Source of the DNA: a bacterium
GTDB lineage: Bacteria > Pseudomonadota > Alphaproteobacteria > Rhizobiales > Aestuariivirgaceae
Length of the DNA: 64,000 nt
NCBI GenBank assembly: GCA_022842165.1
Contig: JALHQC010000009.1
Span: forward strand, 1 to 64,000
Reading direction: 5' to 3'
A program made the translations under genes and the position numbers. The notes below the pieces were generated by a model that had not been told where the DNA came from, did not search any database, and saw only the letters and a program-made list of their open reading frames with translations. Shown piece by piece: positions 1 through 64,000 of this stretch (within the stretch, counting starts at the first letter, position 1; each line of letters opens with the position of its first letter).

Positions 1-319
1 CCTTGTGCCGGTGAATGTGCAGTTCCTCCTTGAGAACGAGGCGCTTCTCGATCACCGCGACTTCCTCGATGACGGGAATGATGACGATGCCGTCTTCGGT
101 CCGCATTTCCGGTGGGCGGCTGCCGGGCTCGATGTGCCGGTTCACCGGAATCCGGCGGATTTCCACGTTCTCGGCGTTGAGTGTGGTTTGCAGCTGCTCT
201 TCGACGGCGTCCGTGACCAGCCGTATCTGTGACCGGCCCGTCACCACCTCACGCTTCGTGATGCTCACCCCTTCGCTGGCGAGCGGGATCACGACCTTGC
301 CGTCACCGTCGCCGGTCAT
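1..319 (-). CDS. DUF2382 (YsnF/AvaK) stress protein, partial
   Basis: The reading frame starts at ATG 319 and runs off the left edge of the window, so the C-terminus is missing. The visible 106 residues hold the DUF2382 pattern: VVIPLASEGVSITKREVVTG near the start, then a long charged stretch ending in IVIIPVIEEVAVIEKRLVLK and ELHIHRHK. Such proteins are often fused to PRC-barrel domains and occur in stress regulons; their biochemical role is unknown. A GGGGA Shine-Dalgarno lies 6 nt before the start. A general-stress promoter lies about 90 bp upstream, which fits the family. Product family is seen in sequence; the stress role is inferred. Confidence 0.8.
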   Translation of the reverse strand, partial: MTGDGDGKVVIPLASEGVSITKREVVTGRSQIRLVTDAVEEQLQTTLNAENVEIRRIPVNRHIEPGSRPPEMRTEDGIVIIPVIEEVAVIEKRLVLKEELHIHRHK

Positions 320-404
320 GATCGGTCCCCGTCATCCACGAGGCCGCGGGGTGAATGGTCACTGCTGGACATGAATTTCCCATCGCTGAACGAGCAGTCC
401 GGGG

Positions 405-430
405 AACGTGCCATGCCTCTCAAAGGTTCC
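405..430 (-). promoter_or_regulatory. EcfG-type general stress promoter
   Basis: On the minus strand GGAAC (430-426), a 17-nt spacer and CGTT (408-405) exactly match the alphaproteobacterial sigma-EcfG consensus. It points at the DUF2382 gene starting at 319, with a predicted leader of about 80 nt. Confidence 0.7.
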
Positions 431-491
431 TCGTCGCGAGCCGCCCTGCCGCGGCCCAAAAACCTCCGTGGGCGGATGAAATTTCCGCCTC

Positions 492-1583
492 TCAGGGCAT
501 CTGCAGCGGGCGTCTGAGGAAGAACCGCACCATCTCGCGCGAGGCGCTCGGACCTGCGGGCTTGGCATAGGAGCCCGCGGGGTCGCCGCCGCTCCAGTAA
601 TGCCCGGCGCCGTCGATGATCCAGGCCTCCGCCTGCGGGATGCCGCTGCCATCGAGGATTGCCGTATGCTCCACCAGTCTCGACCCGGCAGTGAAGCGCC
701 GCGTGCTGACCGTGCCGCCGCCATGCGCGCTCCGCGCCGCGTTCATCAGCGCCGTGGCATTGGCCGGAACCACGGTCGAATCGCTGTTGCCGTGAAAGAC
801 GATCTGCCGCGCCACGCGGGTGTGGGAAGGATGCTGCCTGCGCGGGCGGAGATCGCCGCGCATCGCGCCCAATGCGCTTCCGACGTCGTCGGCCACGCCA
901 TAGGCAAGCCCCGAATGAATGCCCACGGCATCGTAGAGGTCGGGGTAGGTGGCCGCCATCACCGCCGCCATCGCACCTCCCGCCGACAGGCCCGCCACGA
1001 AGATGCGGCCGTCCAGGCGGTGTTCGGCGATGAGTGCGCGCGTCATCTCGGCGATGATATGCGGTTCTCCCGCGCCGCGCTGCTGGTCCGCCGGCCTGAA
1101 CCAGTTCCAGCATTGCGAGGGGTTGGCGGCGCGGGTCTGCGTGGGATAGGCGACAAGCAGGCCCTCCTCGCCGGCGGCGGCGTTCATCGCGGTGCCCATG
1201 GCGAAATCCTCGGCATGCTGCTTGCAGCCGTGCAGCATCACAATGAGGCCTGTTGGGCGTCTCGCCGCGGGAACGAAAAGATGATAGTCGCGAGCGCCGG
1301 AGCTGGTGCTGATACTGCGCCTGAGGAGACCGGCAGTGCCGCCAGATTCGGGCTGCCGCGAAGGCCGCAGTTCCGCGACTGCAGCCCCGCTCCGCATCGC
1401 CTTGAAGGTATTAGACAGGCCGCGGTGCTGTCTGGCGGAAGGTGGCGGCAACGCTGTCGCATCGGTCCTTCCGGCGGCGGTGCCAGCCAAAGCTTCCTGG
1501 ATGATCCGCGTGGCGTCGCCAGGTTTGGACGCGCGTGTGGCCGCCAGTGCCCGGCGCATGGCCGGACCCAGATGATCGAACAT
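492..1583 (-). CDS. PHB depolymerase-family esterase
   Basis: A 363-residue alpha/beta hydrolase of the PHB-depolymerase esterase family (LpqC/PhaZ-like). The oxyanion-loop motif LHGC is at 117-120, the lipase box GLSAGG puts the nucleophile at Ser200, and Asp268 (HGNSD) and His328 (GAGHYW) are plausible remaining triad members. No signal peptide is evident, so it is probably intracellular. The substrate could be polyhydroxybutyrate oligomers or another aromatic or aliphatic ester; sequence alone cannot say. ATG 1583 has AAGGAGA just upstream. The gene follows the ribbon-helix-helix regulator at 1594 by 10 nt and is probably cotranscribed with it. A phasin and acetoacetyl-CoA synthetase elsewhere in the window suggest PHB metabolism. 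Confidence 0.85.
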   Translation of the reverse strand: MFDHLGPAMRRALAATRASKPGDATRIIQEALAGTAAGRTDATALPPPSARQHRGLSNTFKAMRSGAAVAELRPSRQPESGGTAGLLRRSISTSSGARDYHLFVPAARRPTGLIVMLHGCKQHAEDFAMGTAMNAAAGEEGLLVAYPTQTRAANPSQCWNWFRPADQQRGAGEPHIIAEMTRALIAEHRLDGRIFVAGLSAGGAMAAVMAATYPDLYDAVGIHSGLAYGVADDVGSALGAMRGDLRPRRQHPSHTRVARQIVFHGNSDSTVVPANATALMNAARSAHGGGTVSTRRFTAGSRLVEHTAILDGSGIPQAEAWIIDGAGHYWSGGDPAGSYAKPAGPSASREMVRFFLRRPLQMP

Positions 1584-1593
1584 GACATTCTCC

Positions 1594-2013
1594 TTATGAC
1601 GGCTTCCGTTTTCCGGCGAGCACGGCTTTCACTGCGTCGCTCGCCTGCAGGGCGCCCAGCACGGTGATCGATTCGATTGCCGCCGCCGCCAGTTCGGGGG
1701 AAACATCGGCAGCGATCCGCGCAAGGCCCACCACGCGGATGGCAAGCGTTTCATGACGCGCGACATGCGCTTCGAGTTCCGCCCGGTTGAAATCCCGCAA
1801 GCCCATGTCCAGCGTATGGCGCGTCACCGAACGCTCGATATCGGGCGATTGCACCGCCAGCTGGTTGCGGATGGCGGTGCGGATGAAATCCGAACGGTTC
1901 GAATAGAATCCCTCCCGCACCAGCAGGTCGATCTTCCCGAGATCGACATAACCGATGTTGAGGGTCAGCTTCTCTGACTCGGCCGGCTTCGAGATTTCCA
2001 AGATACACTCCAA
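1594..2013 (-). CDS. CopG-type ribbon-helix-helix regulator
   Basis: A 139-residue protein. Residues 15-52 form an RHH DNA-binding unit: a short beta strand (LTLNIGYVDL), then two helices containing the SNRSDFIRTAIRNQL pattern typical of CopG/NikR/ParD. The C-terminal ~85 residues are helical and not recognised. The best available start is TTG 2013, because an in-frame TAA lies just upstream and no ATG or GTG lies between; GGATGG upstream may serve as a weak ribosome site. It probably heads an operon with the esterase and represses both itself and the divergent flavoprotein through the TGGAT repeats in the intergenic region. The ligand is unknown. Confidence 0.8.
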   Translation of the reverse strand: MECILEISKPAESEKLTLNIGYVDLGKIDLLVREGFYSNRSDFIRTAIRNQLAVQSPDIERSVTRHTLDMGLRDFNRAELEAHVARHETLAIRVVGLARIAADVSPELAAAAIESITVLGALQASDAVKAVLAGKRKPS

Positions 2014-2015
2014 GA

Positions 2016-2044
2016 ACCATCCACATGGATGTTATATGGATGGT
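2016..2044. promoter_or_regulatory. Candidate RHH operator, TGGAT half-sites
   Basis: ACCATCCA (2016-2023) and TGGATGGT (2037-2044) form a perfect 8-bp inverted repeat. A third TGGAT half-site lies between them at 2026-2030. The cluster sits directly upstream of the RHH gene start and within the divergent promoter region, as expected for autoregulation. Binding by this regulator is inferred. Confidence 0.5.
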
Positions 2045-2151
2045 ACTGAGCCATTTCAAGGGATTTCCTTCTGCCTGGAACATCGCAACACAAGCCGGCG
2101 TTGCATCCTCCTGAGGGAAAGGACCAATTCCTGGAACATTTGGCTCCGGAT

Positions 2152-3081
2152 ATGGCAATCGACTGCCTGATCATCGGCGGCGGACCCGCCGGCCTGACGG
2201 CGGCAATCTATCTTGCCCGCTTTCATCTTTCCGTGCTCGTCCTGCATGACGGCGCCAGCCGGGCCGCCCTCATTCCGCGCACGCACAATCACGCCGGCTT
2301 TCCGGAGGGCATCGCCGGGCCGGAACTTCTCCGCCGCATGGGCGAACAGGCCCAACGCTACGGGGCCAGAATCGCTGAAGTGCGAGTCTCCTCCATCAAG
2401 CCCGTGGCAGACGGTTTCCTCATAGAGACTCAAAGCGGCAGTTTCGCCGCGAGGAAGCTGCTGCTGGCAACCGGCGTCGTTGACCGGCGGCTGCCAATGC
2501 TCGAGGACGTCCATGACGAGGCCCTGCAGCGCGGTCTGCTCCGCTATTGCCCGATTTGCGACGGCTACGAGGTGACCGACCGGAAGATCGCCGTCATCGG
2601 CATGGGCGCGCACGCCCTGCGGGAAGCGGAATTCCTGCGGAGCTACAGCGCCGACGTAACACTGGTCGCGCCGGATGGCCCGCATGCTCTCGACGCTGCA
2701 AAGCGTGCCCAGGCAGGTGAATGGAGAATCGGTCTGCGTGATGGGCCGTGCCTCGGCATCACCATCGCGGGCACGAGGATCGGCATCAACTTCGCAAGCG
2801 GCCCGGAATATTTCGATACGATCTATGCCGCACTCGGCTCCGACACCCGCTCCGAACTCGCCGCCGCCGCAGGCGTCAGCACTTCGGACGACGGCTGCAT
2901 CATCGTCGGGCGCCATCAGGAGACGTCTGTGCCGGGGCTCTATGCGGCGGGCGATGTGGTGCTGGGCCTCGACCAGATCGGCAATGCCATGGGTCAGGCA
3001 GGCGTTGCCGCGACCGCGATCCGCAATGCCCTGTGCGAGGCCTCGCCACTCCGCCGGCCGGCACGTGGCGGGCCGCACTAG
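2152..3081 (+). CDS. Thioredoxin-reductase-like FAD/NAD(P) oxidoreductase
   Basis: A 309-residue two-domain flavoprotein. The FAD-binding GGGPAG lies at 9-14, a redox pair Cys133-Pro-Ile-Cys136 follows, then a NAD(P)-binding GxGxxA (GMGAHA, 150-155), and a C-terminal AAGDV with DQIGNAMGQAG for FAD. Length and order match low-Mr thioredoxin reductase, but the redox motif is CPIC rather than the usual CATC or CAVC, so the partner may not be ordinary thioredoxin. I chose ATG 2152. A TTG at 2101 would add 17 residues that do not look like family sequence. It is divergent from the RHH regulator and convergent with the nuclease gene, overlapping it by 4 bp. Confidence 0.85.
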   Translation: MAIDCLIIGGGPAGLTAAIYLARFHLSVLVLHDGASRAALIPRTHNHAGFPEGIAGPELLRRMGEQAQRYGARIAEVRVSSIKPVADGFLIETQSGSFAARKLLLATGVVDRRLPMLEDVHDEALQRGLLRYCPICDGYEVTDRKIAVIGMGAHALREAEFLRSYSADVTLVAPDGPHALDAAKRAQAGEWRIGLRDGPCLGITIAGTRIGINFASGPEYFDTIYAALGSDTRSELAAAAGVSTSDDGCIIVGRHQETSVPGLYAAGDVVLGLDQIGNAMGQAGVAATAIRNALCEASPLRRPARGGPH

Positions 3082-3650
3082 TCCGGCGGAATGCTGTTCT
3101 CCATGCTGCCCTGCACCAGGCGGTTGCGATGTTCGGCGCGCCAGTCCTCGGGGTCGTCGAAACGCCCCTGCCAGATGCCGCGCCGCGCCGCCCTGGCCTC
3201 CGCCTCGGCGGCAATATGGTCAAGCCCGTGCTTGCGGTAGGCGATAGCCCAGCCGCGCCGCACCATCTCGTTGTTGATGTCGATGCCGCCAGCCGAACAC
3301 GCCGCGACAAGCCGCTCATACCGGTCGGTTTCGATAATGCGGCAATCGAGCGTCTTGCCGCTGACCAGCCGCCGCAACGCGTCCCGCGCCTGGCGCCCGC
3401 AGGGGTAGCCGCGGCCCGCGCCGTCCTGGCACTCCTGATGGAGTTCCGGCGCGTCGATCGCATGCAGGCGGTATTCGCTCTCTCCCTTGCGGAGCGAGTC
3501 GCCGTCGACCGCCGTGAAGGCTCCGCTCTCGGGCGCCAGCCAGCCCGCCTGGCGCGCGCCAAGCGCAAGCATCGCCAGCAGCACGATGAACACCATGGCA
3601 TCCGCCAGCGTGCGGATGAGCGGCCGCCCCCGCCGGCGCTGCCGCCTCAA
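3078..3650 (-). CDS. Thermonuclease-like (SNase) protein, membrane-anchored
   Basis: 190 residues. Residues 18-33 form a hydrophobic anchor or signal segment; the rest is a staphylococcal-nuclease fold. Catalytic features of the family are visible: Asp49 and Asp51 in VDGDS, Arg61 and Glu69 in YRLHAIDAPEL, and Arg113 in DRYERLVA. Extra cysteines (74, 84, 103, 118) could form disulfides in the periplasm. It would cleave nucleic acids outside the cytoplasm. The start overlaps the end of moaE by 4 nt, so translation is coupled, though no functional link between the two is obvious. Confidence 0.85.
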   Translation of the reverse strand: MRRQRRRGRPLIRTLADAMVFIVLLAMLALGARQAGWLAPESGAFTAVDGDSLRKGESEYRLHAIDAPELHQECQDGAGRGYPCGRQARDALRRLVSGKTLDCRIIETDRYERLVAACSAGGIDINNEMVRRGWAIAYRKHGLDHIAAEAEARAARRGIWQGRFDDPEDWRAEHRNRLVQGSMENSIPPD

Positions 3651-4105
3651 GGGGGGCCAGTCTCCCAGCGCGCCGCCGCGGCGTCATCGCTGTCCTTCGC
3701 GGCCACCCATTGCGCGCCGTGCGGGTTCTCTTCCAGCTTCCAGAACGGCGCCTTGGTCTTCAGCCAGTCGATGAGAAAGTGACAGGCCTCGAACGCCGCC
3801 TCGCGATGCGCCGACGCCGTGATCACCAGAACGATATCCTCGCCAGGTTCCAGCCGGCCATGGCGGTGGATGATGAGGGACGCGTCCAGCGGCCAGCGCC
3901 GCTGCGCTTGCTGCTCGATTTCGGCCAGCGCCTTTTCCGTCATGCCCGGATAATGCTCGAGCGTCATGGCGCGGATTTCAGCGCCCTCGGAGAGATCGCG
4001 CACCGTGCCGAGGAACATCACGGTGCCGCCGATGTTGGTCTTCCCGGCCTTGAGAGCCTGAAGCTCGGCGCCGGCATCGAAAGGTTCTTGCTGGATGCGG
4101 ATCAT
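3647..4105 (-). CDS. moaE: Molybdopterin synthase catalytic subunit MoaE
   Basis: 152 residues matching MoaE along its length. It converts precursor Z (cPMP) to molybdopterin with the thiocarboxylated MoaD subunit, in the cytoplasm. Diagnostic stretches are GGTVMFLGTVRD (26-37), LEHYPGM (49-55), HRHGRLEPGE (80-89) and the catalytic-lysine motif KAPFWKLEEN (118-127). The residues after about 135 are an alanine- and aspartate-rich tail. moaD is not adjacent; the gene lies 31 nt after the AsmA gene and overlaps the nuclease gene. Confidence 0.93.
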   Translation of the reverse strand: MIRIQQEPFDAGAELQALKAGKTNIGGTVMFLGTVRDLSEGAEIRAMTLEHYPGMTEKALAEIEQQAQRRWPLDASLIIHRHGRLEPGEDIVLVITASAHREAAFEACHFLIDWLKTKAPFWKLEENPHGAQWVAAKDSDDAAAARWETGPP

Positions 4106-4136
4106 GGCGCGATGATGCCCCTTGCCGTCGCGATCT

Positions 4137-5972
4137 TCAATTGCCCGGTACGGCGGTCATGGCCTTGAGGTCCTCGAAGCCTCTGGCGGGATTCTGAAGG
4201 AGCCCCGGCACGTCGGGATAGATGCGCGGCGCGTCCCAGGATCCGTTGATGAGGATGCCGACAGGGAAAAGCGGTCTCGCCTCCTCTCCAGCCGCACCGC
4301 CTTTGGCTTCGGCGCGCAGGTCGATCGCGCGGCGCAACAGATCGGCCTCGCCCGCCGCGGTAATGGTGAGGTCGGGTTGCACCAGCGTGAAGCTGCCCAG
4401 TGCCGCAATGCCGTCGGCAACCGTCAGATCGGCCGTCAGGGCGGAAGCCGCGGTGCCGGCCTCCGCCGTACCCTGCCACCCGTCGAGGATGCGGGTTCCG
4501 GCGCTCCCGAGAATTGCCGCGAGATCAAAGCGCTTGAGCGTTGCATCGGCCAGTGAGACCGTGGCCGTGCCCTTGAGCGTGCCGATCAATTCCTGCTGCG
4601 TCTGTCCCGCCCCCGCAAGGCTTGCCGTGAACGATCCCGTGCCGGAAAGCCAGTCGATCCCGAGAAGGTCCGGAAGAACCTGTGCCGCCTCGATCCCCTC
4701 GGCCTTCACGTCGAAGGAAACAGTGGCCGGCTGCGGCGCCGGATCGATACTGGCGTTGAGGATGAGGTTCGCCGCCGGGCCGGGAAGAATAGCCACGCTG
4801 GCCGAAAGCTTGCCCCCGGCAAGCGAGGCGCCAAGCCGTGCCGGCACCGCGCTCAATGCGCCATAGGTGAGCGCATCGGTTTCCACAGTGACTTCCGCAT
4901 CGAAGGCCCGCAGCGACTGGAAGCCGAGATTGGCCGTCCCCCATTCTCCATCCTTCGCCCCGCTGGCGGGCAGGAAGGGCTCGAGCCTGAAGGAGGGTGC
5001 CGCAAGTGCGGCCTGAAGCTTCGGCACGGCATTGCGGAAGTCGAAGACCACGTCTCCGGCAAGTGCCGCCGCGTCCAGCACGACGGTGGCATTGCGGAAG
5101 GCGACGGCGCGGCCCGCGCTGTCGAGAACGCCCGCGATCGAAACCTGCTTGAAGGACGTCCCGTCCTCGATCTTCAGCCCCATCCAGCGTGCCGCTGACC
5201 GGAGGTCGGGAGACGATGCGGTGGCGGCACCCGCGAGGCTGAGAACCTTGGCAGTCGACAGCCGCCCGTTGAACGAGGCGGCACCCTCCGCCGTCTCGAT
5301 GGCGAGGTCGAAGGGAGAGCCATCGGCATGAACCCGCGCGAGAGATTTCAGCGAGGCCTCGATCCGCGCCAGCCGGCCGGCGATCTCGGCCGTGCCGTTC
5401 AGCGTCACGCCGCCATCCGCGCCCGCCGTTCCACGCGCAGTGACGCCGCCGAGAACCAGGGCCTGGTTGTTCCGCATGTCGAAATAGCGGAACGAGCTCC
5501 GGTCGATCTCGATGTCGAGGGGCAGCGAAGCGGTGTTGCCCGGAAAGTTCCAGCTCGGCCGCCCGCGATCGTCGATGACGAATGCAAATTCCGCTTCCTC
5601 GACGATGATTCGCGACAGCTCCGCGCTGCGCGTCAGGAATTGCCCGACCGACACCGGGATGCGGACCGACTTCGCAGTCAGGAATGTGCCGTCGAAATCG
5701 TCTCCCGCCGCGATGCTCACCTCATCGAGACGGATGGCCAGCGGCGAGAACTCGAGATGCGCGCCGCCCCTGACATCGAGCGTGCGGCCAAGCTGCTGGC
5801 GCACCTGCTCCTGCGCAAGGCTCACGGCCCAGCCGGGCGACAAGATCAGCCAGCCGGCGAGGCCAACCACCAGAAGAATGATGGCCGCACCCGCCCAGAT
5901 ATGTAGTCCGCGCATCGTAAACTCCAGAAATCGCGCTGCTTTTCGGCGGGACTTGCGGCCCTTCTGTGACAT
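4137..5972 (-). CDS. AsmA-family outer-membrane biogenesis protein
   Basis: 611 residues. A short basic N-terminus and a transmembrane segment at about 24-45 (AAIILLVVGLAGWLILSPGW) are followed by a large periplasmic beta-rich region, with the AsmA pattern at the start (VRQQLGRTLDVRGGAHLEFSP) and an AsmA-like C-terminal half. AsmA-family proteins act in lipid transport to the outer membrane or outer-membrane assembly. The protein is shorter than E. coli TamB and close to AsmA in length. ATG 5972 is used; Met19 is an alternative start. It is divergent from acetoacetyl-CoA synthetase with only 38 bp between them. Confidence 0.85.
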   Translation of the reverse strand: MSQKGRKSRRKAARFLEFTMRGLHIWAGAAIILLVVGLAGWLILSPGWAVSLAQEQVRQQLGRTLDVRGGAHLEFSPLAIRLDEVSIAAGDDFDGTFLTAKSVRIPVSVGQFLTRSAELSRIIVEEAEFAFVIDDRGRPSWNFPGNTASLPLDIEIDRSSFRYFDMRNNQALVLGGVTARGTAGADGGVTLNGTAEIAGRLARIEASLKSLARVHADGSPFDLAIETAEGAASFNGRLSTAKVLSLAGAATASSPDLRSAARWMGLKIEDGTSFKQVSIAGVLDSAGRAVAFRNATVVLDAAALAGDVVFDFRNAVPKLQAALAAPSFRLEPFLPASGAKDGEWGTANLGFQSLRAFDAEVTVETDALTYGALSAVPARLGASLAGGKLSASVAILPGPAANLILNASIDPAPQPATVSFDVKAEGIEAAQVLPDLLGIDWLSGTGSFTASLAGAGQTQQELIGTLKGTATVSLADATLKRFDLAAILGSAGTRILDGWQGTAEAGTAASALTADLTVADGIAALGSFTLVQPDLTITAAGEADLLRRAIDLRAEAKGGAAGEEARPLFPVGILINGSWDAPRIYPDVPGLLQNPARGFEDLKAMTAVPGN

Positions 5973-6010
5973 GATTACAGGTGGGGCCAGTGATCCGGAG
6001 TGATGCTTAC

Positions 6011-7958
<1,948 letters not shown>

Positions 7959-7969
<11 letters not shown>

Positions 7970-9638
7970 TGTGCGGCTCGTGCAGGCTGCGCGAGAGAAG
8001 GATCACCGGGATCAGCCCCACCGCCACGATGGTGAGCGCGGGGAGAGCGCTTTCCTCGAGCTGATCGAGCGAGGCCAGCATGAACACGGTGGTGGCCAGC
8101 GTCTCAAAATCGAAAGGCCGCAGGATGAGGGTGGCGGGCAGCTCTTTCATGCAGTCGACGAATACCAGCAGCGCCGCCGAGACGAGTGCCGGCCTGAGCA
8201 GCGGCAGGTGGACTTCGAGAAAGGCGTCGAACGGCGCCCGGCCCAGGGTGCGCGCGGCGGCGGCGACATTCGGCGTCACCTTCTGCAGCCCGCTTTCGAT
8301 GGCGCCGAACGACACCGCCAGAAACCGCACCACATAGGCAAAGATGATGGCGGTGATGCTGCCTGACAGCAGCAGGCCTGTTGAAAACCCGAAGCGGTCG
8401 CGCATGAAGCTGTCGAGGGCATTGTCGAAGCCCGCAAGCGGAATGAGCACGCCGATGCCGAGCACCGTTCCGGGTATGGCATAGCCCATGCTGGCAAGGC
8501 GGATGATCTTGCGGGTAAAGCCGCCACGCATCATCCGGTTGGCATAGCCCAGGATCAGCGCCAGCCCCACGGCGATCGCCGCCGCCAGGCTGGCCAGCAC
8601 GAGGGAATGCCAGACGGCCTTGAGATAGGTCAGCGATACGGCATCGTCGAGCCGCGGGATGGCGAAGCTCATCAGGATGAGTGCTGGTATCACGAAGCCG
8701 ATCAGCACCGGGATCGCGCAGACGATGACGGCGAGCGCGCGCTGCCAGCCATTGAGCCTGATGCGGTCTGGCTGGCGCGGGCGCTGCGAGGGCAGCACGA
8801 AGGATTGCTTTCGTCGCGCATTGCGCTCGAACCACACGAGCACGAAGATGAACAGCAGCATGACGGCCGAAATCTGCGCGGCACCGCCGAGGTTTCCCTG
8901 TGAAAGCCATGTCGTGTAGACGCCGAGCGTCAGCGTCCGCACGCCGAAGAAATTCGCCGCCCCGATATCGTTCAGGCATTCCATCAGCGCCAGGCTGACG
9001 CCCACCGCAATTCCGGGCCGCGCCAGTGGCAGCGCCACGCTGCGGAAGGCGCCCCACGGCGTTTGCCCCAGCGCGCGCGCCACTTCGAGCTGGGTTGCCG
9101 GCTGGCGGATGAAGCTCGCCCGTGCGGTGAGGAACACGTAAGGATAGAGCACCATCGACAGCACGATGATGGCGCCGCCCATCGAGCGGATTTCGGGGAA
9201 CATGTAGTCGGCGGGCGTGGTCCAGCCGAACATGCCGCGGGCCCAGGTCTGCACCGGGCCGGCATAGCTCAGGAAGTCGACATAGGAATAGGCGACGATA
9301 TAGCCCGGCATCGCCATCGGCAGCATCGAGGCCCAGGTGAACAGCGGCCGCAGTGGAAAGCGGCACATGGTGACGAGCCAGGCAACGGCGGTGCCGGTGA
9401 CGAAGGTGATGATGCCGACCCCCGCCAGCAGCGTCAGCGTCCGCAGCACATAGCCCGGAAGCACCGTCGACAGGAGATGCGGCCAGATATTCTCGGTGGG
9501 CGTCAGCGCCAGGATGATGATGGTGAGCACCGGAAGTGCCAGCGCCATGCCGATGATCAGCGCCCCCCACCCCATCAGGCGCTCGTTCCATGCGCGTGGC
9601 GGCCCTTTCAGCGCGGCCGCGGCTCCGCCATCCGCCAT
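7959..9638 (-). CDS. FbpB-like Fe(III) ABC transporter permease
   Basis: 559 residues with about 12 hydrophobic segments, arranged as two fused permease halves. Each half carries an EAA-type loop: [24 protein letters not shown] in the first and [26 protein letters not shown] in the second. This double-length layout is typical of FbpB/SfuB iron(III) permeases and also of thiamine Thi[21 protein letters not shown] favours the iron family. Neither a binding protein nor an ATPase gene is adjacent, so partners must be encoded elsewhere. The start lies 6 nt after the sensor kinase stop, suggesting one transcript. Confidence 0.85.
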
Positions 9639-9644
9639 GCTGTA

Positions 9645-12206
9645 CTAGTCCGCCAGAACGCGGGTTGTTGGGAATGTGATCTCGGCCAGCGTGCCTTTGC
9701 GCGGCTCGCTCGTCAGCTCGAAGGCGGCGCGGTTGGCTTCCGTCAGGGCCCGCGTCAGCGGCAGGCCGAGGCCCGTCCCCTGCACGTCGCGCCCCTCGGT
9801 GACGACGCGGCCAAAGGGCTCGAGCGCGCCCTTGATCTGGTCCGCCGTCATGCCGATGCCGGTATCCTTGACGCGGAGCTTCAGCTCGCCGCCCGGCATC
9901 AGCTGGGCGGAAACCACCGCCTGCCCGCCGGGATCGGTGAACTTGATGGCATTCGACATCAGGTTCAGCATGATCTGCCGCATCGAGCGCAAGTCGGCCA
10001 CCACATTGGGGAGTTCGGCGGGGATCGATTTCCGCAGCACCACGCGCGCCGCCGTGGCCTGCTCCTGCAGCATCTTCAACGCATGATCGGCGACGTCGTT
10101 GAGGTTGACGGCGGTGAAATTCAGCTCGAGCTTTCCCGCCTCGACCTTCGATAGGTCGAGCAGATCGTTGATGAGGGAGAGCAGGTGGCTGCCGCTCGCA
10201 TGGATGTCGTGAACGTATCCGCGGTATTTCTCGTTGCCGATCTCGCCGAAGCGGCCGAGCCGCATCACCTCCGAAAATCCCATGATGGCATTGAGCGGCG
10301 TTCTGAGCTCATGGCTGACGCTGGCGAGGAACTCCGACTTCTGCCGGCTTGTCGCCTCGGCGCGTTCCTTGGCCTCGCGCAGTTCCGTCTCGGTCTTCTT
10401 CCATTGCGTGATGTCGCGGACGACCGCGCAGAACGACGCCTGCGAACGCGTCGCCTGCAGCTTGCCGATGGTCAGGAACAGTGGCACCGTGCCGCCCTGG
10501 CTGACGATCGCCGTCACCTCGCGCCCGTCGTTGAAGACGCTTGCCAGTCCCGGCCCCTGCAGCGCCGCCAGATAGTCGCGGACGATCTTGCGGCTTTCGG
10601 GCGTCAGCAGGTCGATGAAGGGTTTCCCCGCCACATCGGCGATGCGATAGCCGAAGATCGCCTCGGCGCCGGCGCTGAAGGTGTGGATACGGGCGGCGGT
10701 GTCGAGGGTGATGATCCCGTCCGCCGCGGTGTCGAGAATAGCGCGAAGCTCCTGGTCGGCATCGGAAGCGCTGATCCGCGGCGTCAGCTGAATGACTTCG
10801 GCGGTAGCCTTCGGCGGCGGCGCGGCGGGTTCGGGCTCCTCGGGCGGCGCCGGGGGTGGTGCTTCACGCGCCTCGTTCGCGTCGCGGCTTGCTTGCGGCA
10901 CCGGCGCCAGCTTCGGTTCCATCGCCTCCGTGTGCCGCGGTTCCGCCGGCTTCAAAATGAATTGACGCGCCGGCCCGCCCAGCCATGGGATGACCGACAT
11001 CTTGACGCTTGCGAAAACCGGGCGGCCTTTGGCGGGGGCAATGTCGCAACCGGGAAGCGATTGCCCAAGCTGGCTGAACCGGTCATGGAGCGCGTCGTCG
11101 TTGATGACGTCCTCGCCCGTTTCATAGCCGAAAAACTGCGCCGCCGCCGTATTGGCGAACAGCAATTGCCCATCCTTCGCAACGAGCAGGGGCTCGGCCC
11201 TGGTTTCAAGCGGCAGCCTCACCTGGTCCGGCAGGCGCTGCAGCGTCCGTCGGGGCGGCGGCGGCGGAAGTGTTTCGGCTGCCGGTGGAGGCACCACAAC
11301 AGGCGGTGCCGGTGCCGGTGCCGGGCGGGCTGCGGGCTCCGGTCCCACGTCGCGGCGCGGCACATGGCGGACATCGTCCTGAAGCGTCTTGCCGAGTTTT
11401 TCGAAGGCTTCCGCATCATCGGCCGACAGCGGCATGGCCGCTGCCTCCGGTGCCGCCGCCGGAGCAGGCGCTGCTACTCCGCTGAGTTTCAGTTCCAGCG
11501 CCCGGCGTTCGGTCACGTCGTCGAGCAGCACCATCGCGAAGGACGTGCTGTCCGCGGCGCGGTTCAAAAGCCGCGCCGTCAGCCTGATGGCGCGCTGGCC
11601 CAGCCGCACCTGGAGTTCGCGGGTATCGACAACCGTTCCGGCGGCCTCGACGCGCGCCAGCATCTCCTCCGCGGCTGGCGTATCGCCCAGCAGCCCCGCC
11701 AGGCTGGCGCGCTGGCCGGCCGCCAGAAGCAGCAGGGCAGCCGCATTGAGATGGCGGATGGCGCCGTTCCGCCCCACCAGCAGGGCCGCTGACGGCAGAA
11801 TGTCGAAGGCGGCGAGAATGTCGTCGGCCGCCTTCTGGGCTTCCGCGCCCGCCGTATGGCGCGCCACCACCAGAACCCCCGGCCGGCCATCGGCGAGGGC
11901 GTGGATCATCGCCCGGCAGGCCAGCGGCACCGTCGCGCCCGACGATGGGAAATGCAGCAGGCTCGATTCGACCTGTCCCCGCCGCAGACTGCGCGCCAGA
12001 TTGGCGATCTGTTCGACGCCGGGCTCCATGAAGTCGAAGGGCCGGTCGATCAGGTCGAACAGCGATGCGCCGCCGAAATAGGCGATGCCCTCGCGGTTCG
12101 CCCAGACGATGCGGGCCCGCTGCCCGTCCCACAGCCAGGCCGCCTCGGGAACGTCCCGCAGGTCTTCGAGCGTTGGCGTGGTCACATCGGGCACTCGGGT
12201 ACTCAC
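9645..12206 (-). CDS. PAS sensor histidine kinase, PdhS/PleC-DivJ-like
   Basis: 853 residues without a clear transmembrane segment, so probably cytoplasmic. Several PAS-like regions come first (AWLWDGQRARIVWANREGIAYF near 25; another near 330; a third near 490 with GIITLDTAARIHTFSAGAEAIFGY), joined by proline/alanine-rich linkers. HisKA follows with the phospho-acceptor His632 in SVSHELRTPLN, then HATPase_c with NLMSNAIKF, DTGIGM and GTGLGLPLT. The dimerisation region (SEVMRLGRFGEIGNEKYRGY, LLDLSKVEAGKLEL) closely recalls Brucella PdhS, which acts on DivK in cell-cycle control. A role upstream of DivK/CtrA is inferred from this resemblance. No response regulator is adjacent. Confidence 0.85.
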   Translation of the reverse strand: MSTRVPDVTTPTLEDLRDVPEAAWLWDGQRARIVWANREGIAYFGGASLFDLIDRPFDFMEPGVEQIANLARSLRRGQVESSLLHFPSSGATVPLACRAMIHALADGRPGVLVVARHTAGAEAQKAADDILAAFDILPSAALLVGRNGAIRHLNAAALLLLAAGQRASLAGLLGDTPAAEEMLARVEAAGTVVDTRELQVRLGQRAIRLTARLLNRAADSTSFAMVLLDDVTERRALELKLSGVAAPAPAAAPEAAAMPLSADDAEAFEKLGKTLQDDVRHVPRRDVGPEPAARPAPAPAPPVVVPPPAAETLPPPPPRRTLQRLPDQVRLPLETRAEPLLVAKDGQLLFANTAAAQFFGYETGEDVINDDALHDRFSQLGQSLPGCDIAPAKGRPVFASVKMSVIPWLGGPARQFILKPAEPRHTEAMEPKLAPVPQASRDANEAREAPPPAPPEEPEPAAPPPKATAEVIQLTPRISASDADQELRAILDTAADGIITLDTAARIHTFSAGAEAIFGYRIADVAGKPFIDLLTPESRKIVRDYLAALQGPGLASVFNDGREVTAIVSQGGTVPLFLTIGKLQATRSQASFCAVVRDITQWKKTETELREAKERAEATSRQKSEFLASVSHELRTPLNAIMGFSEVMRLGRFGEIGNEKYRGYVHDIHASGSHLLSLINDLLDLSKVEAGKLELNFTAVNLNDVADHALKMLQEQATAARVVLRKSIPAELPNVVADLRSMRQIMLNLMSNAIKFTDPGGQAVVSAQLMPGGELKLRVKDTGIGMTADQIKGALEPFGRVVTEGRDVQGTGLGLPLTRALTEANRAAFELTSEPRKGTLAEITFPTTRVLAD

Positions 12207-12306
12207 GTTCTGCTGCTTCGGATCGATACAGTCTCTTAAGGCAAATTAAACGATTTGCTGAGGCCCCGTCCATCTTTCCGTAACTCCCTGCAGAATCTGG
12301 AGAATT

Positions 12307-12338
12307 GGTGCGATGCAATATTTATGTTGCAATGCACC
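12307..12338. promoter_or_regulatory. Candidate PhaR-type operator before phasin
   Basis: GGTGCGATGCAA (12307-12318) and TTGCAATGCACC (12327-12338) form a 12-bp inverted repeat with two mismatched pairs and an 8-nt spacer. TGC/GCA-rich palindromes are the known type of site for the PHB-responsive repressor PhaR. The right arm overlaps the -35 of the phasin promoter. Identity of the binder is inferred. Confidence 0.45.
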
Positions 12339-12355
12339 ATAAACTGGACTATATG
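12327..12355 (+). promoter_or_regulatory. Phasin promoter (sigma-70 type)
   Basis: TTGCAA (12327-12332), a 17-nt spacer and TATATG (12350-12355) precede the phasin start by about 50 nt. The -35 overlaps the inverted repeat at 12307-12338. Confidence 0.5.
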
Positions 12356-12403
12356 GAGGTTATTCAAGCAGGGATGGCTGTCCCTGACCTCAAGGAGATG
12401 GAT

Positions 12404-12853
12404 ATGTCCAGCAAGAAGGTGAAACCTGAAATGAACACGCTCAACACTGAAATTCCGGCCGAAGTGTCGAACCTCGCGCTGAAGTCCGTCGACCAGGCCC
12501 AGGCTGCCTTCGAGAAGGCCAGCGAAATGGCCCATGGCAACGTCCAGATGTTCGACGCCGCCGCCAATGCCTACAAGAACCGCGTCACCGACATCCAGTT
12601 GAAGACGATGGAATTCGCTCAGCTCAACGTCAACGCCGGCTTCGCCTTTGCCCGCAAGTTCTTCGCCGTGAAGCAGCCCGCCGAGATGTTCTCGCTGCAG
12701 CAGACCTTCATGAAGGAACAGGCCGAAACCCTGCAGCGCCAGATGACCGAGCTGAACGAGCTCTCCGTCACGCTGGCCAAGGAAGCCATCAAGCCGGTGC
12801 AGGAATCGATGACGAAGTCGTTCTCGGGCTACTCCAAGAACCTCGCCGCCTGA
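12404..12853 (+). CDS. Phasin family protein
   Basis: 149 residues, almost entirely alpha-helical and amphipathic with no signal peptide, matching the phasin domain (for example AFEKASEMAHGNVQMFDAAA, FFAVKQPAEMFSLQQTFMKE and a C-terminal EAIKPVQESMTKSF). Phasins coat polyhydroxyalkanoate granules and limit their size. ATG 12404 lies 6 nt after AAGGAG; ATG 12398 is too close to it. The operator-like repeat over its promoter and a strong terminator behind it suggest a monocistronic, highly expressed gene repressed when PHB is absent. Confidence 0.88.
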   Translation: MSSKKVKPEMNTLNTEIPAEVSNLALKSVDQAQAAFEKASEMAHGNVQMFDAAANAYKNRVTDIQLKTMEFAQLNVNAGFAFARKFFAVKQPAEMFSLQQTFMKEQAETLQRQMTELNELSVTLAKEAIKPVQESMTKSFSGYSKNLAA

Positions 12854-12915
12854 GCTGAAATTCGAAGCGCTGGCGGGGGCTTCCTCCTCCCTGTCTCCGC
12901 CCGTGCAACTTGAAG

Positions 12916-12946
12916 AAGGCCCGCTGCGTATCGCGGGCCTTTTTGT
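12916..12946 (+). terminator. Rho-independent terminator of phasin gene
   Basis: GGCCCGC (12918-12924), an 8-nt loop and GCGGGCC (12933-12939) form a perfect 7-bp stem followed by a run of five T. Confidence 0.85.
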
Positions 12947-12950
12947 TGTC

Positions 12951-12979
12951 TTGAATTTCCGGCGAAGTGCGGCTAGTAA
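12951..12979 (+). promoter_or_regulatory. Candidate promoter for tRNA-His
   Basis: TTGAAT (12951-12956), a 17-nt spacer and TAGTAA (12974-12979). The tRNA begins about 45 nt downstream of the -10. No better match was seen in the gap. Confidence 0.4.
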
Positions 12980-13024
12980 CCCGCCCACGAACGCAGGCTT
13001 GCGAAAGCGGCGTGAGATGAATGT

Positions 13025-13101
13025 GCAGCTGTAGCTCAGTTGGTTAGAGCACTAGATTGTGGATCTAGGGGTCCCCCGTTCGAGCCGGGGCAGCTGTACC
13101 A
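13025..13101 (+). tRNA. tRNA-His (GTG), alphaproteobacterial type
   Basis: A full cloverleaf is visible: acceptor GCAGCTG/CAGCTGT, D arm GCTCAGTTGGTTAGAGC, anticodon stem-loop CTAGA-TTGTGGA-TCTAG with anticodon GTG, T arm CCCCG-TTCGAGC-CGGGG, and an encoded CCA at 13099-13101. The base before G1 is T, so G-1 is not encoded. Position 72 is U (a G1-U72 pair) and the discriminator is A73. Most bacteria encode G-1 and C73; the U72/A73 form is known from a group of alphaproteobacteria with an unusual HisRS. Confidence 0.95.
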
Positions 13102-13121
13102 TTCCTCCCGGGGCTTCGGGA

Positions 13122-13295
13122 TCAGAAGATCGCCTGTCCTGCCATCACCGCCAGCACGATGAAGAGAACGAAGATCGCGAGCGCGATGAAGAACAGCCAT
13201 TTCGCAATGGTCTTCGCCCCCGACGCGATGCCGGTGAAGCCGAAGGCGCCGGCGATGATCGAGATCACAAGAAAGATCAGTGCCCATTTGAGCAT
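13122..13295 (-). CDS. DUF1328 small membrane protein
   Basis: A 57-residue peptide that starts [20 protein letters not shown], has a short polar turn ([13 protein letters not shown]) and a second hydrophobic helix ending AVMAGQAIF. Two transmembrane segments with this spacing and the internal GFTGIA motif are the DUF1328/YtjA family, an inner-membrane peptide of unknown function often induced by stress. ATG 13295 has GGAGGA 8 nt upstream. A stress-type promoter lies at 13342-13366. The gene sits between ureG and tRNA-His and is unrelated to the urease set. Confidence 0.85.
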
Positions 13296-13341
13296 GTGTG
13301 AAATCCTCCGGAACGCCCGCGCGCTGCGGGCTCATTCCGGT

Positions 13342-13366
13342 AATGTCTGCTTCCACAACTTGTTCC
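13342..13366 (-). promoter_or_regulatory. Near-consensus EcfG promoter
   Basis: On the minus strand GGAAC (13366-13362), a 16-nt spacer and CATT (13345-13342), one base away from the CGTT consensus. It points at the DUF1328 gene, a typical general-stress target. Confidence 0.45.
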
Positions 13367-13378
13367 GGGCAAAATGCC

Positions 13379-14005
13379 TCATGCCGCGCTCAGGCCCCCC
13401 GCCTTCTCGATGAAGGCGACGATGTCGGCGAGCCCCTTCTGCCGCAAGAGATCGGTGAACACATAGGGCCGGGCCCCCCGCACCGTCTTCGTGTCGCTTT
13501 CCATCACGTCGAGGTTCGCCATCACATAGGGCGCCAGGTCGGCCTTGTTGATGATGAGCAGGTCGGATCTGGTGATGGCAGGCCCGCCTTTCCGCGGAAT
13601 CTTCTCGCCCTGGCAGACCGAGATCACATAGAGCGAAATGTCGGCCAGGTCGGGCGAGAAGGTGGCCGCCAGGTTGTCGCCGCCCGATTCGATGAAGATC
13701 ACGTCGAGGTCCGGATGGCGCTTCGTCATCTCGTCGATGGCGGCCAAATTGATGGAGGCATCCTCGCGAATGGCGGTATGTGGGCAGCCGCCGGTTTCCA
13801 CCCCCATGATGCGATCCTCAGGCAGTGCCTGCAGCCGGTTGAGGATGAGCGCGTCTTCCTTCGTGTAGATGTCGTTGGTGATGGCGGCGATCGAGTATCT
13901 GGCCGACATCGCCTTGCAGAGTTTCTCCGTCAGCGTGGTTTTTCCCGAGCCAACCGGACCGCCGATGCCGACGCGCAGCGGGCCATTCGATGATTTAAGG
14001 CTCAT
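13379..14005 (-). CDS. ureG: Urease accessory GTPase UreG
   Basis: 208 residues. UreG is the SIMIBI-class GTPase that drives nickel delivery to urease with UreD, UreE and UreF. The P-loop GPVGSGKT is at 16-23, the nickel-binding Cys-Pro-His lies in [13 protein letters not shown] near 72, [13 protein letters not shown] follows near 105, and the guanine-specificity motif NKAD near 153. The start overlaps the end of ureF by 4 nt, giving translational coupling. It is the last gene of the train that begins at glcD. Confidence 0.96.
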
Positions 14006-14811
14006 GTGCGGAACACTCTCGAGTACTGGGTTTCATGTTTCATCGCGGCGATATCGGCCAGGATGGTGATCGCGCCAAGCTGGTCGAGCGTTGCACCGCC
14101 TGCGCGCGTGGCAGTGGCGGCGATGACGGGCATCAGGTCGCGCAAGGCCTCGAGCCCCGCCGTCTGCCCGAGCGGCACAAGCCGCACAGCAACGGAAGTG
14201 AGTGCCGCGCAGAAACCCTGAAGATAGGCGAGCAGGGCGTGGTGTTTATCCACTCCCATCGCCGCACATGCCATGCCAGCAGCGATGGGATAAGCAATCT
14301 CGTCCTCGCCCCGCGTGAGCGGGGAGAGGGCGAGCGCTTGCGAGCGCTGCGAAGCAGCCGGGACGGGGACCCGTTGCGAAGCAATGGGGGAGGAGAGGGG
14401 CACCCGGTCTCCGTCAAAGGCAAAGCCCGGTTGCCCCTCTCCTATCCCGCCTGACGGCGGGCCCCTTTCCTCTCCCCTCTCACGAGGGGAGAGGACACGT
14501 GCCGAAATCGCAAAACTCCGTCCAAGCTGTGTCGTCTCGAAATGCCGTTCCTTCGATGTCGCCAGCGCCAGGGCCAGTTCATTCAGTTCCACGGGGTCAT
14601 CCTCCCAGCAGCGCGCAAACAGCACGGCGTCGTTCCAGCTGGAGCCGCGCGTGAGAAGATCGCCAATCCACGTTTTCAATTCATCCGCACTTGTCACCAG
14701 ATTGCTGTCGATGGCCCATTCGAGCCCATGGCTATAGGCGAACTGCCCCGTCGGGAATGCGGGCGACATCCAGTTCAGCAGCAGGAGAAGCTGTTGCGCC
14801 TCAATGCGCAT
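14002..14811 (-). CDS. ureF: Urease accessory protein UreF with in-frame repeat insertion
   Basis: 269 residues, longer than usual for UreF (about 210-240). The N-terminal half ([35 protein letters not shown]) and the C-terminal half ([43 protein letters not shown]) are ordinary UreF. Between them, residues about 106-170 are arginine/proline/glycine-rich and unlike UreF. The DNA there is a palindromic repeat (14302-14496) that keeps the frame, in place of the short loop expected in homologues. UreF links UreG and UreD on apo-urease. Whether the protein still works is unknown, but the rest is intact. The start is 2 nt after the ureE stop. Confidence 0.92.
14302..14496. repeat. Palindromic repeat inside ureF (family D)
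   Basis: Bounded on one side by a perfect hairpin CCTCTCCCCTC/GAGGGGAGAGG (14469-14494) and on the other by CCCCGC/GCGGGG (14309-14320), with further stems between. The segment is about 195 bp, 65 codons, and contains no stop in the ureF frame. It resembles the intergenic element at 52981-53130, which has the same CCTCTCCC/GGGAGAGG hairpins at both ends. Confidence 0.8.
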
Positions 14812-14813
14812 GT

Positions 14814-15256
14814 TCAATGTCCATGGGAGTGATAGGCGCCATGCTCGGGGTGGAAGGGTTCGGACACATCCGTCACCGTTGCTCCCAAGGTTTCCAGCAT
14901 ATGGCAGATGATGCGGTCGCGGCGGATCAGGATGCGGTGTTCTTCGATCTGCGCAGGCAGGTGCCGGTTGCCGATGTGCCAGACCAGCTGCATGAGATGC
15001 GTCTGGTCGCGCCCGCGGATGTCCATCAGCTCTTCTTCCGCTGCGATCACTTCCGCCACGCGCCCGTCGTCCAGAACCAGAAGATCGCCGTGTTCGAGCT
15101 TCGCTGCCCTTTCGAAATCGACCATGATCTCGTCGCCATGTTGCAGCGTGATGCGCTTGCGCCGGATGTGGCGCTGGTCGGCATCGAGCACCACGATGTC
15201 GAACGGCGTATCGCCCAAAGGCGCGGCGCGGCGGAACGATGTGGCCCGCAGCGTCA

Positions 15257-15257
<1 letters not shown>
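14814..15257 (-). CDS. ureE: Urease nickel chaperone UreE
   Basis: 147 residues. UreE is the dimeric nickel-binding chaperone that hands metal to UreG. The N-terminal peptide-binding domain (RRKRITLQHGDEIMVDFERA) is followed by the metal-binding domain with HLMQLVWHIGNRHLPAQIEEHRI near 88-110 and HMLETLGATV. The C-terminus is a short histidine tail (HPEHGAYHSHGH), a typical extra nickel site. ATG 15257 overlaps the ureC stop by one base (TGATG), so translation is coupled. Confidence 0.95.
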
Positions 15258-16960
<1,703 letters not shown>

Positions 16961-16961
16961 C

Positions 16962-17267
16962 TCAGAGCGCTCCCATGATCTTCTGCTGGAACCCGTAGAC
17001 GCGGCGAAGTCCGCCATAGGGAACGAGCGTCACCTCGCGGCGCTGGCCGGGCTCGAAGCGGACAGCGGTGCCCGCCGCGATGTCGAGCCGCATGCCCCGC
17101 GCCTGTGCACGGTCGAAACGCAGCGCCTCGTTGGTCTCGAAGAAATGATAATGCGAGCCGACCTGGATGGGCCGGTCGCCGGTATTGGCAACCTCAAGCG
17201 TGACGCGGGCCGCGCCCACGTTCAACTCGATGTCGCCAGCTTCAGTGATGATTTCGCCGGGGATCAT
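16962..17267 (-). CDS. ureB: Urease beta subunit UreB
   Basis: 101 residues, a separate UreB as in most proteobacteria. It starts [16 protein letters not shown] and contains [19 protein letters not shown] (positions about 27-45) and the C-terminal [15 protein letters not shown], all diagnostic. It is a structural, non-catalytic part of the (UreABC)3 complex. ATG 17267 is chosen because the sequence further upstream belongs to a palindromic repeat. The gap to ureA is 167 bp, unusually long for this operon, and is filled by that repeat. Confidence 0.96.
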
Positions 17268-17287
17268 GCACGACTCCTGAGGTTTTT

Positions 17288-17405
17288 CCTTCTCCACGAA
17301 GTGGGGAAGGTGGACGCGAAGCGGACGGATGGGGTCCTGCTGCCTGACGGACCCCACCCGTCAGTTGCTTGCGCAACTGCCACCCTCCCCGCAAGGCGAG
17401 GAGGG
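17288..17405. repeat. Palindromic repeat between ureA and ureB (family A)
   Basis: About 118 bp built of nested stems: CTTCTCCAC/GTGGGGAAG at one end, GGGTCC/GGACCC in the middle, AGTTGC/GCAACT, and CCTCCCCGC/GCGAGGAGG-like arms at the other end. The core GGTGGACGCG-AGCGGACGGATGGGG recurs at 27368-27493 and, diverged, at 28315-28368. It interrupts the urease operon and could act as a transcript processing or attenuation site. Confidence 0.8.
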
Positions 17406-17434
17406 ATGAATATATTCTCGAAGCTCATCGTCAT

Positions 17435-17737
17435 TCACCGGATCGGATGATGTACGGTGACGAGCTTCGTGCCATCGGGGAATGTGGCCTCGACCTGCAC
17501 ATCGTGGATCATCTCGGCGATCCCCTCCATCACCTGGCTACGCGTGATGACGTGGGCCGCCTTCTCCATGAGATCGGCCACCGATGCGCCATCGCGCGCG
17601 CCCTCGACCACATAGTCGGTGATCAGTGCGATCGCCTCCGGATGGTTGAGCTTGACGCCCCGCTCCAGCCGCCGCCTCGCGACGATGGCCGCCATGGCGA
17701 CGAGGAGCTTGTCCTTCTCGCGCGGTGTCAGTTGCAT
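17435..17737 (-). CDS. ureA: Urease gamma subunit UreA
   Basis: 100 residues, a textbook Ure[21 protein letters not shown], then [20 protein letters not shown] at about 29-48, and a C-terminus [14 protein letters not shown]. It is a structural subunit of urease. It follows ureD by 9 nt. The next gene, ureB, is separated by a 167-bp gap holding a repeat element. Confidence 0.97.
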
Positions 17738-17746
17738 GAATTTTCC

Positions 17747-18532
17747 TCAGAATGACCAGGTTTTGGGCAGCGAAGCATCCTTTGCCAGCAAAGTAAGTGC
17801 CGGAATCAGCGCCTTTCTCAACTCAAAGCCATCTCGTGCGCCAAGCCTTGCAACGAGCTTGCCAGACCAGGCGCTGGCGCTTCCGGCATCGCCGATGACC
17901 CCGCGCAGCCTTTCGATCAGGGCTCCGGTTTCGTCAGCAACGAGCAGAATGGTGGCGAAGGCGCGGGCCTGTCCCAGCGTGGCGGGCGTTGCGGGAGGAA
18001 GGCCATCGAAGGCCACATCATCCGCGAAGATGAGCCGGCCATCGCGGCGCACCCGCCAGCGGTCGCAAAGCCTCGCACTCGAAATCGTCTCGCCCATCGC
18101 CTCGCGGCCGAGGATGATGCTTTCGACCGCAAGGAAGCGGGCATCGGCGGCGAGTTCCACCGCAATGCTGCGCGACAGCGATGCGCCATCGAACAGGATC
18201 GTTTCCTGCGGCAGCCAGCAGAGCGAGGAGCCGGCTTCCGCCCTGAGGCTCACGTCAACCCGCGCTGCAGGCCCGAGCGAGCGGTAGACGCGCTCTGCCG
18301 CCTGCGTGGTGACGGTGAGGTTCGCTCCCGCTTCCGCCGCGATCTCGAACATGAAGGCATCGCCGCCCGCCAGCCCGCCGCCGGTGTTGATGAGGATTGC
18401 CTCATGCGAACCTTGCGGAAGGCGCACCTTGGCCGCGCCGTCCTCGCGCATGCGCCGAAGGCCGGATGAATCCATGGTGAGAAGAACGCTGCCAACCGAG
18501 CGCTGGTGCAGGACGGGTGCGGCAAGGCTCAT
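17747..18532 (-). CDS. ureD: Urease accessory protein UreD
   Basis: 261 residues. UreD (UreH) scaffolds apo-urease for UreF/UreG-dependent nickel insertion. Diagnostic stretches are LINTGGGLAGGDAF near 55-68, TTQAAERVYRS near 84, LPQETILFDGASLSR near 118 and ILGREAMGE near 147. I chose ATG 18532 over upstream in-frame starts because it begins MSLAAPVLHQRSVG and overlaps the malate synthase stop by 4 nt. That overlap ties the urease genes to the glycolate/malate synthase genes. Confidence 0.94.
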   Translation of the reverse strand: MSLAAPVLHQRSVGSVLLTMDSSGLRRMREDGAAKVRLPQGSHEAILINTGGGLAGGDAFMFEIAAEAGANLTVTTQAAERVYRSLGPAARVDVSLRAEAGSSLCWLPQETILFDGASLSRSIAVELAADARFLAVESIILGREAMGETISSARLCDRWRVRRDGRLIFADDVAFDGLPPATPATLGQARAFATILLVADETGALIERLRGVIGDAGSASAWSGKLVARLGARDGFELRKALIPALTLLAKDASLPKTWSF

Positions 18533-20037
18533 ATGAGTTTGCGCATGGCAAGCGGCGTGAAATCCGCCACGAACTCCTTCGCAAGGCACAGCGATTTCAG
18601 CAGCGCCGCCGCCTCCTTGAAATGGCCGTCAGCAGATTTTTCCTGCTTCAGCGCTTCGGCAAGGCACGCCTCGAAGACCGTCGGTTTCAGCTTCACGCCG
18701 CTGTCGAGCGTCACGCCATGGCGCAGCCACTGCCACAGCTGCGCGCGGCGGAATTCGATGCTGGCCCGATCTTCCATGATGCCGTCGACCAGCACCGTGC
18801 CGCGCCCGCTGATCCAGCCTTCAATACCGATCAGCGCGACGCGGATGTTGCCGCGAAAAACCGCTTCTGCCTTCACGCCTTCATGATGAAGAAGCAGGTC
18901 CTTCTGTCTTGACACGGCGTCGTCGCGCGTCACGTAGGTCTGGTTCGGCGTCGGCATGTCGTCGTTGAAGATTTTTAATGCTCCGGCAACCTGATCGGGA
19001 TGCGCGGTCCACTGCCCGTCGAAGCCCTGGCGTACTGCGTCTTCTGCCGCAGGCTTCACGTCGCTGCGCGCCATCGCTGCCATGGCAATCATGCCCCGGC
19101 GATGCGCGGTGCGGATCAGCAGGCCCGCAAGGGCGGTGCCGTGGCTGCCATCATCGGCAGCGATCCGCGTCTTCTGCGCACCAAGGTTCCGGATTGAGGA
19201 AAAAGCATAATTCATTCCGCCAGCCGAAAGCCCGGCAATATGATTGCGAAGCTCGTAGGCGATCTCGTCCATCTCGAAGGCAGCGCAGAGATCGTCGATC
19301 GTCACTGTGACGCGGATGGAGCCTGCAGGAAGGCCAAGGAGGCTTTCTGCATGGACGAGGATGTCGTTCCATGCCCGCGCCTCGGTCTGCGACGTGATGC
19401 GGGGAAGGCAAAGATAGGGGCCCGATGCCTTGGCGAGCGCGACCTTGGCATTGTGGAACAGGTAGAGGCCCGCATCGAACAGTGCTGCCGCCACGGGCTT
19501 CCCGTCGACCTTCAGGCGGGGCTCGTCCTGGTCGAGCCCGCGTGGCCGCACCATCAGCGTGGCAAGCCGCTGCGAAAGCGACACGCGCTTCTTCGTCGAT
19601 GGATCGATGTGTTCCATGGCGCTGGTCCAGCGGTCCATGAGGTTGACCTGGCCGTCGATCAGGTTGTTCCAGCTCGGTGAGGTGAAATCGGCGAAATCGG
19701 CGAGGCAGATTTTGGCGCCGCTGTTCAGCGCCGCAAGAAGTTCCTTGCGTGAAGGTGCCGCCACAATTCCGGCGCGCTGGTCGAGAAGATCGCGCGGGAG
19801 GGCCGCCGCCTTCCACTCGCCATCGCGGATAGCAGACGTTTCAGGCCTGAAGTCCGGCAGCGCGCCCTTGTCGAACAAGGCTTGGTGCGCCGCACGAAGG
19901 GACGTGATCCTTGCACGATCCGCCACGGCCGCGCGGTGCAGTTCGGCCACGAAGCGCAGCGCATCCCCTGTCAGCACGCGCGATGCCTCGCGGCTGACCT
20001 TCGGGACGACCTCGATACCCTTGGGAGATTTCGCCAT
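18529..20037 (-). CDS. Malate synthase A-like, divergent metal site
   Basis: 502 residues, close to malate synthase A in length. It would condense glyoxylate and acetyl-CoA to malate. The alignment by eye is good at VRPRGLDQDEPRLKVDGKPV (163-182, with the substrate arginine), LFDAGLYLFHNAK, AAFEMDEIAYELRNHIAGL (251-270) and IMEDRASIEFRRAQLWQW, which keeps the catalytic Asp of MED. The two expected Mg2+ ligands differ: the Glu of the IET motif is Asp248, and the Asp of GRWD is Asn276. Function as malate synthase is supported by its place directly after glcDEF, but a changed activity is possible. Confidence 0.8.
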   Translation of the reverse strand: MAKSPKGIEVVPKVSREASRVLTGDALRFVAELHRAAVADRARITSLRAAHQALFDKGALPDFRPETSAIRDGEWKAAALPRDLLDQRAGIVAAPSRKELLAALNSGAKICLADFADFTSPSWNNLIDGQVNLMDRWTSAMEHIDPSTKKRVSLSQRLATLMVRPRGLDQDEPRLKVDGKPVAAALFDAGLYLFHNAKVALAKASGPYLCLPRITSQTEARAWNDILVHAESLLGLPAGSIRVTVTIDDLCAAFEMDEIAYELRNHIAGLSAGGMNYAFSSIRNLGAQKTRIAADDGSHGTALAGLLIRTAHRRGMIAMAAMARSDVKPAAEDAVRQGFDGQWTAHPDQVAGALKIFNDDMPTPNQTYVTRDDAVSRQKDLLLHHEGVKAEAVFRGNIRVALIGIEGWISGRGTVLVDGIMEDRASIEFRRAQLWQWLRHGVTLDSGVKLKPTVFEACLAEALKQEKSADGHFKEAAALLKSLCLAKEFVADFTPLAMRKLI

Positions 20038-20041
20038 GCGG

Positions 20042-21331
20042 TCAGGCAATCCCTTCGAGCTTTGGGGGCCTTGGCCCGCCATAGGCCCAGTCGAGAAGCT
20101 CGATGGTGTGAAGGATCGGAATGCTGGTCCCCATCGCGATCTGCGTGATGCAGCCGATATTGCCGGTGGCGATGGCCTGGGGGCTGAGCGACTCGATGTT
20201 CGCCACCTTCCGGTCGCGGAGCCTTGTGGCGATCTCGGGCTGCAGGATGTTGTAGGTGCCGGCGGACCCGCAGCAGAGATGGCCTTCAGGCACCTCCATC
20301 ACCTCGAAGCCCGCCCGGCGGAGCAGGCTTTGCGGTTCGGTCTTGAGCTTCTGCCCATGCTGCATCGAGCAGGCGGAATGATAGGCGAGGCGGAGGCTGT
20401 TCCGGGCTTGCGGAAGGTTCTCGCCCAGCAGGAATTCCGTCACATCCCTGGCCTTGGCGCTGATGGCTTGAGCCTTCTCCGCATAGGCCGGATCGAGCCG
20501 CAGCATGTGGCCGTAATCCTTGATCGTCGTGCCGCAGCCCGAGGCCGTGATGATGACGGCATCGACATTGGCCTTCGTCCACTGGTCGATGGAGCGCTTG
20601 GCACGGCCCAGTGCATCGGCTTCTTTTCCCATATGGTGGGTGAGCGAGCCGCAGCAGGCTTCCTCGCCCGAAACGACGACCTCGTAGCCGAGACGGTTCA
20701 GGAGCCTGAGCGTCGCGGCATTGATGCCGGGGTCGAGCACGCTTTGAACGCAACCCATCAGCAGCGCCACGCGACCCTTCTTCTCACCCGTTGCAGGGTA
20801 AGTGCCGGGGGCGCCGAAACGCTCCGGCGCCGGCATCTCTTTCGGCACAAGGCTCAGGAGTGCAGCGATTCGGTTCATGCCGAATGACTTTGCAATCGGC
20901 GCCAGCGGCGAACCGATCTTCGCCGCGATCAGTGACAGGCGAAACAGCACAGGCCGTGGCATCGTATAGGCCAGCACGTTGCGCAGCAGCCGTTCGGGCA
21001 AGGGCCGCGTGTAGGTTTCCTCCACATGCGCGCGCGCCTCGTCGATCAGGTGCATGTAGTTGACGCCCGAGGGACACGTCGTCATGCAGGCGAGGCACGA
21101 GAGGCAGCGGTCGAGATGCTTCACGGTCTGCTCGGTCGCGGGCTCGCCGCTCTCCAGCATGTTCTTGATGAGGTAGATGCGCCCGCGTGGAGAATCGAGT
21201 TCGTCGCCCAGCAGCACATAGGTAGGGCACGTCGCGGTGCAGAAGCCGCAATGCACGCATTTGCGGAGAATCGTGTTGGCTTCCGCGATGCGCGGCACTT
21301 CGAGCTGTTCGGGCGTGAAAGTTGTCTGCAT
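20042..21331 (-). CDS. glcF: Glycolate oxidase iron-sulfur subunit GlcF
   Basis: 429 residues. GlcF passes electrons from the GlcDE flavoprotein to the quinone pool. Two ferredoxin-type clusters are visible near the N-terminus (CVHCGFCTATCPTY and CLSCLACMTTCPSG). Paired CCG motifs follow in the C-terminal half (EACCGSLTHHMG and HLCCGSAGTYN). ATG 21331 overlaps the glcE stop as TGATG; a GTG one codon upstream is possible. Confidence 0.94.
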   Translation of the reverse strand: MQTTFTPEQLEVPRIAEANTILRKCVHCGFCTATCPTYVLLGDELDSPRGRIYLIKNMLESGEPATEQTVKHLDRCLSCLACMTTCPSGVNYMHLIDEARAHVEETYTRPLPERLLRNVLAYTMPRPVLFRLSLIAAKIGSPLAPIAKSFGMNRIAALLSLVPKEMPAPERFGAPGTYPATGEKKGRVALLMGCVQSVLDPGINAATLRLLNRLGYEVVVSGEEACCGSLTHHMGKEADALGRAKRSIDQWTKANVDAVIITASGCGTTIKDYGHMLRLDPAYAEKAQAISAKARDVTEFLLGENLPQARNSLRLAYHSACSMQHGQKLKTEPQSLLRRAGFEVMEVPEGHLCCGSAGTYNILQPEIATRLRDRKVANIESLSPQAIATGNIGCITQIAMGTSIPILHTIELLDWAYGGPRPPKLEGIA

Positions 21332-22482
21332 CACACGCCTCGATACATGCGGCCGGGATTGAAGAGATGGTTCGGGTCGAAGGAGGTCTTCACCCGGGCG
21401 GAGAGTGCGGCCAGTGCAGCCTCCTGCGGCTGGAAAACCTCCAGCGTGGTGCGAACGGCGTCCGACGCCCGGATCAGGGTCGCGGAGCCGGTCTTCACCG
21501 CTCCCCGGATCAGCGCGGCGGAAGCATCATCTGCGGGCGGAACCTCGATCCAGATCAGGCCGCCAGCCCAGTCGAAATAATAGCGGCAATCGACCTGCAT
21601 CCGGAGTGTCGCAACGATGCCTGGCGCATCGGATGGCGTGACGGAGAGTTTCCACACCGGCCGTTCTTGATTACCCACAAACATCTCGCAATCGCGGATC
21701 GCCCGCCATTTCGCCATCGAGCTTTTCGCCGCCAGAACCTGGATCGGCGTTGCGAGCTGCCTGGCCAGCGCATCGCGGCGATAGGCAACCGAGGGCGCAA
21801 TACCTTCGAGCCTGAGATAGACGGCCTCCCCCGGCACATAGGCCGCCCCCGACACCTCGCAGGACGACTGCATGGCAAGGCTCATCATGTGGACGGCCTG
21901 CATGTCATCCAGCCCGGTGAGGACGACGGTCTCTTCGGTCTCGGGTCTGGGCAGCACCTTGAGGATGATGGAGGTGAGCGCCGCCAGCGTGCCGTAGGAG
22001 CCCGTCATCAGCTTCGGCAAATCATAGCCCGTCACGTTCTTGACGACGCGCGCACCCGCCTTGAACACCTCGCCGCGCCCGCTCACGCCTCGAATGCCCA
22101 TCACATGATCGCGCGCCGCACCTGCCTTCAGCCGCCGCGGTCCGGAGAGATTGCAGGAGACAAGCCCGCCGATGGTGCCGCTGTGGGCAGCGCCCAGCAG
22201 CTTCGAATAATCCGGCGGTTCGAAGGCCAGTTGCTGGCCTTTGGCTTCGATCATCGTCCCGATATCGGCAAGCCTCGCACCCGGCCCCGTTTCGAGGATC
22301 AGTTCTTCGGGTTCATAGATGGCGAGATTCGAGAAGGCCGTCATGTCGAGCGTTGCCGCTGCCTGAACCGGGCGGCCCAGCCCGCGCTTGGTGCCCGTGC
22401 CGATGATCTCGAAGGGACCCGTGGCGCTGGCGATGATCTCGGCAAGCTCCGTCTCCGAGGTGGGCCTTGCGATCCCGCTCAT
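21331..22482 (-). CDS. glcE: Glycolate oxidase FAD subunit GlcE
   Basis: 383 residues, the shorter FAD-binding partner of GlcD. The PCMH-type FAD domain covers the first half: GTGTKRGLGRPV, ILETGPGARLADIGTMIEAKGQQLAFEPPDY, and GTIGGLVSCNLSGPRRLKAG. The C-terminus ends with the family signature FDPNHLFNPGRMY. ATG 22482 overlaps the glcD stop (TGATG), so the subunits are made in step. Confidence 0.93.
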   Translation of the reverse strand: MSGIARPTSETELAEIIASATGPFEIIGTGTKRGLGRPVQAAATLDMTAFSNLAIYEPEELILETGPGARLADIGTMIEAKGQQLAFEPPDYSKLLGAAHSGTIGGLVSCNLSGPRRLKAGAARDHVMGIRGVSGRGEVFKAGARVVKNVTGYDLPKLMTGSYGTLAALTSIILKVLPRPETEETVVLTGLDDMQAVHMMSLAMQSSCEVSGAAYVPGEAVYLRLEGIAPSVAYRRDALARQLATPIQVLAAKSSMAKWRAIRDCEMFVGNQERPVWKLSVTPSDAPGIVATLRMQVDCRYYFDWAGGLIWIEVPPADDASAALIRGAVKTGSATLIRASDAVRTTLEVFQPQEAALAALSARVKTSFDPNHLFNPGRMYRGV

Positions 22483-23972
22483 CAGAATCTCGGAATGTCG
22501 GCGAAAGGCAACTGCCCGTTCCGGACATGCATGCGCCCAAGCTCGGCGCAGCGGTGCAGCGTCGGGAACACCTTGCCGGGATTGAGCAGGCCCTGATCGT
22601 CGAAGGCGCATTTGACGCGCATCTGCTGGTTCAGATCCGTTTCCGAGAACATCTCGGGCATCAGGTCGCGCTTCTCGATGCCGACGCCATGCTCGCCCGT
22701 CAGCACGCCGCCCACTTTCACGCAAAGCCGCAGGATGTCGGCGCCGAACTGTTCGGCCCGTTCCAGCTGGTCCGCATCATTGGCATCAAACAGGATCAGC
22801 GGATGAAGATTGCCGTCGCCCGCATGAAACACATTGGCGACGCGAAGGCCATGCTTCACCGAAAGCTCGCTCATGCCGCGCAACACTTCCGGCAGGCGCT
22901 TTCGCGGGATCGTGCCATCCATGCAGAGATAGTCGGGCGAAATCCGGCCCACCGCTGGGAATGCCGCCTTGCGCCCCGCCCAGAACAGCAGGCGCTCGGC
23001 TTCCGACGTCGAGACACGGAGCGTTGTCGAGCGGTTCGCGGTGGCGATTTCGGAAACCCGGGTGATCAGGTGATCGACCTCGACCTGCGGACCGTCAAGC
23101 TCGACGATCAGCAGCGCTTGCGCCTCGAGCGGGTAATCCGCATGCACGAATTCCTCAGCCGCGTGGATGGCGGGGCGGTCCATCATCTCCATGCCGCCCG
23201 GAATGATCCCGGCCGAGATGATGTCGGCCACGCATGTCCCGGCATCCTCGCTGGTGGAGAAGCCGACCAGCACGGCGCGCGCTGTTTCGGGCTTCTGCAG
23301 GATGCGGACGGTAACCTCGGTGACGACGCCGAGCAGCCCTTCGGAGCCCGTCATCAATCCCAGCAGATCATAACCTTCGGAATCGAGGTGCTTGCCGCCC
23401 AGCCGGATCACTTTCCCCGTCACCAGCACCATCTCGATCCCCAGCACATTATTGGCGGTGAGGCCGTATTTCAGGCAGTGAACGCCGCCCGAATTTTCTG
23501 CCACATTGCCGCCGATCGTACAGGCGATCTGGGAGGATGGGTCCGGCGCATAATAGAAGCCCCTGTGCTCCACGGCTTTGGTGATGGCGAGATTGGTGAC
23601 GCCCGGCTGCACCACGGCGCAGCGGTTGGCATAGTCGATTTCGAGCACGCGGTTGAACTTGGCCATGCCGAGCAGGATGCCGTCGGCCAGCGGCAGCGCG
23701 CCGCCGGACAGCGAGGTGCCCGCCCCGCGCGGAACCACCTTGATGGCATGATCGTTGGCATATCTCAGAATGTCCGATACCTGCGCGGTCGTCTCCGGCA
23801 GCACCACGACCAGTGGCAACTGCCGGTAGGCGGTCAATCCGTCCGTCTCATAGGCCCGCATCTCGACGGGGGCTTCGATCACGCCCTCGCCGGGCACGAT
23901 GCGGCGAAGTGCAGCGGCAATCTCGGCCCTTCTGCCAATTGCGTCTGCGTCTGGTATAGGCATTTTGAGCAT
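22482..23972 (-). CDS. glcD: Glycolate oxidase catalytic subunit GlcD
   Basis: About 496 residues. This is the FAD-dependent 2-hydroxy-acid dehydrogenase that oxidises glycolate to glyoxylate. The FAD domain shows VVPRGAGTSLSGGALPL, DPSSQIACTIGGNVAENSGG and GLMTGSEGLLGVVTEVTV; the cap domain ends with NVFHAGDGNLHPLI and LTGEHGVGIEKRDLM. Start candidates are Met at 23972 or 23963; both precede PIPDADAIGRR and neither has a strong ribosome site. It is first in the glc-ure gene train and divergent from a cytochrome c gene. Confidence 0.93.
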   Translation of the reverse strand: MLKMPIPDADAIGRRAEIAAALRRIVPGEGVIEAPVEMRAYETDGLTAYRQLPLVVVLPETTAQVSDILRYANDHAIKVVPRGAGTSLSGGALPLADGILLGMAKFNRVLEIDYANRCAVVQPGVTNLAITKAVEHRGFYYAPDPSSQIACTIGGNVAENSGGVHCLKYGLTANNVLGIEMVLVTGKVIRLGGKHLDSEGYDLLGLMTGSEGLLGVVTEVTVRILQKPETARAVLVGFSTSEDAGTCVADIISAGIIPGGMEMMDRPAIHAAEEFVHADYPLEAQALLIVELDGPQVEVDHLITRVSEIATANRSTTLRVSTSEAERLLFWAGRKAAFPAVGRISPDYLCMDGTIPRKRLPEVLRGMSELSVKHGLRVANVFHAGDGNLHPLILFDANDADQLERAEQFGADILRLCVKVGGVLTGEHGVGIEKRDLMPEMFSETDLNQQMRVKCAFDDQGLLNPGKVFPTLHRCAELGRMHVRNGQLPFADIPRF

Positions 23973-24071
23973 AAGGCGGTGTCTTGATCTTTTTCGTGCA
24001 CAGTAGCGTTTAAGGTTATAGAAATAGCGCCGCATTGAACTGCAATGCAACGGAAGATCCGGGAGTTAAAA

Positions 24072-24449
24072 ATGAAGAAGTCGCTGACCCTCGCACTTGC
24101 CCTTCTGGCCGCCATGTCCGGCGCGGCCCTGGCTGATGGCGATGCCGCCAAGGGCGAGAAGATTTTCAACAAGTGCAAGGCCTGCCATGTGGTGGACGCC
24201 GAGACCAACCGGGTCGGCCCGCACCTCAAGGGCGTGATCGGGCGTCCCGTCGCATCGGTGGCGGATTACAAGTATTCCGAAGCCATGCTGGAATTCGCCA
24301 AGACCCATCCGGTATGGGACGATGCCCTGTTCCTTCAATACATCGAAAACCCCAAGGCCATGATACCGAAGACCAAGATGGTGTTCCCCGGCCTCAAGAA
24401 GGAAGACGAGCGGGCAGACCTGCTCGCATACCTCAAGACCAAGATGTAG
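24072..24449 (+). CDS. Cytochrome c2-like class I cytochrome
   Basis: 125 residues. A cleavable signal peptide is seen at 1-21 (MKKSLTLALALLAAMSGAAL then AD), so the mature protein is periplasmic. The single haem motif is Cys35-Lys-Ala-Cys38-His39; a Met axial ligand likely comes from the MIPKTKMVFPG region near residue 100, and GPHLKGVIGR matches class I cytochromes. It carries electrons between periplasmic or membrane complexes. Its place between glcD and lutA may reflect use in 2-hydroxy-acid oxidation, but that is inference. GGGAG lies 6-10 nt before ATG. Confidence 0.92.
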   Translation: MKKSLTLALALLAAMSGAALADGDAAKGEKIFNKCKACHVVDAETNRVGPHLKGVIGRPVASVADYKYSEAMLEFAKTHPVWDDALFLQYIENPKAMIPKTKMVFPGLKKEDERADLLAYLKTKM

Positions 24450-24474
24450 CAGCAATACGTCTTGCGGGCTAACC

Positions 24475-24507
24475 CGGGGGCTGGCAAAACGCGGCTGGCC
24501 CCCGTTT
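24475..24507 (+). terminator. Terminator after cytochrome c gene
   Basis: CGGGGGC (24475-24481) pairs with GCCCCCG (24498-24504), followed by three T. The stem is strong and the T run short. Confidence 0.6.
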
Positions 24508-24518
24508 CCTGAGGTTAC

Positions 24519-25283
24519 ATGCCCGAGACTTCCCCACGCGTCGGTTTGTTCGTCACCTGCCTCGTCGATATGATGCGGCCCTCGGTCGGCTTTGCCGCGG
24601 TGAAGCTTCTGGAGGATGCCGGCTGCACGGTTGAAGTGCCCGAAGCCCAGACCTGCTGCGGCCAGCCCGCCTATAATTCCGGCGACAAGGCAGACGCCAT
24701 CGCCCTTGCCCGCAACGTCATCGCCGCCTTCAGGGGCTTCGACCATGTGGTGGCGCCGTCCGGCTCCTGCGGCGGCATGATCATCAAGCATTATCCTGAA
24801 CTCTTCGAGGAAGGTTCGGTCGACCATCAGGCGGCGGTCGAGCTCTCGGAACGCACGCATGAGCTCGTCTCCTTCCTCACCCGCGTCATGAAGGTGGAAA
24901 AGGTCGATGCCGCTTTTCCAGCGAAGGCCACCTATCATGATTCCTGCTCGGGCCTGCGCGAACTGGGCATCAGGGCGGAACCGCGCACGCTGCTGGCTTC
25001 GGTTGCAGGCGTCAGCCTCCGCGAGATGACCGATGCCGACGTCTGCTGCGGCTTCGGCGGCACCTTCTGCGTCAAGTACCCCGATATCTCCGACAAGATG
25101 CTGGAGAAGAAGCTGAAGCACATTCACGCAACGGGTGCCGACACGCTGATCGCCGGTGATCTCGGCTGCCTCATGAACATGGCCGGAAAGCTGAAGCGCG
25201 AAGGCTCGCCCGTGCAGGTCCGCCACATCGCCGAGGTGCTGGCGGGCGATCGTGCGACGCCTGCGATCGGGGAGGCCGAATGA
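24519..25283 (+). CDS. lutA: Lactate oxidation Fe-S protein LutA/LldE
   Basis: 254 residues with two CCG domains: AQTCCGQPAYNSGD near 46-58 with GSCGG later, and YHDSCSGLRELG then DVCCGFGGTFCVKY near 182. These cysteines bind a cluster as in LutA/LldE/YkgE. With LutB and LutC it forms a complex that oxidises L-lactate to pyruvate. The gene overlaps lutB by 4 nt and follows the cytochrome c terminator. No lactate permease or regulator is adjacent. Confidence 0.92.
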   Translation: MPETSPRVGLFVTCLVDMMRPSVGFAAVKLLEDAGCTVEVPEAQTCCGQPAYNSGDKADAIALARNVIAAFRGFDHVVAPSGSCGGMIIKHYPELFEEGSVDHQAAVELSERTHELVSFLTRVMKVEKVDAAFPAKATYHDSCSGLRELGIRAEPRTLLASVAGVSLREMTDADVCCGFGGTFCVKYPDISDKMLEKKLKHIHATGADTLIAGDLGCLMNMAGKLKREGSPVQVRHIAEVLAGDRATPAIGEAE

Positions 25284-26698
25284 TGGAAGGCTCCACCGTC
25301 ACCTTCAAGGAAAACGTCACCCGCGCGCTGGCCGACAAGCCGCTGCAATTCGCGATGACCGAAACCGGCCCGCGCTTCATCTACAAGCGCACCAAGGCCC
25401 GCGAAGCGCTGCCCGAGTTTGACCAGCTCCGCGACCAGTCGCGCGACATCAAGAACCACGTGCTGGACTATCTCGATATCTATCTCGAGCGCTACGAGGC
25501 GAAAGTTCAGGCGGCGGGCGGCCATGTGCATTGGGCGGCAGATGCCGATGAGGCCCGCGCCCAGATTCTCGGCATTTGCCAGCGCGTCAATGCGAAGATC
25601 GTCACCAAGGGCAAGTCGATGATCTCGGAAGAGATCGAGCTGAACCATCATCTCGAAGCCAACGGCATCACGCCGGTGGAGACCGATCTCGGCGAATACC
25701 TGATCCAGCTCCGCAACGAACGCCCCAGCCACATCATCGCGCCCGCCGTGCACCTGACGCGCGATCAGGTCGAAGCCGACTTCCGGAAAGCCCACACCCA
25801 TCTCGATCCCAACCGCGACCTCACCGAAATCCCCGCACTTGTGGAAGAAGCCCGCACCGTGCTGCGGCAGAAATATTTCGCCGCCGATGTCGGCGTCACC
25901 GGCGCCAATTTCCTCGTCGCCGAAACCGGCACCTCGATCATCGTGACCAACGAAGGCAACGGCGACCTCACGCAGATCCTGCCGAAGGTCCACATCGTCA
26001 TCGCGTCGATTGAAAAGATCGTGCCGACTCTCGAAGACGCCGCCACCATCCTCCGCGTGCTGGCGCGCTCCGCCACGGGACAGGATTTCTCGAACTATAC
26101 AACACTGTCGACCGGCCCGAAGCGCGAGGGCGATCCCGATGGGCCGGAGGAATATCACGTCGTCATCCTCGACAATGGCCGCTCCAATGTCTTGGGCACC
26201 GAGTTTCAGGACATGCTCCGCTGCATCCGCTGCGGCGCCTGCCTCAACCATTGCCCGGTCTATCAGGCGGTCGGCGGCCATGCCTATGGCTGGGTCTATC
26301 CCGGTCCCATCGGCTCTGTCGTCACGCCCGCCCTCGTCGGTATCGAGAACGCGCGCCACCTTCCCAACGCGTCCACTTTCTGCGGCCGCTGCGAGGAAGT
26401 CTGCCCCATGCGCATTCCATTGCCCAAGATGCTGCGGCACTGGCGCGAGAAGGAATTCGAGCGGCACCTGCAGCCGGCCGCCATCCGCTGGGGCCTCAAG
26501 GCATGGGCCTTCTTCGCCCGGCGCCCAAAGCTCTATCATTTCGCAACGGGCCTCGCCGCCCGCGTCCTCACCAATCAGGGCCACGGCAAGGGGCGGCTGT
26601 CGCGCGTGCCGCTCGCCTCGGGCTGGACGCAGAACCGGGATTTCCCCGCGCCTCAAGGGAAAACCTTCCAGCAGCAGTGGAAGGAGCGCCGCAAATGA
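25280..26698 (+). CDS. lutB: Lactate oxidation Fe-S protein LutB/LldF
   Basis: 472 residues. An N-terminal LUD-type region (SKSM-like KGKSMISEEIELNHHLEANG; ETGTSIIVTNEGNGDL) is followed by two 4Fe-4S motifs, CIRCGACLNHCPVY near 315 and CGRCEEVCPMRIPL near 366, then a C-terminal tail. This is the full LutB/LldF layout. It transfers electrons from lactate oxidation to the respiratory chain. Its stop overlaps the lutC start (ATGA), consistent with one operon. Confidence 0.93.
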   Translation: MMEGSTVTFKENVTRALADKPLQFAMTETGPRFIYKRTKAREALPEFDQLRDQSRDIKNHVLDYLDIYLERYEAKVQAAGGHVHWAADADEARAQILGICQRVNAKIVTKGKSMISEEIELNHHLEANGITPVETDLGEYLIQLRNERPSHIIAPAVHLTRDQVEADFRKAHTHLDPNRDLTEIPALVEEARTVLRQKYFAADVGVTGANFLVAETGTSIIVTNEGNGDLTQILPKVHIVIASIEKIVPTLEDAATILRVLARSATGQDFSNYTTLSTGPKREGDPDGPEEYHVVILDNGRSNVLGTEFQDMLRCIRCGACLNHCPVYQAVGGHAYGWVYPGPIGSVVTPALVGIENARHLPNASTFCGRCEEVCPMRIPLPKMLRHWREKEFERHLQPAAIRWGLKAWAFFARRPKLYHFATGLAARVLTNQGHGKGRLSRVPLASGWTQNRDFPAPQGKTFQQQWKERRK

Positions 26699-27360
26699 CG
26701 AGCCGCGACGCCATGCTCGCCCGCATCCGCACGAAAGTCTCGAAGGGCGACGAGCACACCCGCAACGCGGTGGTCGATGCGCATCTGGCCCAGCACCGCC
26801 GCAACCTGATCCCCGAACGCGGCATCGGCGATGAGGCGCATCGCCTCCGCGTCTTCACCGAGATGATGGAAAGCGTCGGCGGTTCGGTCGAGGTGCTGGA
26901 CGATATCAACGACGTGCCGCATGCGGTGGCGGACTACCTCCGCCAGTCGAACCTGCCGGCGCACGTGCGGCGGGGTGCCGATCCCGTGCTGGCGAAGCTC
27001 CCCTGGCATCGCGGCACTTTGGAAGTTGTGACGGGCCGTGCGGTGGATACCGACCGCGCCTCCATCACCCGCGCCTTCGCGGGCGTGGCCGAATCCGGCA
27101 CCATCATCCAGATCTCCGGGCAGGATAACCCGACGACGCTGAACTTTCTTCCGGAAGTTCACATCGTGGTTCTCGAAGCCTCGAACATCTTCGCCAGCTA
27201 TGAAGACGCCTGGACCAAACTGCGGAGCGTCATGGGCCAAGGCGTGATGCCGCGCAGCGTCAACATGATTTCCGGCCCCTCCCGCACCGGCGACATCGAG
27301 CAAACCATCGTGAGACCCGCCCATGGCCCGAAGAACATGCACGTCATTATTGTTGGCTGA
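26695..27360 (+). CDS. lutC: Lactate utilisation protein LutC/LldG
   Basis: 221 residues of the LUD domain: DTDRASITRAFAGVAESGTI near 116-135, LNFLPEVHIVVL, and SGPSRTGDIEQTIVRPAHGPKNMHVIIV at the C-terminus. LutC is the third part of the LutABC lactate oxidation complex; its exact chemistry is not settled. ATG 26695 overlaps lutB by 4 nt. A palindromic repeat follows 7 bp after the stop and may end the transcript. Confidence 0.93.
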   Translation: MTSRDAMLARIRTKVSKGDEHTRNAVVDAHLAQHRRNLIPERGIGDEAHRLRVFTEMMESVGGSVEVLDDINDVPHAVADYLRQSNLPAHVRRGADPVLAKLPWHRGTLEVVTGRAVDTDRASITRAFAGVAESGTIIQISGQDNPTTLNFLPEVHIVVLEASNIFASYEDAWTKLRSVMGQGVMPRSVNMISGPSRTGDIEQTIVRPAHGPKNMHVIIVG

Positions 27361-27367
27361 CAATCAT

Positions 27368-27493
27368 CCTTCCTCGGCCTTGCGAAGCAAGGCTGGGGAA
27401 GGTGGACGCGCAGCGGACGGATGGGGCCCGAACGCGGGGATCGGCCCCCACCCGCTCGCTTTGCTCGCCGCCCTCCCCGCTTCGCGGAGAGGG
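27368..27493. repeat. Palindromic repeat after lutC (family A)
   Basis: About 126 bp, same design as the ureA-ureB element: CCTTCCTC...GGGGAAGGTGG at one end, the shared core GGTGGACGCG-AGCGGACGGATGGGG, a central GGGCC/GGCCC stem, and CCCTCCCCGC/GCGGAGAGGG at the other end. The purine-rich right end lies directly before the next start codon and may serve as its ribosome site. Confidence 0.8.
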
Positions 27494-27979
27494 ATGATGG
27501 CGGCATTTCTGCTGATCTTCTCCACTCCCGCCCTCGCCTGCGGCAATGACGAGGCAACACTCTTCTCCTGCCTCGCGAAAGACCAGTCCCACACCATCGA
27601 ACTCTGCGCCGTGAGGGACGATGCGGCGGGCGGCTACCAGTCGCTGCAATACCGCTATGGCACCACCGGCAAAACGGAACTTGTATTCCCGGAAAACCGG
27701 CGCGACGGGAAGAAGCTTCTCGCCTTCGCCCATGCCTTCGACAAGAACATCTATGTCTGGTCGCTGCGCTTCGCCAATGGCGATTACACCTACCGCGTCT
27801 TCGGCCTGGGAGACGATGCCGGCGTCGAGGTGTGGAAAAAGAAGAAACGCCTCGCACAGGTGATGTGCGGCGAGCGCCCCCATGCGATGACCAGCGACAT
27901 CCGCCGCGCCGCCTCCTGCGACACGAAGAATCCCTTCGGCGCCGCGGGCTGCAGCGAAAATCCGCCGTCGCGCAAGTGA
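27494..27979 (+). CDS. Small secreted protein of unknown function
   Basis: 161 residues from ATG 27494 (a second ATG follows at 27497). Residues 1-16 are a short signal peptide (MMAAFLLIFSTPALA). The mature part has several cysteines (CGND, FSCLAKD, LCAVRD, MCGERP, SCDTKN, GCSEN), suggesting disulfides, and beta-strand-like stretches (YQSLQYRYG, YVWSLRFANGDYTYRVFGLG). I do not recognise the family. The ribosome site GCGGAGAGGG belongs to the repeat just upstream. Its stop overlaps the next gene's GTG start. Confidence 0.6.
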   Translation: MMAAFLLIFSTPALACGNDEATLFSCLAKDQSHTIELCAVRDDAAGGYQSLQYRYGTTGKTELVFPENRRDGKKLLAFAHAFDKNIYVWSLRFANGDYTYRVFGLGDDAGVEVWKKKKRLAQVMCGERPHAMTSDIRRAASCDTKNPFGAAGCSENPPSRK

Positions 27980-28590
27980 GCCTCCAGAACCGCGTCGACC
28001 CCTGGGGGCAAATCCACGCCACGCCCGAACGCGGCACGATGATGGGAAACCGCGGCGGAAAATTCCATCGCGATGATCGCACCCTCGGCAACCGCCGCTG
28101 GGCCAGCCATCACTGGATCGCTTGCGACCTGCACTGGAAGGGCCAGCACCACGAGCCGATGGGGCAGGGCTACACCTCGCTCTTCTTCCTCGATGAGGTG
28201 ACCGCACTCGCCGCCGGCCACCGCCCCTGCTTCTTCTGCCGGCGGAAGGAGGCCAGGGCCTTTCTGGGAGATCGCAAGGTCGATGATTTCGACCGCCAGC
28301 TCCACGCCGAGCGCATCCCTCCTCGCGAAGCGGGGAGGGTGGATGCCGGAGGCATCCGGGTGGGGGCCGAGCCCGATGGCGCGATGGTCGAGATCGACGG
28401 CGCCGCCTTCGCCATCCGGGGCTCACATCTCCTGCGCTGGTCCTTCGCGGGATATGTGGAAAGCATTCCGCGCAAACCTCGCCCGCACGGAAGGCTTTTG
28501 ACTTGTCCCTCGATCGCGGCCATTTTGGCGCAAGGATACAAACCGCGCTGGCACGAGTCGGCGCTTTCATACAATGGGGAGGCACCATGA
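27976..28590 (+). CDS. Conserved hypothetical protein with in-frame repeat insertion
   Basis: 204 residues from GTG 27976, coupled to the preceding gene (GTGA). Motifs that look conserved: RVDPWGQIHATPERGTMMGNRGGKFH, RRWASHHWIACDLHWKG, LFFLDEVTALAAGHRPCFFCRR (a possible Cys-x-x-Cys) and LRWSFAGY. I recall similar uncharacterised proteins in Hyphomicrobiales but no function. Residues about 114-131 (IPPREAGRVDAGGIRVGA) are encoded by a fragment of the family A palindromic repeat and do not fit the surrounding sequence. The downstream FAH gene overlaps its stop. Confidence 0.7.
   Translation: MSLQNRVDPWGQIHATPERGTMMGNRGGKFHRDDRTLGNRRWASHHWIACDLHWKGQHHEPMGQGYTSLFFLDEVTALAAGHRPCFFCRRKEARAFLGDRKVDDFDRQLHAERIPPREAGRVDAGGIRVGAEPDGAMVEIDGAAFAIRGSHLLRWSFAGYVESIPRKPRPHGRLLTCPSIAAILAQGYKPRWHESALSYNGEAP
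28315..28368. repeat. Family A repeat fragment inside a CDS
   Basis: CCCTCCTCGC/GCGGGGAGGG hairpin (28317-28339) followed by GGATGCC/GGCATCC (28341-28357) and a G-run, aligned with the left part of the family A elements. It keeps the host reading frame open over 18 codons. Confidence 0.7.
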
Positions 28591-29432
28591 AACTTCTGCG
28601 TTACGGCCCGGTGGGCAAGGAAAAGCCGGGCCTGATGGGCGATGACGGCAAGATCCGCGACCTGTCGAGCATCATTCCGGACATCAACGGCGAAACTCTT
28701 AGCCCGAAAAGTCTGGCCCGCCTCCGCAAGATCAAGCCGGAGTCGTTGCCCGCCGTGCGCGGCAACCCGCGGATCGGCGCCTGCGTCGCCAACCCGCAGA
28801 AGTTCGTGGCGATCGGCCTCAACTATTCCGACCATGCCGCCGAATCCGGCCTCACCGTGCCGCCCGAGCCCATCATTTTCACGAAGCACACCAGCTGCAT
28901 CGTCGGCCCGAACGATGACGTGACGATTCCGCCGAAGTCCAAGAAGTCGGACTGGGAAGTGGAGCTGGGCGTCGTCATCGGCACCAAGGCGAAAAACATC
29001 AAGAGGAAGGACGCGATGGCCCACGTGGCCGGCTACTGCGTGGTGAACGACCTCTCCGAGCGCGCCTTCCAGATCGAGCGGTCCGGCCAGTGGACCAAGG
29101 GCAAGTGCTACGACACTTTCGGCCCCATCGGCCCGTGGATGGTGACGGCGGATGAAGTGAAGGACCCGCAGAAGCTCGGCATGTGGCTGGAGCTGAACGG
29201 CAAGCGCGTGCAGAACGGCACCACCGCCACCATGGTCTATGGCGTTCAGTATATCGTCGCCTATCTCTCGGAATTCTTCACCCTGATGCCGGGCGACATC
29301 ATCACCACCGGCACGCCCCCCGGCGTCGGCATGGGCATGAAGCCGCCGCGCTACCTGAAGCCCGGCGACACGATGCGACTGGGGATCGACGGCCTGGGCG
29401 AGCAGTTCCAGACGGTGTACCGCGACAAGTAA
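28587..29432 (+). CDS. Fumarylacetoacetate hydrolase-family enzyme
   Basis: 281 residues of the FAH fold: FVAIGLNYSDHAAESG near 74-89, EPIIFTKHTSCIVGPNDD, the metal site SDWEVELGVVIG near 125, GYCVVNDLSERAFQ, and TGTPPGVGMGMKPPRYLKPGD. This group includes acylpyruvases, 2-keto-3-deoxy-sugar hydratases and ureidoglycolate lyase-like enzymes; the substrate cannot be fixed from sequence. ATG 28587 has GGGGAGG upstream and overlaps the previous stop by 4 nt. A ureidoglycolate role would fit the glyoxylate/urea genes but is only a guess. Confidence 0.85.
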   Translation: MKLLRYGPVGKEKPGLMGDDGKIRDLSSIIPDINGETLSPKSLARLRKIKPESLPAVRGNPRIGACVANPQKFVAIGLNYSDHAAESGLTVPPEPIIFTKHTSCIVGPNDDVTIPPKSKKSDWEVELGVVIGTKAKNIKRKDAMAHVAGYCVVNDLSERAFQIERSGQWTKGKCYDTFGPIGPWMVTADEVKDPQKLGMWLELNGKRVQNGTTATMVYGVQYIVAYLSEFFTLMPGDIITTGTPPGVGMGMKPPRYLKPGDTMRLGIDGLGEQFQTVYRDK

Positions 29433-29435
29433 GAG

Positions 29436-29586
29436 CCCTCATCCGCCCTGTCGGCCACCTTCTCCCATCTTCGACGGGAGAAGGCGCATAACTTCCCTTC
29501 TCCCACCCGTGGCAGGAGAAGGCACATCCTGATTTCCCTTCTCCCGCCCGTGGCGGGAGAAGGTGGCGTGAAACGCCGGATGAGGG
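29436..29586. repeat. Composite palindromic element (family B)
   Basis: Bounded by a perfect 10-bp inverted repeat, CCCTCATCCG (29436-29445) and CGGATGAGGG (29577-29586). Inside are three near-identical hairpins, each CTTCTCCC...GGGAGAAGG or close to it, at about 29458, 29494 and 29537. The 151-bp unit fills most of the gap between the FAH gene and hisS and resembles RIME-type mosaic elements of rhizobia. Confidence 0.85.
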
Positions 29587-29677
29587 TGGTTCCCGGCACG
29601 GGAATCCAACTCCCCCAGAGACGCGTGTTGCCCCATCCGCCTCCATCCTCTAGAAGCCTCGCAAATTCCGCATCATC

Positions 29678-29700
29678 CCGAAAAGTTGCAGACTTTTCGG
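29678..29700. repeat. CCGAAAAGT hairpin before hisS
   Basis: CCGAAAAGT (29678-29686), loop TGCAG and ACTTTTCGG (29692-29700), a perfect 9-bp hairpin 32 bp before the hisS start. This type of short hairpin is dispersed in many Hyphomicrobiales genomes. It could also act as a leader structure for hisS. Confidence 0.6.
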
Positions 29701-29732
29701 ACAGGATGAGGCGCAGGGATGCGAGTGCAAGA

Positions 29733-31205
29733 ATGAACAAGCCCCACCGCCCGAAGGCGCGCGTCGCCAAGGGTTTCCGCGATATCGGCCCGGACGAGAT
29801 CCGCGGCATCCGCCAGATGCTGGCGAAGATCGAGCGCGTCTATGAATCCTATGGCTTCGAGCCGGTCGAACAGCCCTTCATCGAATATACCGACGCGCTG
29901 GGAAAATTCCTCCCCGATCAGGACCGCCCCAACGCCGGCGTCTTCTCCTTCCAGGACGACGACGAGCAATGGCTGAGCCTGCGCTATGACCTGACCGCGC
30001 CGCTCGCCAGATACGTGGCCGAGAACAGCCAGAAGATCCCGACGCCCTATCGCAGCTATCGTCAGGGCTGGGTCTTCCGCAACGAAAAACCCGGCCCCGG
30101 CCGCTACCGCCAGTTCATGCAGTTCGACGCCGATACGGTGGGAAGCGCCAGCCCCGCAGCCGACGCCGAAGTCTGCATGATGGCAGCGGACACGATGGAA
30201 GCGCTGCGGCTGGAGCGCGGGCAGTATGTGATGAAGGTCAATAACCGGAAGGTTCTTGATGGCGCATTGGAGGTCATCGGCCTTGATGGTGACGAGAATA
30301 CTACTCGCCGCCTCATCGTCCTTCGTGCGATGGACAAGCTTGATAAGCTAGGTCCTTCAGGTGTGCGATTGCTCCTCGGTACTGGACGCAAAGATGAGAG
30401 TGGCGACTTCACTAAAGGTGCCGAACTCGTTCAATCTCAAATTGATCGCGTAATGGTTCTGCTTGAGAATCCTATCGATGCGTTGAGGGCTGATGATAGC
30501 GCTGCAGCTTTCAGGGCGAACACCAAGTTCAGTGAAGGCCTGACTGAACTGTCGGCGATGCAGACAATCTTTGATGTTGCAGGTTACGGGCCAGACCGCA
30601 TCAAGGTCGACCCTTCTGTAGTGCGTGGCCTCGAATACTACACCGGCCCCGTTTTCGAATGCGAACTGCTTATTCCCACCATGGATGAAGATGGCAAGCC
30701 CGTCCGCTTCGGCTCCGTCGGCGGTGGTGGGCGCTATGACGATCTCGTCGCGCGCTTCACCGGGCAGCAGGTTCCAGCGACGGGCTTCTCCATCGGCGTG
30801 TCGCGGCTCTATTCGGCGCTGAAGCTTGTCGGCAAGGCGGAAGAATCCGCCACGCTCGCACCCGTCGTCGTGCTCGTCATGGACAAGGATCGGCAGGGCG
30901 ATTACTGGCGCATGGTGCAGGAACTGCGTGCCGCCGGCATCCGCGCCGAAATGTATGTCGGCACCGCCGGCATGAAGGCGCAGATGAAATATGCCGACAA
31001 GCGGGGCGCGCCCTTGGTGATCATTCAGGGCGGTGACGAACTCGCGCTCAGCCAAGTCCAGATCAAGGACCTCCGCCTGGGCAGCGAATTGGCAACCCAG
31101 ATCAGCTCGCGCGAGGAATATGCCTCGCAGCGTCTTGCGCAGGTGATGGCCCCCGACTCCGGCCCGGAGTTTGTCGCCGCGGTGAAGAAGGCCTTGGCGC
31201 AGTGA
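29733..31205 (+). CDS. hisS: Histidyl-tRNA synthetase, alphaproteobacterial type
   Basis: 490 residues, longer than the E. coli enzyme (about 424). It is a class II synthetase charging tRNA-His. Visible motifs: [11 protein letters not shown], motif 2 region [29 protein letters not shown], the HisA motif [25 protein letters not shown], and the anticodon-binding domain with [29 protein letters not shown]. The long insertion between about 169 and 289 uses many T- and A-ending codons, unlike its flanks. The form matches the HisRS that pairs with a tRNA-His lacking G-1. ATG 29733 is chosen because upstream sequence belongs to repeats. Confidence 0.95.
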
Positions 31206-31218
31206 CATCCCTTATTCT

Positions 31219-31287
31219 GTCATCCCCGCGAAGGCGGGGACCCCGCTTCTTCCATCAAAGCTGGGCCCCCGCTTTCGCGGGGGTGAC
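31219..31287. repeat. Palindromic repeat between hisS and hisZ (family C)
   Basis: GTCATCCCCG (31219-31228) to CGGGGGTGAC (31278-31287), with internal hairpins CCCCGC-GAAG-GCGGGG and CCCCCGC-TTT-GCGGGGG. The right half, AAAGCTGGGCCCCCGC and what follows, recurs almost unchanged at 36030-36062. Confidence 0.8.
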
Positions 31288-31310
31288 GGTTTCTTTCAAT
31301 TTCGTCACCC

Positions 31311-32450
31311 ATGCCCGGTAAATCCCGCACCGAGCGCGAGGCGCTGGAACGGCAGAACGCCGCCATCATGGCGGTGTTCGAGCGCGCGGGCTTCGACCAG
31401 ATCGCGCCCGACATCATCCAGCCGGCCGACATCTTCCTCGAACGCTCCGGTGAAGACATCCGTGCACGGACCTTCGTGTTCACCGATCCATCCGGCGCCG
31501 AGATGTGCCTGCGCCCCGACCTCACGGTTCCCGCCTGCCGCTATCACCTGAGCCACGCGGCCAACCCGCAAGCCGAGAAGCGCTACTGCTACCTGGGCCC
31601 AGCCTTCCGCTTTCCCGATGAACTGCTGAGCCCGCAGGAATTCACCCAGGCAGGGATCGAATGGTTCGGCGCGAAGGAGGCAATCGCGGCAGAAGCGCGC
31701 GTGCTGAAGCTGACGATCAGCGCGCTCGAAGCCGCAGGCCTCACGAGGTTCCGCGTCACCTTCGGCGATCTCGGCCTCTTCGCGGGCCTGCTGGCCGATA
31801 CCGACATGCCGGAACGCTGGCGCCGCCGGCTGCAGCATCATTTCTGGCGGCCCCACGCCTTCCGCGAATTGCTCGAAAGCTTCTGCGCGGCCCGTGCTTC
31901 GCGCCGCACGTCCATCTCGGCGCTGGTCGACCGTATCAACGATGGCAATGCGCTGGCGCTCGTTGAAGCCGAGCTCGACACCCGCAAGCTGCCCTTCGTC
32001 GGCGGCCGCGATGTGACCGAGATCGCTGCACGCCTCGAGGAGAAGGCCGCCGACCGCCGCGAAACGCCGCTGGACCGCGCCAAGGCCGACACCATCAACG
32101 CCTATCTCGCCATCACGGGCGATGCGTCATCGATCGATGCCGAACTGAAGACCATCAATGGCGGCACCCGCTATGCCGCGGCCCGCGACTATTTCTCGAA
32201 GCGCCTGTTCGAGATGGAAGAGCTTGGCCTCAACCCCCGCCGCTTCCACTTCGCGGCGGGCTTCGGGCGCGACCTCGAATACTATACCGGCTTCACCTTC
32301 CAGATCGAGGCGGACACACCGCTGGGGAGCATCGCGGTGGCAGGCGGCGGCCGCTACGACAATCTCCTCTCCGACATGGGCTCGGCCCGGCCCGTCTCCG
32401 CCGTGGGCTGCGCCATCCACACCGACCGGCTGAAGGCGGTTCTGGCATGA
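31311..32450 (+). CDS. hisZ: ATP phosphoribosyltransferase regulatory subunit HisZ
   Basis: 379 residues, a HisRS paralogue without aminoacylation activity. It activates the short-form HisG and confers histidine feedback. Class II core traces are present ([75 protein letters not shown]), while the C-terminal anticodon-binding domain is absent. It overlaps hisG by 4 nt. With hisS it forms a compact histidine-related cluster. Confidence 0.94.
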
Positions 32451-33136
32451 GCACGATCACCATCGCCATCCCCTCCAAGGGCCGCCTGATGGAAGCCGCC
32501 GCCGAGCTGCTGGCCAAGGCCGGCTTTTCGATCGAGCGCCTGGGCGCCGACCGCGGCTATCGCGGCGTGCTGAAGGGCATCGAGAACGTCGAAGTCGCCT
32601 TCCTCTCGGCCTCCGAAATCGCCCAGAACCTGCGCGACGGAAAGATCGACCTCGGCGTCACCGGCGAAGACCTGCTGCGCGAGAAGATCTCAGCAGACGA
32701 CAAGGCCTGCGACGTGCTGGTGCGGTTAGGCTTTGGCCCGGCCGATGTCGTCGTCGCCGTTCCCGAATGCTGGCTCGATGTCGCCACCATGACCGATCTC
32801 GACGAGATCGCCGAAAGCTTCTACGAGCGCCACGGCCGCCGCCTCCGCGTCGCCACCAAATACCATAACCTCACGCGGCGCTTCTTCGCGGAAAAGGGCG
32901 TCACCGGCTACCGCATCGTCGAAAGCTTAGGGGCCACCGAGGGCGCACCCGCCGCAGGCATCGCCGAAATCATCGTCGACATTACCACCACGGGCTCGAC
33001 CCTTGCCGCCAACAGCCTGAAAATCCTCGATGACGGCGTGATCCTGAAGTCCTCCGCCGTTCTGGCGGGGCGCACCGCCGTGCTGGACGATCCGCGCGTC
33101 ATCCGCCTCCGCGCCGCGCTCTCAACCATGGCCTGA
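32447..33136 (+). CDS. hisG: ATP phosphoribosyltransferase HisG, short form
   Basis: 229 residues: the short form that needs HisZ. It catalyses the first step of histidine synthesis, joining ATP and PRPP. Motifs: [21 protein letters not shown] at the start, [12 protein letters not shown] near 67, the ATP/PRPP loop [28 protein letters not shown] near 160-187. The start lies inside hisZ (4-nt overlap). Confidence 0.96.
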
Positions 33137-33165
33137 TTTTCTGCTGCACCATTCCGGGATTTGCG

Positions 33166-33181
33166 TTAACCTCCCGTTAAC
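33166..33181. promoter_or_regulatory. Perfect CtrA box
   Basis: TTAA (33166-33169), 7 nt, TTAAC (33177-33181) exactly matches the CtrA full site TTAA-N7-TTAAC. It lies 23 bp before the start of the small secreted protein gene. Confidence 0.65.
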
Positions 33182-33204
33182 GATCAGAACCGGGAGAACG
33201 CGAG

Positions 33205-33450
33205 ATGAGACATGTGATGATTGCCGCCGCCGCCTTTACGGCACTGCTTGCGGGCAGCGCCCTGGCCGATGAACCGATGCTGACGGTAACGCCGGAACTG
33301 GCGCTCCCGGAACCCGAAGGCACGGTGACTGTGCTTCCGCATTCGGCGATGACCGAGACCGCGCCCCTCGCCCAGCCGGAAGCCGAAACCGAAGCCGCCG
33401 CACCTTACAAGCGCTGCGGCGACCGTGAGACGGTCTATCTCACCAACTGA
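33205..33450 (+). CDS. Small exported proline/glutamate-rich protein
   Basis: 81 residues. A clear signal peptide (MRHVMIAAAAFTALLAGSALA) precedes a mature chain of about 60 residues, low-complexity and rich in proline, glutamate and alanine, ending in YKRCGDRETVYLTN with one cysteine. I do not recognise a family. GGGAGA lies upstream of the ATG, and a perfect CtrA box lies just ahead, which suggests cell-cycle-timed expression. Convergent with the anti-sigma gene. Confidence 0.65.
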   Translation: MRHVMIAAAAFTALLAGSALADEPMLTVTPELALPEPEGTVTVLPHSAMTETAPLAQPEAETEAAAPYKRCGDRETVYLTN

Positions 33451-33465
33451 ACCTGTGGCCCCGTG

Positions 33466-34005
33466 TCAGACCGGCGAGAGCGCCTGTGAGATGAGGCACA
33501 GGCATCCCGTCGCCGTGCGGTGCACGGGATGGTGCCGGCCGGCGCGGGCGACGTGGAAATCGCCCGCCTTCAATACCACTTCGCCAATGATCAGGTCGCC
33601 CTCGATCATGTAGATTTCCTCGTCCTGGTCATGATCGTGATCGGCATATTCCGCACCCGGCTGCAGCCAGGCCATGAAGGTCTGGCGGTTTGCAGCCTCG
33701 ATCCGGTTCATGATCTTGATGCTGAGGCCCGGTGAAACCTCGGTCCATTCGCCGCTCCCCGCCCGCATCGTCACCGTTCCCGGAATCTCGATGCCGCTGG
33801 CCGTGATACTCGCCTCGATCTTCTCCAGAAGCCCGTCCGGCATGGCCGCTTCGCCAGCTGCGGCAAGCGGCGAAAGCCGTCCCTCCCAGCCTTCCACAAG
33901 CGCAGCGAAGGCCTGATCCTCGACGGCGCGGCGGCGGCAAGCCTCGCGGCTTTCCGCATCGAGCAATCCCATCACATAGGCACGGGCGCGTTCGTCATCG
34001 GTCAT
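33466..34005 (-). CDS. Cupin-containing anti-sigma factor
   Basis: 179 residues. The N-terminal ~55 residues (ARAYVMGLLDAESREACRRRAVEDQAFAALVEGWEGRLSPLA) look like the anti-sigma domain of RskA-type proteins. There is no zinc-type HxxxCxxC. The C-terminal half is a cupin with a histidine/acid cluster, YADHDHDQDEEIYMIEGDL, as in ChrR. No membrane segment is seen, so it is probably a soluble sensor that holds the adjacent sigma factor until the cupin sees its signal. The start overlaps the sigma gene by 4 nt. Confidence 0.8.
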   Translation of the reverse strand: MTDDERARAYVMGLLDAESREACRRRAVEDQAFAALVEGWEGRLSPLAAAGEAAMPDGLLEKIEASITASGIEIPGTVTMRAGSGEWTEVSPGLSIKIMNRIEAANRQTFMAWLQPGAEYADHDHDQDEEIYMIEGDLIIGEVVLKAGDFHVARAGRHHPVHRTATGCLCLISQALSPV

Positions 34006-34547
34006 TTGTCCATGCAGTCCTTCAACTGTTCCAGCCCGCGCTTCACCCAGCTCTTGATGGTGCCGAGCGGTTTTTCCATCCGTTCTGCCAGTTCCTCATG
34101 GGTGAACCCATGCACATAGGCCAGCACCACGGCATGGCGGTGTTCGTCGCGCAACTGGCCAAGGCAATGATGAAGCCCGCGGGCCGCCATGTGGTCGGGC
34201 TGGAAGGAGGCCCAGTCCGCATCGATCTCGGCGGTCACGGCGCCGTCGATCCCAATGTGGTTCTTCGGCGTCCGCCGCAGCCGGTCCAGCGCGCAGTGCC
34301 GCGTCACTGTGGCAAGCCAGGCCATGGCCTCGCCCTTTTCAGGGTCGAACTGCCAGGATCGCTCCCACACTTTCACGAAGGCTTCCTGAAACACGTCGTC
34401 CGCCTGGTCTCTCGTCCGCATCATGCGAAGGCAGATGGCATAGAGCTTCGGCCCCGCCTTCGCATAAAGGGCGCGAAACGCCGTTCTGTCGCCGGCGGCG
34501 GCCAGAACGAGCATGTCATCGATCGATACGGGGTGGGCAACGCTCAT
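34002..34547 (-). CDS. ECF RNA polymerase sigma factor
   Basis: 181 residues with sigma-70 region 2 (FRALYAKAGPKLYAICLRMMRTRDQADDVFQEAFVKVWERS) and region 4 (LAYVHGFTHEELAERMEKPLGTIKSWVKRGLEQLKDC). This is an ECF-family sigma factor, close in style to SigK/RpoE groups. It is translated together with the cupin anti-sigma factor downstream, the usual partner-switch arrangement. The regulon is not evident, and I could not identify an autoregulated promoter with confidence. Divergent from the lytic transglycosylase. Confidence 0.9.
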   Translation of the reverse strand: MSVAHPVSIDDMLVLAAAGDRTAFRALYAKAGPKLYAICLRMMRTRDQADDVFQEAFVKVWERSWQFDPEKGEAMAWLATVTRHCALDRLRRTPKNHIGIDGAVTAEIDADWASFQPDHMAARGLHHCLGQLRDEHRHAVVLAYVHGFTHEELAERMEKPLGTIKSWVKRGLEQLKDCMDK

Positions 34548-34733
34548 GGATGCAGGGTCATACCATCGAGGGAGACAGTTGCGGAAACAGCATGGCTTGC
34601 TAGCAAGGCTTTAACCATGTGGCAAGAACGGCGGGGCCGCGCATCCGGCCGGTATGGGCCGCGGTCATGAATTTGACCAAGACAGTCCGTAGCGCCATGC
34701 TCCGGCAACCAATCGAATCGGGAGACAGACGAC

Positions 34734-35939
34734 ATGCGGAAATTCAGCCTTGCGGCCTCGGCGCTGGCCGCCACGCTTGCGATCGGCGGCGCAGCCGAAG
34801 CCGCAACCTGTGGAGACTCCGCCAAGGGCTTCAACGGCTTCCTCAAGGCCTTCGCGCAGGAAGCCGCCGCCGCTGGCATCGGAGCACGCGGGCTTTCGGC
34901 ACTTGAGGGCGTCGAATACCAGCCCGGCATCATCAAGAAGGACCGCGCCCAGAGCGTTTTTTCCCAAAGCTTCCTCGACTTCCAGGCCCGAATGGTCACC
35001 GCGAACCGCATCAAGACCGGCCGCGCCCTTGTCGCCAAGCACAAGGGCCTGTGGGATGAGATCGAGCAGCGCTATGGCGTGCCGGGCCCGGTGCTGATCG
35101 CCTTCTGGGCGCTCGAAACCGATTTCGGCGGCTTCATGGGAGATTTCCCGACCATCCCCTCGATTGCGACGCTGGCCTGGGATTGCCGCCGCTCGGAGAA
35201 GTTCCGCGAACAGCTGCTCGGCGCCCTGCGGCTTTACGATCAGGCCGACCTCGAACTCGAAGACATGAAGGGCGCTTGGGCGGGCGAGATTGGCCACACC
35301 CAGTTCATGCCCAAGGAATACAACGAAACCGCCATCGATTTCGACGGCGACGGCCACCGCAATCTCCGCCGCTCGATCCCCGATGCCATGGCCTCTGGCG
35401 CGGCCCTGCTCATCAAGCACGGCTGGCAGGCGAACCAGCCGTGGCTGCAAGAAGTAAAGGTGCCAGCCGACCTGCCGTGGGACCAGGCGGACATCGCCAT
35501 CCAGCATCCGAGGAGCCAGTGGGCCAAGTGGGGTGTGAAGGCGGCAAAAGGCAAGCTCAAGGCCGACAATTTCCAGGCCTCGCTGTTGCTGCCCATGGGC
35601 AAGGATGGCCCCGCCTTCCTCGCCTATGACAATTTTACCAAGGCCTATCTCCTGTGGAACGAGTCGCTCGTCTATTCGACGACGGCCGCCTATCTCGCCA
35701 CCCGCATCGCCGGCGCCGACCAGGTATCGCCGGGCCGCGCTGCGGTGAACGCCCTCGACTACAACCAGATCAAGGAGCTTCAACAGATCCTCGTCAGCAA
35801 GGGCTACGACGTCGGCGAAGTCGACGGCAAGATGGGCCGCGCCACGCGTGCCGCCGTAAAGGACGTCCAGATCAAGATGGGCTGGCCCGCCGACTCCTAC
35901 CCGACGGTCGAATTCCTGCAGCAACTGCAGCAGGGCTGA
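34734..35939 (+). CDS. MltB-family lytic murein transglycosylase
   Basis: 401 residues. A signal peptide (1-23, ending AEA) exports it to the periplasm. The SLT2/MltB domain contains the catalytic Glu128 in FWALETDFGGFMG and the motif GEIGHTQFMPKEY. A C-terminal peptidoglycan-binding domain follows (LDYNQIKELQQILVSKGYDVGEVDGKMGRATRAAV). It cleaves peptidoglycan to anhydromuropeptides. No lipobox is visible, so it is soluble rather than a lipoprotein. ATG 34734 has GGGAGA upstream. Confidence 0.92.
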   Translation: MRKFSLAASALAATLAIGGAAEAATCGDSAKGFNGFLKAFAQEAAAAGIGARGLSALEGVEYQPGIIKKDRAQSVFSQSFLDFQARMVTANRIKTGRALVAKHKGLWDEIEQRYGVPGPVLIAFWALETDFGGFMGDFPTIPSIATLAWDCRRSEKFREQLLGALRLYDQADLELEDMKGAWAGEIGHTQFMPKEYNETAIDFDGDGHRNLRRSIPDAMASGAALLIKHGWQANQPWLQEVKVPADLPWDQADIAIQHPRSQWAKWGVKAAKGKLKADNFQASLLLPMGKDGPAFLAYDNFTKAYLLWNESLVYSTTAAYLATRIAGADQVSPGRAAVNALDYNQIKELQQILVSKGYDVGEVDGKMGRATRAAVKDVQIKMGWPADSYPTVEFLQQLQQG

Positions 35940-35979
35940 AGTCAGCCCGCAATAGCATCTTCATCGTTACCTCCATCCT

Positions 35980-36124
35980 GTCATCGCCGGACTCGTTCCG
36001 GCGACCCATTTGTCAGCACGCGCGCCCGTTGAAAGCTGGGCCCCCGCCTTCGCGGGGGTGACGAAACCTTTTGATATCTCCCCAACCGTCACCCCGGCGC
36101 AGGCCGGGGCCCCGCTTCCTTCCA
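35980..36124. repeat. Cluster of family C palindromic half-elements
   Basis: Three units in tandem: GTCATCGCCGG/CCGGCGACCC near 35980, AAAGCTGGGCCCCCGC/GCGGGGGTGAC at 36030-36062, and GTCACCCCGG/CCGGGGCCCCGC near 36089. The second and third match the right and left halves of the hisS-hisZ element, in swapped order. Confidence 0.75.
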
Positions 36125-36140
36125 ATGCTGAAAATATTCC

Positions 36141-36170
36141 TTGACTTTTCTCCCAATATTGGAATACATT
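36141..36170 (+). promoter_or_regulatory. Strong sigma-70-type promoter with palindrome
   Basis: TTGACT (36141-36146), an 18-nt spacer and TACATT (36165-36170). The palindrome CCAATATTGG (36153-36162) lies in the spacer, a likely operator. Transcription would start near 36177 and read into the orphan locus at 36202. Confidence 0.6.
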
Positions 36171-36201
36171 CCTCCACAGTTCAACCGGACAGGAGGGGAC
36201 A

Positions 36202-36516
36202 ATGTGCACAGCGTCTCGCATTGACCGGATGAGCAGGCAGCGCCTGCGGGGTGGAGGAATGACAGCACCTCCACCCCCCGGGAGCTTCGGTCAGGACCCT
36301 TGGGCAATAGGACCCAAGCGCCTTCAATGGCTAGGGATGGCTCTACAGTCCATCGCGAAGAATCTGGCCCCGGCACAAATCGCTGCGTCTCTATCCGTGG
36401 CTTCGGCCCATCACACCACCCACCATCTTTCGACGGCCGCAAGGGCTGAAGCCATGGCAGGGGCATCCCCTCCATTTTCTCTCCTTCGTCATTGCCGCGA
36501 TGGGCCCGCTCTCTGA
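36202..36516 (+). CDS. Orphan ORF or structured RNA locus
   Basis: An ORF of 104 codons begins at ATG 36202, 5 nt after AGGAGG, in a transcript whose predicted start is 25 nt upstream. The product resembles nothing I know; it is rich in Ala, Arg, Pro and His and has no signal peptide. The codon choice (TCT, CTA, AGG, CAA) is less G/C-biased than neighbouring genes. The same DNA is very structured: GCAGGC/GCCTGC, GGGGTGGAGG/CCTCCACCCC (36239-36268), CTTGGG/CCCAAG, and GGCTTCgGCCC/GGGCtGAAGCC across about 60 nt. It may be a leader peptide plus regulatory RNA, a small RNA, or a young gene. The whole 35940-36550 gap otherwise holds only repeats. Confidence 0.4.
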   Translation: MCTASRIDRMSRQRLRGGGMTAPPPPGSFGQDPWAIGPKRLQWLGMALQSIAKNLAPAQIAASLSVASAHHTTHHLSTAARAEAMAGASPPFSLLRHCRDGPAL

Positions 36517-36550
36517 CAGGGTAGGGGGCAGCGATTCCGCGAAGCTCGCC

Positions 36551-37762
36551 TCACTCGCGCCTGAGCGCCTCGATCGGGTCGAGGCGTGCGGCGCGCCGTG
36601 CCGGAAAGAAGCCGAACACCACGCCGATCGCCGCCGAGACGAGGAAGGCCGCCGCGATGATGCGCGGGTCGGCGGTGAAGGGGACACCCATCAGCATGGC
36701 CGCAAGTGCTGCAAGCCCCAGCCCGGTGAGAATCCCGAGGATGCCGCCGAACAGGGCGAGCACGATCGACTCGACGAGGAACTGCGTCAGCACCTGCCGC
36801 TCCAGCGCGCCGATCGCCAGCCTGATGCCGATCTCGCGCGTGCGCTCGGTCACCGACACCAGCATGATGTTCATGATGCCGATGCCGCCGACGAGCAGCG
36901 ACACGGCGGCGACCGCACCCAGCAGCCCGGTGAGGATCGTGGTGGTCGATGCCATGGTGTTGGCGATCTGCGTCATGTCGCGCACCGTGAAATTGTCTTC
37001 CTCGCCCGGCGCCACGCGGCGGCGTTCGCGCAGCACGTCTTCCGCATCGCGCTGCACGCGTGGAATGTCCGCGGCCTCCGCCACCGAGATGTTGATGGAC
37101 GAAATGCGCGTATTGCCGGCCAGCCTCCGGTGATAGGTGCGCAGAGGGATGATGACGGTACTGTCCTGGTCGCTGCCGAAGGCCGATTGCCCCTTGCTTT
37201 CGAGCAGGCCGATCACCTCGCAGCCGAAATTGCCGATGCGCAGGCGCTCGCCCAGCGGGTCATCCGTGCCATAAAGCTCGGTGCGGATGGTCGAGCCGAT
37301 GACGCAGACCGATGTCCCAGACCGTTCCTCGCCCTCGGTGAACACCCGGCCGTCGGCCAGCGTCCAGTCCTGCACGGTGAAGAAGTCGGCCGTGGAGCCG
37401 GTCACCGTCGTGTCGTAGTTCAGCGCGCCATAGACGACCTTGGCGGATTTCTGCGCCGAAGGGGCAATGCCGCGCACCCCGGTCAGCTCGCCCTTGAGGG
37501 CGGCAATGTCGCGCTCGTCGAACGAGCGGGAATCATTCGTCGTGCCACCCGGCCCGAAGGTGCTCTGCCCCGGCCTCGCGATCAGCATGTTGCTGCCGAG
37601 CTTGGCGAGATTTTCCTGCACCTTCTGCGAGGCGCCGCTGCCGATCGTCACCATGGCAATGACGGCGGCAACGCCGATGACGATGCCGAGCAGGGTGAGG
37701 ATCGAGCGCAGCACGTTGCGGCGGATCGAGGTCAGCGCCAGCTTGACGGTTTCCCACAGCAT
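36551..37762 (-). CDS. MacB-like ABC transporter permease
   Basis: 403 residues. A first transmembrane helix (about 20-42), a long periplasmic domain and three C-terminal helices (ILTGLLGAVAAVSLLVGGIGIMNIMLV, FLVESIVLALFGGILGILTGLGLAAL, FLVSAAIGVVFGFFPARRAARLDPIEALR) give the MacB/FtsX permease layout. The ATPase is a separate protein here, unlike E. coli MacB. It would export a small molecule, peptide or lipid with the adjacent HlyD-type adaptor. ATG 37762 overlaps the ATPase stop (TGATG). Confidence 0.92.
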   Translation of the reverse strand: MLWETVKLALTSIRRNVLRSILTLLGIVIGVAAVIAMVTIGSGASQKVQENLAKLGSNMLIARPGQSTFGPGGTTNDSRSFDERDIAALKGELTGVRGIAPSAQKSAKVVYGALNYDTTVTGSTADFFTVQDWTLADGRVFTEGEERSGTSVCVIGSTIRTELYGTDDPLGERLRIGNFGCEVIGLLESKGQSAFGSDQDSTVIIPLRTYHRRLAGNTRISSINISVAEAADIPRVQRDAEDVLRERRRVAPGEEDNFTVRDMTQIANTMASTTTILTGLLGAVAAVSLLVGGIGIMNIMLVSVTERTREIGIRLAIGALERQVLTQFLVESIVLALFGGILGILTGLGLAALAAMLMGVPFTADPRIIAAAFLVSAAIGVVFGFFPARRAARLDPIEALRRE

Positions 37763-38463
37763 CAGGCGGCAATCCTTGTCTCGTCGCTGGCGATCGCGCC
37801 ATCGATGAAGCGGATCGCGCGATGCGCATAGGCCGCCATCTCCATCTCGTGCGTCACCATGACGACGGTGATGCCGTTCTCCTCGTTGAGCCGGTTGAGC
37901 AGTTGCATGATCTCGTGGCTGCGCGCGGTATCGAGATTGCCGGTCGGCTCGTCGGCGAGCAGGATCAGCGGATCGGTGACGATCGCCCGCGCGATCGCCA
38001 CGCGCTGCTGCTGGCCGCCCGAGAGTTCGCCCGGCGTATGATGCTCGCGGCCTTCGAGCCCCACCTGATGCAGCGCCCTCACCGCGCGCTCGCGCCGCTC
38101 GCGCTTCGGGCTGCCGCGATAGATCAGCGGCAGCTCGACATTCTCGATCGCCGTCGTGCGGTTCAGCAGGTTGAAGCCCTGGAACACGAAGCCGAGATAA
38201 TTCCGTCTCAGCAACGCCCGCTCGTCGCGCGATAGGCCGGTCACTTCGAGGCCGGAGAATTTGAAGCTGCCGGAGGTCGGCCGGTCGAGGCAGCCGATGA
38301 TGTTCATCGCCGTCGACTTTCCCGACCCCGACGGACCCATGATGGCGATGAACTCGCCCCTGTCGATGACGAGGTCGACGCCCGCCAGCGCGCGCACCAG
38401 CCCGCCGCCTTCGCCATAATGGCGCTGGATGTTCGAGAATGCGATGAGCGGCGCCATGCTCAC
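37762..38463 (-). CDS. MacB/LolD-type ABC transporter ATPase
   Basis: 233 residues. Walker [10 protein letters not shown] near 43-51, Q-loop FVFQGFNLL, signature [15 protein letters not shown] near 143, Walker [13 protein letters not shown] near 165 and the H-loop [10 protein letters not shown]. It powers the adjacent MacB-like permease. GTG 38463 overlaps the adaptor stop by 4 nt; ATG 38457, two codons on, is equally plausible. Confidence 0.92.
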
Positions 38464-39734
38464 TTTGGCGCCTGCCGTGACGAGGTGATGACCTGGTCAC
38501 CCGGTTTGAGATCGCCGGAGACGATCTCGGTCAGCTTCCCGTCGCTGACGCCGGTCCTGACGGTCACCGGCTTCGGCGCGCCGTTTTCCAGCACATAGAT
38601 CGTGCGCTCACCATCGGCGGCGCCGCTGGTGGAGCGCTCGAACCGCGGCATGCGCGGCATGAACACGCTGGTGATGCTGAAGCCCTGCGATGCTGGTTCC
38701 CGTGGCGGCTGGTAGCGCAATGCGGAATTCGGCACCGCCAGCGCATCGGGCGTCTCCTGCGTCACGATCTGGGCGGTCGCCGTCATGCCGGGCCGCAGCA
38801 GCAGCCCGCTGTTGTCGACGGTGAGGATCGCCGTATAGGTGACGACGTTCTCGGTGATGTTCGGCGAATACTCGATCGTGTCGATCACCGCCGGAAAGCT
38901 TGTGCCGGGATAGGCATCGACCGTGAAGCTGGCCTTTTGCCCGGTCTTCACCGCACCGATATCGGCCTCGTCCACGTCGGCTTCCAGCTGCATCCGGGCC
39001 AGATCCTCGGCCAGCGTGAACAGCACCGGCGCCTGCAGCGAGGAAGCGACCGTTTGCCCCGGTTCCGCCGCGCGCTTCAGCACGATGCCGTTGACGGGCG
39101 ACAGGATGCGCATCTTGGTGATGTCGGTTTCCTGCATGACGAGTTCGGCCTTCACCACGGCGATGTCAGCCTCCGCCGCCATCACGCCTGCTTCGGCACG
39201 CGCCAGCCCGGCGCGCGCGGTGTCGAGGTCCTGCCCCGATGAAATGCCCTGCTTGCTCAGGCGTTCGGCGCGGGCCAGCGCCACCTGCCGTTCCTTCAGT
39301 GTGGCCTGCGCATCCGCACGCCGCGCTTCCGCCGCGGCGAGGGTCGCCCTGACGCGGGCAAGCTCCGCATTCAGCCGGTCGGCATCAAGCTCCGCCAGCA
39401 CGTCGCCCTGCCTGACGATCGAGTTGTTCTTCACGTTCACGCTGCGGATGACGCCCGAGCGCTCGCTCGACACATCGACCTGGGTCGTCGGCTCGACATT
39501 GCCGGTTGCCTGCACCTTGACGACCAGCATCTGGCGCTCGGCCGGCGCGGTCTGATAGGTGACGGCGGCAGTCTGCCCCTGCGCCTGGGTGTACCACCAC
39601 ACGGCGCCGGCAAGCGTTGCGGCCAGAACCGCAAGCCATATCGCGCGCCTGATCCACGCCCGGCGCCGGCTCCTGGCGTCCAGTCCCAGAACGGCCGCGA
39701 TTTCGGCCTGGGTCGGCAAGGTCTGAATGTTCAT
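38460..39734 (-). CDS. HlyD/MacA-type periplasmic adaptor
   Basis: About 424 residues. A single transmembrane anchor lies near 28-48, then the membrane-fusion fold: a split lipoyl motif (VDVSSERSGVIRSVNVKNNSIVRQGDVLAELD; MRILSPVNGIVLKRAAEPGQTV), a long alpha-hairpin between them (RVRATLAAAEARRADAQATLKE), a beta-barrel and a C-terminal membrane-proximal domain. It would connect the MacB-like pump to an outer-membrane channel encoded elsewhere. ATG 39734 begins MNIQTLPTQAEIA. Confidence 0.9.
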   Translation of the reverse strand: MNIQTLPTQAEIAAVLGLDARSRRRAWIRRAIWLAVLAATLAGAVWWYTQAQGQTAAVTYQTAPAERQMLVVKVQATGNVEPTTQVDVSSERSGVIRSVNVKNNSIVRQGDVLAELDADRLNAELARVRATLAAAEARRADAQATLKERQVALARAERLSKQGISSGQDLDTARAGLARAEAGVMAAEADIAVVKAELVMQETDITKMRILSPVNGIVLKRAAEPGQTVASSLQAPVLFTLAEDLARMQLEADVDEADIGAVKTGQKASFTVDAYPGTSFPAVIDTIEYSPNITENVVTYTAILTVDNSGLLLRPGMTATAQIVTQETPDALAVPNSALRYQPPREPASQGFSITSVFMPRMPRFERSTSGAADGERTIYVLENGAPKPVTVRTGVSDGKLTEIVSGDLKPGDQVITSSRQAPK

Positions 39735-39831
39735 GTCGTTACGGGCTATCCTGTCTTTCTGCCAGTATAGACGCAAAATTGGTCGTTTTCCGGCGCTTTC
39801 CGGGAATCGCGGCCCCTGCTAGGAGGCCGCC

Positions 39832-40623
39832 ATGACCAGCATCAAGTTCGAAACCGCGCCCGATGGCACCGAGATTGCCTACCGCGAGGATGGCGGCGAG
39901 GATTTCGGCCGTTGCGGCCTGTTCTGGCTCGGCGGCTTCAAGTCCGACATGACGGGCTCCAAGGCCGAGGCGCTGGCCGCGCTGGCGCGCGATACCAGGC
40001 GCTCGTCCTTCCGCTTCGACTATTCCGGCCACGGCGCCTCGGGCGGGTTCTTCGTCGACGGCACGATTTCCGGATGGCTGAACCAGGCGCTCCATATGTT
40101 CACGAAGAAGGCCGCCGGCAAGAGGATCATCATCGGATCGAGCATGGGCGGCTGGATTGCCATGCTGCTCTATCGCGCTTTGCAGCGCGACCCGCGAGCG
40201 GCAAAGCGCATCGCCGGCCTGGTGCTGTTGGCACCCGCCACCGACATGACGGCGGATCTGATGTGGGACGTCTTCCCCGATCACGTGAAAGCGGAACTGG
40301 CGGAAAAGGGCGTCTATCTTCGCCCGTCTGATTATGGCGAGCCCTATCCCATCACCGCGCGGCTGATCACCGATGGCGAGAAACACCTGATGCTGAAGCA
40401 AGGCATCGCCTGCGACTGCCCGGTGAGAATCCTGCAAGGCGACATCGACCCGGATGTCCCGCCCGCCCATGGCGTGAAGGTCTTCAACGCCATAAGTGGG
40501 GCAGACGTGACGCTGACGCTGATCAAGGATGGCGATCACCGCCTGTCGTCTCCCACGCATCTGGCACTGCTCCGCGAAACAGCCCTCAGGCTCGCCGAAC
40601 GCGCCGACGGCGTTACCGTCTGA
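39832..40623 (+). CDS. Alpha/beta hydrolase
   Basis: 263 residues. Nucleophile elbow GSSMGG with Ser104, FDYSGHGASGG near 62, acid candidate Asp in LQGDIDPDVPP near 202, and His in KDGDHRLS near 238. The pattern is close to serine aminopeptidase S33-type hydrolases and ABHD10-like thioesterases; the substrate is unknown. It is divergent from the exporter genes and convergent with the SDR gene, with an 11-bp overlap at the 3' ends. Confidence 0.85.
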   Translation: MTSIKFETAPDGTEIAYREDGGEDFGRCGLFWLGGFKSDMTGSKAEALAALARDTRRSSFRFDYSGHGASGGFFVDGTISGWLNQALHMFTKKAAGKRIIIGSSMGGWIAMLLYRALQRDPRAAKRIAGLVLLAPATDMTADLMWDVFPDHVKAELAEKGVYLRPSDYGEPYPITARLITDGEKHLMLKQGIACDCPVRILQGDIDPDVPPAHGVKVFNAISGADVTLTLIKDGDHRLSSPTHLALLRETALRLAERADGVTV

Positions 40624-41482
40624 GCGCCTCGGCGATGGCGCTGAGGCCTTCGCGATAGGAAGGGTAGGCGAGGGCAACACCCAGTTCCTGCTTCAACCGC
40701 GCATTCGAAACCCGTTTTGAATCGGCATAGAAGCTGCGCGCCATCGGCGACAGGTCCGCGTCGTCGAATGGCGTATCGGGCGGTATGGGAAGGCCCAGCA
40801 GTTTGGCGCCGAAGGCGACGACATCCTGCGGCGGTGCTGCTTCATCATCGCAGACATTATAGGCGCGGCCCGGATTGGGCTTTGCAATCGAAGCTTCCAG
40901 GATGGTGGCGATATCGTCCACATGGATGCGGCTGAAAACCTGCCCCGGCTTGATGACGCGTTTCGCCGTTCCCTCGAGAAGAGACAGAAGCTGGTTCCGT
41001 CCCGGCCCGTAGATCCCGGCAAGCCGGAAGATGTGAACGGGAAGCCCGTGCTCGCGCCACAGGTCGAGCCATTGCGTCTCGGCCTGCAACCGCTTGTAGC
41101 CGCGTTCGGTGTTGGGTGTCAGCGGCGTATCCTCGGTGACGAGGCCGCCGCCATGATCGCCATAGACGCCGGTGGTCGAGAGATAGGAAACCCAGCGGAA
41201 CTGGGCGGCGCGATGCGCAAAGTCCCTTGCATGCTGGCGCAGCACAGGATCGCCATCCGCTCCGGGCGGTGCGGACACCACGGCATGCGTGACGCCGTCG
41301 AATGCATCGTCAGGAAGCGGCACCGTGCCGTCGAAGACAAGGCCTTCATAGCCGCGGGCGGCTATTGCGGCAGCACCTGCAGCGCTGCGGCTGGTGGCTG
41401 ATATCTTCCAGCCCTTCGCGGCAAGCCGTGCCGCAAGAATTCTTGCCGAGAAGCCGAGACCGAAACACAGCAAGTGGTTCAT
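40613..41482 (-). CDS. NAD-dependent epimerase/SDR-family protein
   Basis: 289 residues from ATG 41482. An atypical N-terminal nucleotide motif (LLCFGLGFSARILAARL, GxGxxxxxLA-like), VSYLSTTGVYGDHGGG and YKRLQAETQW (the YxxxK-like site), FRLAGIYGPGRN and NVCDDEAAPPQDVV place it in the extended SDR/epimerase group, similar to YeeZ-type proteins. The substrate is unknown. It overlaps queG by 4 nt and is probably in one operon with GST and queG. Confidence 0.85.
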   Translation of the reverse strand: MNHLLCFGLGFSARILAARLAAKGWKISATSRSAAGAAAIAARGYEGLVFDGTVPLPDDAFDGVTHAVVSAPPGADGDPVLRQHARDFAHRAAQFRWVSYLSTTGVYGDHGGGLVTEDTPLTPNTERGYKRLQAETQWLDLWREHGLPVHIFRLAGIYGPGRNQLLSLLEGTAKRVIKPGQVFSRIHVDDIATILEASIAKPNPGRAYNVCDDEAAPPQDVVAFGAKLLGLPIPPDTPFDDADLSPMARSFYADSKRVSNARLKQELGVALAYPSYREGLSAIAEALRR

Positions 41483-42588
41483 GCAGTCTCCCATTCGCGG
41501 CGCACGTCCTCATCCGTTTCGTTTGCCAGATGGAAGCCGCGCAATTCGCCGAACCGCTGTCCGGGCGCCAGTTGCGACAGCGCCCATACCGCCATCGCCC
41601 GCACCAGGGGGGAAGGATCGCCAAGCAGCTTCTCGATGCTCGGCAGAAGCGTGGCGTCACCGCTGTTTCCCGCCGCGATCAGCACATTGCGGATGAAGCG
41701 GTCGCGACCCGTGCGCTTGACGGGGGAACCTGCGAACAGCGCGCGGAAAGAGGCATCGTCGAGCAACAGCAACCGGTTCAATGGCGGCGCGCGCAAGTCA
41801 TCGCGTGCCTTGAGCTTCGCTTCCGAGGCTTCTGCAGCGAACTTGTTCCACGGGCACACGGCAAGGCAATCGTCGCAGCCATAGATGCGGTTTCCCATCG
41901 CTCTGCGGAATTCGTGATCGATATGGCCCTTGTGCTCGATGGTGAGATAGGAAATGCAGCGCCGCGCATCGAGCTGATAGGGTGCGGGAAAGGCTGATGT
42001 CGGGCAGATGTCGAGGCAGGCGCGGCATGAGCCGCAATGATCGGTCTCGGGCTCGTCCGCCTCGAGCGCGGCGGTGGTCAAGATGGTGCCGATGAAGAAC
42101 CACGAGCCCAGCTCGCGTGACACCAGATTCGTGTGCCTGCCCTGCCAGCCAAGCCCCGCCTTCTGCGCCAGCGGCTTCTCCATAAGGGGTGCGGTATCGA
42201 CGAACACCTTCACATCGGCCTTCGTCTCGTGGGCCAGCCATTGCGCGATCTGCTTCAGCCGGCCCTTGACGATGTCATGATAGTCGCGGTTGAGCGCATA
42301 GACCGAAATGACGCCCGACTGCCGGTCGCGAAGCCGCTCGAGCGGGTCCATGTCAGGACCGTAGTTCATCGCCAGAATGATCGCCGATTTTGCATCGGGC
42401 CACATGGCCAGCGGACTTTTCCGCCGGTCTTCGGTTTCCGCCATCCACTCCATCGAACCGTGGCGCTTCTCTGCAATGAAGCTGCGGAGCCGCTCGGCAA
42501 GAGCAGGATCATCTGCAAGGCGCGCGATCCGCGTATCGCTAAACCCTTCTGCCGCTGCCCGCTCCCTGATGCGCTGGGCGAGATTCAT
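41479..42588 (-). CDS. queG: Epoxyqueuosine reductase QueG
   Basis: 369 residues. QueG uses cobalamin and two 4Fe-4S clusters for the last step of queuosine synthesis on tRNA. The cobalamin domain includes VDTAPLMEKPLAQKAGLGWQGRHTNLVSRELGSWFFIG near 160-195; the cluster motifs are CGSCRACLDICPTSAF and GCDDCLAVCPWNKFA; a C-terminal HEAT-like part follows. ATG 42588 is six bases after the GST stop. Confidence 0.95.
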   Translation of the reverse strand: MNLAQRIRERAAAEGFSDTRIARLADDPALAERLRSFIAEKRHGSMEWMAETEDRRKSPLAMWPDAKSAIILAMNYGPDMDPLERLRDRQSGVISVYALNRDYHDIVKGRLKQIAQWLAHETKADVKVFVDTAPLMEKPLAQKAGLGWQGRHTNLVSRELGSWFFIGTILTTAALEADEPETDHCGSCRACLDICPTSAFPAPYQLDARRCISYLTIEHKGHIDHEFRRAMGNRIYGCDDCLAVCPWNKFAAEASEAKLKARDDLRAPPLNRLLLLDDASFRALFAGSPVKRTGRDRFIRNVLIAAGNSGDATLLPSIEKLLGDPSPLVRAMAVWALSQLAPGQRFGELRGFHLANETDEDVRREWETA

Positions 42589-42593
42589 GACGC

Positions 42594-43277
42594 TCAGAAG
42601 TCGAGGTCCGCATAATGGGCACCCGGCGCCATGCCGCGCACCGTGTCGGCGAGCAGCGGCCTGAAGGAGGGGCGCGATTTCATGCGCTGGTACCATGATT
42701 TCGCGGCCGGATACTCGGCCCACGGAATATCTCCGAAATAATCGACCGCCGAAACATGCGCAGCCGCCGCGAGATCGGCCAGCGACAGCTGGTCGCCCGC
42801 CAGCCAGGTGCGGCGATCGACCAGATGGCCGATATAGTCGAGGTGCTCGCGCAGCCGCACCATGGCGTTGCGCACCCGCGTGGTGTCCATGCCGCCGCCG
42901 CCCGCCTCGCGCGGCAGAAAGCGGCGGATCACCTTCTCGGTGATCACCGGTTCCGAAACCTCGGCATAGAACTTGGTGTCGAACCAGCCCACCAGCCTTC
43001 GCACTTCGGCACGCTCGAAGGCATCGCCCGGGATGAGTGTCGCGCGCTCGGCCTTGGTCTCTTCCAGGAATTCGCCGATCGCCTCGACGCCGCAAATGGG
43101 AGACGTGCTGTCCTCGAGATAGACCGGCAGCGTCCCGGCGGGATTGATTTCGAAGATGTCCGCCGAGGGCTCCCACGGCGCCTCGTCGATCAGATCCGCA
43201 TGAACGCCATATTCCCCCAGCGCCAGGCGCATGCGCCGGCTGAAAGGGTCGAGCGTGAAATGAATGAGACTTGGCAT
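42594..43277 (-). CDS. Glutathione S-transferase family protein
   Basis: 227 residues from ATG 43277. The thioredoxin-like N-terminal domain (IHFTLDPFSRRMRLALGEYG, INPAGTLPVYLED, ICGVEAIGEFLEE) and the helical C-terminal domain (RRTWLAGDQLSLADLAAAAHVSAVDYFG) are those of GSTs. The residue after the first strand is Ser, a possible catalytic position. The substrate is unknown; it is grouped with queG and an SDR gene. Confidence 0.9.
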   Translation of the reverse strand: MPSLIHFTLDPFSRRMRLALGEYGVHADLIDEAPWEPSADIFEINPAGTLPVYLEDSTSPICGVEAIGEFLEETKAERATLIPGDAFERAEVRRLVGWFDTKFYAEVSEPVITEKVIRRFLPREAGGGGMDTTRVRNAMVRLREHLDYIGHLVDRRTWLAGDQLSLADLAAAAHVSAVDYFGDIPWAEYPAAKSWYQRMKSRPSFRPLLADTVRGMAPGAHYADLDF

Positions 43278-43427
43278 TAGAGAAGAATTAACCCTGACGC
43301 TGTCAACACGGCCTTGGGGATCGTTTCGCCGCAATTGCCCCTGATCGAATGGGCGTATAAAACGCGTTCGCCGAAGCGGCAAGCAATTCCGAGTCCGGCC
43401 CAATGGGGAACCCCAAGTGAAGATCTC

Positions 43428-44252
43428 ATGCTGATACTCCAGATCGTCGTTCTGGCACTCATCCAGGGCATCACCGAATTCCTGCCGATCTCGTCATCTG
43501 GTCATCTGCTGCTGGTTCCCGCGCTGACAGGCTGGCCCGACCAGGGCCTGCTCACCGATGTGATGGTCCATATGGGGTCCTTCCTGGCGGTGGTCGTCTA
43601 TTTCTGGCGCGACTGCGTGAACCTGACGATCGGCGGACTGGACCTGCTGCGGGGCCGCGTCACCGCCTGGGGGCGGCTTGCCCTGCTGATCGTGGTGGGC
43701 ACCATCCCGGCCGTCGCCTTCGGCGTGTTCCTCGACAAGATCGGCTTCATGGACGCGGTGCGCACCATGCCCCAGATCATCGCCTGGAACGCCATCATCT
43801 TCGGCGCTCTGCTCTATATCTGCGACCGGTATGGCCTGACGACCAGGCGCATGTCCGACATGTCGCTGATGCCGGCACTCATCATCGGCATCGCCCAGGC
43901 GATTGCCATCATTCCCGGCACCAGCCGCTCCGGCATCACCATGACGGCGGCGCGCGCGCTCGGCTTCGAGCGGCCCGAAGCGGCCCGTTTCGCCTTCCTG
44001 CTCGGCATTCCGGCGATTGCGGGTGCGGGCGTATTGAAGCTGGGCGATGCGGTGGCCTCTGGCGAGACGATCTCCTTCAGCGTGATGCTGACCGCCATTC
44101 TCACCTTCTTCGTGGCCCTTGGCACCATCACCCTGCTGATGAAAATGGTGCGCTACATGAGCTTCCTGCCCTTCGCGGTCTACCGCATCTTGCTGGGCAT
44201 TCTGCTTCTCGGCCTGATCTACTCGGGAATGCCGCTGGGCGCCGTGAACTGA
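43428..44252 (+). CDS. uppP: Undecaprenyl-diphosphate phosphatase UppP/BacA
   Basis: 274 residues, about eight transmembrane segments. It recycles the undecaprenyl carrier for cell-wall synthesis and gives bacitracin resistance. Both signature regions are present: GITEFLPISSSGHLLL near 14-29 and IIPGTSRSGITMTAARALGF near 158-177. ATG 43428 starts the normal N-terminus MLILQIVVLALIQG. The 3' end overlaps the convergent NDUFA9-like gene by 34 bp. Confidence 0.96.
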   Translation: MLILQIVVLALIQGITEFLPISSSGHLLLVPALTGWPDQGLLTDVMVHMGSFLAVVVYFWRDCVNLTIGGLDLLRGRVTAWGRLALLIVVGTIPAVAFGVFLDKIGFMDAVRTMPQIIAWNAIIFGALLYICDRYGLTTRRMSDMSLMPALIIGIAQAIAIIPGTSRSGITMTAARALGFERPEAARFAFLLGIPAIAGAGVLKLGDAVASGETISFSVMLTAILTFFVALGTITLLMKMVRYMSFLPFAVYRILLGILLLGLIYSGMPLGAVN

Positions 44253-45208
44253 CCCGCCTTGCGGAAGCGGTAGAGATAGCCCGGAACGATGCCCTCGATG
44301 CCAGACGCCGCAATGCCGAGGCCCTCGAGCGTGCGGCCTTCGCGCCGTGCCTGCTCGCTCACCACATTGTCGGTCTTCAGCAGTTCCACCTGATCGGTGG
44401 TCAGAAGCCGGCCCGGCAGCATCCCGAGGATCAGCGCCTGGACCTTGGCGATCCCCCACGGCACGGGAACGAGCAGCCGCGTGCGCCCGATGGTGTCGAG
44501 CGTGAACTGCATCAACGCCCTGAAGCTGAGATTTTCCGGCCCGCCAAGCTCATAGGTCTTGCCGTCCGCCTCGCCGCGGTCGATCAGCCTCGCAATGGCT
44601 TCCGCGACATCGCCCACGAAAACCGGCGCGAATTTCGTCATCCCCCCGCCGATCAGCGGCAGCGCCGGTGTAAAGCGGCTCAGCGCCGCGAAGCGGTTGA
44701 AGAAACTGTCTTCCGGGCCGAACACGATCGACGGGCGGATGATGATGGCGCCGGGGAATGCCGCGCGCGCCCGTCTTTCGCCCTCGGCCTTCGAGCGCGC
44801 GTATTCGGCTGAAGATTTCTCATCGGCACCGATCGCCGACATCTGGATGAACATCCGCGCCCTGGCGGCCTTTGCAGCCTTGGCGCTGGCCTCCGCCCCG
44901 AAGGCATGCACCGCATCGAAGCTCTGGGCACCGCCGGAAAAGAGGACGCCCGTCAGGTTGATGACGGCATAGGCGCCCTCGCAGGCAGCGGCCAGCGAGG
45001 CGGGGTAGCGCACGTTGGCCTGCACGTTCATGATCTGCCCGGTGTTGCCGAGGGGCTGCAGGTGGCCCGCAAGATCGGGCCTCCGGCAGGCGACCCTGAT
45101 GCGGTAGCCACGCCTTGCCAAGGCACGTACGACATGCCTCCCGACAAAACCCGAGCCGCCGATGATGGTGATGATTCTGTCGGAAGGCTGAACGAGCACG
45201 TGCTGCAC
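44219..45208 (-). CDS. Complex I NDUFA9-like NAD(P)-binding protein
   Basis: 329 residues of the atypical SDR group related to the complex I accessory subunit NDUFA9. The dinucleotide motif GGSGFVGRHVVRALARRG (17-34), NLTGVLFSGGAQSFDAVHA, ARMFIQMSAIGAD, SIVFGPEDSFFNRFAAL and PVFVGDVAEAIARL are visible. It is widespread in alphaproteobacteria. In mitochondria the homologue stabilises complex I; the bacterial role is less clear. The start is at 45208 with only weak ribosome-site sequence. Confidence 0.88.
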   Translation of the reverse strand: MQHVLVQPSDRIITIIGGSGFVGRHVVRALARRGYRIRVACRRPDLAGHLQPLGNTGQIMNVQANVRYPASLAAACEGAYAVINLTGVLFSGGAQSFDAVHAFGAEASAKAAKAARARMFIQMSAIGADEKSSAEYARSKAEGERRARAAFPGAIIIRPSIVFGPEDSFFNRFAALSRFTPALPLIGGGMTKFAPVFVGDVAEAIARLIDRGEADGKTYELGGPENLSFRALMQFTLDTIGRTRLLVPVPWGIAKVQALILGMLPGRLLTTDQVELLKTDNVVSEQARREGRTLEGLGIAASGIEGIVPGYLYRFRKAGQFTAPSGIPE

Positions 45209-45336
45209 CTGGGATGATTGAGGGACCCGCGCCTTTTAGCGCCGCGCTGGCCGCGATGCAAAGGGCGAAGACGACGCAACGCGAATGGCGCTTCGTTCCG
45301 CCCTACATCCGCCGCAACTGGCCCTCAGGACTGCGG

Positions 45337-45369
45337 TTGACACATCATGGAAGCGTCTCTAAGAGACGC
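45337..45369 (+). promoter_or_regulatory. tRNA-Leu promoter with palindrome over -10
   Basis: TTGACA (45337-45342), a 17-nt spacer and TAAGAG (45360-45365). The perfect inverted repeat GCGTCTC-TAA-GAGACGC (45353-45369) covers the -10 and start region. Confidence 0.6.
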
Positions 45370-45377
45370 CCCGGAAT

Positions 45378-45462
<85 letters not shown>

Positions 45463-45494
45463 TCCTACAGACATCGTTCAGCAGCGGAACCCTG

Positions 45495-46106
45495 ATGGCC
45501 ATCAAGCTTTACAAGGGCGACCTGCCCGCCGGACTGGACTTCGGCGCATCCGTCGCCGTCGATTCGGAAACCCTTGGCCTCATTCCCCGGCGCGACAAGC
45601 TTTGCGTCGTGCAGCTTTCCTCGGGCGACGGCAACGCCCATCTCGTCCAGCTCGACCGCGCCAACTATGACGCGCCCAACCTGAAGGCGCTGATGGCAAA
45701 CCCGGCCGTTACCAAGATCTTCCACTACGCGCGCTTCGACGTGGCGGTGATCAAGCAATATCTGGGCATCGATACCTATCCCCTCTACTGCACCAAGATC
45801 GCCTCGAAGCTCACCCGCACCTATACTGATCGTCACGGCCTCAAGGATTTGATCAAGGAACTCCTGGGGATCGAGTTGAACAAGCAGCAGCAGAGCTCCG
45901 ACTGGGGCGCCCATGTGCTGAGTGACGCGCAAAAGCAATATGCCGCGCAGGACGTGCTCTACCTCCACGAATTGAAGTCGAGGCTCGACCAGATGCTGGC
46001 CCGCGAGGACCGCGCCGGGATCGCCAGGGCCTGCTTCGATTTCGTGCCGGTGCGCGCCGCCCTCGACCTTGCAGGCTGGGCGGAGGAAGATGTCTTCGCC
46101 CACTGA
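45495..46106 (+). CDS. RNase D-like 3'-5' exonuclease
   Basis: 203 residues consisting only of the DEDDy exonuclease domain: VAVDSETLGL (ExoI, D and E near 22-24), FHYARFDVAVIKQY (ExoII), and QKQYAAQDVLYLHEL (ExoIII, with Y and D). The HRDC domains of full RNase D are absent, so it is about half the length; such short forms are common in alphaproteobacteria. It probably trims structured RNA. Its 3' end overlaps lptC by 17 bp. Confidence 0.9.
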   Translation: MAIKLYKGDLPAGLDFGASVAVDSETLGLIPRRDKLCVVQLSSGDGNAHLVQLDRANYDAPNLKALMANPAVTKIFHYARFDVAVIKQYLGIDTYPLYCTKIASKLTRTYTDRHGLKDLIKELLGIELNKQQQSSDWGAHVLSDAQKQYAAQDVLYLHELKSRLDQMLAREDRAGIARACFDFVPVRAALDLAGWAEEDVFAH

Positions 46107-46722
46107 CAGCGCTGCCGGCAGGGCCCTGCGCTGGGCCAGCCTCTCCCGGCTCCTGAGCTGGCTGGCGGTGCTCGTGGGCGCAGGCTTCGTGGGGCTGTTT
46201 CTGTTTCAGGCCGGTCTCTTCGCGCTGCTCCTGCCGGGCGAGCCGCCAGCCCCGCCAGTCGACAATCCCGACCAGATCACCGCCACGACGTCGACCGTCA
46301 ACGGCATCGACCGCGAGAATCAGCCCTATCAGGTGAAGGCCGTGAAGGGCTGGCAGGATTCGCGGAACCCGACGCTCGTGCACCTCGAAACCGTCGAAGG
46401 CCAGTTCCGGCGTGCCTCGGGGGCGGAATACACCATCACCGCCAGGACGGGCGCCTACAACACCAAGGTGAAAGAACTCGACCTTCAGGGCAATGTCGTC
46501 ATTGTCCAGAAGGACCGCTTCACCGCTCTCATGGACAAGGCCCATGTGGTGGTCGAGGAGAAGAAGCTGACCTCGGGTGTCCCCGTCGACGTCACCTTCG
46601 GCGACGGCACCATCAAGGCCAACGGCATGGAAATAACCGATGACGGGGCCCGAATTCTGTTCTTGAATGGCGTCAAGGCACGTTTCGGCGCCGAAACCGC
46701 AAAGGGAGACCCTGGTCCATGA
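46090..46722 (+). CDS. lptC: LPS export protein LptC
   Basis: 210 residues. A single N-terminal transmembrane helix (about 17-45) anchors a periplasmic beta-jellyroll that carries LPS from LptB2FG to LptA. Sequence traces: ADQITATTSTVNGIDRENQPYQVKA-like region near 60-85, TARTGAYNTKVKELDLQGNVVI near 118, and GTIKANGMEITDDGARILFLNGVKA. I use ATG 46090, inside the exonuclease gene. It overlaps lptA by 4 nt. Confidence 0.9.
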   Translation: MSSPTDSAAGRALRWASLSRLLSWLAVLVGAGFVGLFLFQAGLFALLLPGEPPAPPVDNPDQITATTSTVNGIDRENQPYQVKAVKGWQDSRNPTLVHLETVEGQFRRASGAEYTITARTGAYNTKVKELDLQGNVVIVQKDRFTALMDKAHVVVEEKKLTSGVPVDVTFGDGTIKANGMEITDDGARILFLNGVKARFGAETAKGDPGP

Positions 46723-47261
46723 TGCATCGCCTGGTATTGGCTGCCGCCGCAGCCGCACTTCTCACGGTAACGGGCGCCACCGCCGCGGAAACGCCCGCCA
46801 AGAAGCCTGAGGCTGCCGAGACCGCGGGCACCAAGAAGGCCGCCAAGCCCGCCGCGCCGCCGCCACCTGTCAACATCGAGGCCAACGAGATGGAAATTCT
46901 CGATGCCGACAAGAAGGCGATCTTCCGCGGCAAGGTCGATGCCAAGCGCGGCGACACGACGCTGAAGTCGGATCTCCTCACCGTGCTCTATGCCGAAGTG
47001 AAGCAGCCCGACGGCACGACCAAGACGGATGCTACCGATCTCGACGCCAAGGGCAACGTCACCATCGTCACGCCGAAAGAGACGATCACCGGCGACTGGG
47101 CCAAGTTCAATCCCCAGGCCAATACCCTGGTGGTCGGCGGCAACGTGAAGCTCGTTCAGGGTGCGACGGTGCTGACCGGCCCCGAGCTTCATGCCGACCT
47201 CAACACCGACCGGATCGAGATGAAGGGCGGCCGCGTGAAAGGCAGCTTCCTGCCGAAGTGA
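46719..47261 (+). CDS. lptA: LPS transport periplasmic protein LptA
   Basis: 180 residues. A signal peptide (1-23, ending TAA) is followed by an Ala/Lys/Pro-rich linker and the OstA/LptA beta-fold (VNIEANEMEILDADKKAIFRGKVDAKRG, LDAKGNVTIVTPKETITGDWAKF, ADLNTDRIEMKGGRVKGSF). It forms the periplasmic bridge for LPS. The start overlaps lptC by 4 nt, and lptB follows after a 66-bp gap. Confidence 0.92.
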   Translation: MMHRLVLAAAAAALLTVTGATAAETPAKKPEAAETAGTKKAAKPAAPPPPVNIEANEMEILDADKKAIFRGKVDAKRGDTTLKSDLLTVLYAEVKQPDGTTKTDATDLDAKGNVTIVTPKETITGDWAKFNPQANTLVVGGNVKLVQGATVLTGPELHADLNTDRIEMKGGRVKGSFLPK

Positions 47262-47327
47262 CGGCTCCTTATCGAAAATTAAACCTATTGGGTGGACATT
47301 CACTTGGCGCGTGATGAAGACGTGACG

Positions 47328-48137
47328 ATGGCAAAGCAGGCACCGAGGAACGCTCCCCGGCGGGCACAGATTCCGCACAAGGCGAGCACCCGTCAGGAGC
47401 CGGCAGAGCCCGGGCGCCAGGGTCTGGTCGTTGAGGGATTGCGTAAATCCTACAAGCGGCGGCCGGTGGTGCGCGATGTCTCGCTCTCCGTCAGGCGCGG
47501 TGAAGCTGTGGGCCTTCTGGGACCCAATGGCGCCGGCAAGACGACGGTGTTCTACATGATCACCGGCCTGATTGCCGCCGACAGCGGCCAGATCAGTCTC
47601 GACGGCACGGATATCACCCATCTGCCGATGTACCGGCGGGCGCGACTGGGGATTGGGTATCTGGCGCAGGAGAGTTCGATCTTTCGCGGCCTCACGGTGG
47701 AGGAAAACATACGTGCGGTGCTCGAACTGACAGAGAGTTCGAAGCAGAAGCGCGCCAGTAAGTTGCGTGAGTTGCTAGATGAGTTCTCAATCACCCACCT
47801 CCGGCATTCGCCGGCTGTTGCGCTCTCTGGCGGCGAGCGTCGCCGCGTTGAAATCGCGCGCGCCCTTGCCGCCGATCCCGAATTCATGCTCCTCGACGAG
47901 CCCTTCGCCGGAATTGACCCGATTGCGATCAGTGATATTCGCAAGCTGGTGCGACAGCTCACCGCTCGGGGAATCGGGGTGCTTGTTACGGATCACAACG
48001 TCCGCGAAACGCTCGAACTCATCGACAGGGCCTTCATCATCCATGAGGGCCATGTCCTGACCGAAGGCGCGCCCGATGAGATCGTCCAGAATGCGGATGT
48101 CCGGCGCTATTATCTTGGCGCCGATTTCAGCCTTTGA
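47328..48137 (+). CDS. lptB: LPS export ABC transporter ATPase LptB
   Basis: About 269 residues. A basic N-terminal extension of some 30 residues precedes the ABC domain: Walker A GPNGAGKTT, QESSIFRGLTVEENI, signature LSGGERRRVEIARALAA, Walker B MLLDEPFAGIDPIAI, H-loop VLVTDHNVRETL. It drives LPS extraction with LptFG. The stretch 47690-47830 uses rarer codons than its surroundings. ATG 47328 is chosen; a GTG at 47292 in frame is the alternative, and neither has a strong ribosome site. Confidence 0.94.
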   Translation: MAKQAPRNAPRRAQIPHKASTRQEPAEPGRQGLVVEGLRKSYKRRPVVRDVSLSVRRGEAVGLLGPNGAGKTTVFYMITGLIAADSGQISLDGTDITHLPMYRRARLGIGYLAQESSIFRGLTVEENIRAVLELTESSKQKRASKLRELLDEFSITHLRHSPAVALSGGERRRVEIARALAADPEFMLLDEPFAGIDPIAISDIRKLVRQLTARGIGVLVTDHNVRETLELIDRAFIIHEGHVLTEGAPDEIVQNADVRRYYLGADFSL

Positions 48138-48156
48138 CAAGGCTTGAGGGGGCGGC

Positions 48157-49677
48157 ATGGCCATAAGCCAGAGGCTCGAACTGCGCCAGGGCCAGTCCCT
48201 GGTCATGACCCCGCAGCTGCAGCAGGCCATCAAGCTGCTGCAGATGTCGAACATGGAACTGCAGGCCTACGTCGACAACGAACTCGAGCGCAACCCCCTC
48301 CTCGAACGCGATGAACGCGGCGAAATCCAGAAGCAGCCGGCCGAGGCTTCGCCCGGCGAGCCCGACATGGTCAGCGAACTGAGCTCGGGTGCCGCAACCG
48401 AGGAGCGGCTGAAGACGCTCGATACCGATCTTGACAATGTCTACACCCACGAAGCCCGGGCCGATGCCGAGAACCGCTCGGCCATGGGCTCTGCCGATTC
48501 CGGCTGGTCGTCGCTCAGGCCCAGCGGCGGCATGTCGCTCGACTCCGAGGACATGGACTTCGCCGCGACGCTGACCAGGCTTCCGACGCTCGCCGAACAT
48601 CTGACCGGCCAGTTGCACCTCGCTGTCGAAACCGTGGCCGAACGGCTGATCGGCCAGCATCTGATCGGTTCCCTCAATGAGGCAGGCTACCTCACCTCCG
48701 ATGTCGCCTCTATGGCGGAAACCCTTGGCGCCACGCCTGCCCACGTCGAGGCCGTGCTGGTCAAGCTGCAGCAATGCGACCCCGCCGGCGTTTTCGCGCG
48801 CGACCTCAAGGAGTGCCTGTCGCTGCAGCTCCGCGAGCTGGACCGCTACGATCCCGCCATGGTGACGCTTGTCGACAATCTCGAACTGGTGGCCCGGCGC
48901 GACTACAACGCCCTGAAAACCCTGTGCAGGGTCGATATCGACGACCTGAAGGACATGATCGCCGAACTGCGCGGGCTCAACCCGAAGCCCGGCCATGCCT
49001 TCGGGTCCGATCCCGTCCAGCCTGTCATCCCGGATGTGATCGTGCGCGCCTCGCCCGAAGGCGCCTGGACCATCGAGCTCAACACCGAGACGCTGCCGCG
49101 CGTCCTCATCAACAACCAGTATCTGGCCAAGGTCTCGTCCACCGCCGCGCGCTCGGAGGACAAGCTCTATCTCTCGGAATGCCAGGCCAACGCCACCTGG
49201 CTGGTGAAGAGCCTCGACCAGCGTGCCAAAACCATCCTGAAGGTGGCGCGCGAAATCGTCCGCCAGCAGGACGCGTTCCTGGTGCTGGGCGTCCAGCATC
49301 TGCGGCCCCTGAACCTGAAGACGGTGGCCGACGCGATCGAGATGCATGAATCGACGGTCAGCCGCGTCACCTCGAACAAATACATGGCCACGCCGCGCGG
49401 CATTTTCGAACTGAAGTATTTCTTTACCACCGCTATCGCCTCCTCCGACCTCGATGGCGACGCCCATTCGGCGGAGGCCGTCCGCCACCGCATCAAGGAG
49501 CTTATCGGCGCGGAAGGAGAGGGCGTTCTCTCCGATGACACGATTGTCGAGAGACTCAAGTCCTCGGGCATCGAAATTGCCCGGCGGACAGTCGCCAAAT
49601 ATCGGGAATCGCTAAATATTCCGTCATCCGTCCAGCGCCGCCGCGAACTCAAGGTACAGGTCCGCCAAGGGCGTTGA
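48157..49677 (+). CDS. rpoN: RNA polymerase sigma-54 factor RpoN
   Basis: 506 residues. The N-terminal glutamine-rich activator-interaction region (RLELRQGQSLVMTPQLQQAIKLLQMSNMEL) is followed by an acidic region, the core-binding domain, the HTH (HESTVSRVTSNKYMATPRGIFELKYFF), and the RpoN box ARRTVAKYRE near 470-480. It transcribes nitrogen-related and other enhancer-dependent genes. The setting lptB-rpoN-hpf-ptsN is conserved in proteobacteria and links it to the nitrogen PTS. Confidence 0.97.
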   Translation: MAISQRLELRQGQSLVMTPQLQQAIKLLQMSNMELQAYVDNELERNPLLERDERGEIQKQPAEASPGEPDMVSELSSGAATEERLKTLDTDLDNVYTHEARADAENRSAMGSADSGWSSLRPSGGMSLDSEDMDFAATLTRLPTLAEHLTGQLHLAVETVAERLIGQHLIGSLNEAGYLTSDVASMAETLGATPAHVEAVLVKLQQCDPAGVFARDLKECLSLQLRELDRYDPAMVTLVDNLELVARRDYNALKTLCRVDIDDLKDMIAELRGLNPKPGHAFGSDPVQPVIPDVIVRASPEGAWTIELNTETLPRVLINNQYLAKVSSTAARSEDKLYLSECQANATWLVKSLDQRAKTILKVAREIVRQQDAFLVLGVQHLRPLNLKTVADAIEMHESTVSRVTSNKYMATPRGIFELKYFFTTAIASSDLDGDAHSAEAVRHRIKELIGAEGEGVLSDDTIVERLKSSGIEIARRTVAKYRESLNIPSSVQRRRELKVQVRQGR

Positions 49678-49702
49678 CTTGCCGGACTCGCGCGACTAGG
49701 GT
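49674..49702 (+). promoter_or_regulatory. Promoter for hpf-ptsN
   Basis: TTGACT (49674-49679), a 17-nt spacer and TAGGGT (49697-49702). The -35 overlaps the rpoN stop codon, so hpf can be transcribed separately from rpoN. The leader before hpf is about 155 nt. Confidence 0.6.
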
Positions 49703-49863
49703 CCGCCCGCTTCGTCCGGCCCGGGTGTTGGGCTTCTCCACCCGTCTAAAGGGCGCGAAGCGGTTGAGAGGCGGTTCCATTTCAGACGGCAGGCCTGTTG
49801 ACGATCAAGCCAAACGCGCCCATGTGTAAGAGCCAGGGCGAAGCAGGGATATTTGCGACGACC

Positions 49864-50436
49864 ATGCAGATCAAAGTCACGGGTAAGAACCTCGACGTCG
49901 GCAGCGCCTTGCGCGAACATGTCGAAGACCGCCTCCGCCAGTTCCAGCAGCGCTATTTCGAAGGCACCGTCCATGCCCACGTCACCGTGGAAAAGCAGCG
50001 CGGCGGCTTCCACACCGATTGTGCGGTGCATCTGGCCACCGGCCTGGTGCTGCAAGCCCATGGCAGCGCCGCTGAAGCCCATCCGAGCTTCGATCAGGCG
50101 GCGAGCCATCTTGAAAAGCAGTTGCGCCGCTACAAGAACCGCCTGAAGGATCATCACAAGTCGCGCCGCGAGCCGGTGCGGCAGTCGGAAGCGGTAAGCT
50201 ACGTGATCAGCCCCGCGCCCGAGGAGGAAACGGAGGCCGCCGGGCTCAACCCCGTGGTCGTGGCCGAAACCGGAATCAGCCTGCCGGAACTTTCGGTTGG
50301 CGAGGCCGTCATGCAACTCGATATTTCAAGCACGCCTTTCCTGCTGTTCCGCAATGGCGGGCACGGTGGTCTCAATCTGGTCTACCGGCGTCCCGACGGC
50401 AACATTGGCTGGGTCGATCCCAAGCCGCAGGCCTGA
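49864..50436 (+). CDS. hpf: Long-form ribosome hibernation factor HPF
   Basis: 190 residues. The N-terminal HPF/RaiA domain (MQIKVTGKNLDVGSALREHVEDRL...ASHLEKQLRRYKNRLKDHH) is joined by a linker to the C-terminal dimerisation domain (VMQLDISSTPFLLFRNGGHGGLNLVYRRPDGNIGWV). The long form makes 100S ribosome dimers in stationary phase. ATG 49864 is the family start; upstream codons to 49798 are not HPF-like. The gene is followed by ptsN. Confidence 0.95.
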   Translation: MQIKVTGKNLDVGSALREHVEDRLRQFQQRYFEGTVHAHVTVEKQRGGFHTDCAVHLATGLVLQAHGSAAEAHPSFDQAASHLEKQLRRYKNRLKDHHKSRREPVRQSEAVSYVISPAPEEETEAAGLNPVVVAETGISLPELSVGEAVMQLDISSTPFLLFRNGGHGGLNLVYRRPDGNIGWVDPKPQA

Positions 50437-50472
50437 CGTGAACCCCAACTCCGCACAACGGGGATCTTCCGC

Positions 50473-50949
50473 ATGACACTTGATGCCATCATCGACAAGC
50501 AGTCGGTTCTCTCGAACGTCAAGACCCGGAACAAGAAGCAGTTGCTGGTGGAGTTGTCACAAGCCCTGGCCAATCGCGTCGCCATCGATCACCGCCTGAT
50601 TTTCGAGACACTGCTGAAGCGCGAGAAGCTGGGCTCGACCGGAATTGGCCAGGGAATAGCCATTCCGCATGGCAAGGTGGCAACCCTCAGCCGCGTCTAC
50701 GGGCTGTTTGCGCGCCTTGGAAAGGCGGTCGATTTCGATTCGGTCGATGGTCAGCCTGTCGACCTGGTCTTCGTGCTTCTGGCGCCCGAGCATGCCGGCG
50801 CCGACCACTTGAAGGCCTTGGCGAAGATTTCAAGGCTGCTGCGCGATCCTGCCGTTGTGGCGAAGCTGCGCGGCACCGATGACGCGGAAGGCCTCTATGC
50901 GATCCTGACGGAACCCGCCGCCTCCTCGACCAGCGCAACCGCCGCCTGA
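50473..50949 (+). CDS. ptsN: Nitrogen PTS protein EIIA-Ntr
   Basis: 158 residues of the PTS EIIA type-2 fold. The phosphorylated histidine is His66 in GIAIPHGK; LDSVDGQPVDLVF-like and LLAPEHAGADHLKALAKISRLLRD are also standard. It is the output of the PtsP-NPr-PtsN relay controlling potassium uptake, stress and PHB in alphaproteobacteria. The last codons and stop lie in a 27-bp direct duplication with the sequence just downstream. Confidence 0.95.
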   Translation: MTLDAIIDKQSVLSNVKTRNKKQLLVELSQALANRVAIDHRLIFETLLKREKLGSTGIGQGIAIPHGKVATLSRVYGLFARLGKAVDFDSVDGQPVDLVFVLLAPEHAGADHLKALAKISRLLRDPAVVAKLRGTDDAEGLYAILTEPAASSTSATAA

Positions 50950-50984
50950 ACGCGGACGAGCGCGACCGCCGCCTGAACGCGAAT

Positions 50985-51014
50985 GCCCCGCCTTCCGGGG
51001 AGAGCGGGGCTTAT
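50985..51014. terminator. Shared terminator between ptsN and DUF1150 gene
   Basis: GCCCCGC (50985-50991) and GCGGGGC (51004-51010) form a 7-bp stem with TTATT on the ptsN side. It lies between convergent genes and may serve both. Confidence 0.55.
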
Positions 51015-51024
51015 TCCAGCGAAT

Positions 51025-51291
51025 TCAATGCACGCTCATCGGCATCAATTCATGCTCGAAGGCGCTGCCGACCGCCGCCTCCCGCGAGCCTGAGATCGAC
51101 ACCGGCGTGCCATCCGCATTGTACAGGCAAAACAGCTTGGAGTTAGGCGCCACGCGCGCCTCCCCGCCCAGCAGGCGCTTGGCTTCGCGGATCTCGATCT
51201 CGCGGATATATCCCAATGCGCCTTCGCCAAGCACGGCAAGCTCTTCCGGCGTCAATTCCTCGATCTTCTTCTGTTTCGAATCGTCAATCAT
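51025..51291 (-). CDS. DUF1150 family protein
   Basis: 88 residues, soluble, matching DUF1150: ELAVLGEGALGYIREIEIREAKRL and KLFCLYNADGTPVSISGSREAAVGSAFEHEL. Function unknown; the family regularly sits next to Hsp20 genes in Hyphomicrobiales, as here. It starts 4 nt after the hsp20 stop and is surely cotranscribed with it. Confidence 0.88.
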   Translation of the reverse strand: MIDDSKQKKIEELTPEELAVLGEGALGYIREIEIREAKRLLGGEARVAPNSKLFCLYNADGTPVSISGSREAAVGSAFEHELMPMSVH

Positions 51292-51295
51292 CTAC

Positions 51296-51718
51296 TCACC
51301 CTCCAATCTGGATGCGGCGGACCATCCGCCGGGGTTCAGGCCGTTCAAGATTGAGCTCCAGCAAGCCGTTTTCGAGCCGGGCGCCGGTGACTTCCATGCC
51401 GTCCGCAAGTACGAAGCTGCGAGCGAACTGCCGCGCGGCAATGCCGCGGTGCAGGTAGGCCCGTCCCTCGTCTTCCTTCTGGCGTCCGCGGATCACCAGC
51501 TGGTTCTCCTCGATTGTTACGTCCAGCTCGTCGCGGCTGAACCCGGCAACTGCCAAGGTGATGCGCAGGCGCTCTGCCTCACCCTCGGCGCGCGGAAGTT
51601 TCTCGATATTGTAGGGTGGATAGCCATCGCCGGAAGTCTTTGAAGCCCGGTCGAGCATCCGTTCCAGCTCGTCGAAACCGAGCAGCAAAGGCGATGAGAA
51701 AACCGATAGACGCGACAT
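51296..51718 (-). CDS. Hsp20/alpha-crystallin small heat shock protein
   Basis: 140 residues. A short N-terminus (MSRLSVFSSPLLLGFDELERMLDR) is followed by the alpha-crystallin domain (LRITLAVAGFSRDELDVTIEENQLVIRGRQ) and the C-terminal GLLELNLERPEPRRMVRRIQI. It is an ATP-independent holdase of the IbpA/HspD class. ATG 51718 has GAGGGC as ribosome site, which is predicted to be hidden by a leader hairpin. A heat-shock-type promoter lies upstream. It forms an operon with the DUF1150 gene. Confidence 0.93.
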   Translation of the reverse strand: MSRLSVFSSPLLLGFDELERMLDRASKTSGDGYPPYNIEKLPRAEGEAERLRITLAVAGFSRDELDVTIEENQLVIRGRQKEDEGRAYLHRGIAARQFARSFVLADGMEVTGARLENGLLELNLERPEPRRMVRRIQIGG

Positions 51719-51722
51719 GTGT

Positions 51723-51743
51723 TTGCCCTCGTTGAAGCAGCAA
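51723..51743 (-). promoter_or_regulatory. ROSE-like RNA thermometer over hsp20 start
   Basis: In the minus-strand transcript, TTGCTGCTT pairs with GAGGGCAA around loop CAAC, leaving one bulged G. The Shine-Dalgarno GAGGGC is inside the stem. ROSE thermometers of rhizobial hsp20 genes hide the ribosome site with a U(U/C)GCU element and an unpaired G in just this way. Inferred by hand folding. Confidence 0.55.
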
Positions 51744-51785
51744 TTGCAGCTGGAACCCGTGACGGCATCCTCAGCTACAACCCTC

Positions 51786-51814
51786 ATATGAGAAACCTGT
51801 TCCACGGATTCAAG
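51786..51814 (-). promoter_or_regulatory. Candidate heat-shock (sigma-32) promoter of hsp20
   Basis: On the minus strand CTTGAA (51814-51809) and CTCATAT (51792-51786), CTTG-N18-CTCATAT, close to the alphaproteobacterial RpoH consensus CTTG-N17/18-CYTATNT. An overlapping GGAAC-N16-GGTT could be a weak EcfG site instead. Confidence 0.4.
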
Positions 51815-51858
51815 CGCAGCCGCCCGGGGGTGGCTTGACCGTGACGGCAACATGGTGG

Positions 51859-51876
51859 TTTGATCACCTGATCAAA
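51859..51876. promoter_or_regulatory. 18-bp palindromic operator before nucleoside operon
   Basis: TTTGATCA-CC-TGATCAAA is a perfect inverted repeat. It lies about 80-100 bp before the binding-protein start, next to a plausible TTGATC-N16-TAATCG promoter. The N6 spacing between TTGAT and ATCAA rules out an FNR box. A GntR- or LacI-type repressor of the operon is likely. Confidence 0.5.
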
Positions 51877-51955
51877 GATTGTAATCGCGCCCGGAAAACG
51901 GTTGTGATTTAATTGCGATATGAATGCCAGGGAAAACCACAGGGAGACCATCATA

Positions 51956-52957
51956 ATGAAACGACGTTCACTGCTCGCTGCCGTTGCGGCCTTCGCCATG
52001 TCGGCGGCCGCCGCCTTCGCGGCCGACGACAAGCCGGCCATCGTCTTCGATATCGGCGGCAAATTTGACAAATCCTTCAACGAGTCGATGTACAACGGCT
52101 CGGAAAAGTTCAAGGCCGAAACCGGCACCGCCTATGGCGAGTTCGAGATCGCCAACGAAGCCCAGCGCGAGCAGGCGATCCGCAATTTTGCCGACCAGGG
52201 CTACTCGCCGATCATCGCCGCGGGATTTGCGCAAGCCTCGGCGCTCGAGAAGGTCGCCAAGGAATATCCCGACCTCAAGTTCGCCATCGTCGACATGGTG
52301 GTCGATCTCCCGAACGTCCAGTCGATCGTGTTCAACGAGCACGAGGGCTCCTATCTCGTCGGAATTCTTGCCGCCATGGCCTCGAAGTCCGGCAAGGTCG
52401 GCTTCGTGGGCGGCATGGACATTCCGCTGATCCGCAAGTTCGCCTGCGGCTATGCCCAGGGTGTCAAGGCGGCGAAAGCTGATGCCACGATCTTCCAGAA
52501 CATGACGGGCGATACGGGCGCGGCCTGGAACGATCCGGTCAAGGGCGGCGAAATCACCAAGGGCCAGATGGCTCAAGGCGCCGACGTGATCTACGCGGCA
52601 GCCGGTGCCACCGGCCTCGGCGTGCTTCAGGCGGCAGCCGATGGCGGCGCCTTGTCGATCGGCGTCGACGCCAACCAGAACTATCTCCATCCCGGCAAGG
52701 TGCTGACCTCGATGCTGAAGCGCGTCGACGTCGCCGTGTACAACGTCATGAAGGCCGGCAAGGAAGGAACCTTCAAGCCCGGCATTCTGGCGCTCGGCCT
52801 CAAGGAAGACGGCGTAGGCTACGCCATGGACGAGCACAATGCGTCGCTGGTGACGGACGAGATGAAGGCTGCCGCCGAGAAGGCCAAGGCCGACATCATC
52901 GCCGGCACCATCAAGGTGCACGACTACACCGCCGACAACACCTGCCCGGTGCAGTAA
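51956..52957 (+). CDS. BMP-family nucleoside-binding protein
   Basis: 333 residues. A signal peptide (1-22, ending AFA) leads into the BMP/PnrA fold: IVFDIGGKFDKSFNESMYNG, EIANEAQREQAIRNFADQGYSPIIAAGFAQ, NEHEGSYLVGILAAMAS, GGMDIPLIRKFACGYAQGVKAA, and GADVIYAAAGATGLGVLQAA. PnrA-like proteins bind purine or pyrimidine nucleosides. ATG 51956 has GGGAGA upstream. It starts an operon with an ABC ATPase, two permeases and four nucleoside-catabolic enzymes, which makes a nucleoside substrate very likely. Confidence 0.92.
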   Translation: MKRRSLLAAVAAFAMSAAAAFAADDKPAIVFDIGGKFDKSFNESMYNGSEKFKAETGTAYGEFEIANEAQREQAIRNFADQGYSPIIAAGFAQASALEKVAKEYPDLKFAIVDMVVDLPNVQSIVFNEHEGSYLVGILAAMASKSGKVGFVGGMDIPLIRKFACGYAQGVKAAKADATIFQNMTGDTGAAWNDPVKGGEITKGQMAQGADVIYAAAGATGLGVLQAAADGGALSIGVDANQNYLHPGKVLTSMLKRVDVAVYNVMKAGKEGTFKPGILALGLKEDGVGYAMDEHNASLVTDEMKAAAEKAKADIIAGTIKVHDYTADNTCPVQ

Positions 52958-52980
52958 GCAAAACGTCCTCTCACCCTAGC

Positions 52981-53130
52981 GTCCTCTCCCGCTCCGGCGG
53001 GAGAGGACAGGGGCCCGCGCCGTTTCAGGCGTGGGAAAGGTGAGGGGAAGTCAAGTTTCGCTGTTCCGCGTTTCCTCACCTCCCCATCGCTGTCGCGATG
53101 GGTCCCTTCCTCTCCCGCAGGCGGGAGAGG
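52981..53130. repeat. Palindromic repeat in nucleoside operon (family D)
   Basis: A 150-bp element with strong hairpins at both ends: GTCCTCTCCCGC/GCGGGAGAGGAC (52981-53008) and CCTCTCCCGC/GCGGGAGAGG (53109-53130). Inside lie CCTCACC/GGTGAGG and CATCGC/GCGATG arms. It separates the binding-protein gene from the ATPase gene and may stabilise the upstream mRNA so that more binding protein is made. Confidence 0.85.
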
Positions 53131-53146
53131 ACATTTCGGGGCAACT

Positions 53147-54663
<1,517 letters not shown>

Positions 54664-54664
<1 letters not shown>

Positions 54665-55758
54665 TGAGCCAGCGCGGTGAACTCCCTCAATGGGTCGATC
54701 TCGGGCTGATCCCGCTCCTCAATCTCGCCGTGGCGCTGATCGTCGCCGGCCTCGTCGTCGTCATCATCGGCGAGAACCCGTTCGAGGCCATGTGGATCAT
54801 GCTCGACGGCGCCGTGGGATCGCTCAAAGGCTGGGGCTATCTGCTCTATTACGCCACCAACTTCGTGTTCACGGGGCTCGCCGTGGCGGTCGCCTTCCAC
54901 GCGGGCCTCTTCAACATCGGCGGCGAGGGTCAGGCCTATATGGCAGGCGTTGGCGCCACCGCGGTTGGCCTTGGGCTCGAATTCCTGCCGTGGCCCATCG
55001 TCATTCCGCTGGCGATCCTCGCCTCCATGGCGGTGGGCGCCTTCTGGGCCTGGATACCCGGCATTCTGCAGGCCAAGCGCGGCAGCCACATCGTGATCAC
55101 CACGATCATGTTCAACTTCATTGCCGCAAGCCTCGTGGGCTATCTCATCAATTACTGGTTCCGCCCGGTGGGCAAGATGGCGGTCGAGAGCCGCGAGATC
55201 ACCGGCGCCTACATCATGAGCTTCCGCGAAGTGGCGCGCGACTTCTTCGGCGTGCGTGTCGCGTCGAGCCCGCTCAACTTCTCGGTGTTCCTCGCCATCA
55301 TCGCCGCCGTCGCCGTGTGGTATCTCCTGTGGCGCACCAGGCTTGGCTATGAAATCCGCGCCTTCGGGGCGAATTCGAGTGCCGCCGTCTATGCCGGCAT
55401 CAAGCCCGACCGCATCATCGTCATCACCATGGCAATCTCCGGTGCGCTTGCCGGGTTGATGGCGGTGAATGAAATCCTCGGCGTGCAGCACCGGCTGGTG
55501 CTGGGCTTCGTCGGCGGGGCGGGCTTTGTCGGCATCGCGGTGGCGCTCATGGGCCGCTCGCATCCCGTCGGCATCGTGCTCGCCGCCATGCTGTTCGGTC
55601 TGCTCTACCAGGGGGGCTCCGAACTCTCCTTCGCGAAGCCCGGCATCAACCGCGACATGATCGTGGTGATCCAGGGCCTGGTGATCCTGTTCATGGGGGC
55701 GCTGGAATACGCCTTCCGGCCAGCCCTCGCGGCACTGTTCTTCAAGGCGGAGGACTGA
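54664..55758 (+). CDS. Nucleoside ABC transporter permease (NupB-like)
   Basis: 364 residues, about nine transmembrane helices of the BPD_transp_2 type. Conserved stretches: VAFHAGLFNIGGEGQAYMAGVGATAVGL, GSHIVITTIMFNFIAASLVGYLINYW, RTRLGYEIRAFGANSSAAVYAGIK. It forms the membrane channel with the next gene. ATG 54664 overlaps the ATPase stop; a GTG one codon upstream is possible. Confidence 0.93.
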
Positions 55759-55762
55759 GGCG

Positions 55763-56719
55763 ATGGACCTCTATGCCGAAATCCTCGCCTCCACCATTCG
55801 TATGTCGGTGCCGCTGGTGCTCGCCGCCCTGGCCGGCCTATGGTCGGAACGCTCCGGCATCGTCGACATCGGGCTCGAGGGCAAGATGCTGGCCGCAGCC
55901 TTCATCGCGGCGTCTGCCTCCGCCGTCTATGGCTCGGCATGGATCGGCCTGTTCTTCGCCATTCTGGTGTCAGTCGGTCTCGCACTCGTCCACGGCTATG
56001 CCTCGATCAATCAGCGCGGCAATCAGGTGGTCTCGGGCGTTGCCATCAACATGCTGGCGGCGGGGCTTGCCGTGGTGCTGGGCAACACCTGGTTCAAGGA
56101 AGGCGGCCGCACACCATCATTGCCGCCCGAAGGCCGCTTCCTGCCGCTCGACATTCCAGGCGTTGCCGCGCTTGCCGATGTTCCGGTGCTGGGCTTCCTC
56201 GCCAAGGTCTTCCTCTCGCATTCGATCATCACCTATGTGGCGATCATCCTCGTGGTGCTGACCGCCTGGTCCCTGTCGCGCACCCGCTTCGGTCTCAGGC
56301 TTCGCGCCGTGGGTGAAAACCCCCATGCGGTCGATACCGCAGGCATCTCGGTCGCGGGCCTGCGCTACCGCGCGGTCATCATCGCCGGCGTGCTGTGCGG
56401 GCTGGCGGGAGCCTTCATCTCCACATCGCTGTCGTCGAGCTTCGTGCGCGACATGACGGCGGGCAGCGGCTTCATGGCGCTTGCAGCCCTGATCTTCGCC
56501 AACTGGCGGCCATGGCGCGCGCTCTTCGCCTGCCTGCTCTTCGGCTTCCTGCAGGCATCGGGCAACTACCTGCAGGGCGTTTCGCTGGGCGGCGTGCAGA
56601 TCCCCGTGCAGTTCATCAACATGCTGCCCTATGTGCTGACTGTCGTGCTGCTCGCGGGCTTCATCGGCAAGTCGATCCCGCCACGGGCCTCCGGTATCCC
56701 CTATACGAAGGACCGCTGA
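55763..56719 (+). CDS. Nucleoside ABC transporter permease (NupC-like)
   Basis: 318 residues, eight to nine hydrophobic helices. GLWSERSGIVDIGLEGKMLAAAFIAA, NQRGNQVVSGVAINMLAAGLAVVLGN and TRFGLRLRAVGENPHAVDTAGI are the family marks. It pairs with the preceding permease. It is four bases from that gene and one base from cdd, consistent with a single operon. Confidence 0.93.
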   Translation: MDLYAEILASTIRMSVPLVLAALAGLWSERSGIVDIGLEGKMLAAAFIAASASAVYGSAWIGLFFAILVSVGLALVHGYASINQRGNQVVSGVAINMLAAGLAVVLGNTWFKEGGRTPSLPPEGRFLPLDIPGVAALADVPVLGFLAKVFLSHSIITYVAIILVVLTAWSLSRTRFGLRLRAVGENPHAVDTAGISVAGLRYRAVIIAGVLCGLAGAFISTSLSSSFVRDMTAGSGFMALAALIFANWRPWRALFACLLFGFLQASGNYLQGVSLGGVQIPVQFINMLPYVLTVVLLAGFIGKSIPPRASGIPYTKDR

Positions 56720-56720
56720 C

Positions 56721-57113
56721 ATGCGCGACCTGATCGACGCCGCGAAGGCTGCGAGGCTGAAAGCCCACGCGCCCTATTCGAAATTTCTGGTGGGTGCCGC
56801 GATGCGCGACGAGCAAGGCCGCATCCATGCGGGTTGCAACATCGAGAACGCCGCCTATCCCCAGGGCTGGTGCGCGGAACCATCCGCCATCTCCGCCCTC
56901 ATCATGGCCGGCGGCAGAAGGGTGACGGAAGTCGCCGTGATGGGCAACGGCGATGCGCTCTGCACACCCTGCGGCGGTTGCCGCCAGAAGATCAGGGAGT
57001 TTGCGAAGGGCGATGTGAAGATCCACTGCTGCACCGAAACCGGCGAACTGATCCGCAGCTTCACGCTCGACGAGCTTTTGCCATCATCGTTCGGGCCGGA
57101 GAACCTCGCATGA
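56721..57113 (+). CDS. cdd: Cytidine deaminase
   Basis: 130 residues, the small tetrameric form. It deaminates cytidine and deoxycytidine to uridine forms. Zinc site: Cys51-Ala-Glu53 (WCAEPSAI) with Pro-Cys84-Gly-Gly-Cys87; substrate residues Asn40 and Glu42 in CNIENAAYPQG. The usual CAER is CAEP here, a mild variation. The stop overlaps the start of the phosphorylase gene (ATGA). Confidence 0.93.
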   Translation: MRDLIDAAKAARLKAHAPYSKFLVGAAMRDEQGRIHAGCNIENAAYPQGWCAEPSAISALIMAGGRRVTEVAVMGNGDALCTPCGGCRQKIREFAKGDVKIHCCTETGELIRSFTLDELLPSSFGPENLA

Positions 57114-57892
57114 ACGACTTGTCAAAGCGCCTGAACGGCCGGAAGCCGAAGACCGCGATCATCTTGGGATCGAGCCTCGGCTCGATTGCCGATGCCGTGA
57201 AGAATCCACTGGTCATTCCGTATACGGAGCTATCCGGCTTTCCGGTGCCGAGGATTTCCGGTCACGCCGGACAGTTGGTGGCAGGCGAGATCGGCGGCAA
57301 GGAGGTGGCCGTTCTCGCGGGCCGTGCGCATCCCTACGAGACGGGCAATGCCGGCGTCATGCGCCCGGCAATCGAGATGCTGAAAGCTGCAGGTATCGAG
57401 ACGCTCATCGTCACCAACGCGGCGGGCAGCCTGAAGCCGGAAATGCGGCCGGGCGCGATCATGCTGATCACCGACCACATCAATTATTCCGGCATGAACC
57501 CGCTGATCGGCCAGCACGGCGACGAAAATTTCGTGCCGATGACGGACGCCTATGATCCGGCCCTGCGCGCCAGATTTCTGAAGGCGGCGGAAGCAGAGGG
57601 CGTGCCGCTGCATCAGGGTGTCTATTGCTGGTATTCAGGCCCCTCTTTCGAGACGCCTGCCGAAATCCGCATGTTCCAGATCATCGGCGGCACGGCGGTG
57701 GGCATGTCGACCGTGCCGGAGACGATCTTGGCGCGCCGTTATGGGCTGAAGGTGGCGGGGCTTTCGGTCATCACCAATCTCGCGGCCGGGATCGAAGGCG
57801 CGTCCCCCAGCCATGAGGAAACGAAGCGCGAAGGCGCCAAGGCTGCCGAGAACATGACGAAACTCATCACCCGCTTCCTGAGCGAGGCCTGA
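57110..57892 (+). CDS. Purine nucleoside phosphorylase, trimeric type
   Basis: 260 residues of the PNP/MTAP family. It splits inosine, guanosine or their deoxy forms with phosphate. Motifs: [87 protein letters not shown] and VITNLAAGI. The [10 protein letters not shown] block marks class II PNP (PunA/XapA). It starts inside cdd and is followed by deoA. Confidence 0.92.
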
Positions 57893-57894
57893 GC

Positions 57895-59202
57895 ATGCTG
57901 CCGCAGGAAGTGATCCGCCGGAAGCGCGATGGCGCGGCACTCTCGCGCGGCGAAGTGAAGGACTTCATCGGCGGGCTGACGGACGGCAGCGTTTCCGAAG
58001 GCCAGGTCGCGGCCTTCGCCATGGCCGTGTTCTTCAAGGGCATGACCCGCGAGGAGGCCGTGGGGCTGACGCTCGCCATGCGCGATTCCGGCACCGTTCT
58101 GAAGTGGGATCTGCCGGGACCGGTGGTGGACAAGCATTCGTCCGGCGGCATCGGCGACAACCTGTCCCTCATGCTCGCGCCGATGCTGGCGGCCTGCGGA
58201 CTTTATGTGCCCATGATTTCCGGCCGTGGCCTGGGCCACACCGGTGGCACGCTGGACAAGCTCGATTCCATTCCGGGCTACGTCACCCAGCCCGATCTCG
58301 GCCTGTTCCGGCGCGTCACGCGTGAGGCAGGCTGCGCCATCATCGGACAGACCGCCGATCTTGCCCCCGCCGACAAGCGCCTTTACGGCATCCGCGACGT
58401 GACGGCGACGGTTGAGTCGATCCCGCTCATCACGGCCTCGATCCTCTCGAAGAAACTGGCGGCGGGGCTCGAACATCTGGTGCTCGACGTGAAGATGGGC
58501 TCCGGCGCCTTCATGGCGACGATGGAAGAGGCGAGGGGACTGGCGGAAAGCCTTGTCGCCGTTGCGAATGGTGCGGGTTTGAAAACGACGGCTCTCATCA
58601 CCGACATGGACGAACCGCTGGCGCCTTGCGCTGGCAATGCGCTTGAGGTGGCTCATGCCTGTGAGTTTCTCGCGGGCAAGGCGTCAGTACCCCGGGTCAT
58701 GGACATCACCCTGGCCTTGGGCGCCGAATTGCTGCTGAGCGCCGGGATCGACACGGACCACGAAGCTGCACAGGTGCGCCTCCGGACCACGATCGGCAGC
58801 GGGGCCGCCGCCGAACGCTTCGAGCGCATGGTGGCAGCGCTCGGCGGGCCGAAGGACTTTCTCCGCGATCATCGCCAGCATCTCGCCACGGCACCGATCA
58901 TCCGCCCGGTGTTTGCCGCTGGCAGTGGCATGGTGTCCTCGATCCACACCCGCGAACTGGGCCTTGCCGTCATCGAGCTTGGCGGCGGACGGCGCATTGC
59001 CTCCGACCGGATCGACCATCGCGTCGGACTGGCGCAATTGCTGGGCAAGAGCACTGCCGCCGATGTTGATACGCCGCTCTGCTGGATTCATGCCGCCGAC
59101 GAGGCTTCTTTCGAGAGGGCTGCCGTCCTCGTCAAAAACGCCTATGCTCTGGGCGATGCGCCGCCCGAAACGCCGGTGATTCTGGCGCGCATCGCAGCTT
59201 GA
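57895..59202 (+). CDS. deoA: Thymidine phosphorylase
   Basis: 435 residues. It phosphorolyses thymidine and deoxyuridine to free base and deoxyribose 1-phosphate. Motifs: the phosphate loop [75 protein letters not shown]. The product is passed to deoB just downstream. ATG 57895 follows the PNP stop by two bases. Confidence 0.95.
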
Positions 59203-59218
59203 AACCCGGAGGTCTGAA

Positions 59219-60394
59219 CTGGCCCGTGCCTTTCTGCTTATTCTCGATTCCTTCGGCATTGGCGGCGCACCCGATGCGGCGTCCTTCGGTGACGAGGGGT
59301 CGAACACCCTGGGGCATATCTGCGATCACATCGCATTGAATGTTCCCAATCTCGCGGCGCTGGGCCTGGGCCTCGCCGCCAAAGGCGCAACGGGCCGCAA
59401 CCCGCTGCCTGAAGTGGCACTCATCGGTCAATATGGCCATGCGGTTGAAGTCTCGCGCGGCAAGGACACGATCACCGGTCATTGGGAGATCGCCGGCGTT
59501 CCGCTGGCCTTCGAGTGGGGCTATTTCCCACATACCATTCCGGCCTTCCCGGAGGATTTCCTCCGCACACTGAAGGAACGCTGCAGTCTTCCCGGCTTCC
59601 TCTCCATGGCGCATGCCTCCGGCACGCAGGTGATCGAGAATTTCGGCGAAGAACATGTACGGACCGGCAAGCCCATCATTTATACGAGTGCCGACAGCGT
59701 CATCCAGATCGCCGCGCACGAACAGCACTTCGGACTCGACCGCCTCTATGACGTCTGCCGCGTGGCGCGCGAATTGTCGTTCCCCATGAACATCGGCCGC
59801 GTCATCGCCAGGCCCTTCGTGGGCGAGACGGCGAAGACATTCACCCGCACCGGCAATCGCAAGGACTATGCCGTATCGCCGCCTTCGCCCACGCTGCTGG
59901 ACGTGCTGACGAAGGCTGGCCGCGATGTCGTTTCGGTCGGCAAGATCGGCGATATCTTCGCGCATTCGGGAACGGGGCGTGAGTACAAGGTTTCCGGCAA
60001 CCCCGCCTTCCTGAAGGCGACGCTCGACCACATGGATGGCGTGGGCGAAGGCGGTTTCCTCATGACCAACTTCGTCGACTTCGACACCGAGTTCGGCCAC
60101 CGCCGCGATCCCGTCGGCTATGGCAAGGCGCTGGAAATCTTCGATGCGCAACTCCCCCTGATCATGGCGAAGCTGCGCGACGGCGATCTTCTGGTACTCA
60201 CCGCCGACCACGGCAATGACCCCACATGGAAAGGCACCGACCACACGCGCGAGCAGATCCCCGTCATGACTTTCATGAACGGCATGATCCCCGGCAGCTT
60301 CGGTCGCCGCAACAGCTTCGCCGACATCGGCCAGACCATCGCGAAGCATCTGGGCGTAGGGCCGCTGGGTAGCGGCGAGGCGTGGGTGCACTAA
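59219..60394 (+). CDS. deoB: Phosphopentomutase DeoB, CTG start
   Basis: 391 residues if translation starts at CTG 59219, where the sequence reads (M)[19 protein letters not shown], the normal DeoB N-terminus with its metal-binding Asp. GGAGG at 59208-59212 is 6 nt upstream. No ATG, GTG or TTG occurs in frame before TTG 59336, which would remove the essential first metal ligand. DeoB interconverts ribose or deoxyribose 1- and 5-phosphates. Other metal-site motifs: [32 protein letters not shown] and [19 protein letters not shown]. It ends the nucleoside operon; deoC is not in the window. Confidence 0.92.
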
Positions 60395-60402
60395 CCCACC
60401 TA

Positions 60403-60501
60403 CTGTCATCCCCGCACTTGTTGCGGGGACCCATGGTGCAACACGGTTGACGTTCAAGAACGCTGATGAATGGGTCCCCGGGACAAGCCCGGGGATGACA
60501 G
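60403..60501. repeat. Family C palindromic element after deoB
   Basis: Perfect 12-bp terminal inverted repeats CTGTCATCCCCG (60403-60414) and CGGGGATGACAG (60490-60501), each followed inward by its own small hairpin (CCCCGC/GCGGGG; GTCCCCGGG/CCCGGGGAT). The 99-bp unit lies between convergent genes deoB and choV. Confidence 0.85.
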
Positions 60502-60512
60502 AATTTCGGGAG

Positions 60513-61703
60513 TTAATCCTGCCGCTTCAGCACCGCCTGCAGCACATTCCTGACGCCGATGGCGCCGAGGAACTTGTCGTTCTCGTCGAAGATCGCCACC
60601 GGTGCCACATCGGTGTTGTGGATCGCCAGCATCACGACCTTCAGCGACGTGCCGGGCCTTGCCCAATAGACGGGCCGCGCATCGGCGGCCACCGGCTCTT
60701 CCACCTCGTCGCAGGAGACCCATGTCGCCTTCTTCTTGTCGCGCTCCGCGGCAATCACCTTGCCGTCGGCTCCCAGCTTGAAGCGCGTGGTCTTGCGCTT
60801 GTCGAGCCACACCCAGTTGTCCTTGTCGCGCTCGAGTTCGTGCAGCGCCCGCATCACGTTCCACGCGGTGAGAACCGACAGCGGATTGACGTTGGCGATG
60901 AAGTCCCGCACGTAGTCGTTCGCAGGGCGCAGCACGATGTCTTCCGGCGATCCCGACTGAACGATGCGCCCGCCCTCCATGATGGTGATTCGGTTGCCGA
61001 TCTTGAGGGCTTCCTCGAGATCGTGGCTGACGAAGATGATGGTCTTCTTGATCTGCGCCTGCAGCTGCATCAGCTCGTCCTGCAGCTTGGTGCGGATCAG
61101 CGGATCGAGTGCGGAGAACGGCTCGTCCATCAGCAGGATGGGCGCTTCCGTTGCAAAGGCTCGCGCCAGCCCCACGCGCTGCTGCATGCCGCCAGACAGC
61201 TCGTGCACATATTTGTTGGCCCACTGGTCGAGCCCGACAAGTTTCAGCTGCTTGTCGACCTTGGCGTTCCTCTCCGCATCCGGAACCCCCGCCAGTTCGA
61301 GGCCGAAGCCTGCGTTTTCCCGCACCGTGCGCCATGGCAGCAGCGCAAATTGCTGGAACACCATCGCGACCTGTTTCTGGCGGATATGCCGGAGAGTTGC
61401 CTCGTCGCAGGAGGCGACATCGACCATGCGGCTGCCGTCCTTCACCAGAACCTCGCCGCCCGTCACCTTGTTGAGGCCGTTGACGGCGCGGAGCAGCGTC
61501 GACTTGCCGGAGCCCGAAAGCCCCATCAGCACGCTGATCTCGCCCTCCTTCACCACGAGATTGGCGCCGGTGGCGCCCAGCACCGCGCCTGTCCGGGCGA
61601 GGATCGCGGAACGGTCGTCTCCGGCCCGCGCCATTGCGAGCGCTTCCTTCGACCGGTCGCCGAAGATGATGTCGACGTCCTTGAATTCGACGGCAGTTGT
61701 CAT
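60513..61703 (-). CDS. choV: Choline ABC transporter ATPase ChoV
   Basis: 396 residues. A ProV/ChoV-type ATPase: Walker A GLSGSGKST, FQQFALLPWRTVRENAGFGLELAG, signature LSGGMQQRVGLARAFA, Walker B ILLMDEPFSALDPLI, H-loop FVSHDLEEAL. The extra C-terminal region (after about 290) is CBS-like, with FDENDKFLGAIGVRNVLQAV at the end. The 4-nt overlap with choW and the nearby choX argue for choline or betaine import. Confidence 0.92.
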   Translation of the reverse strand: MTTAVEFKDVDIIFGDRSKEALAMARAGDDRSAILARTGAVLGATGANLVVKEGEISVLMGLSGSGKSTLLRAVNGLNKVTGGEVLVKDGSRMVDVASCDEATLRHIRQKQVAMVFQQFALLPWRTVRENAGFGLELAGVPDAERNAKVDKQLKLVGLDQWANKYVHELSGGMQQRVGLARAFATEAPILLMDEPFSALDPLIRTKLQDELMQLQAQIKKTIIFVSHDLEEALKIGNRITIMEGGRIVQSGSPEDIVLRPANDYVRDFIANVNPLSVLTAWNVMRALHELERDKDNWVWLDKRKTTRFKLGADGKVIAAERDKKKATWVSCDEVEEPVAADARPVYWARPGTSLKVVMLAIHNTDVAPVAIFDENDKFLGAIGVRNVLQAVLKRQD

Positions 61704-62554
61704 TTCTTTGCTCCCGCCCGGACGGCCAAAGCGCGGTCGAGGATGATGGCGAGAACGACGATTGCAAGCCCTGCCTCGATGCCAAGCGGAATGTTGCGGT
61801 TCGAGAGAGCCTTGAAGACGGGGTTACCGAGGCTCGGCGCGCCGATGAGCGTTGCGAACACCACCATCGACAATGACAGCATGATGCATTGCGTGAGGCC
61901 CGCCATGATGGAGGGAAGTGCCGCAGGCAGTTCTACCTTCCACAGCAATTGCCATCTGGTAGCGCCGAAGCTTTCACCCGCCTCGATCATCGGCTTCGGG
62001 ATCGAGGTGATGCCGAGATAGGTCATGCGCACGGGTGCGGGCATCGCGAAGATGATGGTGACGATCAGGGCAGGCGCCGCGCCGAGACCGAACAGGATGA
62101 GGATCGGAATGAGATAGACGAAGGTCGGCATCGTCTGCATCAGGTCGAGGATGGGCTGCGTCACCCGCCAGACCTTGGGCTTGTGCGCGGCCCAGATGCC
62201 GAGCGGCACGCCGCCCGCCATGGAAAGTGCGGTAGCCCCGACGACGAGGACCAGAGTTTGCACTGTTTCCTTCCACAGGCCCTGGTTCATGATGAAGAGA
62301 AGACCGAGCAGCACGCCCAGCGCCAGCTTCCAGGATTTCTGCAGCCAGTAGGCAAAGCCCGCCAGTGCCAGCGCCAGAACGATGGGCGGCAGGCCAAGGA
62401 GAAAGTCGGTTGTCTCCCCCACGACATAGTTCATCGATTTCTTCAGCGCGTCGAACAGCCACTGGAAATATTCGACGATGAAGTCGATGACGGCCTTGCC
62501 CCACTTGCCGACAGGAATCTTCCACGATCGGATGAGATCGGAAATCGGATCCAT
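61700..62554 (-). CDS. choW: Choline ABC transporter permease ChoW
   Basis: 284 residues, six to seven transmembrane helices of the ProW class. Conserved: GGVPLGIWAAHKPKVWRVTQPILDLMQTMPTFVYLIPILILFGLG and the EAA loop IEAGESFGATRWQLLWKVELPAALPSIMAGLTQ. ATG 62554 begins MDPISDLIRSWKIPVG; upstream codons come from a repeat element. It overlaps choV by 4 nt. Confidence 0.92.
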   Translation of the reverse strand: MDPISDLIRSWKIPVGKWGKAVIDFIVEYFQWLFDALKKSMNYVVGETTDFLLGLPPIVLALALAGFAYWLQKSWKLALGVLLGLLFIMNQGLWKETVQTLVLVVGATALSMAGGVPLGIWAAHKPKVWRVTQPILDLMQTMPTFVYLIPILILFGLGAAPALIVTIIFAMPAPVRMTYLGITSIPKPMIEAGESFGATRWQLLWKVELPAALPSIMAGLTQCIMLSLSMVVFATLIGAPSLGNPVFKALSNRNIPLGIEAGLAIVVLAIILDRALAVRAGAKK

Positions 62555-62587
62555 GCTGCCCCTCCCCAGGGATAACTCTATGTCGCC

Positions 62588-62704
62588 GTCATCCCCGGGC
62601 TCGTCCCGGGGATCGGTCCGCCGCACGCGATCTTCTGATGAGTCCGTCGCGCGGAATAGTCTGCATTGTCGTTGAGAGATCCCCGGAACAAGCCCGGGGA
62701 TGAC
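62588..62704. repeat. Family C palindromic element between choX and choW
   Basis: Perfect 12-bp terminal inverted repeats GTCATCCCCGGG (62588-62599) and CCCGGGGATGAC (62693-62704), with inner GATC-containing arms. The 117-bp element separates choX from choW inside the presumed operon and may favour higher choX mRNA. Confidence 0.85.
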
Positions 62705-62731
62705 GATATTGTTTCGGACAGGCGGGACGAA

Positions 62732-63670
62732 TTAACCAGCGAGTGCCGCGGAAACCGCCGCTGCCGCGTCGCCGCCATCGAAGGTCGTCACGCCGTCGAG
62801 CCAGGGCTTCACGGCATCGGGATTGGCCTTCAACCAGTCCTTCGCCACCTGCTTCGGATCGGCACCGTCTTTCAGAACCGGGTCCATCATCGCGCCTTCC
62901 ATCTCAAGCGTGAACTTGAGATTGGTCAGGAGCTTGCCAACGTTCGGGCATTCGCTGGTGTAGCCGGCACGCACATTGGTGTGGACGGTGGCGGCACCGA
63001 AGCCTGAATCACCCATGCCGTCGAGATAGTGGATCTTCATCTCGCCCATGATCGGGTGCGGCGTCCAGCCGAGGAACACGATCCACTGATTGTCCTTCAT
63101 GGCGCGTTCAGCCTCGGTCAGCATGCCGGCCTCCGAGCTTTCGACGAGTTCGAAGCCTTCAAGCTTGTTCTCGGGCTTGGCGATCATCTCGCTGATAATG
63201 CGGTTGCCGTCATTGCCGGACTCGATGCCGTAGATTTTTCCACCGAACTTGTCCTTGTTGGCACCGAGGTCGGTCAGGCTCTTGACACCGGCGTCGGCCA
63301 CATATTGCGGAACCACCAGGCCATAGCCAGCACCCTCGAGATTGGTGCCGATGGTCTCGACCGACTTGTCGTCCATATAGGCCTTGATGTCCGCCGTCAT
63401 GCTCGGCATCCAGTTGCCGAGGAACACATCGATATCCTTGTTCTTCAGTGAAGCATAGGTCACCGGCACGGACAGTGTGGCAACCTCCGGCGCATAGCCC
63501 AGCGCTTCGAGGACGACGCTGGTGGCGCCTGTCGTCACCTGAATATCGGTCCAGCCCACATCCGCGAACTTGACGGTCTTGCAGCTTTCGGCGTCTCCGG
63601 CATGAGCCGGTGTCACCAGTGCGGCGCCGATTGCCAGCACGGCTGCGAATGTCCTTGTCAATGAAGTCAT
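62732..63670 (-). CDS. choX: Choline-binding protein ChoX
   Basis: 312 residues with a signal peptide (1-24, ending AHA). The aromatic box of S. meliloti ChoX, which as I recall is Trp43, Trp90, Tyr119 and Trp205 plus Asp45 and Asn156, maps with a constant shift of three to Trp40, Trp87, Tyr116, Trp202, Asp42 and Asn153 here. Cys30 and Cys241 may form a disulfide. These residues indicate choline or acetylcholine binding rather than proline. AGGGAGAAG precedes ATG 63670. Confidence 0.94.
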   Translation of the reverse strand: MTSLTRTFAAVLAIGAALVTPAHAGDAESCKTVKFADVGWTDIQVTTGATSVVLEALGYAPEVATLSVPVTYASLKNKDIDVFLGNWMPSMTADIKAYMDDKSVETIGTNLEGAGYGLVVPQYVADAGVKSLTDLGANKDKFGGKIYGIESGNDGNRIISEMIAKPENKLEGFELVESSEAGMLTEAERAMKDNQWIVFLGWTPHPIMGEMKIHYLDGMGDSGFGAATVHTNVRAGYTSECPNVGKLLTNLKFTLEMEGAMMDPVLKDGADPKQVAKDWLKANPDAVKPWLDGVTTFDGGDAAAAVSAALAG

Positions 63671-63875
63671 CGTCTTCTCCCTGTTACGACCCGGCGCAGT
63701 CTGCTGTGCCCCGCGGTAGATGCCTGAGATTAATGCACTTTCCGGACCACCCGCAAGTTTGTTGTTGGCCGGCATGGAGTGCGCCAGCGAATACTTTGCA
63801 CTGGACCTTCAAGTTTCTTCCAACGACGCCCGCAAGGGACTAAGAAGACGGCCTTGTATTCTGGGGAGGCACTCA

Positions 63876-64000
63876 ATGAAACCTGTGAAGTGGGGCGTGA
63901 TCTCGACCGCCAATATCGGCGTGGCGAAGGTCCTGCCGGGCATGCTGAAAAGCAAGAACATCGAGATCGTCGCGATCTCGTCGCGCAAGCTGAAGACGGC
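63876..64000 (+). CDS. Gfo/Idh/MocA-family oxidoreductase, partial
   Basis: Only the first 41 codons are in the window: MKPVKWGVISTANIGVAKVL, then PGMLKSKNIEIVAISSRKLKT. The beta-alpha-beta with ISTANIG and the following VAISSR match the NAD(P)-binding start of Gfo/Idh/MocA sugar or inositol dehydrogenases. GGGGAGG lies 7 nt before the ATG. Divergent from choX, with about 205 bp between them that otherwise show nothing I can identify. Confidence 0.8.
   Translation, partial: MKPVKWGVISTANIGVAKVLPGMLKSKNIEIVAISSRKLKT

Follow-up and report, generated by a model that had tools for sequence, protein, structure and literature searches.

REP/RIME-like palindromic repeats probably land in permissive loops of UreF, where selection on ureF and ureG keeps the cases that stay in frame. 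In the window, by which we mean the whole stretch of 64,000 nucleotides analysed, ureF is interrupted by a 195-nt palindrome that we call element A. An earlier note on this DNA had presented the insertion as a lone case. That picture was incomplete: three repeat families occupy the same loop in three genomes, and a fourth event affects another UreF loop.

The interrupted ureF gene

The genes around the insertion, and the insertion itself, are as follows.

13379..14005, minus strand: ureG, an ORF whose ATG overlaps the ureF stop
14002..14811, minus strand: ureF, 269 aa, interrupted by the repeat yet open throughout; Pfam UreF PF01730, E 8.3e-31
14814..15257, minus strand: ureE, an ORF directly upstream of ureF
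14302..14496, no strand assigned: element A, a 195-nt palindromic repeat corresponding to UreF residues 106-170, with ends GTCCTC...GAGGAC

The two neighbouring ORFs are presumably ureG and ureE, judging by position and sequence. The source genome of the window (G000) is a 4.30-Mb draft in 117 contigs. It had been judged a probable member of the Hyphomicrobiales, and six of the best eight named contigs in our homologue search are indeed labelled Rhizobiales or Hyphomicrobiales (L062-L065, L067, L068). The ureF product scores 107.8 bits against PF01730 (cut-off 23.3), matching profile positions 1-150 of 151, and has no NCBIfam match at E 0.001. All 24 residues that are invariant in a 47-row UreF alignment are retained, and the adjacent ORFs are open. 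Since the ureG ATG overlaps the ureF stop, translation of the two genes is probably coupled. Beside the urease cluster lies a tRNA gene at 13025-13098 (Rfam tRNA, 65.1 bits), whose anticodon, read by eye, is GTG (His).

The earlier note had located an in-frame palindromic repeat at UreF residues 106-170, and its coordinates are right to the base: the element spans 65 codons, in frame with ureF and stop-free. In an AlphaFold2 model built from 47 aligned UreFs, mean pLDDT by tens of residues drops from 82-94 in the flanking helices to 44-59 across residues 111-170. A helix at 87-105 precedes the insert and another at 174-184 follows it, and short helices are drawn at 109-112 and 152-158. As modelled, UreF probably carries a long, disordered loop made from element A. 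The model resembles Helicobacter pylori UreF (4hi0_A, TM 0.68/0.79). In that protein, R179 and Y183 have a role in dimerisation and the tail loops are touched by UreG, as described in the text of PMC3792862. The insertion precedes the equivalents of R179 and Y183 in sequence (query residue 175 matches chain residue 160).

Element A and its copies

Element A is a composite of hairpins, and it has a relative elsewhere in the window.

14304..14329, no strand assigned: end hairpin of element A, one mismatch, by reading
14468..14495, no strand assigned: perfect 12-bp hairpin at the opposite end of element A, by reading
14386..14448, no strand assigned: central hairpin of element A, with 84% complementary arms of 25 nt and a 13-nt spacer
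14328..14360, no strand assigned: 33-nt segment that, of 18 aligned copies, is carried by the ureF copy and by L002 alone; its edges may be a few bases off
52981..53130, no strand assigned: intergenic palindrome belonging to a related subfamily

The outer arms, 28 nt each and 139 nt apart, are 89% complementary. Both end hairpins had been called perfect, which is true of 14468-14495 and fails by a single base pair at 14304-14329. As RNA, positions 14300-14500 fold at -130.4 kcal/mol; shuffled sequences average -95.0 +/- 5.0 (z -7.0), and none of 200 does as well. Among Rfam models run over 13000-16000 at a permissive threshold, only tRNA passes its gathering score; miRNA and snoRNA models placed on element A score far below their own thresholds and were rejected.

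As the earlier note had proposed, the DNA of the block was searched against the whole genome. In G000 the search returned 109 match rows, many of them one copy on both strands, and the 30 loci drawn from this genome merge into at least 22 distinct places, one of which is ureF. Lengths were measured for 20 other copies and lie between 159 and 168 nt in 18 of them (the bounds of L021 and L030 are misplaced); the ureF copy at 195 nt and L002 at 198 nt both contain the extra segment of about 33 nt. With 84.8% identity to the consensus, the ureF copy falls inside the range of 17 other copies (79.2-93.8%) and is thus an ordinary member of element A. Element-A-like stretches were also detected in the sister genome G034 by translated match (G034:C6:26489-26773 and G034:C96:4702-4914, weak protein matches), so the element is not confined to G000.

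The intergenic element at 52981-53130 had been taken for the same kind of repeat. Kinship is borne out by 77% identity over 70 nt at one end, by shorter matching stretches and by a palindrome plan like that of element A; sameness is not, as it forms a separate subfamily whose own copies share 70-75% identity over most of their length. It gave no row in the element-A genome search, a soft absence given that 40 of 48 candidates were scored.

Three repeats in one linker

UreF homologues were gathered from 80 relatives, 49 of them with a match, and from named genome contigs, of which the best 80 were kept. The resulting set holds 110 loci, of which 102 remain distinct when compared over the last 90 residues. 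In 105 of the 110 loci the segment from LGRSF to AY measures 21-31 aa, and it is long in five: 79 aa in G000, 65 in L069, 57 in the two loci supplied by G034 (L032 and L061) and 51 in G040 (L045). The earlier note had asked whether the block is unique to this UreF. The element-A block is absent as such from the other aligned loci, none of which shares it as a conserved stretch of protein. When 109 rows were scored against the uninterrupted UreF of L062, insertions of at least 12 aa downstream of the start, placed by their sequence context, occurred in this linker only.

With the L062 protein as query and UreF called at E <= 1e-10, a survey of 69 genomes of the family found UreF in 34. Three of these are split, at L062 positions 110/111 in G000, 108/108 in G034 and 108/110 in G040, and in each of them both halves lie in one open frame. 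The G034 insert is element B, of about 117 nt, with ends CCCTCATCC and GGATGAGGG. The G040 insert is element C, an 84-nt head-to-head dimer with CGTC ends that is CGTC-REP-like. With both strands counted, element B returned 40 rows from G034, 26 from G000 and, in G040, 8 short ones; for element C there were 63 rows in G040, and G000 and G034 each yielded a single fragment of 21-26 nt. No significant similarity was found between A, B and C in pairwise comparison, and a plasmid collection returned no match to A or B, although its low-complexity filter may mask them. The alignments thus indicate that three repeat families entered one UreF linker, in three lineages. By simple arithmetic, three strikes at one site would be rare under uniform placement over some 214 residues; if about seven inter-helix loops are allowed, two further strikes on the first loop have a chance of about 1 in 49.

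A Mesorhizobium-labelled MAG (L069:2001-2768) has about 41 extra residues at the same linker. We considered this insert as a fifth repeat and rejected it, as it has no other genomic copy beyond scraps of 23-32 nt. Not every insert at this linker is therefore a repeat.

A fourth insertion in a second loop

In a class-wide sample of 210 genomes, 57 have UreF (called at E <= 1e-12). Besides G000, the only split cases are G485 and G612, both of genus g184 in another alphaproteobacterial family, and the split falls at UreF residues 67-76. UreF is present in five of the ten genomes of that family: G485, G612 and G657 carry the insert, G655 has an empty site, and the ureF of G659 is broken by a contig start in this region. 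Inspection by eye suggests that this is the second place where UreF varies in length, 59 of 109 rows having 4-11 extra residues.

The insert itself is a CGTC-REP dimer with outward CGTC at both ends (by eye). Its units have an 8-position stem with an A-C mismatch at the first pair, a 4-nt loop and a CCA tail, and by eye they agree with the definition of a CGTC REP in the text of PMC3733652, which names a CGTC tag, an 8-9 bp stem with a loop of 4-5, a CCA tail and dimers. The 27-nt arm recurs once more, without a mismatch, in 400 kb sampled of a 2.3-Mb G485 contig, at a distance of 1.8 kb from ureF; no such copy turned up in five rounds of single-base shuffling. The g184 arms and element A have a 17-nt hairpin core in common, so the families are not wholly unrelated.

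At the start of G659 contig C44 (L237), ureF is broken near the REP. The residues that precede the broken gene resemble what we take to be the end of an IS30-type transposase, as if an IS had targeted the REP within ureF.

Other interrupted frames in the source genome

Repeats also lie within other frames of G000, one of which has homology on both sides of the repeat.

L210:846-1730 = C52:9438-10322: TIGR01459 HAD hydrolase with 18 extra in-frame codons matching half-element B

The half-element (C52:9793-9844) lies inside this HAD-type hydrolase, and the profile match runs across it. Its 18 codons are absent from all three orthologues aligned; within the genus, 28 of 37 genomes match the protein to some degree, though not always with an orthologue. 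By this comparison, the HAD protein is a second in-frame repeat insertion in G000. In all, about 29 distinct stop-free frames of at least 150 codons span an element. Ten of these were profile-searched (nine each against NCBIfam and Pfam), and homology on both sides of the element was found only in L210; the domains of L008 and L201 start only downstream of the element, and the seven other searched frames have no family. More in-frame cases may exist among the roughly 19 frames that remain.

For element A itself, 9 of the 21 other places have a stop-free frame of at least 30 codons on both sides. A second copy in a gene with homology on both sides was not found among these nine candidates, one of which (L008) was profile-searched and the rest judged by eye. 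In L008 (about 1441-1700, G000 C62), a short lipoprotein-like signal peptide, FILAVFALTLAAC, precedes lysA, and immediately upstream of the peptide, in the same frame, is a copy of element A (by eye). The peptide is presumably LptM-like, and the element-A copy may supply its basic N-terminal part.

Relation to known repeats

Repeats within ORFs are already known, both as REPs and as Rickettsia palindromic elements. The latter are palindromic repeats of about 150 bp found in frame within genes of known function, as described in the text of PMC10969869. The earlier note had likened the ureF insertion to them. The likeness, drawn by features alone, holds for an in-frame, stop-free palindrome in a gene of known function; a second in-frame element-A gene did not appear among the nine candidate copies, one of them profile-searched and the others judged by eye. 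The Rickettsia families occupy many unrelated genes and have a conserved peptide, whereas here one gene has received several families.

Intragenic GTAG/CGTC REPs, according to the main text of PMC3733652, occur in ORFs, often as dimers; CGTC predominates in Alphaproteobacteria and TGTC is a reported variant of the tag. Element C and the g184 insert resemble CGTC REPs in their CGTC ends and dimer form. In element C, CGTC stands at the left end in 18 of 20 copies and at the right end in 19 of 20, and the consensus has 8-bp stems and 4-nt loops, without a CCA tail. Element A has CGTC or TGTC on the left in 12 of 17 copies and on the right in 16 of 17 (28 of 34 ends), and the ureF copy has such a tag on both sides, so element A may be a long relative of the CGTC repeats. 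It differs from a CGTC REP in its longer stems, which lack the leading AT, and in its body of 159-198 nt; both A and B are longer, multi-hairpin mosaics than intragenic REPs. Large palindromic mosaic repeats are familiar from rhizobial intergenic regions as RIMEs (Rhizobium-specific intergenic mosaic elements). RIMEs are intergenic whereas the ureF copy is intragenic, and the likeness is one of description only.

Selection and the reading frame

In g184 the boundaries of the insert are shared and its middle is homologous, which suggests that it entered once. If so, the three species diverged afterwards and UreF was maintained as a protein with the insert inside. Pairwise dN/dS is 0.10, 0.15 and 0.15 downstream of the insert, 0.28, 0.28 and 0.24 upstream of it, and 0.39, 0.33 and 0.85 in its middle. 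Judged by these ratios, g184 UreF has been retained under purifying selection with its insert. The flanks of the G000 ureF have dN/dS of 0.09-0.17 against G034 and G006, values that mostly reflect time before the insertion; selection after insertion was measured in g184 alone.

Over about 16.6 synonymous sites per pair, the arms of the g184 insert (L231, L232, L236) are without a single synonymous change, against pS of 0.29-0.57 in their flanks. Their one or two nonsynonymous differences fall in the codon before the CGTC tag. This identity may result from selection on DNA or RNA, or from conversion among copies. One could envision the UreF linker as a docking site that repeatedly takes up different selfish palindromes as coding sequence and now and then retains them for a use, for example where a hairpin in the coupled ureF-ureG message sets chaperone stoichiometry, the identical g184 arms being a trace of selection for such use; we regard this as rather unlikely. 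It is also unlikely that the insert in ureF is kept for a function of its own, be it a hairpin that tunes ureF-ureG translation or mRNA stability, or a peptide that serves as a useful linker in the nickel-delivery complex. Three families in one loop, the synonymous identity of the g184 arms and the overlap of ureG with the ureF stop would fit such a role. However, 31 of the 34 UreF genomes of the family have no split, the inserts vary in both length and sequence, constraint on the middle of the g184 insert is loose (dN/dS 0.33-0.85), and identical arms may come from gene conversion between repeats.

Frames open by chance are common in these repeats: 61 of 120 are stop-free in element A, 53 of 96 in B and 38 of 120 in C. 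Copy lengths are divisible by three in 10 of 20, 3 of 16 and 2 of 20 cases, respectively. With about half of its frames open and half of its lengths divisible by three, element A provides, by its frame and openness alone, weak evidence. Across UreF, all four repeat insertions (A, B, C and g184) are in frame and stop-free, which frame alone would yield in 1 of 81 cases. Element C measures 84 nt in ureF, and 18 of 20 other sampled copies are not a multiple of three. These counts favour selection acting after insertion over a coding design built into the repeats.

The same counts bear on the idea that ureF of G000 is a recent pseudogene, disrupted by the element and open by luck. The insert makes up 24% of the protein, chance openness and length in element A are as just given, and no relative was found with this copy, so that post-insertion selection is not measurable in G000. 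But the four insertions are in frame together, g184 UreF is under purifying selection despite its insert, the 24 invariant residues of G000 UreF are present and the neighbouring ORFs are open. We consider a pseudogene quite unlikely.

How the repeat may have entered and stayed

We favour instead a sequence of events in which a dispersed REP/RIME-like palindrome landed in the linker between two UreF helices. Element A would have been copied or moved in, and about ten native codons replaced or displaced, for a net gain of 55 codons; the corresponding losses are about six codons in G034 and about one in G040. As the element is in frame and stop-free, ureF would be read through it in translation. 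The linker would be permissive, other repeat families having landed there in two related lineages, and the added loop would be dispensable and nearly neutral to UreF. Selection on ureF and ureG would then remove frame-breaking insertions and leave in-frame ones: the cell would need ureF, and a frameshift could also hurt ureG, whose start overlaps the ureF stop.

A different view of the shared site is that it reflects a DNA target preference of the mobilising enzyme and not the tolerance of the protein. The three strikes fall within four residues, and GTCTTC, which is like the ends of element A, opens the linker in three of the seven empty relatives compared (L062, L033, L035), with GAAGAC closing that of L062. 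An exact swap of the native linker between these hexamers is a possibility, and the length fits (24 - 10 + 65 = 79 codons). But both hexamers occur only in L062, the right-hand one being missing in the other six empty relatives; the bodies of A, B and C differ, as do the ends of B; and target duplication is lacking. Target-site duplication, a MITE trait, amounted to a 2-nt match in 3 of 20 element-A copies and none in the rest (with L021 and L030 wrongly bounded and L020 bounded by hand), and was seen in 0 of 16 copies of B and 0 of 20 of C. Y1 transposase (PF01797), the mark of a resident RAYT, has one match each in G485 and G612 and none in G000, G034, G040 and G657, a soft absence in draft genomes. 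Target preference in place of protein tolerance has little probability.

An artefact of assembly could be imagined for a dispersed repeat in a draft of 117 contigs, but the UreF halves keep frame and order between ureE and ureG and analogous insertions occur in other genomes, making this very improbable.

A probably tolerant loop in UreF

In the open-access literature, supplements excluded, we found no report of UreF with a palindromic insertion, and ureF is not among the intragenic REP cases found in the main text of PMC3733652, supplementary gene list aside. For different repeats at one site of one gene we found one precedent, recB, in which different REPs occupy about the same site in X. 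campestris and X. oryzae (main text of PMC3733652). What is new here is that several element families converge on one protein loop, with empty sites alongside, and that a further UreF insertion is retained under measured selection. Interrupted genes of this kind are split in UreF profile searches, which serves as a warning.

The Rickettsia palindromic elements raised the question of whether selfish repeats can become protein without killing the gene, and each insertion has often been seen just once. Different repeats at the same spot suggest that UreF has a spare loop tolerant of genetic clutter. With its separate insertions, the UreF loop amounts to a replicate experiment done by nature on the question of which protein loops can take up new sequence.
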